DNA from: an uncultured Oscillibacter sp.
Lineage (GTDB): Bacteria; Bacillota; Clostridia; Oscillospirales; Oscillospiraceae
Direction of reading: 5' to 3'
DNA: 33,395 nt
NCBI GenBank assembly: GCA_946551795.1
Contig: CAMNRF010000018.1
Coordinates: forward strand, 1-33,395
Shown: one piece after another, positions 1-33,395 of the stretch
Position numbering within the stretch: position 1 is the stretch's first letter
Layout of the letters: each line of letters opens with the position of its first letter
Position numbers and translations under genes: made by a program
Notes under the pieces: generated by a model
Told to the model about the DNA's origin: nothing
What the model saw: only the letters and a program-made list of their open reading frames with translations
Database searches by the model: none

Positions 1-887
1 CCGTCCGGGAGGAGCTGGGGCTCCAGACGGTGCTGGGGGTGTCCAACATCTCCTTCGGCCTGCCGAACCGCGCCCTGGTGACCGGGAGCTTTCTGACCCA
101 GGCCCTGGCGGCGGGGCTGACCCTGCCCATCGTCAACCCCTGCCAGCGGGAGATCATGGACGCCGTGGCGGCCTTCCGGGTCCTCTCGGGAGAGGATGGA
201 CAGTGCCGGGACTACATCGCCCGGTTTGCCTCTGCCCCTGCCCGGACCGTCTCCGCCCAGGGCGGGACCCTCACCCTGGAGGAGGCCGTGGCCCGGGGAC
301 TGCGGGGCGACGCCGCCCGGCTGGCCCGGGAGGCGTTGGAGACAGAGGACGGTATCGCCCTGGTGGAGCGCCGCCTGATCCCCGCCCTGGACGATGTGGG
401 GGACGGCTACGAAAAGGGCACAGTGTTCCTGCCCCAGCTCCTTGGCGCCGCCCAGGCGGCCCAGGCGGTGTTTGAGGCCGTCCGGGCCTCTATGGAGGAA
501 CGGGGCGGCGCCCCGGTGAGGAAGGGGAAGCTCATTGTGGCCACCGTCCGGGGGGACATCCACGACATCGGCAAAAACATCGTGAAGACCCTGCTGGAGA
601 ACTACGGCTACACCGTCGTCGACCTGGGCCGGGACGTGCCGCCGGAGGTGGTGGCCCGGACCGCGGCGGAGCAGAACGTGGGCCTGGTGGGCCTCTCCGC
701 CCTGATGACCACCACCCTGCCCGCCATGGAGGAGACCGTCCGGCAGCTGCGGGCCCTGGAGCACCCGCCGGCGGTCTTCGTGGGCGGCGCGGTGGTGACG
801 CGGTCCTACGCGGAGAAGATCGGCGCGGACGACTATGCCAAGGACGCCCGGGCGTCGGTGGAGATCGCCAGAAGGGTGCTGGGATGA
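1..887 (+). CDS. metH: Cobalamin-dependent methionine synthase, 3' part (pterin- and B12-binding domains)
   Basis: The reading frame is open from position 3 and its 5' end lies outside the window; the GTG at 30 is internal. It would transfer a methyl group from methyltetrahydrofolate via cobalamin to homocysteine in the cytoplasm. The first ~75 residues resemble the end of a pterin-binding barrel (SNISFGLPNR, PIVNPCQREI). A four-helix cap region follows, and then a B12-binding Rossmann domain with the DIHDIGKN signature (the DxHxxG cobalamin-histidine motif) and a GLSALMTTT segment. It stops right after the B12 domain, so it has no AdoMet reactivation domain of the E. coli MetH type, as is usual in Clostridia. 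A corrinoid methyltransferase of another pathway is possible because the N-terminal homocysteine domain cannot be seen. A strong terminator follows ~150 nt downstream. Confidence 0.85.
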   Translation, partial: VREELGLQTVLGVSNISFGLPNRALVTGSFLTQALAAGLTLPIVNPCQREIMDAVAAFRVLSGEDGQCRDYIARFASAPARTVSAQGGTLTLEEAVARGLRGDAARLAREALETEDGIALVERRLIPALDDVGDGYEKGTVFLPQLLGAAQAAQAVFEAVRASMEERGGAPVRKGKLIVATVRGDIHDIGKNIVKTLLENYGYTVVDLGRDVPPEVVARTAAEQNVGLVGLSALMTTTLPAMEETVRQLRALEHPPAVFVGGAVVTRSYAEKIGADDYAKDARASVEIARRVLG

Positions 888-1038
888 CGGTTATTCTGTA
901 CCGGCGTCCTCTGTCTGATGACCATCTTCAAGCAGGTGCCCCTGATGGCACGCGCATCCTCCGAAAGATCCGGGATACACAGGCGCAGAGACGAAAAAAG
1001 AGCGCCTTCTCTCGCGGACATGCCGCGGGGAAGCCGGC

Positions 1039-1080
1039 ACCCGCCGAAAAGAATTTGCTTTTCGGCGGGTGTTGTTTTAT
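1039..1080 (+). terminator. Rho-independent terminator after metH
   Basis: Perfect 13-bp stem (1039-1051 with 1058-1070), 6-nt loop, then a T-rich tail GTTGTTTTAT. It lies inside a short open frame that starts at the metH stop (884-1090), which is one reason not to call that frame a gene. The rest of 888-1038 shows nothing recognisable. Confidence 0.85.
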
Positions 1081-1083
1081 AAT
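1055..1083 (+). promoter_or_regulatory. Promoter of the DMT transporter gene, overlapping the terminator
   Basis: TTGCTT at 1055-1060 and TATAAT at 1078-1083 with a 17-nt spacer. The -35 lies in the loop and 3' arm of the metH terminator and the -10 overlaps its T tract, so termination of metH and initiation of the next gene share one DNA segment. Confidence 0.65.
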
Positions 1084-1120
1084 AAGCTGACCGGAAGATT
1101 GAAAGTCAGGGAGTGGGTAT

Positions 1121-2170
1121 ATGGCGGACAGGAAACTGAAAGCGACGTTGTTTGCCCTGCTGGCGGCGGCGTTTTACGCGTTGAATGTACCGTTTTCAAA
1201 GCGGTTATTGCAGGAGGTCCCTCCGACGCTTATGGCCTCGTTCCTGTATTTTGGAGCGGGCGCCGGCGTGGGGATTTTGTATCTCCTTCACTGGAGAGAG
1301 GAGCAGCGGGAGGACCGTCTCGCGGGAGAGGACCTGCCATATACGGTCGGAATGGTGGCGCTGGACATTCTGGCCCCAATTTTTCTGATGCTTGGGATCA
1401 GTATAGGTTCATCGGCCAACGCGTCCCTGCTGGGCAATTTTGAAATTGTGGCGACCGCGTTGATCGCCCTGCTGGTATTCGGGGAGAAAGTGTCCCCCAG
1501 GCTGTGGACGGCCATCACGCTGATTACCATTTCCAGTGTCATTTTGTCCTTTGAGGGCAGCGGGAGCTTTCGGTTTTCCACCGGCTCCATCTTTGTTCTG
1601 CTCGCCGCCGTATGCTGGGGGCTGGAGAACAACTGCACCAGGAGGATTTCTCAAAAGAGCACCTATCAGATCGTTACCATAAAGGGATTGTGCTGCGGCA
1701 TGGGTTCTTTTGTGATAGCGTCCGTCATCGGCGAATCACTGCCGGGAGTAAAGCATGTGGTATTGGCGATGATCCTTGGGTTTGCGGCGTACGGTCTCAG
1801 CATTTTTATGTATATCCGGGCCCAGCGCGACCTGGGCGCGGCAAAGACGAGCGCGTATTATTCCGCCGCACCGTTTATAGGGGCGTTTCTGGCGTTCGTT
1901 GTCAATGGAGAGCGGCTCACGGTCACCTATCTCGTCGGTCTGCTTTTTATGGCGGCGGGCACCGCGTTTGTGGCGGCGGACACACTGGTTTGCAGCCATA
2001 CGCACGTCCATACGCATCAAATCACGCATACCCATGATGGAACGACCCATACGCACACCGTGACCCACGAGCACAGCCATAACCACATCGGTCAGAGCCA
2101 TGGGCACGATCACCGCCATAACGAGAGAATCCTTCTTCGGGAAATTCACTCGGCGCATACCGGGCGGTAA
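1121..2170 (+). CDS. DMT (EamA) family transporter with histidine-rich C-terminal tail
   Basis: A 349-residue membrane protein of the drug/metabolite transporter superfamily: about ten hydrophobic segments arranged as two EamA repeats, with substrate unknown. The second repeat begins near FSTGSIFVLLAAVCWGLENN, a typical EamA helix. After the last helix (AAGTAFVAADTLV) comes a soluble tail of roughly 60 residues with about 18 histidines in HxH patterns (SHTHVHTH, THTHTVTHEHSH, SHGHDHRH), which could bind zinc, nickel or cobalt. The start has an AGGGAG ribosome site and its own promoter. Third-position base use is clearly less GC-rich than that of neighbours, hinting at transfer from another genome. 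Family assignment is firm; metal transport or metal sensing by the tail is inference. Confidence 0.85.
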   Translation: MADRKLKATLFALLAAAFYALNVPFSKRLLQEVPPTLMASFLYFGAGAGVGILYLLHWREEQREDRLAGEDLPYTVGMVALDILAPIFLMLGISIGSSANASLLGNFEIVATALIALLVFGEKVSPRLWTAITLITISSVILSFEGSGSFRFSTGSIFVLLAAVCWGLENNCTRRISQKSTYQIVTIKGLCCGMGSFVIASVIGESLPGVKHVVLAMILGFAAYGLSIFMYIRAQRDLGAAKTSAYYSAAPFIGAFLAFVVNGERLTVTYLVGLLFMAAGTAFVAADTLVCSHTHVHTHQITHTHDGTTHTHTVTHEHSHNHIGQSHGHDHRHNERILLREIHSAHTGR

Positions 2171-2232
2171 ACCGCTTCCGATTTGCCGCGCTCCCCACGG
2201 ATGACGAAACGCCGCGGTGAGTGATACCGTGT

Positions 2233-2267
2233 AAAAAGAGCAGGGCAGGCCATGGCGGCCTGCCCTG
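2233..2267 (-). terminator. Terminator of the DUF4430/ECF operon
   Basis: Perfect 11-bp stem (2241-2251 with 2257-2267), 5-nt loop; on the minus strand it is followed by a run of five T (plus 2233-2237). Confidence 0.75.
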
Positions 2268-2277
2268 CTTCCGGACG

Positions 2278-2307
2278 GCGCCTTCCCCCTGTGGGGAGGC
2301 GCTTTTT
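2278..2307 (+). terminator. Terminator of the DMT transporter gene
   Basis: Stem of 10 bp with one bulged T (2278-2288 with 2293-2302), followed by TTTTT at 2303-2307, directly beside the stop codon of the convergent ECF gene. Confidence 0.65.
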
Positions 2308-2841
2308 CTATCGTTTTCCGTATCGCTTTTGGACTGTGGACAGAGCCTTCCGCAGGGGCTTGAACAGCGCCAGGGCCACCACGAAGTTCCCCGCCCCATG
2401 GAGCAGGTCCATGGGGATGCCGGCCGCCCACCAGCTCACGGCGAAGGCCCAACCGCCGCTGATCCAGTACACCAGCGCGCACTGGGCGCCGAACAGCAGC
2501 CCGAAGCACCCGGAGAGAGCCGCCCACGCCAGGGGGGACTCCACCCGCCGCAGCAGCCGGGCGGCGGCGAAGAGCACCAGCCACACGTAGAGATAGGCGA
2601 TGTTCCACAGTCCGACGCCCCACACCGCGAACTCCAGGAACACATAGAGGTAGACGGCGTACAGTCCCCGCCAGCCGAAGCACACGGCCGCCAGCATGAC
2701 CATCAGGGACACCGGTTCGATGTTGGGCAGCTGGGCCATGGCCATTTTCAGGGCGAAGGTCATGGCCCCCAGCAGGCCGAACAGGGCCAGCTCCGCGGTG
2801 GTCAGCCGCCGCCGGTCAGCCGACGGTGTAGAACCACCCAT
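2308..2841 (-). CDS. ECF transporter S component (candidate cobalamin/vitamin uptake)
   Basis: Small membrane protein (177 residues from the chosen start) with five or six hydrophobic helices. It contains features common in S components of energy-coupling-factor transporters: an early LLGAMTFALKMAMAQLPNIEP segment, an aromatic-rich middle (FGWRGLYAVYLYVFLEF) and a late GIPMDLLHGAGNFV helix. It would bind a vitamin and need an EcfT/EcfA module encoded elsewhere. The open frame extends to 2877, but the upstream DUF4430 gene ends at 2816, so the ATG at 2841 (26-nt overlap) is preferred; its ribosome site is weak and a start nearer LTTAEL cannot be excluded. The neighbouring DUF4430 protein and nearby metH suggest cobalamin, but the ligand is inferred. 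Confidence 0.75.
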   Translation of the reverse strand: MGGSTPSADRRRLTTAELALFGLLGAMTFALKMAMAQLPNIEPVSLMVMLAAVCFGWRGLYAVYLYVFLEFAVWGVGLWNIAYLYVWLVLFAAARLLRRVESPLAWAALSGCFGLLFGAQCALVYWISGGWAFAVSWWAAGIPMDLLHGAGNFVVALALFKPLRKALSTVQKRYGKR

Positions 2842-3214
2842 ACCGGTCACCGTCGTGGAGGACCACGGCGTCCACACCGGTGGTCACATCCTCGCCGTTG
2901 CAGGCCAGGCGCCACCAGCTCTGGTCCCTGGCGTAGTCCACGGCCTCGCCGTCCACCGTCTCCACAAACAGGCCGTAAGGGCCCTCGCTTCCGGAGATCA
3001 GACCCTCCTGCAGCAGCAGCTCGCCCAGGTACTCCAGATCTGTCCGGTAGGTGAACTCCGCGGTGGACCCATCGGCGTGGGTGACCTCCACCGCCACCGC
3101 TTTGGAGCCCTCCGCCGTCTCAGGCAGGCTGGACCGCCAGACACGCCAGAGGCCAAAGGCCAGCGCGCAGAATACCGCCGCGCCGATGATCCCACAGAGA
3201 TATTTTCGTTTCAT
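2816..3214 (-). CDS. DUF4430 (transcobalamin C-terminal-like) membrane-anchored protein
   Basis: A 132-residue protein with an N-terminal signal anchor (MKRKYLCGIIGAAVFCALAFG) and one extracytoplasmic DUF4430 domain. The domain is recognisable from LGELLLQEGLI, YGLFVETVDGE, the WWRLACNGED segment and the final GVDAVVLHDGDRYGWFYT. DUF4430 is related to the C-terminal ligand-binding domain of intrinsic factor and transcobalamin. The ATG at 3214 is chosen over the ATG at 3277 because GGAGG sits 6 nt upstream and the signal peptide then starts at residue 1; the longer form would also begin inside the promoter. It is co-transcribed with the overlapping ECF S component, suggesting that it presents a ligand to that transporter. 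Confidence 0.8.
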   Translation of the reverse strand: MKRKYLCGIIGAAVFCALAFGLWRVWRSSLPETAEGSKAVAVEVTHADGSTAEFTYRTDLEYLGELLLQEGLISGSEGPYGLFVETVDGEAVDYARDQSWWRLACNGEDVTTGVDAVVLHDGDRYGWFYTVG

Positions 3215-3255
3215 CCCAGTCCTCCAGATTTGGTATTTTATATCTGTCCGTCCCC

Positions 3256-3283
3256 AGTATACCATAAATTGGAACATTGTAAA
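3256..3283 (-). promoter_or_regulatory. Promoter of the DUF4430/ECF operon
   Basis: On the minus strand TTTACA (3278-3283), 16-nt spacer, TATACT (3256-3261), about 40 nt before the DUF4430 start. Confidence 0.65.
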
Positions 3284-3359
3284 GGGGCGGCCGGTTTAAT
3301 GGGTTAAAAAATCTCAAAAATGATCCCCGGATTTGTTATATATCCGTTAAAAAATCCTC

Positions 3360-3388
3360 TGGACACAGAGCGGAATATATGCTATAAT
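3360..3388 (+). promoter_or_regulatory. Promoter of the symporter-tyrA operon
   Basis: TGGACA (3360-3365), 17-nt spacer, TATAAT (3383-3388). It lies in an AT-rich island of about 150 bp between the divergent operons. Confidence 0.7.
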
Positions 3389-3392
3389 TCCT

Positions 3393-3424
3393 ATCGCTTT
3401 AAAGCTGTAAAGCCATAAAGCGAT
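3393..3424 (+). promoter_or_regulatory. Inverted repeat at the transcript start of the symporter-tyrA operon
   Basis: ATCGCTTTA (3393-3401) and TAAAGCGAT (3416-3424) are perfect 9-bp inverted arms separated by 14 nt, just after the -10 box. This is a candidate operator or a 5'-leader hairpin; the regulator is unknown. Confidence 0.5.
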
Positions 3425-3452
3425 ATATCGGCAAAGTAAGGAGAGAGAAATT

Positions 3453-4673
3453 TTGAAAGTTCTGCTGAAAAAAGAAAACCTGTTCCTGCGGGTCGCCATC
3501 GGCTTCGTCCTTGGCGTCATCCTGGGCCTGACGGCCAAGGATTTCTCCATCGCCACCAAGGTGGTGGGCGACATCTACCTCAACCTCATCAAGCTGATGA
3601 TCATCCCCATCGTGGTCTGCGCCGTCTTCTGCGGCATCGCCAACATCAAAGACGGCACGCTCCTGCGCCGCATCGGCGTGCGCACCGTGGTGCTGTACGT
3701 GGTGATGTTCATTATCTGCGCCGTGATCTCCCTGGCCATTGCCTGGGTCATCCGGCCGGGCCTTGGCACCGTGTTTGAGAACGCCCCCGTCTACGAGGGG
3801 GAGATCACCACGCCCACCATCACCAGCTTCCTCATGACCATCGTGCCCACCAACATCATCAAGGCCGGGGCCGACGGCAGCACCCTGCCGGTGATTCTCT
3901 TCACCATTGTCTTCGCCGTGGCCATCCTCGCCATCGGCGAGAAGGGCCGCCCGGTGCTGGACTTCATGAACAGCCTGTCCGACGCCTTCTTCAAAATGCT
4001 GGGCTACTTCATGGAGATCTCCCCCATCGGCGTGCTGTCCCTGATGGCCTACTCCGTGGCCCAGTACGGCGCGGGCATTTTCAGCGCCCTGGCCAAGTAC
4101 ATCGGCACCTGCTGGCTGTGCTGCATCGTGGTGTTCTTCGTGGCCATGGTGCTGCCCACCTGCCTGTACACCAGGGTCAGTCCCGCGAAGTTCCTCAAGG
4201 CCTGCGGCAAGGTGGCGCTGGTGACGCTGTCCACCACCTCCTCCGCCGCCACCCTGCCCACCACCATCAACGTCAGCATGGAGGATCTGGGCGCGCCGGA
4301 GGGCGTCTCCAAGTTCACCCTGCCCCTGGGCTGCACCATCAATATGTGCGGCGGCGCCTGTTCCTTCTGTTGCCTGGCCGTCTTTGTGTCGGACTTCTAC
4401 AGCATCAACCTGCCCCTGGGCACCATTATCTTCCTGGTGCTGGTGGCCACGCTCCTGAACATGGCGGCCCCGGGCATCCCCGGCGGCGGCGTGGTGCTGG
4501 GCGCCTCCTTCCTCTCCATCCTGGGCCTGCCCATCGACCTGATGGGACCCATCAGCGGCTTCTACCGTCTGCTGGACATGGCCTTCACCACCATCAACGT
4601 GGAGGGCGACGTGGCCGCCAACCTGATGATCGCCAAGAGCATCGGCGAGTACGACGGCTCCATGGCGAAGTAA
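3453..4673 (+). CDS. DAACS-family (SLC1/GltP-like) symporter with altered substrate and sodium-site motifs
   Basis: A 406-residue inner-membrane protein of the dicarboxylate/amino acid:cation symporter family, close to the usual family length. The hairpin 1 serine-rich motif (TLSTTSSAATLPTT, ~268-281), hairpin 2 (GIPGGGVVLG) and the TM8 pattern are present. Two normally conserved positions differ. The TM7 NMDGT motif reads NMCGG (297-301), losing the sodium-site aspartate. The TM8 arginine that binds the acidic side chain in GltPh is Phe378 (DMAFTTINVEGD). Asp375, Asn382 and Asp386 remain. Substrates are therefore probably not aspartate, glutamate or C4-dicarboxylates. It starts with TTG, with AAGGAGAG 8 nt upstream. 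The tyrA-like gene follows after 10 nt, so an aromatic or other neutral amino acid is a reasonable guess. Confidence 0.85.
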   Translation: MKVLLKKENLFLRVAIGFVLGVILGLTAKDFSIATKVVGDIYLNLIKLMIIPIVVCAVFCGIANIKDGTLLRRIGVRTVVLYVVMFIICAVISLAIAWVIRPGLGTVFENAPVYEGEITTPTITSFLMTIVPTNIIKAGADGSTLPVILFTIVFAVAILAIGEKGRPVLDFMNSLSDAFFKMLGYFMEISPIGVLSLMAYSVAQYGAGIFSALAKYIGTCWLCCIVVFFVAMVLPTCLYTRVSPAKFLKACGKVALVTLSTTSSAATLPTTINVSMEDLGAPEGVSKFTLPLGCTINMCGGACSFCCLAVFVSDFYSINLPLGTIIFLVLVATLLNMAAPGIPGGGVVLGASFLSILGLPIDLMGPISGFYRLLDMAFTTINVEGDVAANLMIAKSIGEYDGSMAK

Positions 4674-4683
4674 GGGTGCGGTT

Positions 4684-6111
4684 ATGAGAATCGGCTATCA
4701 GGGCATCGAGGGCAGCAACTCCGAGGCCTCCGCCAGGAGCATGGCGGCGCGCCTGGGGTGGACGGAGGTGGAGTATGTCCCCCTGGTCCACTCCAAGGGC
4801 GTCGTGGACGCCCTCCGGGCGGGAGAGGTGGACTGCGGCGTCATGGCCACGCTGAACCACGTGGCCGGTGTGGTGCTGGAGACGGAGGCGGCCCTGCGGG
4901 GCCTGAGCTATCGGATGCTGGCTCTGGACTGCATTCCCATCCACCACTGCCTGTTTGTCAAGGACGCCTCCGTTCAGGAGATCCATACGGTGGCCTCCCA
5001 CATCCAGGCGCTGAAACAGTGCCGGGAGACCCTGGCCCGGGACTACCCCGGGGCCGCGTGGAGGGAGGAGGAGGACACCGCCATCGCCGCCAGGCACCTG
5101 GCGGAGGGCCTCCTGCCGCCGGACACCGGCGTACTGTGCCGCCGGGACGCCGGAGAGGCCTTCGGCCTGCACCTGGTGCGGGAGAACCTGGAGGACGACG
5201 CGGAGAACGCCACGGAGTTTGAGCTGATCCGCCTCAGCGAGCGGGGGCCGGACAGGCTGGTCGTCGTGGCGGGCCTGGGCCTGCTGGGCGGGTCCATGGC
5301 CAAGGCGCTGAAACGCTACACCGGCTACACCGTGTACGGCTGGAACCGCACCCGCTCCGTGGCGGAGGCGGCCCTGGCGGAGGGCGCCATCGACGGCATC
5401 GCCGACAGCGCGATCTTCGCCCAGTGCGACCTGCTGATCCCTGTGCTCTACCCGGAGGCCACCATCCGCTTTCTCCGGGAGACCATCCCCCTGATGAAGC
5501 GGGGGGCCCAGGTGGTGGACCTGGTGGGGATCAAGCAGCGGCTGGTGGAGGAGGTCACGCCCGTGGCCCTGGCCCAGGGGGTCCGCTACACCGGAGGCCA
5601 TCCCATGGCGGGACTGGCCAGGGCCGGGTACGAGCGGTCCACGCCGGACCTCTTCCAGGGGGCCAGCATGATCCTGGCGCCCACGGAGGCCACCGCCCCG
5701 GGGGACCTGGAGATGCTGGAGAGCCTCTTTGCCCAGGTGGGGTTCCGCCGGGTGAAGGTCTGCGACCCCCAGACCCATGACCGCATGATCGCCCACACGT
5801 CCCAGCTGGCCCACATCGTGTCCAACTCCTATGTCAAGAGCCCTGTCTCTCCGGACTACGTGGGCTTTGCCGGGGGGAGCTACAAGGACATGACCCGCAT
5901 CGCCTGCCTCAACGAGAAGGTCTGGAAGGAGCTGTTCCTGCTGAACCGGGACGCCCTCCTGCCGGAGATCGACCTGCTGATCCGCCACATGACGGAGCTG
6001 CGGGAGGCCATCGCGGCCGGCGACGGGGAGCGGCTGGAGGATCTGCTCCGCCAGGGCCGGGAGGCCAAGGAGCACATCGACGCGCTGAACCCGGACCAGC
6101 CGTCGGAATAA
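4684..6111 (+). CDS. tyrA: Fused prephenate dehydratase-like / prephenate dehydrogenase protein
   Basis: A 475-residue fusion. Residues 1-185 resemble the catalytic region of prephenate dehydratase (phenylalanine branch): IGYQGIEGSNS start, SHIQALKQC (105-113, matching SHPQ..QQC of E. coli PheA with Ser105 and Gln112), and a TEF in place of the catalytic TRF motif (Thr177 kept, Arg replaced by Glu178). The usual EN(S/T) motif is LNH (57-59). Residues ~190-475 are a prephenate/arogenate dehydrogenase (tyrosine branch): NAD-binding GLGLLG (197-202), GGHPMAG (304-310) with the catalytic His306, and the all-helical C-terminal half. No ACT domain or chorismate mutase domain is seen, so feedback control by Phe or Tyr would have to come from elsewhere. 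ATG start with a modest GGGTGCGGTT upstream. The dehydrogenase is confident; activity of the first half is uncertain. Confidence 0.85.
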   Translation: MRIGYQGIEGSNSEASARSMAARLGWTEVEYVPLVHSKGVVDALRAGEVDCGVMATLNHVAGVVLETEAALRGLSYRMLALDCIPIHHCLFVKDASVQEIHTVASHIQALKQCRETLARDYPGAAWREEEDTAIAARHLAEGLLPPDTGVLCRRDAGEAFGLHLVRENLEDDAENATEFELIRLSERGPDRLVVVAGLGLLGGSMAKALKRYTGYTVYGWNRTRSVAEAALAEGAIDGIADSAIFAQCDLLIPVLYPEATIRFLRETIPLMKRGAQVVDLVGIKQRLVEEVTPVALAQGVRYTGGHPMAGLARAGYERSTPDLFQGASMILAPTEATAPGDLEMLESLFAQVGFRRVKVCDPQTHDRMIAHTSQLAHIVSNSYVKSPVSPDYVGFAGGSYKDMTRIACLNEKVWKELFLLNRDALLPEIDLLIRHMTELREAIAAGDGERLEDLLRQGREAKEHIDALNPDQPSE

Positions 6112-6119
6112 GAGCAGAG

Positions 6120-6140
6120 AGGGACCGCACAGCGGTCCCT
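6120..6140. repeat. Left copy of 21-bp flanking direct repeat (half-terminator)
   Basis: Self-complementary AGGGACCGC-ACA-GCGGTCCCT, identical to 6361-6381. The left copy keeps the upstream AGAG of the original terminator but has lost its T run. Confidence 0.8.
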
Positions 6141-6360
6141 CAGGCTGTCGAAAAAGTCCTGACGGACTTTTCCGGCAGCCTGCTAATGTCTCAATTTTCA
6201 AAACGCGCAGCGTTTTGAAAATTTCCCGCTCCGCGGGGCAAACGCCTGCACAGCAGGCGTTTGCAGCCATTCGATCCAATTCGAGGCGGGCGCTGCCCCC
6301 TCGAGCTCTCCCGCGTCATGAAAGTCTATTCCTTCCATATAGTGTTTTTTTGACAAGCTG
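6141..6360. mobile_element. MITE-like palindromic element inserted in a terminator
   Basis: About 220 bp without a coding frame, bounded by imperfect inverted ends (CAGGCTGTCGAAAAA at 6141 and the complement CAGCTTGTCAAAAAA at 6360, 12 of 15 matching) and flanked by a 21-bp direct duplication. Inside are perfect hairpins at 6193-6223 (14-bp stem) and 6239-6263 (11-bp stem) and an imperfect one at 6142-6180. The organisation fits a miniature inverted-repeat element or another hairpin-type repeat; no transposase is in the window. Confidence 0.6.
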
Positions 6361-6390
6361 AGGGACCGCACAGCGGTCCCTCTCTTTTTC
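6360..6390 (+). terminator. Terminator of the symporter-tyrA operon (right half after insertion)
   Basis: 10-bp stem (6360-6369 with 6373-6382), ACA loop, then TCTTTTTC. Joined with the left copy it reconstructs a 13-bp perfect terminator, so the element appears to have inserted into it. Confidence 0.75.
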
Positions 6391-7291
6391 ACAGATACAC
6401 CTGTATATGGGGCAGGCGCTCCAGCTCCCGGCGGAGGCACTCCAGAAACGCCCCGGTGAGCTCCGGCCTGCGGCGGGGGCCCAGGAGGTAGAAGATCCGC
6501 TCCTCCGGCGGCCCCTCTTCCAGCTCCAGAATCCGGATGTCCACCCGCCGGCGCATGGAGAGGGCCGCGGACATGGGCGCCGCCGCCCAGCTGTCCGCCC
6601 AGCTTCCCCGCCAGCTGAAAAACTGCTCCAGCAGGGACATCTGGTCCAGCACCGCCCGGGGCTGTGCCCCGCCGGAGAACCAGAAGCTGTGCCAGAGGTC
6701 GAACTCCGGGTTCCAGGGCAGCCGCAGCTCCCGGGAGGGGTCCAGCAGGGAGGGGTGCACCCGGGGCGGCAGCTCGCAGCCGCTCCCCGCCGCCAGCACC
6801 ATGGGCTCCCGGTAGGCGGGGATGGTCTCCACCTGGGGGTAGAACATATCGTCGGAGATCAGCGCGATGTCCAGCGTCCCCTCCGCTATGTACTGATACG
6901 CCTCCCAGGAGTGGCAGTTGTGGAAGGTCAGGGCGCAGGCGGGGTTCTCCTCCAGAAAGGCCCGGAATACGGCCGGCAGCAGGTAGGTGCTGACACTGCC
7001 CACGGACCCCACCCGCAGCGTCCGGCCCCGGTCCCGCCGGGCCACGTCCCGGGCCTCCTGCCACACCTGCCGCCATTTCTCCGCCACCTGGACGAAATCC
7101 TGCCCCTGCTCCGTCAGCTCCAGCCGCCGCTGGCCTCGCTTCCGCTCCAGCAGGACGCAGCCCAGCTCCTGTTCCAGTGCCCGGATGTGGCGGCTCACCG
7201 CCGGCTGGGTGATGTACAGCGTCTGGGCCGCGCCGGAGAGGCTTCCGGTCCGCACGGCGGCCAGAAATACCTCGATCTCCTGATGTGTCAT
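6389..7291 (-). CDS. LysR-family transcriptional regulator
   Basis: A 300-residue protein of standard LysR length. The N-terminal winged helix is clear (residues 1-60: EVFLAAVRTGSLSGAAQTLYITQPAVSRHIRALEQELG), and a periplasmic-binding-protein-like effector domain starts near TLRVGSVGSVSTYLLP (~91). The effector is unknown. It is divergent from the MATE exporter gene and separated from it by 110 nt that hold a perfect palindrome, so it probably controls that exporter and itself. ATG start with GGGGGCAGG upstream. The 3' end abuts the terminator at 6360-6390. Confidence 0.9.
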   Translation of the reverse strand: MTHQEIEVFLAAVRTGSLSGAAQTLYITQPAVSRHIRALEQELGCVLLERKRGQRRLELTEQGQDFVQVAEKWRQVWQEARDVARRDRGRTLRVGSVGSVSTYLLPAVFRAFLEENPACALTFHNCHSWEAYQYIAEGTLDIALISDDMFYPQVETIPAYREPMVLAAGSGCELPPRVHPSLLDPSRELRLPWNPEFDLWHSFWFSGGAQPRAVLDQMSLLEQFFSWRGSWADSWAAAPMSAALSMRRRVDIRILELEEGPPEERIFYLLGPRRRPELTGAFLECLRRELERLPHIQVYL

Positions 7292-7304
7292 GACCTGCCC
7301 CCTG

Positions 7305-7328
7305 AAATATAATAGAATTATTATATTT
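7305..7328. promoter_or_regulatory. AT-rich palindrome between lysR and MATE genes (candidate LysR operator)
   Basis: Perfect 10-bp arms AAATATAATA and TATTATATTT around GAAT, in otherwise GC-rich DNA, 14 nt upstream of the lysR start codon. It overlaps where the lysR -10 box would be. Assignment to this LysR protein is inferred from position. Confidence 0.6.
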
Positions 7329-7346
7329 TAATCCGGTTTTTGGCAT

Positions 7347-7375
7347 TTTACAAGGGGAGATTTTGCCGGTATACT
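7347..7375 (+). promoter_or_regulatory. Promoter of the MATE exporter gene
   Basis: TTTACA (7347-7352), 17-nt spacer, TATACT (7370-7375), 26 nt before the ATG. Confidence 0.75.
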
Positions 7376-7401
7376 GATGAAAATTCACCGGGAGGTGCGG
7401 T

Positions 7402-8745
7402 ATGACATCCACAGCCGATCTGACACAGGGGCCTATCCGGCGGCAGATGATCTCCCTGGCGCTGCCGCTGCTGGCCAGCAATATTTTGCAGCAGCTCTAC
7501 AACACGGTGGACGTGGCCATCGTGGGACGCTGCGTGGGGGAGGAGGCCTTCGCCGCCGTGGGGGTGGCCGGGTCCGTGATGAACCTCTTTCTGTTCCTCA
7601 TCACCGGCTGCTGCAACGGCGTGGGGGCCCTTTTCTCCCAGTCCCGGGGCGCCGGGGACGGCGGCGTCTTCCGAAGGGAGTTCTTTCTGGCCTCCGTCTT
7701 TGGCGGCGGGGCTTCCCTGGCCCTGGCAGCTTTGGCCGCCCTGGCCCTGCCGGTTCTCCTGACTGCCCTCCGGACGCCGCCGGAGATCGCGGACCCCGCC
7801 GCCGTCTATCTCCGGGTGATTTTTTTGGGATTTCTTCCGGCCTTTGCCTATCAGCTGGGGTTTGCCGTGCTGCGGTCCGTGGGGAACACGGCGGCGGCCC
7901 TGGGGTTCCTCATGGCCTCCATGGCGGCGAACCTGGCGCTGGACATCCTCTTTGTGGCCGGGTTTCACTGGGGCATCGCCGGGGCGGCCTGGGCCACGGT
8001 GCTGGCCCAGACGCTGGCGGCGGTCTGCTGCCAGGTCTATCTCCGGAGGCGGTTTTCGGACTTGGTGTTCCGCCGGGCGGACATGGGGTGCGACCCCCGG
8101 CTGCTGGGGAGGATCGCGCGGTTCAGCCTGGTGTCCGCCCTGCATATGTGCAGCCTGTACATCGGCAAGCTCCTGGTTCAGGGCACGGTGAACGGCCTGG
8201 GGGCCGGGGCCATCACCGCCTACACCGCCGCCACCCGGGTGGAGGGCTTCGCCAACTCCTTCGGGGACAGCGGCGCGGCCTCCATGTCCGTCTTCACCGG
8301 CCAGAATACCGGCGCCGGGGACGGCCGGCGGAGCCGGGCGGGCTTCTTCACCGGGGAGCGGCTGCTGGCGGCCCTGGGGCTGGTGATGTCCGCGCTGATG
8401 ATCGCGGGGGCCGTGCCGGCACTGTCCCTGGTGCTGCCGGAGGGCAGCGGGGAGGCGGTTTTGGCAGAGGCCCAGGGGTATCTCCGGCTGGTGGCCTGCT
8501 TCTACCTCTTCAACTTCCTGGGCAGTGGCATCGTGGGCTATTTCCAGGGCCGGGGACTGGTGAACCTGCCGGCCATGGGTGCCGCGGGGCACATCACGGT
8601 GCGGGTGGTTCTCTCCGCCCTGCTGGCGCCCCATATGGGCCTGCCCGCCGTGGCCCTGGCCACGGGCCTGGGCTGGGTGGGAGTGGTCTCCGTCTGGTCC
8701 TTCCCCCTGCGGCGGGACCTGCGGCGGGCCGCGTCACAGGGCTGA
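7402..8745 (+). CDS. MATE-family multidrug/toxin exporter
   Basis: A 447-residue polytopic membrane protein with about twelve helices, of the usual MATE length. It shows the N-terminal signature of the DinF/NorM-like clostridial group: GPIRRQMISLALPLLASNILQQLYNTVDVAIVGR, followed by GVAGSVMNLFLFLITG, and in the second half a matching NGLGAGAITAYTAATRVEGFANSFGDSGAAS repeat. It would export cationic compounds using a sodium or proton gradient; substrate unknown. ATG with GGGAGGTG 6 nt upstream, own promoter, and probable control by the divergent LysR protein. Confidence 0.9.
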   Translation: MTSTADLTQGPIRRQMISLALPLLASNILQQLYNTVDVAIVGRCVGEEAFAAVGVAGSVMNLFLFLITGCCNGVGALFSQSRGAGDGGVFRREFFLASVFGGGASLALAALAALALPVLLTALRTPPEIADPAAVYLRVIFLGFLPAFAYQLGFAVLRSVGNTAAALGFLMASMAANLALDILFVAGFHWGIAGAAWATVLAQTLAAVCCQVYLRRRFSDLVFRRADMGCDPRLLGRIARFSLVSALHMCSLYIGKLLVQGTVNGLGAGAITAYTAATRVEGFANSFGDSGAASMSVFTGQNTGAGDGRRSRAGFFTGERLLAALGLVMSALMIAGAVPALSLVLPEGSGEAVLAEAQGYLRLVACFYLFNFLGSGIVGYFQGRGLVNLPAMGAAGHITVRVVLSALLAPHMGLPAVALATGLGWVGVVSVWSFPLRRDLRRAASQG

Positions 8746-8753
8746 ATCGAAAA

Positions 8754-8782
8754 CAGGGCGCGCCGGTTTCCGGCGCGCCCTG
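8754..8782. terminator. Bidirectional terminator between MATE and M56 genes
   Basis: Perfect 13-bp GC-rich stem (8754-8766 with 8770-8782) with a TTT loop. On the minus strand it is followed by TTTTCG, so it best serves the M56 gene; the genes converge here. Confidence 0.75.
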
Positions 8783-8787
8783 CTGTG

Positions 8788-11748
8788 TCACGTGCTGTAC
8801 ATGGGGAGGGTCCCGTAGTATTTGGAGATGGTGGAGTCGTCCGTGACGTAGGGCCCCACATCCTTTGGGCCGTACCGCAGGAGAAAATAGTCCAGGTCGT
8901 GGAGGGCCTTGTACTCGTTGACGGCGTGCTCCATGGAGTGCTCTTCCTTCGCCAGCCGGGTCTCCTCCCGGAGATAGCCCAGGGCGGAGCGCAGGCTCTC
9001 GCTTTTGGCGGCGGCCGTCAGCTCATCCAATACTGCCACAAAGTCGTCCGCGGTATACTTGTTGTCGGTGACCACCGGGGTTCCGTATTTGGCGTAGAAC
9101 TGATCCTCGGTGAGCCCCTCCCTCCGGCAGATCTCCTCCATGTCCAGCTTCCCGTCATAGGCCCAGGCGAACTGGATCTCGCCCGTCTTGTCAAAGCAAT
9201 TCCAAAAAAGGTCCTCCGGGTTCTCCAGACGCGCAAAGATATTCCCCCACAGATACTGGTGCTCCCACCAGAGATTTGCCTCCTTTACCACCAGGTTCAG
9301 CCGCCGGGCGTGGGCCGGGTCCATGCCCGCCAGGGCCTCCTCCCGGGCCTTTAGGACCTGCTTCTCCGAGGGGGCGGGGGGGCTTTTTTCCAGCTCCGCT
9401 CTGGGGACGATGACCGCATGGCCCCGCACGCCCTCCGCCGTCCCCTCCGGGACCCGGACGAACAGGCGGTAGGTGCCCTCCTCCGCCGGAGGGGAGACCT
9501 GAAAGACGGAAGCACAGCGGAGCACGCCGTCCGTGCGGCGGCTGGATACGGAGTAGTAAGAGCGGTTGGCGGGGTCCTCCTGTCCTCTGGCAAAGCCCAC
9601 CTGGAGGGATTCCCCCGTCCGGGCGGAGACGCTGTACCGGATCTGGTCACCGTAGTGCAGCTCATACTCCCCCAGCCACCAGACGCCGCCCTGCGCCGGA
9701 CCCAGGCGGGGGATATTCAGCTCTCTGACGACGATTCCCCCGGAGGAGGTGTCCGCGGTCTGGGCCCCGTCGCCGGGGTCCTCCAGGTCCGCCAGCAGGG
9801 CCTCCGCCTCCTCCCTGGACATGGGGGAGACCGCCGTGATGGCGCCCTCGGCGTCCCGGGTGACCTTGAGGTCCACCGTGCCCTGGGGATTCACGGCCAG
9901 CGTGACAAAGGAGCTGTCATTTGCCCGCTGGTCCAGAAAGACCCGCGCCAACTGGCCCTGGTAGCGGTACTCCGCGCCGTTTTTGACGATGCCGTGGGCG
10001 GCGTACTCCCGGACCTGCCGGGCCTCCAGCTCCGCCTTCACGGCCTCCAGCTCCTGATCCCGGTCCAGGGCCCCCAGCAGCATGGAGGCGAAGTTCAGCC
10101 GTCCGTCCGTCTGTGCTCTGGCCAGCCAGGTCTCCAGTTCCCCCTGGCCCATGTGGTCCGTCAGCAGGGAGAAGGGGGCGATGTCCCGGGCCTCGTAGGC
10201 CCTCTCCGCCAGACGCGGGATCAGGGGGCTGTCCGGCTCTAGCTGCTTGAGGGCCACGGAGAGGAAATTGATGGCGTCGTCGCTCCGGAGCCGCTCCAGC
10301 ATGGCCTCCTGGGCCGCCTCGTCCAGCAGGGCGAACACCGCCCCGAACTGGGGGAGGGCCTCCTGGCTGTAATACCGCTCCGCCAGGGCGGCGGGGTCGG
10401 CGCCCCGGATGTTCCGCACGCTGACCACCAGCGGGCGGGTGATGGGAAGGGCCTGCTCCTCGGACCGAAGGCGGCCCAGCAATGTGGACAGAGCCGCCAT
10501 GGCCGTCCGGTCTCCGATCACACTCTTGCAGGCGTCGGCAAAATAGACGGTGATGGTGCCGCCTCCCGGCAGGGAGGCTCCGGCGCTGGCATAGCCTCCC
10601 GCCGGCTCGCCGATGTTCCAGGCCAGCTCAATGAGATACGGCTCCTGGTAATAGCACTCCTGGGTGTAGAAGGACGCGGAGGAATCGGCGCTTGCGAAGG
10701 CGCCGTCCCGGGCGGGGCCGCCGTAGGCCCCCGCCGCCGCCGCGCCCGCCGCCACGGCAATGGTCAGAACCAGGGACAGCGCGGCCGCCGCCCGGGTGGT
10801 CTTTTTGAAATTCATGATGGCTGTCAGCCTCTCTTTCAGCAGTTTTCCGTCCTCGCTCAGCGTCGCCGAGCCGAAGGGCGCTCCCTGGGGCCCGCCGGCC
10901 TCCGCGGCCCGGAGCAGCATGTCCCCGTAGGCCCGCCGCTCCGGGCCGTCCAGGGCGCGGAGGACCGACTCGTCGCAGGCCAGCTCGCAGGCCCGGCCGA
11001 TTTTCCGGGCCATCAGCCACACCAGGGGGTTGAACCAGTGGAGGCACACCGCCGCCTGCACCAGCCACTTGCAGGCCAGGTCCCGCCGGCGGCAGTGGGT
11101 CAGCTCGTGGAGGAGCGTGTACCGGAGGTCCCGCTCCGGCAGGTCCGGGGTGGTCAGGACGATCCGGGGGTGGAGGAGGCCCAGCAGCATGGGGGAGGAG
11201 GCCGCGGGGTTGACGCACAGCTCCACGGGCCGCCTCACTCCCGCCTCCGCCCCGATCCGGGCCAGGCGGTCCAGCAGGGCGGGGTCGGAGACCTCCCGGC
11301 ACCCGGCCCGGAGGGACCGGGAGAAGTCCTGGTAGACGGTGATCTTCCGTACCAGCAGGATCAGCGCGCCCCCCAGCCAGACGGCGGAGAGGATGTCCCA
11401 GGGGTCCGGAGCGGTCTCCACCGGCGCCGGCTCCGCGGGAACACCGGTTGGGCGGAGCACCTCGCCGCCGTCCCCGGCGGGAGCCGGGAGATCGGGGAGG
11501 GTATCGTCCATCACCGGGGCGGAGATAACCGGCGGGGACGCCGGGCCGGCCTGCCGGAACAGCGCGTCCACCGGGCTCCCCTCCGGAGAGAGGGGCAGCA
11601 GCAGCCGGGCCACCGCCGCCAGCCAGATGTAGTACTGCCACCGCCTGCTGAGGCGGTCTTTCACCAGCGGCCCGCACAGCAGCAGCGCCAGGATCACCCC
11701 GGAGCCGGAGACGGACAGGGACAGCACGGTCTTGAAGACGCCGCTCAT
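8788..11748 (-). CDS. Very long M56-family (BlaR1/MecR1-like) membrane metallopeptidase with novel sensor region
   Basis: A 986-residue protein. Residues ~1-320 are an M56 peptidase: N-terminal helices, a loop rich in Pro/Ala, a zinc motif HELTH (214-218), and downstream FNPLVWLMARKIGRACELACDESVL with the third zinc ligand region. A membrane helix near 315-340 (AAALSLVLTIAVAAGAAAAG) is followed by about 640 residues predicted to be outside the cell. In BlaR1 this part is a ~250-residue penicillin-binding domain; I see no SxxK...KTG arrangement here, so the signal may not be a beta-lactam. The ATGA overlap with the BlaI-type gene indicates translational coupling and a shared pathway in which the peptidase relieves repression. 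Family firm; ligand unknown. Confidence 0.85.
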   Translation of the reverse strand: MSGVFKTVLSLSVSGSGVILALLLCGPLVKDRLSRRWQYYIWLAAVARLLLPLSPEGSPVDALFRQAGPASPPVISAPVMDDTLPDLPAPAGDGGEVLRPTGVPAEPAPVETAPDPWDILSAVWLGGALILLVRKITVYQDFSRSLRAGCREVSDPALLDRLARIGAEAGVRRPVELCVNPAASSPMLLGLLHPRIVLTTPDLPERDLRYTLLHELTHCRRRDLACKWLVQAAVCLHWFNPLVWLMARKIGRACELACDESVLRALDGPERRAYGDMLLRAAEAGGPQGAPFGSATLSEDGKLLKERLTAIMNFKKTTRAAAALSLVLTIAVAAGAAAAGAYGGPARDGAFASADSSASFYTQECYYQEPYLIELAWNIGEPAGGYASAGASLPGGGTITVYFADACKSVIGDRTAMAALSTLLGRLRSEEQALPITRPLVVSVRNIRGADPAALAERYYSQEALPQFGAVFALLDEAAQEAMLERLRSDDAINFLSVALKQLEPDSPLIPRLAERAYEARDIAPFSLLTDHMGQGELETWLARAQTDGRLNFASMLLGALDRDQELEAVKAELEARQVREYAAHGIVKNGAEYRYQGQLARVFLDQRANDSSFVTLAVNPQGTVDLKVTRDAEGAITAVSPMSREEAEALLADLEDPGDGAQTADTSSGGIVVRELNIPRLGPAQGGVWWLGEYELHYGDQIRYSVSARTGESLQVGFARGQEDPANRSYYSVSSRRTDGVLRCASVFQVSPPAEEGTYRLFVRVPEGTAEGVRGHAVIVPRAELEKSPPAPSEKQVLKAREEALAGMDPAHARRLNLVVKEANLWWEHQYLWGNIFARLENPEDLFWNCFDKTGEIQFAWAYDGKLDMEEICRREGLTEDQFYAKYGTPVVTDNKYTADDFVAVLDELTAAAKSESLRSALGYLREETRLAKEEHSMEHAVNEYKALHDLDYFLLRYGPKDVGPYVTDDSTISKYYGTLPMYST

Positions 11749-12119
11749 GGCTCCCCGTCCTCCCAGAACTGCCTCAGCTCCTCGTAGTCCTTGGCGGACA
11801 GGGCCTCCCGCTGGATCAGGGCGGCCACCAGGTCCCTGGCGCTGCCCTGGTAGAGCCTGTTCACCAGGGACTGGGTCTGGGCCGCCTGGTAGTCCGCCTG
11901 GGACACCACGGCGGTGTACTCGTTGCGCCGGCCGATTTTGCCCACCTTCAAATACCCCTTGTCCACCAGGCGGGACAGCAGGGTGATGACAGTGTTTTTC
12001 TGCCAGGCGCGGCCCGTCCCGGCCAGTTCTTCCATGATGCGGGCATAGAGGGCGGTGCCGCCGCTGGACCAGATGATCTTCATCAGCTCCAGCTCAGAGT
12101 CAGAGATTTGCTGCTGCAT
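11745..12119 (-). CDS. BlaI/MecI-family transcriptional repressor
   Basis: A 124-residue winged-helix repressor, the normal length for BlaI/MecI. It begins ISDSELELMKIIWSSGG, has the recognition region AWQKNTVITLLSRLVDKGYL, and a C-terminal dimerisation helix region (LVAALIQREALSAKDYEEL). ATG at 12119 with AAAGGAGG 9 nt upstream. It is first in the operon, overlaps the M56 gene by 4 nt, and sits just downstream of a promoter carrying TACA/TGTA dyads like known BlaI operators, so autorepression is very likely. In the classic system the partner peptidase triggers cleavage of the repressor. Confidence 0.92.
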   Translation of the reverse strand: MQQQISDSELELMKIIWSSGGTALYARIMEELAGTGRAWQKNTVITLLSRLVDKGYLKVGKIGRRNEYTAVVSQADYQAAQTQSLVNRLYQGSARDLVAALIQREALSAKDYEELRQFWEDGEP

Positions 12120-12137
12120 GGAACCAGACCTCCTTTG

Positions 12138-12198
12138 GACTACAAGGTGTAGTCTTGAAATCTGCTGTTATGATAACAGCATGTAGTCCAATTGTCAA
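12138..12198 (-). promoter_or_regulatory. blaI-type promoter with operators
   Basis: Minus-strand TTGACA (12193-12198), 17-nt spacer, TATCAT (12170-12175). A perfect dyad GACTACA-AGG-TGTAGTC at 12138-12154 lies just after the transcript start and resembles the TACA-n-TGTA BlaI/MecI box. A half-site GACTACAT lies in the spacer. A second perfect dyad GCTGTTAT-G-ATAACAGC (12164-12180) overlaps the -10. Confidence 0.8.
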
Positions 12199-12237
12199 GA
12201 GGGGAAGGGGAAAAATTTTCCGGGTCCCCCGGTGAAT

Positions 12238-12278
12238 AAAAAGAGGGCCGGAGGGTCTCATGACCCTCCGGCCCTCTT
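12238..12278 (-). terminator. Terminator upstream of blaI, ending the two-component operon
   Basis: Perfect 17-bp stem (12241-12257 with 12262-12278) and TCAT loop; on the minus strand it runs into TTTTTATTC. It insulates blaI from the LytTR/kinase operon. Confidence 0.8.
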
Positions 12279-12281
12279 GCG

Positions 12282-12448
12282 CTTAGGCATTGTTTGAAAA
12301 ATGTCAAAACGCCCAATCGGCGGATTTTTTCCGCTGTGCTGCGTTAAAAATTCTTGAAATACACAGAGTATTCCTGGGAATTTTTGCCTTGCCCAGCGGG
12401 AAAATCTCTCGCCGTGTGCATTTCGCCATTTAACAAACAAGGCCTAGG
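12282..12448. mobile_element. Second MITE-like element (167 bp) with terminal inverted repeats
   Basis: The ends form 22-bp inverted repeats with 18 matches (CTTAGGCATTGTTTG at 12282 against the complement CCTAGGCCTTGTTTG at 12448). The interior also pairs with itself (12316-12334 with 12400-12420; AAAAATTC with GAATTTTT around 12350-12388), so the whole element folds as one long imperfect hairpin. No coding frame. Its right end overlaps the stop codon of the 12444-12947 gene. Confidence 0.6.
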
Positions 12449-12947
12449 AGAAGTCGGCGTGCTGCCGGCGGTAGGTGTCGTTGTCCTTTTGGGCCAGCTC
12501 CCGGTCCACCTGGGCCAGCTGCCGCTCCAGTTCCCTGGCGCGGGTCTCGTCCGTCTCCGTGCGGAGGCGGCCCTCCAGCTGTTCCCGGCGCTCTTTCAGC
12601 CGCCGGATATCCCGGTCCACCCTGCCGGTGTCGCAGGTGCACTTCTCCGCGTCCCTGCCGGGGGCAGGGGCCTCCGGCACCTCCGGCGGCCGGGATTCTG
12701 CGTCCTCCGGCAGGTCCTCCGCCGCCTTCGGCGCGGGATCGTCGAAGAAGATCTTCGGACTGCCGTCCTCGTCCCTCCCCATCCAGTACAGGCCGCAGGG
12801 TGTGTGGGCCTCCTCCGGGACGTACTGGTCCCGCGCGGGAGCCGCCGGGGCGGTCCGGGGCTCCTCCTGCCGGGGAGCCTGTACGGCGGAGGGCTCCCGG
12901 ACGCCCGCGGGGGCGGGGGAGTGGATTGTGCCGGAAATCGGTTCCAT
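12444..12947 (-). CDS. Proline-rich protein with C-terminal coiled coil, function unknown
   Basis: A 167-residue protein that I cannot assign with confidence. The first ~110 residues are Pro/Ala/Glu-rich and probably disordered, with an embedded CGLYWMGRDEDGSPKIFFDDP segment. There is a CTCDTG pair of cysteines (~102-104), then a coiled coil (VDRDIRRLKERREQLEGRL to QVDRELAQKD) and the ending DTYRRQHADFS. FlxA-like small coiled-coil proteins are a possible comparison. A longer frame opens with TTG at 13010, but ATG at 12947 has AAGGAG 10 nt upstream and is preferred. It follows the histidine kinase gene in the same operon. Its TAG stop lies inside the terminal repeat of the MITE-like element. 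Confidence 0.7.
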   Translation of the reverse strand: MEPISGTIHSPAPAGVREPSAVQAPRQEEPRTAPAAPARDQYVPEEAHTPCGLYWMGRDEDGSPKIFFDDPAPKAAEDLPEDAESRPPEVPEAPAPGRDAEKCTCDTGRVDRDIRRLKERREQLEGRLRTETDETRARELERQLAQVDRELAQKDNDTYRRQHADFS

Positions 12948-13006
12948 GGCTGTCGCTCCTTCCATATTGATCTGTGGGACCAGTTTCCCTCTTTCCGGCG
13001 GGGATT

Positions 13007-14308
13007 TCAAGGGGTTTGCTCCGAACTGCCGTCCGGCGGACCTGAGATGTTCAGCAGCACGTGGAGGCGGAAACAGCCGTCCTCCTTTTCCGCCAGCACG
13101 GCCCCGCGGTACTTCTCCGCCGCCGCCCTGATATTGCGGAGGCCGGTGCCCATGGGCGGAAGGGGGCCGGGGGCGCAGGTGTTCTCAAAGGACAGCCGGC
13201 AGAAGCTCCCCTGGCGCTGGCCGGTGATCCGCAGGGACCCGGGCTCCGGCGTCTCCAGGCAGGCCCGGACGGCGTTGTCCAGGGCGTTGGCGAAGATGAC
13301 GCACAGGTCGAAGTCGTCCACGCCGCTCTCCCGGGGCCAGAGCAGGGAGACCTCCGCCTCCACGCCCCGGGCCTGGGCGTCCGCCAGCTTGTCCGCCAGC
13401 AGGATGTCGATGACGGCGCTGCCGGTGCGGAAGGCGGGGGACAGGGCCTCCGCCGCGGTTCGCAGGGACGCCAGATAGGCGGCGGCCTCCGCCGTCTCGC
13501 CGGCGCGCAGCAGCCCCTCCAGCACGGTGAGGTGGTGGTTCCAGTCGTGGCGGAGGGAGCGGGTCCGCTCCTCCCGGGCCCGGGCGTCCCGGATATAGGT
13601 CCGCTGGGCCCGGGCCGCCTGGGACAGGGCATCCAGCGCCGCCTGGGCCCGCTGTCCCTGGCAGGCACGGCGGTAGGCGTGCAGGGTGCACAGCAGAGCA
13701 CTGAGGCCCAGGACCTGGAGAGCCAGCAGGCCCAGGTGCTTTCCCGGTTCCGCCGGGGCGGGGACAGACAGGCGGCCGTAGACGGTCTGGGTGAAAAAGA
13801 CCTCCGCGGCGAAGAAGAATACGCTGGTCAGCAGGGGGAGCCGGAGATAGGGGGCCGGCTCCTCCTGTGGAGGGAGACACTTCAGGATAAGCCGGCAGCT
13901 GCCCCAGCACAGGGCAAAGGCCAGCAGGACGGCCAGGATGACCAGCGGATACAGAAGAGGCGTGCCCGTTATCCCGATAAAGGCGATGCACTCCAGGGAC
14001 CCGACAATGCCGGAGGAGAGCTGAGAGGTGTAGACCGCCAGCACCGCCGCGGCGCAGGAGAGAGACCGGGAGCTCTTCAGCGCCAGACGGCTGAAGGCGA
14101 AGAGGGCCAGCAGCTCCCCGGCCGCGGCGAAAGCCTCGCCCAGGGCGAGAGCGTGGGAGACCGCGTCTACGGCGCAGAGAAACAGGAGATACCCGGCAAA
14201 ATACCGGCGTTTGGCGGGTTTCCCCGACAGGCGGCAGGTAAACGCGATGTGGGCGGCCACCAGAGCGGCCAGGGTCAGACCCTCCAGAAGCAGGCTGAAC
14301 CAGTCCAT
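13007..14308 (-). CDS. GHKL-type sensor histidine kinase (AgrC/LytS-like)
   Basis: A 433-residue membrane kinase. About six hydrophobic helices (residues 1-215) form the sensor. A linker coiled coil leads to the phosphoacceptor motif LRHDWNHHL (His254), a DHp region, an N box NALDNAV, and a G box GTGLRNI. This is the HPK10 arrangement typical of AgrC-like sensors that pair with LytTR regulators and often detect peptides. It lies 1 nt after the response regulator gene, on the same transcript. The signal is unknown and no small peptide precursor gene was recognised nearby. Confidence 0.9.
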   Translation of the reverse strand: MDWFSLLLEGLTLAALVAAHIAFTCRLSGKPAKRRYFAGYLLFLCAVDAVSHALALGEAFAAAGELLALFAFSRLALKSSRSLSCAAAVLAVYTSQLSSGIVGSLECIAFIGITGTPLLYPLVILAVLLAFALCWGSCRLILKCLPPQEEPAPYLRLPLLTSVFFFAAEVFFTQTVYGRLSVPAPAEPGKHLGLLALQVLGLSALLCTLHAYRRACQGQRAQAALDALSQAARAQRTYIRDARAREERTRSLRHDWNHHLTVLEGLLRAGETAEAAAYLASLRTAAEALSPAFRTGSAVIDILLADKLADAQARGVEAEVSLLWPRESGVDDFDLCVIFANALDNAVRACLETPEPGSLRITGQRQGSFCRLSFENTCAPGPLPPMGTGLRNIRAAAEKYRGAVLAEKEDGCFRLHVLLNISGPPDGSSEQTP

Positions 14309-14309
14309 A

Positions 14310-15020
14310 TCAGAAAGACCTCTCTCTCATGCGGCGCAGCAGCGCCTGGGTGAACTCCCGCTCCCGCAGCCGGGAGACGGGAATCTCCCCGCCCCGGGGC
14401 AGCGTTACCCGCCCCCCGCCGCAGCCCAGCACATCGTCCAGATTGACCAGGTAGCTCCTGTGGCACCGGAAGAAGCGGCCGTCCACCTGCCGCTCCAGAT
14501 TCTCCAGCTTTTCGTAGTAGTCCACCGTGGTGCCGTCCCGCAGGTGGAGGTAGACCTTCCGGCCCAGGACCTCTCCGTACACGATGTCTCCCAGGGGAAT
14601 CATCCGGCGGAGGGTGCCCCGCTGGACCAGGATGCGTCCGCCGCTTCGCCGTTCCAGGGCCCGGAGAGCCCGGTCCACGGTCTGCCGGAAGCGGGCGGCG
14701 TCCAGGGGCTTGAGGAGATAGTCGAAGGCCTCCACGGCGAAGGCGTCGAAGACCAGCTCCTCCAGCGCCGTCACAAAGATCAAAAGCCCCCGGTCCCCCG
14801 CCTGCCGCAGGCGCCGGGCCGTCTCCATGCCGTCCGGCCCCTCCATCCGGATGTCCAGGAGGATCAGGTCAAAGTCCCCGCCCCGCTCCAGAAGGGCGGC
14901 CCCGGAGGAAAAGCCCTCCACGTGAAAGGACAGGCTCCGCTCCTCCAGAAGAGCCGTGAGACAGCCGGTGAGCTGTTCCAGCATCCGGGGCTCGTCGTCG
15001 CAGACCGCGCAGTTTATCAT
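14310..15020 (-). CDS. LytTR-family response regulator
   Basis: A 236-residue regulator: receiver domain (~1-120) with acidic pocket CDDEP (Asp8, Asp9), phosphoacceptor Asp56 (LILLDIRM), Thr in FVTA, and Lys in DYLLKPLD; then a LytTR DNA-binding domain (~130-236: VYGEVLGRKVYLHLRDG, FFRCHRSYLVNLDDV). The open frame starts at 15179, but the receiver begins at MINCAVCDDEP, and the ATG at 15020 has GGTGAT 4 nt upstream. It is the first gene of the operon with the histidine kinase. Confidence 0.9.
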   Translation of the reverse strand: MINCAVCDDEPRMLEQLTGCLTALLEERSLSFHVEGFSSGAALLERGGDFDLILLDIRMEGPDGMETARRLRQAGDRGLLIFVTALEELVFDAFAVEAFDYLLKPLDAARFRQTVDRALRALERRSGGRILVQRGTLRRMIPLGDIVYGEVLGRKVYLHLRDGTTVDYYEKLENLERQVDGRFFRCHRSYLVNLDDVLGCGGGRVTLPRGGEIPVSRLREREFTQALLRRMRERSF

Positions 15021-15109
15021 ATCAATCACCATTTTAAGAAGCTGTATATACAACCGGTGGATGTCGGATGAACGAGGATTTTTCCCGTCAGACAAGGAGA
15101 TTTTCCGTA

Positions 15110-15127
15110 GCAATCCCGGCGGATTGC
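15110..15127. promoter_or_regulatory. Inverted repeat upstream of the LytTR regulator gene
   Basis: Perfect arms GCAATCC (15110-15116) and GGATTGC (15121-15127) about 90 nt before the start. No convincing -35/-10 pair was found for this operon, so this is only a candidate control site. Confidence 0.3.
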
Positions 15128-15217
15128 AAGGGAAATCGACGCGGTATGGCGGGAAAAAGACCGGCCAGACGGCGTTCAAGGGTTGTGAATACAGCTTCTA
15201 AGATAGCAGATGCTCGG

Positions 15218-15258
15218 AAAAAGCGCAATCCCGCCGTCGTGAGATGGCGGGATTGTGC
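15218..15258 (-). terminator. Terminator of the sigma/anti-sigma operon
   Basis: 13-bp stem with one G-T pair (15223-15235 with 15246-15258), 10-nt loop, then TTTTT on the minus strand (15218-15222), 12 nt after the stop of the anti-sigma gene. Confidence 0.8.
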
Positions 15259-15269
15259 CGTGAACGGCG

Positions 15270-16088
15270 CTAAAAGAGGTCCGCCCATTGGCACAGCAGG
15301 GACTCCGCCAGGGCCTCGTCCTCCTTCAAATAGGCCAGGTGCAGGCTGTACAGCACCCCGTCCTCCACCAGATAGCCGTCCATGCCGTAGTAGCCGCTGG
15401 CAAGGCCCGTGTCGGTGATGACCTGGTACCGCCGCCCGCCGGCGCTGGTGCGGAGGGATTCGCTGAACGCCACGTCCTCCGTGGTCCTGGTCCCGATGAC
15501 CACCGTGTCATCGCTGTCCTCCGTAAAGACAGTGGCAAATGCCTGGAGCTGGACGCCCTCCACCTCGTAGTCCGTCTCCAGCTGGACGCGCTGCAGATAC
15601 CCCTGGGGATCGCCGGTGACGTCCAGTGCCGTCCGTGTCTCCTCCAGGTCCCAGTCCAGCCCCCGCAGGGCGTCCAGGCCGATATACGCCCGGGCCTCGG
15701 CGGCGGAGGGGAAGTGTGTCCGCAGCAGGGTGCCGGGATACCAGCTGCTGGTGGGGTCGTAGTTCTCAAATTGCCGGGCGATCTCCTCCCCCGCCTCCCG
15801 GATGTCCCCCGTCAGGGCGGAGGCGGGGAATTTCTCCACGTCCGCCGCCAGGTCGTAGCCGGACTGGATCAGGTCCGAGCCCGGCGCTCCCCGGGCGGTG
15901 AAGCTGTCCAGCAGCCAGGTGCCGCCTCCGGCCGCCGCCGCCGCGGAGGCCAGCAGGCACACGCACGCCGCCCCCAGGAGGGCCCGCCGCAGCCGGGGAC
16001 GGCGCCTCTCCGGGGGGGCGTCCGCCGCCGCCTGCACATAGGCCGGGTCCGCCAGCTCCAGTTTTCTCAGCAGTTCCTCGCCTGTCAT
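15270..16088 (-). CDS. Probable membrane-bound anti-sigma factor / sigma-associated protein
   Basis: A 272-residue protein: short cytoplasmic N-terminus (1-32: TGEELLRKLELADPAYV), one membrane helix (~34-54, RALLGAACVCLLASAAAAAGGG), and an extracytoplasmic domain of ~215 residues with no family I recognise. Its start overlaps the stop of the ECF sigma gene by 4 nt (ATGA). This order, topology and coupling are typical of ECF sigma/anti-sigma pairs in Firmicutes. The sensor domain could respond to envelope stress. The role is inferred from context; sequence alone does not show a known anti-sigma fold. Confidence 0.7.
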   Translation of the reverse strand: MTGEELLRKLELADPAYVQAAADAPPERRRPRLRRALLGAACVCLLASAAAAAGGGTWLLDSFTARGAPGSDLIQSGYDLAADVEKFPASALTGDIREAGEEIARQFENYDPTSSWYPGTLLRTHFPSAAEARAYIGLDALRGLDWDLEETRTALDVTGDPQGYLQRVQLETDYEVEGVQLQAFATVFTEDSDDTVVIGTRTTEDVAFSESLRTSAGGRRYQVITDTGLASGYYGMDGYLVEDGVLYSLHLAYLKEDEALAESLLCQWADLF

Positions 16089-16645
16089 AGGTCGTAGCCC
16101 TCCTGTCTCAGAGATTCCCGGAGGCGGTTCCGGCTCCGGTAGAGGGAGACCTTCACCTTGCTCTGGGTCAGGGCGTACCGCTCCGCAATGGCGGCCACGG
16201 GGTCCATGTACCAGTACCGCCGCAGAAAGATGTTCCGGTTCTCCTCACTGAGGGACCCCAGGAAGCGGTTGACGGCCTCCCCCAGGGCCAGGTCCTCCAG
16301 GTGCCCGGCGGCGTTGTCCGGGGCGGGGAGGCACTGCTCCAGCTCCCGTGTGAGCTGGAGCAGTGGGGCGCTCCGCTTGCGGCGGCTCCGCTCCCGGCAG
16401 CGGTCCAGGGCCGTGTGGCGGGCGATCCGGGCCAGGAAGGGGAAGAGGTAGTCCCGGGGCTCATGGGGCGGGATGGCGTTCCAGGCCGCGAGATACACGT
16501 CGTTTTCGCACTCCTCGGCGGCCTGGGGGTCCTCCAGCAGATTCCGGGCCAGAGCCCGCAGGGCGCCGCCGTATTTCTCCGCCGTGCGGGCCAGGGCGGA
16601 CTCGTCCCGGGCCAGGTACAATTCTACAATCTGGTGGTCCTCCAT
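16085..16645 (-). CDS. ECF-type (sigma-70 family) RNA polymerase sigma factor
   Basis: A 186-residue sigma factor with region 2 (LARDESALARTAEKYGGAL to DYLFPFLARIARHTALDRCRERSRRK, including the AEECENDVYLAAWNAIPP stretch) and region 4 (FLGSLSEENRNIFLRRYWY, helix-turn-helix VAAIAERYALTQSKVKVSLYRSRNRL). Region 3 is absent, as in ECF sigmas. ATG at 16645 follows a sigma-A-type promoter at 16728-16756. Autoregulation is not evident because that promoter is housekeeping-like. It is coupled to the membrane protein downstream. Confidence 0.92.
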   Translation of the reverse strand: MEDHQIVELYLARDESALARTAEKYGGALRALARNLLEDPQAAEECENDVYLAAWNAIPPHEPRDYLFPFLARIARHTALDRCRERSRRKRSAPLLQLTRELEQCLPAPDNAAGHLEDLALGEAVNRFLGSLSEENRNIFLRRYWYMDPVAAIAERYALTQSKVKVSLYRSRNRLRESLRQEGYDL

Positions 16646-16727
16646 GGGCTGCGTCCCCCTCTCCAGTGTGGTTCCCTCTGCTTACCTAAGCGCCGTCCGC
16701 CTCTTTCGGGTTACAGATTTCTCTGAA

Positions 16728-16756
16728 ATTATAGCGAAAACCCTCCGTTCTGTAAA
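16728..16756 (-). promoter_or_regulatory. Promoter of the sigma/anti-sigma operon
   Basis: Minus-strand TTTACA (16751-16756), 17-nt spacer, TATAAT (16728-16733). It diverges from the acpP promoter 39 nt away. Confidence 0.75.
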
Positions 16757-16794
16757 GATTCCGAAGCCGCCCGCCCTGAGAGGAAAAATTTCTC

Positions 16795-16823
16795 TTGACA
16801 AGCGGCGCTCCGGCGGATACAAT
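16795..16823 (+). promoter_or_regulatory. Promoter of the fatty-acid synthesis cluster
   Basis: TTGACA (16795-16800), 17-nt spacer, TACAAT (16818-16823): near-consensus sigma-A promoter, ~70 nt before acpP. Confidence 0.85.
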
Positions 16824-16830
16824 AACTTCA

Positions 16831-16864
16831 ATTATTTTAGTTAAAATAATTTAATTAAAATAAT
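16831..16864. promoter_or_regulatory. AT-rich palindrome and direct repeat at the acpP transcript start (candidate MarR/FabT-type operator)
   Basis: ATTATTTTA-GT-TAAAATAAT (16831-16850) is a perfect 20-bp palindrome beginning about 8 nt after the -10 box. TTAAAATAAT recurs at 16855-16864. It would block transcription if bound; the MarR-family protein encoded at the end of the cluster is the best candidate ligand. Confidence 0.6.
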
Positions 16865-16892
16865 AAAAACTTTTAGGATAAGGAGCGGACAT

Positions 16893-17117
16893 ATGGAATT
16901 CGAAAAAGTGCGGGACGTGATCGTGGAGACCCTGGGCTGTGAGGCGGAGCAGGTGACCGAGCAGGCCACCCTGGAGGAGCTGGGGGCGGACTCCCTGGCC
17001 GCCGTGGAGCTGATCATGGCCCTGGAGGAGTCCACGGGCATCGCCATCGACGATGCCGCCGCGGCCGATCTCAAGACCGTGGGAGACATTCTCGCCTATC
17101 TGAAAAGCCGCCAGTGA
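16893..17117 (+). CDS. acpP: Acyl carrier protein
   Basis: A 74-residue acidic protein with the phosphopantetheine attachment motif ADSLAAVEL (Ser34) and the typical four-helix ACP pattern (MEFEKVRDVIVETLG, VTEQATLEELGADSL, LEESTGIAIDD, TVGDILAYL). It carries growing acyl chains as thioesters on the prosthetic group. ATG with AAGGAG 9 nt upstream. First gene of the cluster; a stable hairpin separates it from accB, which may keep acpP transcript levels higher than those of the enzymes. Confidence 0.95.
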   Translation: MEFEKVRDVIVETLGCEAEQVTEQATLEELGADSLAAVELIMALEESTGIAIDDAAAADLKTVGDILAYLKSRQ

Positions 17118-17122
17118 GCGCC

Positions 17123-17164
17123 TCCGCCGGGTGAGGGGGGAGAACAGCCTCCTCATCCGGCGGA
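17123..17164 (+). other. Stable intercistronic hairpin between acpP and accB
   Basis: 14-bp stem with one G-T pair (17123-17136 with 17151-17164), extendable by three pairs. No T run follows, so it is more likely an mRNA stability or processing structure than a terminator. Confidence 0.5.
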
Positions 17165-17195
17165 AGGGATTCATCCTGAACGGAGAGGTACCGAT

Positions 17196-17617
17196 ATGAC
17201 CAACCAGGAGATTTATGATCTGATTGCCTGCTTCGACCGCAGCACCGCCCAGACGATGCGGCTGTCTCTGCGGGATTTTTCCATAGAGCTGACCCGGGGC
17301 GGAGCGGGGGCCGCGGACGCCCCCCTGGCCCCCGCAGCCGGGCCGGAGCCAGCCCCCGCCCCCGCCCCCGCCTCTGCCGCCAGGGGAACGACCATCGACG
17401 CCCCGCTGGTGGGCACCTTCTACGCGGCTCCCTCGCCGGAGGACGCGCCCTTTGTGACAGCGGGGGACCGGGTAGAGAAGGGGCAGACCGTGTGCCTCAT
17501 CGAAGCCATGAAGATGATGAGCGAGGTCTCCGCCCCCTGCGACTGCGTCATTGAAGAGGTGGTAAAGGCCAACGGCGAGCTGGTGTCCTTCGGCGAGCCC
17601 CTCTTCCGCTGCCGGCC

Positions 17618-17624
<7 letters not shown>
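17196..17624 (+). CDS. accB: Biotin carboxyl carrier protein of acetyl-CoA carboxylase
   Basis: A 142-residue protein: N-terminal ~35 residues (IYDLIACFDRSTAQTMRLSL), a Pro/Ala linker (~40-70), and a biotinyl domain with EAMKMM (biotin on Lys106) and the preceding GTFYAAPSPEDAPFV segment typical of bacterial AccB. It carries carboxybiotin between AccC and AccAD to form malonyl-CoA. ATG preceded by GGAGAGG. Its last codons overlap the accC start by 7 nt. No biotin ligase gene lies in the window. Confidence 0.95.
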
Positions 17625-19005
<1,381 letters not shown>

Positions 19006-19009
<4 letters not shown>

Positions 19010-19860
19010 ACAGCGTCTTTGCCAAACGGCGCTCCCGCCTGCTGGCCATGAAGGCCCTGCGGGACAGCTACGCCGCCGGGGAGCGGAGCTTCACCTGCCC
19101 CCATTGCGGAGAGGACAGCGACCGCAGGCAGGTGGCCCAGGCCCTGTACGTCTGCCCCAAATGCGGCTTCCATCTCCCCCTGGGGGCCTACTGCCGCCTG
19201 AGCACCATTCTGGACCCGGGCTCCTTCCGGGAGCTGAACGGGAGGCGTACCGCCGGAGATCCCCTGCGCTTCCCCGGCTATCGGGAGAAGCTGGCCGCCG
19301 CCCGGAGAAAGACGGGTCTCCAGGAGGCCGTGGTCACCGCCGCGGGGACCATCGACGGACGCAGGTGCGTGGTGGGCGTCATGGACAGCCGCTTCCTCAT
19401 GGGCAGCATGAGCGCCGCCGTGGGGGAGAAGATCACCCTGGCCATTGAATACGCCGCCAGGAATAAGCTGCCCCTGATCCTCTTTGCCGCCAGCGGAGGG
19501 GCCCGGATGCAGGAGGGCATTCTGTCCCTGATGCAGATGGCCAAGACCAGCGGCGCCCTGGCCCGGTTCTCCCAGAAGGGCCTGCTGTACATCTCCGTGC
19601 TGACGGACCCCACCACCGGAGGCGTCACCGCCAGCTTTGCCTCCCTGGGGGACATCATCCTGGCGGAGCCGGGGGCTTTGATCGGCTTTGCCGGGCCCCG
19701 GGTGATCCAGCAGACCATCGGGGAGACCCTGCCGGAGGGGTTCCAGCGGGCGGAGTATCAGGACCGGCACGGCTTTGTGGACGCGGTGGTGCCCAGGGGG
19801 GAGCTGCGGGAGACCCTGTCCCGGCTGCTGCGGCTGCACGAGAGGGGAGGACGGTCATGA
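19006..19860 (+). CDS. accD: Acetyl-CoA carboxylase, carboxyltransferase beta subunit
   Basis: A 284-residue protein with an N-terminal zinc ribbon (Cys31, Cys34, Cys50, Cys53: CPHC and CPKC) and a crotonase-like carboxyltransferase fold: [33 protein letters not shown], and [28 protein letters not shown] segment. With AccA it transfers CO2 from carboxybiotin to acetyl-CoA. It overlaps accC and accA by 4 nt at each end. Confidence 0.95.
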
Positions 19861-20672
19861 GGGAGCTGACACCGGCCCAGCGGGTGGCCATTGCGCGCCA
19901 TCCCCAGCGGCCCAATCTCACGGACTACATCGGCGCGCTGTTCACCGACTTTTTTGAGCAGCACGGGGACCGCCTCAGCGGGGAGGACGGGGCCGTTCTG
20001 GGGGGCGTGGCCCTCTACCACGGAAGGCCCGTCACCGTCATCGGCACCCGCAAGGGCCGCACGGCGGAGGAGAACCTCCGCTGCAATTTCGGCATGCCCG
20101 GTCCCGCGGGATACCGCAAAGCCCTGCGGCTGATGAAGCAGGCGGAGAAGTTCCACCGGCCCATTCTCACCTTTATTGATACCGCCGGCGCCTATCCCGG
20201 TCTGGAGGCCGAGGCCTGGGGGCAGGGGGAGGCCATCGCCCGGAACCTCTATGAGATGAGCCGCCTGACCGTGCCCGTCATCTCCGTCATCACCGGAGAG
20301 GGCAACAGCGGCGGCGCCCTGGCCCTGGGCGTTGCCAACCGGGTGCTGATGCTGGAAAACGCCGTCTACGCCATCCTCTCCCCGGAGGGCTTCGCCTCCA
20401 TCTTGTGGAAGGACGCCCAGCGGAGCCGGGAGGCCTGTGAGCTGATGAAGCTGACGGCGCCGGATCTTCTGGAGCTGGGGATCATCGACGGGATCATCCC
20501 GGAGGTGGAGGGCGGCGCCCATCTGGCCCCCCGGGCGGTCCTGAAGGAGACGGACCGCTGCGTCAGGAGCCATCTGGCGGAGCTGCTTCGTCAGAGCGGA
20601 CCGGCCCTGGCGGAGGGGCGGTATCAGAAATTCAGACGGATGGGCGGCGGCGTCCAGAAGGAGGAGGCATGA
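19857..20672 (+). CDS. accA: Acetyl-CoA carboxylase, carboxyltransferase alpha subunit
   Basis: A 271-residue protein, somewhat shorter than E. coli AccA (319) because the N-terminal helical extension is reduced, as is common in Firmicutes. Diagnostic segments are [77 protein letters not shown] and [12 protein letters not shown]. It partners AccD. The ATG at 19857 is in the accD stop (ATGA) and its own stop overlaps the fabH start in the same way. Confidence 0.95.
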
Positions 20673-21616
20673 AGGGAATCAGGATCAAGGGCACAGGCCG
20701 CTGTGTGCCGGAGCGGGTGGTCACCAATGAGGACCTGGCGGCCCGGATGGACACCAGCGACGAGTGGATCACCAGCCGCACAGGCATCCGGCGCCGCCGT
20801 CACTGCACGGCAGAGACCCACAGCACCCTGTGCGCCGGAGCGGCCCGGGCGGCCCTGGCGCGCGCCGGCGTCTCCCCGGAGGAGATCGGGGCCTGCATTG
20901 TGGCCACGGTGACGGCGGACGATCTGGTGCCCTCCGCCGCCTGCGTTTTGCAGCGGGAGCTGGGCCTGCCCCAGGACATCCCCTGCTTTGACCTCAGCGC
21001 CGCCTGCACCGGGTTCCTCTTCGCCCTCCACACCATGGAGTGCCTGCTGAACGCCTCGCCCCGGAGATTCGGCCTGGTGGTGGGGGCGGAGGTCCTGAGC
21101 CGGGTCACCAACTGGGAGGACCGGGGCACCTGCGTCCTCTTCGGCGACGGAGCCGGGGCGGCGGTGGTGGAGTGCCGGGAGGGCTGGCCCTCCATCGGCG
21201 CGGTGCTGGGCTGCCACGGGGACGACCGGCTGCTGCGTCTGCCCGGCGTGGAGCGGGGAGGACGGAGCCTGATCTCCATGGAGGGCACCCGGGTCTTCAA
21301 ATTCGCCGTGGAGGCGGTGCCCTGGTGCGTGGACCGGGTGCTGGAGCGGACCGGCCGCACCGTGGAGGACGTGGATTTCTTCGTCTTCCACCAGGCCAAC
21401 GCCCGCATCATCGACCTGGCGGTGCGGAAATACCATATTCCGCCGGAAAAGTACTATAAGAACATCGCCGAATACGGCAACACCTCCGCCGCCAGCATCC
21501 CTCTGGTGCTCAGCGAGCTGGAGGAGCAGGGCCGGGTGGGACCCGGCTCTCGGACGCTGGTGGTGGGTTTCGGCGGCGGGCTGACCTGGGGCGGCGCCAT
21601 GGTGGAGTTTGCGTGA
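20669..21616 (+). CDS. fabH: Beta-ketoacyl-ACP synthase III
   Basis: A 315-residue thiolase-fold condensing enzyme that primes chain synthesis by joining acetyl- or branched acyl-CoA with malonyl-ACP. The catalytic triad is visible: Cys113 (DLSAACTGF), His241 (FHQANARI), Asn271 (YGNTSAAS), at the same positions as in E. coli FabH. ATGA overlap with accA. It ends the first tightly packed half of the cluster; a 103-nt repeat-containing gap separates it from fabK. Confidence 0.95.
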
Positions 21617-21633
21617 TCAGGATTGTATGTTAA

Positions 21634-21710
21634 GGTTTAGGGCCGCCCTTTTCAAAGGGCGGCGGGGTCTGGGGCAAAGCCCCGGCGGTTTCGAGCGAAG
21701 CGAGAAGTGA
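21634..21710. repeat. Hairpin-rich intergenic repeat inside the fab cluster
   Basis: A perfect 10-bp hairpin (21642-21651 with 21654-21663, loop TC) is followed by a GGGGC-AAA-GCCCC hairpin (21671-21683). A related unit with the same CTTTTCAAAG centre and CGGGGCAAAGCCCCGG core is at 33324-33367, and TTTAGGGCCGCCCT recurs at 29739. No T run follows, so full termination is not expected here. Confidence 0.6.
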
Positions 21711-21719
21711 GGTGTCGTT

Positions 21720-22667
21720 TTGAAAAAGCTGAACGAAATTCTGGGGACGGAGTTCCCCATCATCCAGGGCGGTATGGCCAACATTGCCACCGGGGAATTC
21801 GCCGCCGCCTGCTCCAACGCGGGGGCCCTGGGCATGATCGCCACCGGCGGCTGGGACGCGGAGCGGCTCCGGCAGGAGATCCGGCGGGCCAGGGAGCTGA
21901 CGGACAGGCCCTTCGGCGTGAACCTGATGCTGATGAACCCCTGCGCCGACGAGATGGCGGAGGTCATTGTCCAGGAGGGCGTCCGGGTGGTCACCACCGG
22001 CGCGGGCAACCCCGGCAGGTACATCCCCGCCTGGAAGGAGGCCGGGATCAAGGTTCTGCCCGTGGTGGCGGCGGCGGTGCTGGCCAAGCGGCTGGAGCGG
22101 TACGGCATCGACGCCGTCATCGCCGAGGGGACGGAGTCCGGGGGCCATGTGGGGGAGATGACCACCATGGCTCTGGTGCCCCAGGTCATCGACGCGGTGA
22201 GCGTCCCCGTGGTGGCCGCCGGGGGCATCGCCGGAGGACGGCAGATGGCGGCGGCCATGGCCCTGGGGGCCTGCGGCGTCCAGGTGGGCACCTGCCTGCT
22301 GGCAAGCCAAGAGTGCCCCATCCACGAGAACTACAAGCAGGCCATCCTGCGGGCCGGGGACAGCGACACGGTGGTGACGGGCCGCTCCGTCGGCGGCCCA
22401 GTGCGCTGCCTGAAAAACAAGATGACCCGGGAGTACCTGGCCCTGGAGAAGCGGGGCGCCACGTTGGAGGAGCTGGAGACCGTCACTCTGGGGGGCCTGC
22501 GCCGGGCGGTATTCGACGGCGACATGGACCGGGGCAGCGTCATGGCCGGACAGGTGGCAGGGATGCTCCATGAGATCCGGCCTGTGCGGGAGATCTTTGA
22601 GGAGCTGTGCGCCCAGGGCCCCGCCGTGCTGGCGGAGACTGCCCGGGAATGGGGGGCGGAGCGGTGA
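21720..22667 (+). CDS. fabK: Enoyl-ACP reductase II (flavin-dependent FabK)
   Basis: A 315-residue TIM-barrel flavoprotein of the nitronate monooxygenase/FabK family. It starts with LNEILGTEFPIIQGGMANIA and has GALGMIATGGW, FGVNLMLMNP, AEGTESGGHVG, PVVAAGGIAGGRQMAAAMALGA and GVQVGTCLLAS, the FMN phosphate-binding segments. It performs the NAD(P)H-dependent last step of each elongation cycle, replacing FabI. TTG start at 21720 with GTGAGG upstream. Its stop overlaps the fabD GTG start. FabK enzymes are generally insensitive to triclosan. Confidence 0.93.
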   Translation: MKKLNEILGTEFPIIQGGMANIATGEFAAACSNAGALGMIATGGWDAERLRQEIRRARELTDRPFGVNLMLMNPCADEMAEVIVQEGVRVVTTGAGNPGRYIPAWKEAGIKVLPVVAAAVLAKRLERYGIDAVIAEGTESGGHVGEMTTMALVPQVIDAVSVPVVAAGGIAGGRQMAAAMALGACGVQVGTCLLASQECPIHENYKQAILRAGDSDTVVTGRSVGGPVRCLKNKMTREYLALEKRGATLEELETVTLGGLRRAVFDGDMDRGSVMAGQVAGMLHEIRPVREIFEELCAQGPAVLAETAREWGAER

Positions 22668-23614
22668 GGCTGGGCTTTCTGTATGCCGGACAGGGCAGTC
22701 AGCACGCCGGTATGGGGGCGGACCTCTATGAGGCGTACCCCGCCTTCCGGGCGGTGCTGGACCAGGCGGCGGGCGAGGTGGACTTCGACCTGCGGGAGAC
22801 CTGCTTCCGGGACCCGGAGGGCGTTTTGAACCAGACCCGCTGCACCCAGCCCTGCATGGTGGCCTTCGCCGCGGGCCTGACGGCGGTGCTGGCGGAAAAG
22901 GGGATCGTCCCCTCCGCGGCGGCGGGCCTCAGCCTGGGGGAGTACTCGGCCCTCCACGCCGCCGGGGTCTTCGACGCCGGGACCGCGGTGCGGCTGGTTG
23001 CCTTCCGTGGCAAGGCCATGGAGGAGGCTGCCGGCGGCCGCGACAGCGCCATGATGGCCGTGCTGAACCTGGACCGGGAGACGCTGCAGTCCGCCTGTGA
23101 CGAGGCCTCTGCCCTGGGCACCGTGGTCATCGCCAACTACAACTGCCCCGGCCAGCTGGTGATCGGCGGAGACCGGGCGGCGGTGGAGAGAGCCGCGGCG
23201 CTGGCAAAGGAGCGGGGCGCCCGCCGCTGTCTGCCCCTGAAGGTCAGCGGACCCTTTCACACGCCCCTGATGAAACCCGCCGGCGCGGCACTGGAGGCGT
23301 ACTTCCGGAGCGTCCCCTTTGGAGAGCCTCAAATTCCGGTGGTGTTCAACTGCCTGGGGGATGTGCGGGAGGAGGGGACCTCCATCCAGTCCCTGCTGGT
23401 GCGGCAGGTGCAGAGCAGCGTGTATATGGAGGACTCCATCCGGAAGCTGGCCGCCATGGGTCTGGACGCCCTGGTGGAGATCGGACCGGGCAAGGCGCTG
23501 GCCGGCTTTGTGAAAAAGACCGTGCCGGGGTTTCCCGTGTGCTCCGTGGAGACCGCGGCGGAGACGGAGGCCCTGGCGGACACCCTGAGAGAGATCACGG
23601 AGGGAAGAACATGA
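22664..23614 (+). CDS. fabD: Malonyl-CoA:ACP transacylase
   Basis: A 316-residue alpha/beta hydrolase-like acyltransferase that moves malonyl groups from CoA to AcpP. Motifs: N-terminal FLYAGQGSQHAGMG, nucleophile GLSLGEYSA (Ser90), Arg in AFRGKAMEEA, and His199 (GPFHTPLM), matching E. coli Ser92/His201. The frame is open from 22607, but the family begins exactly at the GTG at 22664, which overlaps the fabK stop (GTGA). Confidence 0.94.
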   Translation: MRLGFLYAGQGSQHAGMGADLYEAYPAFRAVLDQAAGEVDFDLRETCFRDPEGVLNQTRCTQPCMVAFAAGLTAVLAEKGIVPSAAAGLSLGEYSALHAAGVFDAGTAVRLVAFRGKAMEEAAGGRDSAMMAVLNLDRETLQSACDEASALGTVVIANYNCPGQLVIGGDRAAVERAAALAKERGARRCLPLKVSGPFHTPLMKPAGAALEAYFRSVPFGEPQIPVVFNCLGDVREEGTSIQSLLVRQVQSSVYMEDSIRKLAAMGLDALVEIGPGKALAGFVKKTVPGFPVCSVETAAETEALADTLREITEGRT

Positions 23615-24357
23615 TGGATTTTACGGGAAAGACCGCCCTGGTCACCGGCGGCAGCCGGGGGATCGGACGGGCCGTATGCCTGGAGCTGGCGAAGGGCGGG
23701 GCCGGCGTGGTCTTGTGCTATGCCGGAAGTGAGACTGCCGCCGGGGAGACAGTCCGGGCGGCGGAGGCGCTGGGGGCCAGGGCGCTGGCGGTCCGCTGCG
23801 ACGTGTCCGACGCCGGGCAGGTCAGCGGCATGGTCGACGCGGTGCTCCACGGCTTCGGGAGAATCGACATTCTGGTGAATAACGCCGGGATCACCCGGGA
23901 CAATCTGCTGATGCGCATGAGCGAGGAGGATTTCGACGCGGTGATCGCCGCCAATCTGAAGGGGACCTTCCTGTGCATGAAGGCCGTCAGCCGTCTGATG
24001 CTGAAGCAGCGATATGGCCGCATTGTCAGCCTCAGCAGCGTGGTGGGCCTCCGGGGCAACGCCGGGCAAGTGAACTACGCCGCCAGCAAGGCCGGGATCA
24101 TCGGCATGACCAAATCCCTGGCGAAGGAGCTGGCCGGCCGGAATGTCACCGTCAACGCCGTGGCCCCGGGCTTCATCGGCACCGATATGACTGCCGCCAT
24201 GCCGGAGGCGGCCCGGGACGCCGTGCTGGCCTCCATTCCCATGAACCGCATGGGCACGGCGGAGGAGGCGGCCCGGGCCGTGGCCTTTCTGGCCAGTGAC
24301 GAGGCCGCTTACATCACCGGCCAGGTGCTGGCGGTGGACGGCGGCATGTCCATGTAG
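23611..24357 (+). CDS. fabG: 3-oxoacyl-ACP reductase
   Basis: A 248-residue short-chain dehydrogenase that reduces beta-ketoacyl-ACP with NADPH. It shows TGGSRGIG cofactor loop, NNAG, the catalytic Ser143, Tyr156 and Lys160 (YxxxK), and the C-terminal GQVLAVDGGMSM ending typical of FabG. The start is the first of two in-frame ATGs (23611/23614), with GGAGGGAAG 4-10 nt upstream and overlap with the fabD stop. Confidence 0.95.
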   Translation: MMDFTGKTALVTGGSRGIGRAVCLELAKGGAGVVLCYAGSETAAGETVRAAEALGARALAVRCDVSDAGQVSGMVDAVLHGFGRIDILVNNAGITRDNLLMRMSEEDFDAVIAANLKGTFLCMKAVSRLMLKQRYGRIVSLSSVVGLRGNAGQVNYAASKAGIIGMTKSLAKELAGRNVTVNAVAPGFIGTDMTAAMPEAARDAVLASIPMNRMGTAEEAARAVAFLASDEAAYITGQVLAVDGGMSM

Positions 24358-24375
24358 AGAGGGAGGGAGAGCGTT

Positions 24376-25617
24376 ATGGAACGACGCAGAGTCGTCATCA
24401 CCGGCATGGGCGCCGTCACGCCCCTGGGCCTCACCGCGGCGGAGAGCTGGCGGGCGGTCCGGGCGGGGGAGTGCGGCATCGGGCCCATTACCCAGTTCGA
24501 CCCCGCCGGCATGAAGGTGCGCCTGGCCGCGGAGGTCCGCGGCTTTGAGGCGGAGGCATATATCCCGAGGCCGGAGGCCAAACGCATGGGCCGCTTTACC
24601 CAGTTTGCCGTGGCGGCGGCCAGGCAGGCCCTGGCGGACGCCGGGTTTACCCCGGAGGAGGGGGAGCTGGGCCGCTGCGGCGTCATGGTCTCCAGCGGCA
24701 TCGGGGGGCTTTCCATCACCGAGGAGGAGCACGACCGGGGCCTGGCCCGGGGCTGGGACCGGGTGTCCCCCTTCTTCATCCCCTCCGGCATCTGCAACAT
24801 GGCGGCGGGACAGGTGGCCATCGCCTCCGGCTTCCGGGGCATGTGCACCTGCCCGGTGGCCGCCTGCACCGGGGGTACCTACGCCGTGGGAGACGCCTTC
24901 CACGCCATCCGGGACGGCTATGCCGAGGCCTGCCTCTGCGGCGGCACGGAGTCCGCCGTCACGCCCCTGGCGGTGGGAGGCTTCACCTCCATGCGGGCCC
25001 TGACCCAGACGGAGGACCCCAGCCGGGCCTCCATCCCCTTTGACAGGGAGCGGAGCGGCTTCGTCCTGGGGGAGGGGGCGGCCATCTTGCTGCTGGAGGA
25101 GCTGGAGCACGCCCGGCGGCGGGGGGCGAAGATCTACGCCGAGCTGGCAGGCTGTGGCGCCGCCTGCGACGCCTACCACATGACCGCGCCCCGTCCGGAC
25201 GCCAGCGGGGGTGCCGCCGCCATGAAAATGGCCCTGGAGGATGCCGGCGTCCCGGCGGAGGCGGTGGGCTACATCAACGCCCACGGCACCTCCACTCACC
25301 TGAACGACGCCATGGAGACCGCCGCCGTCAAGACGGTGTTCGGTCCCCATGCCCGCAGGCTGGCCATGAGCTCCACCAAGTCCATGACCGGACACATGCT
25401 GGGGGCGGCGGGGGCTGTGGAGGCGATGTTCACCGCCCTGTCTCTGCGGGACGGCTTCCTGCCCGCCACCATCCACTATCAGACGCCGGACGAGGAATGC
25501 GACCTGGACGTGGTGCCAAACCAGGGCCGCGCCGCCGACCTGGAGTACGCCATGAGCAACTCCCTGGGTTTCGGCGGACACAACGGAAGCATTCTTTTGA
25601 AGAGATGGGAGGACTGA
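24376..25617 (+). CDS. fabF: Beta-ketoacyl-ACP synthase II
   Basis: A 413-residue elongating condensing enzyme, the usual FabF length. Catalytic residues Cys164 (VAACTGGT), His303 (NAHGTSTHLND) and His340 (SMTGHMLGAAG) sit at the same positions as in E. coli FabF. N-terminus RRVVITGMGAVTPLG is typical. ATG with GGGAGGGAGAG upstream, 18 nt after fabG. No separate FabB is in the cluster. Confidence 0.95.
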   Translation: MERRRVVITGMGAVTPLGLTAAESWRAVRAGECGIGPITQFDPAGMKVRLAAEVRGFEAEAYIPRPEAKRMGRFTQFAVAAARQALADAGFTPEEGELGRCGVMVSSGIGGLSITEEEHDRGLARGWDRVSPFFIPSGICNMAAGQVAIASGFRGMCTCPVAACTGGTYAVGDAFHAIRDGYAEACLCGGTESAVTPLAVGGFTSMRALTQTEDPSRASIPFDRERSGFVLGEGAAILLLEELEHARRRGAKIYAELAGCGAACDAYHMTAPRPDASGGAAAMKMALEDAGVPAEAVGYINAHGTSTHLNDAMETAAVKTVFGPHARRLAMSSTKSMTGHMLGAAGAVEAMFTALSLRDGFLPATIHYQTPDEECDLDVVPNQGRAADLEYAMSNSLGFGGHNGSILLKRWED

Positions 25618-25620
25618 GAG

Positions 25621-26058
25621 ATGGGAATGTGGTACGACTCCGATGAGATTGCCCGGATTCTGCCCCACCGCTACCCCTTTGCCCTGGTGGACCGCGTCGT
25701 GGACGGGGAGCCGGGGGTATGGGCCAGGGGGATCAAGTGCGTCACGGTGAACGAGCCCTTCTTCCAGGGCCATTTTCCCCAAAAGCACGTGATGCCCGGG
25801 GTCCTCCTCATTGAGGCCATGGCCCAGGTGGGCGGCGTGGCCATTCTGTCCCTGCCGGAAAACCGGGGGAAGCTGGCCTACCTGGGCCGGGTGCGGGACG
25901 CCCGCTTCAAGAGGCAGGTGGCGCCCGGGGACGTGGTGGAGATGGAGTGCAGGCTGACGAAGCGCCGGGGCCCCGTGGGCGTGGGGACCTGCCGGGCCAC
26001 GGTCAACGGACAGGAGGCCGCGTCGGCGGAGCTGACCTTTGCCATCGGCACGGAATGA
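25621..26058 (+). CDS. fabZ: 3-hydroxyacyl-ACP dehydratase
   Basis: A 145-residue single hot-dog protein. IARILPHRYPFALVDRV at the N-terminus and GHFPQKHVMPGVLLIEAMAQ with catalytic His51 and Glu65 define FabZ. It dehydrates 3-hydroxyacyl-ACP to the trans-2-enoyl form used by FabK. ATG 3 nt after the fabF stop, with GGAGG inside the fabF end. Last enzyme gene of the cluster; no FabM or FabA homologue is present, so how unsaturated chains are made is not shown here. Confidence 0.95.
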   Translation: MGMWYDSDEIARILPHRYPFALVDRVVDGEPGVWARGIKCVTVNEPFFQGHFPQKHVMPGVLLIEAMAQVGGVAILSLPENRGKLAYLGRVRDARFKRQVAPGDVVEMECRLTKRRGPVGVGTCRATVNGQEAASAELTFAIGTE

Positions 26059-26061
26059 CCC

Positions 26062-26090
26062 TTGCCGTTTCCCCGGAAGTTTGCTATACT
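26062..26090 (+). promoter_or_regulatory. Internal promoter of the marR-type gene
   Basis: TTGCCG (26062-26067), 17-nt spacer, TATACT (26085-26090), right after the fabZ stop. It allows expression of the regulator independent of the fab operon. Confidence 0.65.
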
Positions 26091-26131
26091 GTGGAAAAAC
26101 CGGCAAATCTGCGGGAAAGCGGGCGAGAGCA

Positions 26132-26590
26132 ATGCTGCAGCATGCGTTTTTCAACGTCTATACCAAGTTCAAGGTGCACTTCTATCAGGAGATCTTCCAG
26201 CGTTTCCAGACCCGGGAGGCCAACCTGACCACGGTGGAGACCTTCTGCGTGGAGACCATCCAGGCTCTGGGCAGTCCCACGGTGAACGAGTTCGCCACCT
26301 TCATGCGCATCTCCCCGCCCAACGCCACCTACAAGGTCAACAGCCTGGTGAAGAAGGGGTATATCCGCAAGGTCCAGTCCGCCGAGGACCGCAGGGAGTA
26401 CCACCTGGAGGTCACGCCCAAGTATTTTGACTATTACAACATCTCCACCAGCTACCTGGTGGAGGTGATGAGCCGGGTGACCAGGCGGTTTTCCGCCGAG
26501 GAGTGCGCCCGGCTGGAGGAGATGCTCAACGTGGTCAGCCGGGAGCTGATGCCGGAGGTCCAGATTCCGGACGTGGAGCTGCGGCTGTGA
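26132..26590 (+). CDS. MarR-family transcriptional regulator (candidate fatty-acid synthesis regulator)
   Basis: A 152-residue MarR-type winged helix: helical dimerisation segments at both ends (FFNVYTKFKVHFYQEIFQRF; RRFSAEECARLEEML) and a central DNA-binding part (SPTVNEFATFMRISPPNATYKVNSLVKKGYIRKVQSAEDRREYHLEVTPK). The open frame starts at 26039 within fabZ, but the promoter at 26062-26090 makes the ATG at 26132 the likely start; its ribosome site is weak. Position at the end of the fab cluster parallels FabT-type regulators, which use acyl-ACP as corepressor in streptococci. Control of acpP via the palindrome at 16831-16850 is inference. Confidence 0.85.
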   Translation: MLQHAFFNVYTKFKVHFYQEIFQRFQTREANLTTVETFCVETIQALGSPTVNEFATFMRISPPNATYKVNSLVKKGYIRKVQSAEDRREYHLEVTPKYFDYYNISTSYLVEVMSRVTRRFSAEECARLEEMLNVVSRELMPEVQIPDVELRL

Positions 26591-26602
26591 GCGGCAGCGC
26601 GT

Positions 26603-26880
26603 AAAAGAGCCCCGGGGGGGTGTTTTTTAACCGCCCGGGGGCTTGGCAGGGAAAACCCCCCCAAAAAAAGGCTGTGGCCCCCCCCCCCGTGGGGGCCGGC
26701 AGCGCGGCGTGGCGCTCTCCCCCTTCCCGTCCGGGGCTGCGGGGCGGGCCCGGGCCCGCTCATAAACCCCCCCGGGGGTTTACTTAAAACCCCCCCGGGG
26801 CTCTTCGCATGGAAACCGCCCCAAAAATCAGGCTGTGCCGCCGCCTCCGTTGGAGGCCGGCAGCTCGGCGGTGGCGGCGC
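26603..26880. repeat. Degenerate G/C-homopolymer repeat region (two related copies and inverted segments)
   Basis: Between marR and cysK there are ~390 nt without a credible gene. AGAGCCCCGGGGGGGT (26606) is inverted at 26789-26804. A unit of ~80 bp occurs twice in direct orientation (26637-26717 and 26797-26880): GGGGCT, GGAAA, CCCCAAAAA, GGCTGTG, then GGCCGGCAG and GGCGGTGGCG-like ends. Runs of 11 C (26688-26698) and 7 A are present. The first hairpin may terminate marR. The 148-residue antisense frame here is compositionally odd and not supported as a gene. Confidence 0.55.
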
Positions 26881-26960
26881 CGTCCGGATACTGCCCAATC
26901 GCCCGGTCCAGCCCCTGTCAAGCGAAGGTGCGGTTGATCGGGCGGGAAACCAAATCTTTA

Positions 26961-27016
26961 TTGACAGCGGCGGAGGATGGATGTATAATCCATATAAACC
27001 TATTTATAAAGTAGGT
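26961..27016 (+). promoter_or_regulatory. cysK promoter with downstream inverted repeat
   Basis: TTGACA (26961-26966), 17-nt spacer, TATAAT (26984-26989): consensus in both boxes. ACCTA (26998-27002) and TAGGT (27012-27016) flank TTTATAAA at the transcript start, a candidate operator for an unidentified regulator. The ~80-nt leader ends with GGGAGGAG before the ATG. Confidence 0.75.
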
Positions 27017-27076
27017 ATAACGCGGAGGGGATGTCCGCCGGGCTCCGCCTCCGCTTATGAAATTCGGGAGGAGTTT

Positions 27077-28012
27077 ATGATGGGCAGAATCTATACATCC
27101 GCCGACCAGCTGATCGGCGGCACCCCGCTTCTGGAGCTGACCCGCGTGGAGCGGGCGGAGGGACTGGAGGCCAGGATTCTGGCGAAGCTGGAGTATTTCA
27201 ACCCCGCCGGCAGTGTAAAGGACCGGGTGGCCAGGGCCATGATCGACAGCGCGGAGGACTCCGGCGCGCTGCGGCCCGGCTCTGTCATCATCGAGCCCAC
27301 CTCCGGCAACACCGGCATCGGCCTGGCCTCCGTGGCGGCGGCCCGGGGCTACCGGGTCATCATCGTCATGCCGGACACCATGAGCGTGGAGCGGCGGCAG
27401 CTGATGGCGGCCTACGGCGCGGAGGTGGTGCTGACGGCGGGAGCCCTGGGCATGAAGGGGGCCATCGAAAAGGCGGAGGCCCTGGCGGCGGAGCTCCCGG
27501 ACAGCTTCATCCCCGGCCAGTTCACCAACCCCGCCAACCCGGCGGCTCACAGGGCCTCCACCGGCCCCGAGATCTGGGAGGACACCGAGGGGCAGGTGGA
27601 CATCTTCGTGGCGGGGGTGGGCACCGGCGGCACCATCACCGGCGTGGGTCAGTACCTGAAGAGTAAAAAGCCCTCCGTGAGGATCGCGGCGGTGGAGCCC
27701 GCCGCCTCGCCCCTGCTCAGCGAGGGCCGGGCCGGCAGCCACGGGCTCCAGGGCATCGGCGCCAACTTCGTGCCGGAGGTGCTGGACACCGCCGTCTACG
27801 ACGAGGTGATTCCCGTGGAGGACGCGGACGCCTACGCGGCCAGCCGGCAGCTGGGACGGCTGGAGGGCGTGCTGGCGGGCATCTCCTCCGGCGCGGCGGT
27901 GTGGGCTGCCGTTCAGCTGGCCAAACGCCCGGAGAACCGGGGCAGGACCATCGTGACCCTGCTGCCGGACACCGGGGACCGCTATCTCTCCACCCCGCTG
28001 TTCGGAACCTGA
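27077..28012 (+). CDS. cysK: Cysteine synthase A (O-acetylserine sulfhydrylase)
   Basis: A 311-residue pyridoxal-phosphate enzyme forming cysteine from O-acetylserine and sulfide. PLP lysine Lys48 (GSVKDRVA), substrate loop [10 protein letters not shown], phosphate-binding [13 protein letters not shown], and late SGAAVWAA and [13 protein letters not shown] segments are all in place and the length is typical. The open frame continues upstream to 26981, but that start is inside the -10 box; ATG 27077 (or the adjacent 27080) has GGGAGGAG 4 nt upstream. It has its own consensus promoter. No cysE is adjacent. Confidence 0.95.
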
Positions 28013-28030
28013 GCCGGACCGGAGGGAGCC

Positions 28031-28615
28031 ATGGGATTTCAGATCGCCGGTATAGCGGTTCTGCTGCTGTTTTACGGCTGTTACATCGCCAAGATGACCG
28101 CCCAGGGGAGAAGGGGCATCCGCACCGACCAGATGGGCCGGGGGAAGTCCGGCTCTGCGAAGCGGATCGAATTATTTCTGCGGACCGTCACCATTGGGAC
28201 GGTCCTGACGGAGGCTGTCAGCATCGCCCTGGACACGGGCTCCCTTCCGCTGCCCGTCAGAACCCTTGGGGTGATTACAAGCTGTATTGGAACAGCGGTG
28301 TTTATTCTCTCCGTATTGACCATGAAGGACAGCTGGCGGGCGGGCGTCCCCGGACGGGGAGAGACGGAGCTGGTGACAGGGGGCATCTATCAGCTCAGCA
28401 GGAATCCGGCCTTTCTGGGCTTTGACCTGGTGTACGCCGGCCTCGCGGCGGCGTTTTTCAACTGGGCGCTGCTGGCGGTGTCCGTGACTGCCGCCGGGGT
28501 GCTGCACCTGCAGATCGTGAAGGTGGAGGAGCCCTTCCTGGCGGAGACGTTTGGAGAGGAGTATCTGAGATACCGGGAGACCGTGTGCCGGTATCTTGGC
28601 AGAAAGCGGCGCTGA
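28031..28615 (+). CDS. Isoprenylcysteine carboxyl methyltransferase (ICMT/PEMT)-like membrane protein
   Basis: A 194-residue integral membrane protein with about five helices. The C-terminal half carries the ICMT/PEMT signature: LVTGGIYQLSRNPAFLGF (helix with SRNP, an AdoMet-binding feature) and EEPFLAETFGEEYLRYRETVCRYL (the E-E-x-L...F-x-Y pattern). It would methylate a lipid or small molecule using AdoMet; the bacterial substrates are mostly unknown. ATG with GGAGGGAGCC upstream, 18 nt after cysK, so probably co-transcribed. Confidence 0.8.
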   Translation: MGFQIAGIAVLLLFYGCYIAKMTAQGRRGIRTDQMGRGKSGSAKRIELFLRTVTIGTVLTEAVSIALDTGSLPLPVRTLGVITSCIGTAVFILSVLTMKDSWRAGVPGRGETELVTGGIYQLSRNPAFLGFDLVYAGLAAAFFNWALLAVSVTAAGVLHLQIVKVEEPFLAETFGEEYLRYRETVCRYLGRKRR

Positions 28616-28672
28616 CGGGGCATGCGGGCCCGCCCTCCGCATAATAAAATCCCGGAATCGGACGCTCCGCCC

Positions 28673-28701
28673 TTGCGCCGGGACGGGGCTTGTGCTATAC
28701 T
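28673..28701 (+). promoter_or_regulatory. Promoter of the PfkB-family kinase gene
   Basis: TTGCGC (28673-28678), 17-nt spacer, TATACT (28696-28701), 60 nt before the start codon. Confidence 0.6.
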
Positions 28702-28760
28702 GCCTCATGATAAAAGGAAAAGCGCGGCGGGTGCGGATGCCGCGTTTTGAGGAGGCCGCT

Positions 28761-29705
28761 ATGACGGATATTACAACCATCGGTGAAATTCTGATCGACC
28801 TGACCCAGACCGGTTTCAGCGGGACGGGCGTTCCCCAGTACGACGCCAACCCCGGAGGGGCCCCGGCCAACGTGGCGGTGGCGGCCTCCCGGCTGGGGGC
28901 CAGCGCCGCCTTCTGGGGCAAGGCGGGGGAGGACGGCTTCGGCGCATACCTGCGCCGGGTGCTGGAGGACAGCGGCGTGAACTGCGCCGGGCTTCTCACC
29001 GGCCGCCAGGCCACCACCATGGCCATTGTCTCCGTGGACAGCCGGGGGGAGCGGAGCTTCCGCTTCGTCCGGGGGGCCGACCAGGAGCTGACGCCCCAGG
29101 AGGTGGACGAGGCCGCGGTGCTGGACAGTAAGATCCTCCACTTCGGCTCCGTGAGCCTGACGCCGGGCCTGGCCCGGAACGCCACCATCTTCGCCGCCCG
29201 GACCGCCCACAAAAACGGCCGGGTGGTGAGCTACGACCCAAACTACCGCCCAGCCCTCTGGGCCAGCGAGGCGGACGCCGTGGAGTGGATGCGCATTCCC
29301 CTGCCCCTGGTGGACATCATCAAGCTGGCGGAGGAGGAGCTGCCCCTGGTTACCGGCTGTTCCGACCCGGAGGCGGGCAGCGCCCTGCTGGAGGAGCAGG
29401 GCGTGAAGCTGGTGTTGGTGACGCTGGGGAGCGAGGGCGTGTTCTGCCGCTGGCAGGGCCGGACCTGGCGGCAGAGCGGCGTTGCCGTGAAGGTGGCGGA
29501 CACCAACGGCGCGGGGGACACCTTCCTGGGGGCCGTCCTCAGCCGGCTGTGCCGCCGGGAGCCGGAAAATCCCCTGGAGAACCTGACCCGGGCGGAGCTG
29601 GAGGACATTCTGGCCTTCGCCAACCGGGCGGCGGCCATTACCTGCTCCCGCAGCGGGGCCATTCCGGCCATGCCCACGCTGGCGGAGGTGGAGGCTCTGC
29701 TGTAA
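28761..29705 (+). CDS. PfkB-family sugar kinase (probable fructokinase)
   Basis: A 314-residue ribokinase-fold enzyme. It begins ITTIGEILIDLTQTG, has the PfkB first signature region (NPGGAPANVAVAASRLGASAAFWGKAGEDGFG) and the second signature DTNGAGDTFLGAVL with catalytic Asp253 in GAGD. It would phosphorylate fructose or a related sugar with ATP; clostridial fructokinases share the GEILID start, but substrate cannot be fixed by sequence. An open frame from 28596 overlaps the previous gene; ATG 28761 with GAGGAGG upstream and a promoter at 28673 is preferred. Confidence 0.9.
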   Translation: MTDITTIGEILIDLTQTGFSGTGVPQYDANPGGAPANVAVAASRLGASAAFWGKAGEDGFGAYLRRVLEDSGVNCAGLLTGRQATTMAIVSVDSRGERSFRFVRGADQELTPQEVDEAAVLDSKILHFGSVSLTPGLARNATIFAARTAHKNGRVVSYDPNYRPALWASEADAVEWMRIPLPLVDIIKLAEEELPLVTGCSDPEAGSALLEEQGVKLVLVTLGSEGVFCRWQGRTWRQSGVAVKVADTNGAGDTFLGAVLSRLCRREPENPLENLTRAELEDILAFANRAAAITCSRSGAIPAMPTLAEVEALL

Positions 29706-29738
29706 AGTCCGAAGCATTGACAGTTAAAAATAATGAAG

Positions 29739-29940
29739 TTTAGGGCCGCCCTCTTGGGGCCCCGCGCGAGCCAAACGGAGTGGGTCGCGTGGGGAGAGGA
29801 GGAAGGAACGGAGCTTTAGCGGAATTTTCGCCGCCTGCGGCGGAAATGGAGCGGCGGAGTTTCTTCCGACGACGGCGGTGGGCCCAGGGCAAGCCCCTGT
29901 GGGTTTGGGCGGAGCTCAAAAAGTTGTAGGGGCAAGGTCC
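29739..29940. repeat. Repeat-rich intergenic segment
   Basis: The ~290 nt between the kinase and DUF2812 genes carry no credible gene. TTTAGGGCCGCCCT at 29739 matches 21636 in the fab cluster. GCCGCCTGCGGCGG (29830) and CCAGGGCAAGCCCCTGTGG-like hairpins recall the repeat family there and at the window end. It appears to be a diverged or partial copy. Confidence 0.4.
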
Positions 29941-29956
29941 CCATGCCTTGCTAATT

Positions 29957-29990
29957 GTAGAAAACGCGGAGCGCATTGCGCTCCGCGTTT
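29957..29990 (-). terminator. Terminator of the PadR/DUF2812 operon
   Basis: Near-continuous palindrome (29962-29975 with 29977-29990, one central base) followed on the minus strand by TTTTCTAC, 3 nt after the DUF2812 stop. Confidence 0.8.
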
Positions 29991-29992
29991 CT

Positions 29993-31384
29993 CTATGCGT
30001 TTTTCACTCTCTCCCCCACCAGGGCCATCTGCTCCGGCGTCAGGTCCGAGGAGTATTCAAATTCCACCAGCCGGTCAGAAAAAATCAGAAGCACGGTGTC
30101 CGTAAACTCTCCGTCACACAGCTCCCGATAGGCCCTCTCCGCCCCCCAGGGGGCGGCGGGGACCTCCTCCCAGGTGTAGAGCCAGGAGAAGCGGGCAGTT
30201 TGATAGGAGAACGTCTCCTCCCGGGAGGACGCGGCGTTTCTCACCGCCATGTCATACAGCCATCCGCGGGGCTTGGTGATCTCATAGCGGACACCGCGCC
30301 GGACGGTTCCCTCCATGACGTGCTCACGGCAGACCCGCCGGGGCAGGAGGACGGAGCCGGCGGAGGTGTCCTGCCGCGAGATATGGCTGTAAGTCTCCCC
30401 TGTGAGGTCCGAGACCGTGAGGGGCAGATCCATGGGGGACACGTCCCACTCCTGGCCCTGATAGATGTAGGTCTCGCCCCTGTCCCCATTGAACCAGCCG
30501 CCCTTGATGGCGGCGAAATTCAGCCCGCCTACCAGCACGGCGGCCAGCACCACATCCGCCAGCAGGGTGAGGACGAGATTCAGTCCAAAAGATGCCTTCA
30601 TCCGCCGCAGCAGGGCCGTGGTCCTTCGCAGCAGGAGGATCATCAGGCAGATGATGAGCATATGGAGCACAAAGTAGACGGCGGGACCCGGCAGACCCTG
30701 GACCAGATAGGCCAGCAGGTACAGCGCCGTCCAGGGGATCAGGAGGGCCCAGCCCGCCCAGTCGACCCACCGGATGTCCCCCGGGGCGGCGCAGGCGCCG
30801 CCCTGGGCCACGGACCTGGCGGAGCGCCGGTACCAGAGCCAGTAATGCGCCAGACTGACCAGCAGGACCGCCGCCAGCAGCAGCCACAGAGGGCCGAGGA
30901 ACAGTCCGCCGTTATTCTCCAGAATGTGAAGCGGGTCCACGATCAGCGTGCGGATAAACAGTCCCAGCATCACCAGAGAGAACAGCAGAAAGAGGATATT
31001 GGCCGGCAGGAAGTTCCGCTTCATGGAGCGGTGGACGGCCTCCAGTCGGACGGACTCCTCCGTCTCCAGGGGCACGGGCTCCTCCGCCTCGGAGCAGTAG
31101 ATCTGCATCTGGAACCAGTCCGTCACCTTGGTCCATCCGGCGGCGGCGCACAGCTCCTCCAGGGTCTGCTGGCGCTCCGTGGGGCCGGGGTTGAACTGGG
31201 AGGCGTCCTGAATGTAAGCCACGGCGTAGTGGACGTTGGCCGGCTCCGCCCGGCGGTACTTCCACAGCCGGGCGCCGATGCTCTCCAGCCGCCAGCCCTT
31301 GGCGGCCATGGCGGAGAGGTGCTGTTCCACGCGCTTGTAGTCGTACAGGACCAGGTTTTCCACGCGGTATTTCGTATCCCTCAT
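29993..31384 (-). CDS. DUF2812-domain membrane protein
   Basis: A 463-residue protein. Residues ~1-110 are a DUF2812 domain (YDYKRVEQHLSAMAAKGWRLESIG, the typical W-x-L...G pattern). Four hydrophobic segments follow between ~125 and 300 (NILFLLFSLVMLGLFIRTL, GPLWLLLAAVLLVSL, WALLIPWTALYLLAYL, VLTLLADVVLAAVLVGG), with an extracytoplasmic C-terminal region to the end. Function unknown; DUF2812 proteins commonly neighbour PadR regulators in Firmicutes. ATG with AAAGGAGG 9 nt upstream, overlapping the padR stop by 4 nt. Confidence 0.85.
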   Translation of the reverse strand: MRDTKYRVENLVLYDYKRVEQHLSAMAAKGWRLESIGARLWKYRRAEPANVHYAVAYIQDASQFNPGPTERQQTLEELCAAAGWTKVTDWFQMQIYCSEAEEPVPLETEESVRLEAVHRSMKRNFLPANILFLLFSLVMLGLFIRTLIVDPLHILENNGGLFLGPLWLLLAAVLLVSLAHYWLWYRRSARSVAQGGACAAPGDIRWVDWAGWALLIPWTALYLLAYLVQGLPGPAVYFVLHMLIICLMILLLRRTTALLRRMKASFGLNLVLTLLADVVLAAVLVGGLNFAAIKGGWFNGDRGETYIYQGQEWDVSPMDLPLTVSDLTGETYSHISRQDTSAGSVLLPRRVCREHVMEGTVRRGVRYEITKPRGWLYDMAVRNAASSREETFSYQTARFSWLYTWEEVPAAPWGAERAYRELCDGEFTDTVLLIFSDRLVEFEYSSDLTPEQMALVGERVKNA

Positions 31385-31707
31385 TCCAGGCGCCTCCTTT
31401 CCTCTGTGCAGGCTTCATAGTCCGCTGTCAGCATCTGCAGCCGGCGGTACTCCTCCTCCAGGGCCCGCCGGCCCTCCTCCGTGATGAGGTAGCTGCGCTT
31501 TCGCCCCTCCACCCGGGTCTCCCGGATCATCCCCGCCTGGAGAAAGCTGTCTAGCAGGCTGTACAGCGTCCCCGGTCCCACGTTGACACGGCCGGAGGTC
31601 AGCTGCCGCACCCGCTCCATCACGTCCGTGCCGCAGCACTCCTGCCGCAGGCACAGCAGGGTGTAGAACATCTGCTCCGTCAGGGTCTGGAATTTCGTCC
31701 GGGCCAT
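31381..31707 (-). CDS. PadR-family transcriptional regulator
   Basis: A 108-residue winged-helix repressor of the short PadR class: LTEQMFYTLLCLRQECCGTDVMERVRQLTSGRVNVGPGTLYSLLDSFLQAGMI, then the wing VEGRKRSYLITEEGRRAL and a C-terminal dimerisation helix. The VGPGTLYSLL recognition helix region is diagnostic. First gene of the operon with DUF2812. Two identical sites in its promoter make autoregulation very likely. Ribosome site is weak (GGGCGGGACC). Confidence 0.92.
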   Translation of the reverse strand: MARTKFQTLTEQMFYTLLCLRQECCGTDVMERVRQLTSGRVNVGPGTLYSLLDSFLQAGMIRETRVEGRKRSYLITEEGRRALEEEYRRLQMLTADYEACTEERRRLE

Positions 31708-31720
31708 GGTCCCGCCCCCC

Positions 31721-31779
31721 TATTATCGAATATCGTTATTTCATGCCCCCAGTATATTATCGAATATCGACATTGTCAA
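31721..31779 (-). promoter_or_regulatory. padR promoter with two identical operator-like sites
   Basis: Minus-strand TTGACA (31774-31779), 17-nt spacer, TATACT (31751-31756). The 15-mer TATTATCGAATATCG occurs at 31755-31769 (in the spacer) and 31721-31735 (just downstream of the transcript start), exactly 34 nt apart. Confidence 0.8.
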
Positions 31780-31806
31780 GAAAAATTTTTGTCCGGGGCT
31801 TTTTTC

Positions 31807-31835
31807 TTGCCTTTTGGGAAACATTGTAGTATACT
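31807..31835 (+). promoter_or_regulatory. Promoter of the TSCPD-glycosyltransferase unit
   Basis: TTGCCT (31807-31812), 17-nt spacer, TATACT (31830-31835), 34 nt before the ATG. Confidence 0.7.
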
Positions 31836-31869
31836 ACTCAAGATAAAATTTGAAAAAGAGGGATTTGAC

Positions 31870-32124
31870 ATGACGTATTCATTTCGCCCCCGGGGCATCT
31901 GCGCCCAGGAGATGATCGTAGACGTGGACGAGCAGGGCGTGATCCAGAATCTCCAGATCGTAGGCGGCTGCGACGGCAACCACAAGGGCCTGGCCGCCCT
32001 GGTGAAGGGCATGAAGGCCCAGGAGGCCATGGAGCGGCTCAAGGGCATCTCCTGCGGGCCCCGTCCCACCTCCTGCCCGGACCAGCTGGCCCGGGGCCTG
32101 GAACAGATCCTGGCCAAGAGCTGA
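31870..32124 (+). CDS. TSCPD-domain protein (TIGR03905 family)
   Basis: An 84-residue protein of the small TSCPD family found in Firmicutes, related to the C-terminal domain of class II ribonucleotide reductase. It shows the F-x-P-x-G-I-C start (FRPRGICAQEM), the IVGGCDGNHKGLAALVKGM centre and the family-naming end GPRPTSCPDQLARGLEQIL. Conserved cysteines (Cys11, and those in GGCDG, SCG, SCPD) may bind metal or be redox-active; function is unknown. ATG 31870 with GAGGG upstream; an earlier in-frame start at 31789 lies before the promoter and is rejected. Confidence 0.9.
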   Translation: MTYSFRPRGICAQEMIVDVDEQGVIQNLQIVGGCDGNHKGLAALVKGMKAQEAMERLKGISCGPRPTSCPDQLARGLEQILAKS

Positions 32125-32148
32125 GAGTCGGGAGCTCAGGAGACGGCC

Positions 32149-33288
32149 ATGAAGATCGTATTGGTCATCGACCAGTTTGACGACGCCAACAACGGCACCA
32201 CCATCAGCGCCCGCCGCTTTGCCATGGCACTGAAGGCCCACGGCAACGAGGTGCGGGTCATCGCCACCGGGAAGCCGGCGGATTATAAATACGCGGTGCG
32301 CCAGATGCGGTTTTTCCCCATTGTGGAGCATCTCATGACCAGCCAGGGGATGCGCCTGGCCATTCCCAACAAGCACGTGTTTGAGAAGGCGGCGGCCTGG
32401 GCGGACGTGGTCCACTTCATGATGCCCTCGCCCCTGGCCGTCATGGGGCTGAGGCACGTGGAGAAGATTGGCATCCCTCACACGGCGGCCTTCCACTGCC
32501 AGCCGGAGAACATCACCTTTACCCTCCACATGGGCAACAGCCGCCGGATGAACGACTTTGTGTACGAGAAGTTCCGGGACACTTTTTTCAACCGCTTCAC
32601 CCACATCCACTGTCCCAGCAACATGATCGCAAATCAGCTCCGGGACCACGGCTACACCGCGCAGCTCCACGTGATCTCCAACGGCATCAGCCCGGAGTAT
32701 GTGTACGGCAAGCAGCCCAAGGAGGACTGGATGGAGGGCTTTTTCAACATCCTCATGGTGGGCCGGTACGCCGGGGAGAAGCGGCAGGATGTGCTGATCG
32801 AGGCCGCGGCCAGGTGCCGCCACGCGGGGGAGATCCAGGTGATCCTGCCGGGCAAGGGCCCTCTGGAGAAGAAGTACCGGCATCTCGCGGAAAAACTCCC
32901 CAATCCTGTGGTCATGGGTTTCTACGAGCCGAAGCGGCTCATTGAGATCCTCCATATGGCGGACCTGTACGTCCACACCTCCGACGCGGAGATCGAGGCC
33001 ATGAGCTGCATGGAGGCCTTCGCCTGCGGGCTGGTGCCCGTCATCGCGGACTCGCCCCGCTCCGCCACGCCGCAGTTCGCCCTGGACGGGCGGAGCCTGT
33101 TCCCGGCGGGGGACAGCGATGCGCTGGCAGAGCGCATTGACTGGTGGATCGAGCACCCGGAGGAGCGGCGGGAGATGGAGCGCCGTTACGCCGAGCACGC
33201 CAAACAGTACACCCTGGAGCGGTCCATTGAGCAGACGGAGGAGATGTTCCGTCAGGCCATCCGGGAGCAGGGCGGCGCAACCGCCTGA
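32149..33288 (+). CDS. Family 4 glycosyltransferase
   Basis: A 379-residue GT-B-fold enzyme. N-terminal domain starts MKIVLVIDQFDDANNGTT with an acceptor-side HFMMPSPLAVMG and HTAAFHCQPEN loop; C-terminal domain has GRYAGEKRQDVLIEA, a nucleotide-sugar site and the retaining E-x7-E motif (Glu281 and Glu289: EIEAMSCME) followed by AFACGLVPV. It resembles the group that glucosylates diacylglycerol or cell-surface polysaccharide, using UDP-sugar at the inner membrane face; acceptor is not determined. ATG with CAGGAGACGG upstream, 24 nt after the TSCPD gene, so probably co-transcribed. Confidence 0.88.
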   Translation: MKIVLVIDQFDDANNGTTISARRFAMALKAHGNEVRVIATGKPADYKYAVRQMRFFPIVEHLMTSQGMRLAIPNKHVFEKAAAWADVVHFMMPSPLAVMGLRHVEKIGIPHTAAFHCQPENITFTLHMGNSRRMNDFVYEKFRDTFFNRFTHIHCPSNMIANQLRDHGYTAQLHVISNGISPEYVYGKQPKEDWMEGFFNILMVGRYAGEKRQDVLIEAAARCRHAGEIQVILPGKGPLEKKYRHLAEKLPNPVVMGFYEPKRLIEILHMADLYVHTSDAEIEAMSCMEAFACGLVPVIADSPRSATPQFALDGRSLFPAGDSDALAERIDWWIEHPEERREMERRYAEHAKQYTLERSIEQTEEMFRQAIREQGGATA

Positions 33289-33323
33289 AAGGGCAGGTGC
33301 GAAGCGCGATAGAGGTTTCGCTC

Positions 33324-33386
33324 AAGCCTTTTCAAAGGCTTGTGGGGTCCCGGGGCAAAGCCCCGGGCCGCGCCCCGCAGGGCGCG
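33324..33386. repeat. Three-hairpin intergenic repeat at the window end
   Basis: Consecutive perfect hairpins: 33324-33341 (8-bp stem, TC loop), 33349-33367 (8-bp stem, AAA loop) and 33369-33386 (7-bp stem). The first two share design and core sequence with 21642-21683 in the fab cluster. It may also end the glycosyltransferase transcript although no T run is seen. Confidence 0.6.
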
Positions 33387-33395
33387 AAATCTCCA

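Follow-up and report, generated by a model that had tools for sequence, protein, structure and literature searches.

What would a protein do that joins a prephenate dehydratase (PDT)-like domain directly to a prephenate dehydrogenase (TyrA)-like domain, and is its altered PDT half still an enzyme? The question is raised by a gene of an uncultured Oscillibacter sp., which lies in a stretch of 33,395 nucleotides that we analysed as a whole (contig CAMNRF010000018.1; hereafter the window). The gene is a single open reading frame on the forward strand, from 4684 to 6111, which encodes 475 amino acids with no internal stop. The features of the gene and its immediate surroundings are as follows.

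3360..3388, forward strand: sigma-70-like promoter with extended −10 (TGGACA-17-TATAAT), an 11/12 consensus match only, 64 bp before the symporter start
3453..4673, forward strand: SDF-family symporter with a TTG start, PF00375 over its full length
4684..6111, forward strand: PDT–TyrA fusion, starting 10 bp past the symporter stop
4690..5232, forward strand: PDT-like domain, residues 3–183; Asn58, Ser105, Gln112 and Thr177 kept; Leu57, His59, Asp131, Arg153 and Glu178 altered
5233..5256, forward strand: linker, about residues 184–191, the point at which the gene is separated in loci L040, L041, L043, L044 and L045 (see below)
5257..6108, forward strand: TyrA-like domain; GGHPMAG His306 and DMTR Arg405 kept; Asn221 in a WNRT motif
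6119..6141, no strand assigned: first copy of a 23-bp hairpin, just past the fusion stop
6360..6382, forward strand: second copy of the 23-bp hairpin, followed by a T run, terminator-like
6389..7291, reverse strand: LysR-type regulator, convergent to the fusion

A PDT-like and a TyrA-like domain in one chain

The preliminary description of this gene had proposed a one-chain fusion of a PDT-like domain to TyrA, lacking ACT and chorismate mutase domains, and the Pfam matches bore this out. PF00800 (PDT) matched residues 3–183 with 117.2 bits (cut-off 25.2, E 9.3e-34), so the dehydratase match looked for in residues 1–185 is present. PDH_N (TyrA nucleotide-binding) matched residues 205–355 with 78.5 bits and PDH_C (TyrA dimerisation) residues 361–457 with 64.7 bits, both above their cut-offs, and an NAD-binding model also matched, overlapping the TyrA domains. 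No ACT or chorismate mutase domain was matched in the fusion up to E 1. Both halves missed the NCBIfam equivalog cut-offs: NF008865, the best of the three PDT models listed, gave 87.1 of 219 bits, and the TyrA half gave 137.1 of 295 bits with NF006307 and 149.7 of 902 bits with NF011381.

The predicted structure of the fusion had a mean pLDDT of 73.9 and a pTM of 0.48, with residues 370–426 below 50. Its PDT half superposed on solved PDT chains at 2.2–4 Å, those found nearest by fold search including 6vh5, 2qmx and 3mwb, and its TyrA half met solved TyrA chains only at an rmsd of 11–13 Å. Structure prediction and fold search together support both predicted folds, that of the TyrA half only loosely.

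The single-chain form recurs at four other loci, with 93, 92, 79 and 79% identity to the window copy, and at a fifth, distant one (L074; 60% identity in the PDT half and 69% in the TyrA half). An assembly or sequencing artefact is ruled out by these six fused copies in different genomes and by related split copies in which TyrA has its own start and ribosome site.

The fusion belongs to a three-part cassette

The fusion is one form of a recurrent cassette made of an SDF symporter, a PDT-like part and a TyrA-like part, which we found in 12 copies: six fused (the window, L036, L037, L038, L039 and L074), five split (L040, L041, L043, L044 and L045) and one consisting of symporter and PDT only (L042). 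By position and contig, loci L036, L037 and L039 coincide with the copies in genomes G470, G434 and G015, and the distinct members number 12 including the window. In the split copies, PDT and TyrA are neighbouring genes in different frames that overlap by 8 bases or lie 1 to 4 bases apart, and TyrA has its own start with a GGAGG- or AAGGAAG-like, ribosome-site-like sequence; the L045 contig begins inside the PDT gene. In L042 the symporter and the PDT-like gene are followed by a hairpin, and no TyrA was found in the remaining 189 bases of the contig. Overall, the TyrA-like part adjoins the PDT-like part in 11 of the 12 copies. Of the 11 copies with enough upstream contig to tell, 10 are immediately preceded by an SDF symporter, whose stop overlaps the PDT start or lies up to 12 bases from it. 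This co-directional symporter, 10 bp upstream in the window and absent from the preliminary description, is the most telling part of the context.

The copy without an adjoining symporter, L043, has prfB on the opposite strand upstream of it. A gene named by eye as prfB adjoins the cassette both there (split, without symporter) and in L038 (fused, with symporter), apparently the same locus in two states. From the TyrA tree, read by eye, at least two changes between the fused and the separate state are required.

An all-against-all comparison of nine loci revealed no fourth gene recurring as the three core genes do; other ORFs were shared there only by pairs of loci, such as prfB by L038/L043 and further ORFs by L038/L042 and L041/L044. 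A LysR gene adjoins the fusion in the window, L036, L037 and L039, and is not part of the conserved core because it is absent beside L038. No T-box or other Rfam element was found beside the cassette in the window, L037, L038, L041 or L044. Between the fusion and the LysR gene of the window lie two identical 23-bp hairpins, GAGGGACCGCACAGCGGTCCCTC, with a further palindrome between them noted by eye. Counting both strands, this hairpin has 4 matches against a mean of 0.02 in shuffles, and the pair may represent a small mobile or attenuator-like element.

The PDT half has pocket changes and is under purifying selection

The preliminary description had also held that the PDT half keeps Ser105, Gln112 and Thr177 while changing the TRF Arg to Glu and the EN(S/T) motif to LNH. 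All of this is confirmed in the sequence, which reads TEF at 177–179 and LNH at 57–59. We compared the 12 cassette PDT copies with 19 ordinary PDT sequences. Asn58, Ser105, His106, Gln108, Gln112, Thr132, Thr177 and Phe179 are kept in all 12 cassette PDTs. Residue 178 is Glu in six of them, Asp in five, Gln in one and Arg in none, against Arg in 18 and Lys in one of the 19 ordinary PDTs. Of the EN(S/T) motif, the Asn is retained in 12/12 cassette copies and the Glu and the Ser/Thr in 0/12; residue 59, ordinarily Ser, is His in 11 of the 12 and Ile in L074. Five further changes run through the whole clade, each in 12/12: Phe37 to Ser, Pro55 to Ala, Asn131 to Asp, Ser153 to Arg and Ala157 to Gly, with Arg153 and Asp131 found in 0/19 ordinary PDTs. 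The loss of Arg at 178 together with its gain at 153 would suggest a rearranged charge pattern and not decay. The new pocket is not uniform, because L074, the most distant fusion, has neither His59 nor an acidic residue at 178.

Excerpts from the literature bear on residues of this pocket: changing the same Thr (Thr177 position) in a fungal PDT abolished activity (PMC11980547), both binding and catalysis are said to depend critically on the TRF triad (PMC10845154), and E159 of the E. coli enzyme is reported as important for binding (PMC8192741). At the position matched to E159 in our own alignment, the cassette copies carry Leu, Asn, Met, Gln or Arg.

Purifying selection acts on all three parts. 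Seven pairs for each part (six among the window, L036, L037 and L038, plus L040/L044), computed with our own Nei–Gojobori script, gave dN/dS values of 0.10–0.21 for the PDT half, 0.10–0.20 for the TyrA half and 0.07–0.12 for the symporter. A degenerate pseudo-domain is ruled out by the PDT values in these seven pairs and by the kept catalytic residues. Because the pocket changes are clade-wide, Asn58, Ser105, Gln112 and Thr177 stand in 12/12 copies and dN/dS is low, the PDT half is, judged by these residues and rates, re-specialised and not decaying. The 12 cassette PDT halves form one clade in the PDT tree (90/93), and together with the PDTs of two small genomes (G482 and G752) they form one clade against the 19 ordinary PDTs (100/99). 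The identity of the PDT half to ordinary PDT genes is 24–37% among the matches listed.

The TyrA half and the symporter are also distinct

Comparison of 11 cassette TyrA copies with 22 ordinary TyrA sequences showed that His306 of GGHPMAG and Arg405 of DMTR are invariant (11/11 and 22/22). Residue 221, in the WNRT motif, is Asn in 11/11 cassette copies, and Asp in 18, Asn in three and Ala in one of the ordinary TyrA. Further changes in the cassette copies are Phe/Tyr371 to His (11/11), Arg408 to Cys (11/11) and Glu312 to Ala (10/11). The WNRT motif suggests a possible preference for NADP, a weak hint because Asn221 also occurs in 3/22 ordinary TyrA. The rule for arogenate-type enzymes, in the excerpt of its source, is an acidic residue at plant position 222 (PMC5681985). 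The region tentatively placed at that position reads T-S-Q-L-A-H as in ordinary TyrA, with no acidic gain seen. The 11 cassette halves form one clade against the 22 ordinary TyrA (100/100), with a program warning of long branches; the ordinary TyrA of G048, one of the long branches warned of, joins this clade next. Identity of the TyrA half to TyrA of the genus is 42–47%.

Like DctA, GltP, SstT and GltPh, the symporter matches PF00375 over its full length, but it is distant from the NCBIfam models of known substrate (DctA, GltP and SstT) and misses their cut-offs, at 203.3 of 513 bits for the best and 179.5 of 638 and 98.6 of 308 bits for the others. With GltPh it has Asp394, Thr398, Asn401 and Asp405 in common, and it differs in Arg397 (Phe), Arg276 (Thr), Asp390 (Tyr), Ala391 (Arg) and the NMDGT motif (NMCGG). 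In this family, Arg397 is the residue that binds the acidic side chain, and the amino group is bound by Asp394. Because Arg397 is lost and Asp394 kept, a neutral or aromatic amino acid would, by analogy, be a likely solute of the cassette symporter. The binding-site segments are nearly invariant in 10 cassette symporters, with one I/M position varying and, in L039, additionally one T/A, one V/I and one unreadable letter. A search of 391 class genomes (E ≤ 1e-90) returned the window's own symporter as the only match, so the symporter was not seen apart from the cassette in this sample, which held only one genome with the cassette.

Distribution and host pathways

As to how widespread the fusion is, a point raised by the preliminary description, it was found in 4 of the 86 genomes of the genus and, as noted, in six of the 12 cassette copies. 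At E ≤ 1e-15 the PDT half matched in 13 of 394 genomes of the order, the 12 matches besides the window having 27–37% identity in open frames of 285–644 aa. A scan of named genomes yielded 12 loci, including 10 cassette members (L036 to L045) from sources named Oscillibacter, Firmicutes bacterium, Oscillospiraceae bacterium, Eisenbergiella and Lachnospiraceae bacterium. L047 (Verrucomicrobia) is an ordinary PDT of the ENQ/TRF type, with 34% identity over part of its length. In L046 (Cellulosilyticum ruminicola, 8898–10255), a segment of about 0.8 kb splits a PDT-like gene of the cassette kind; this segment carries an opposite-strand ORF that is transposase-like by eye.

A profile search of 391 class genomes (E ≤ 1e-35) gave three matches, the window and the two small genomes G482 and G752. 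Among 297 genomes of the order of G482 (E ≤ 1e-25) there were six: G482, G752, G857 (which carries the fusion L074) and three ordinary-looking PDTs in frames of 268–390 aa. Plasmid carriage was not found in 74 matching plasmid records, none of which covered 80% of the query; among the 15 matches listed, only the TyrA half was matched.

All four fusion-bearing genomes of the genus have exactly one further PF00800 gene and one further PDH_C gene. In the window's own genome (listed as 86% complete), the search for a stand-alone pheA was answered by a chorismate mutase–PDT gene on a contig shared with chorismate synthase and EPSP synthase. Read from its first ATG, this gene encodes 378 aa, and its ACT match falls slightly short of the Pfam cut-off. 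The other PDH_C gene of this genome is an ordinary TyrA beside DAHP synthase. Of the preliminary view that both branch-point steps to Phe and Tyr are joined here, the architecture stands, but this genome carries its own PDT and TyrA genes at other places. A housekeeping role in Phe and Tyr synthesis is ruled out for the genus by the separate PDT and TyrA genes in 4/4 fusion genomes. Chorismate synthase is present in 4/4 fusion-bearing Oscillibacter genomes and type II mutase in the 2/2 tested. Together with the DAHP and EPSP synthase genes of the window's genome, this suggests that the Oscillibacter hosts are capable of prephenate synthesis.

Three more distant genomes show no evident source of prephenate in the searches made. 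In G857 (listed as 98% complete) the fusion is the only PF00800 gene, and PF01817 found no type II chorismate mutase. G482 and G752 (0.9 and 1.2 Mb, both listed as 100% complete) each carry a single ACT-less PDT and gave no PDH_C, chorismate synthase or PF01817 match. In 14 control genomes, chorismate synthase was found in 14, PF01817 in 13 and PDH_C in 12, so the PF01817 and PDH_C searches can miss capable organisms. The stand-alone, ACT-less PDT-like genes lie at L078:9089–9727 (G482) and L079:9189–9740 (G752), and their neighbours look different between the two genomes.

A proposed uptake-linked enzyme pair and its alternatives

We propose, with roughly even confidence, that the cassette encodes a re-specialised working enzyme pair, in one operon with its own SDF symporter, which acts on a cyclohexadienyl compound. 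The parts would be co-transcribed. The symporter would import a small acid or an amino acid. A cyclohexadienyl compound, either the solute itself, prephenate, L-arogenate or a close analogue, would be converted by the PDT half to a Phe-level product and by the TyrA half to a Tyr-level product. This proposal is supported by the adjoining TyrA (11/12), the upstream symporter (10/11) and its not having been seen apart from the cassette, by the low dN/dS and kept residues, by clades apart from the ordinary paralogues and by the separate housekeeping genes. It is weakened by the missing TRF Arg, the altered position matching E159 and the different pocket of L074, as well as by the apparent prephenate capacity of Oscillibacter, by L043 lacking the symporter and by L042 having no TyrA in reach. 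Of the two readings first offered for the PDT half, that of an active enzyme with different specificity now appears the better supported, at the expense of that of a degenerate sensor.

A more specific form of this proposal, which we put forward tentatively as possible but doubtful, is salvage: gut anaerobes would take in either the dicarboxylate prephenate or the amino acid L-arogenate through a dedicated SDF symporter and turn it into both Phe and Tyr by means of a single bifunctional enzyme. Salvage would account at once for the symporter, the lack of ACT, the pairing of precisely these enzymes, the stand-alone PDTs and the genomes in which no type II mutase was found; with arogenate as the solute, the amino-acid traits of the symporter and the acid replacing Arg178 would make sense as well. 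It is weakened by Oscillibacter seeming able to make prephenate and by a TyrA half with no clear arogenate signature, as that rule is given in the excerpt of its source. A full-text search of the open-licence literature, limited to six phrases, found no paper on uptake or bacterial exchange of prephenate or arogenate, which also counts against salvage.

Alternatively, the fusion might be a feedback-insensitive second supply of Phe and Tyr that draws on internal prephenate and, having no ACT, escapes inhibition by Phe, with the symporter importing aromatic amino acids on the same demand signal. Such a role fits the full PDT and TyrA domain matches without ACT, the genes for making prephenate in the Oscillibacter hosts and the LysR regulator adjoining in four loci. 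It sits poorly with the altered binding motifs of the PDT half, with G857, where the fusion is the only PDT yet no type II (PF01817) chorismate mutase was matched, with sister PDTs in two genomes without a chorismate synthase match, and with the negative Rfam search, T-boxes included, of the flanks of the cassette in five sources; we hold it conceivable, though rather improbable. If instead the PDT-like half were a non-catalytic ligand-binding domain, sensing a metabolite so as to regulate the dehydrogenase or the operon, the loss of the TRF Arg and of EN(S/T) would be accounted for, as would the stronger divergence of the PDT half than of the TyrA half (60% versus 69% identity, window versus L074), and the PDT fold is that of periplasmic binding proteins. 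Against it, Thr177, Ser105, Gln112 and Asn58 persist in 12/12 copies, and the PDT-like part is a gene of its own in six, separate from TyrA in five loci and with no TyrA in reach in L042. Sister PDTs also occur in two genomes without a PDH_C match, a search that misses 2/14 controls. The earlier suggestion of a degenerate prephenate/Phe sensor controlling the attached dehydrogenase is weakened by these observations, and we regard a sensor domain as unlikely.

ACT-less PDT relatives of the BacA kind exist, and the pair could belong to a specialised pathway and act on another cyclohexadienyl substrate, such as an amino- or iso-prephenate analogue, or carry out a BacA-like non-aromatising decarboxylation. 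The pocket-region changes in both halves, including Phe/Tyr371 to His and Glu312 to Ala in the TyrA half, would agree with this. The BacA group (prephenate decarboxylase) has lost the catalytic Thr, but Thr177 is kept here, and no further gene recurs like the three core genes in the nine loci compared, which makes such a pathway unlikely in our view.

For the preferred reading of an uptake-linked enzyme pair, the symporter pairing together with G857, in which no type II mutase and no other PDT were found, points to enzymes used on an imported solute. If this solute were prephenate or arogenate, a late intermediate of the shikimate pathway would be exchanged between bacteria. Were salvage true, a cell without chorismate mutase could make Phe and Tyr, and communities could cross-feed at the level of prephenate or arogenate. 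The clade-wide pocket changes also provide a natural experiment on substrate recognition by PDTs.

Relation to known proteins and other features nearby

PheA (chorismate mutase–PDT–ACT or PDT–ACT) shares with the fusion the PF00800 domain and Asn58, Ser105, Gln112 and Thr177, but the fusion has no mutase and no ACT, and Arg178, Glu57 and Ser59 are replaced. With TyrA prephenate/arogenate dehydrogenases it shares PDH_N, PDH_C, His306 and Arg405; unlike ordinary TyrA, the cassette TyrA forms its own clade and carries the changes at 221, 312 and 408. PDT and TyrA catalytic domains also occur in one chain in the TyrA–AroQ–PheA–ACT protein of Archaeoglobus (PMC1173090), and a triple fusion is reported in Archaeoglobus and, as a related form, in Ca. 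Huberarchaea (PMC11237513). As described in excerpts of these sources, the Archaeoglobus protein has TyrA at its N terminus and contains AroQ and ACT, whereas the window fusion has PDT at its N terminus and lacks both; unlike the Archaeoglobus and Ca. Huberarchaea fusions, it adjoins a symporter and occurs in bacteria. GqqA of Komagataeibacter, according to an excerpt of its description, is likewise a PDT-family protein with a further reaction, that of an acylase, but it includes an ACT domain, has no TyrA part in its 281 aa and retains both Glu positions considered in that source (PMC8192741). No PDT–TyrA arrangement of the present kind was found described in the open-licence literature. All parts of the cassette come from known families; a PDT–TyrA chain without mutase or ACT, combined with its own type of symporter, is a rare arrangement.

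Some other features were noted near the cassette. In L037, a c-di-GMP-I riboswitch (4835–4968, 61 bits) precedes a 1192-codon open frame upstream of the cassette. In the window, a gene on the reverse strand (8788–11748) encodes a 986-aa protein with a BlaR1-type M56 peptidase domain, 70–72% identical in L036 and L037. Further along, the forward strand from 17618 to 25614 holds a fatty-acid synthesis cluster with no relation to the fusion, with genes for acetyl-CoA carboxylase subunits, a ketoacyl-ACP synthase III and a beta-ketoacyl synthase.
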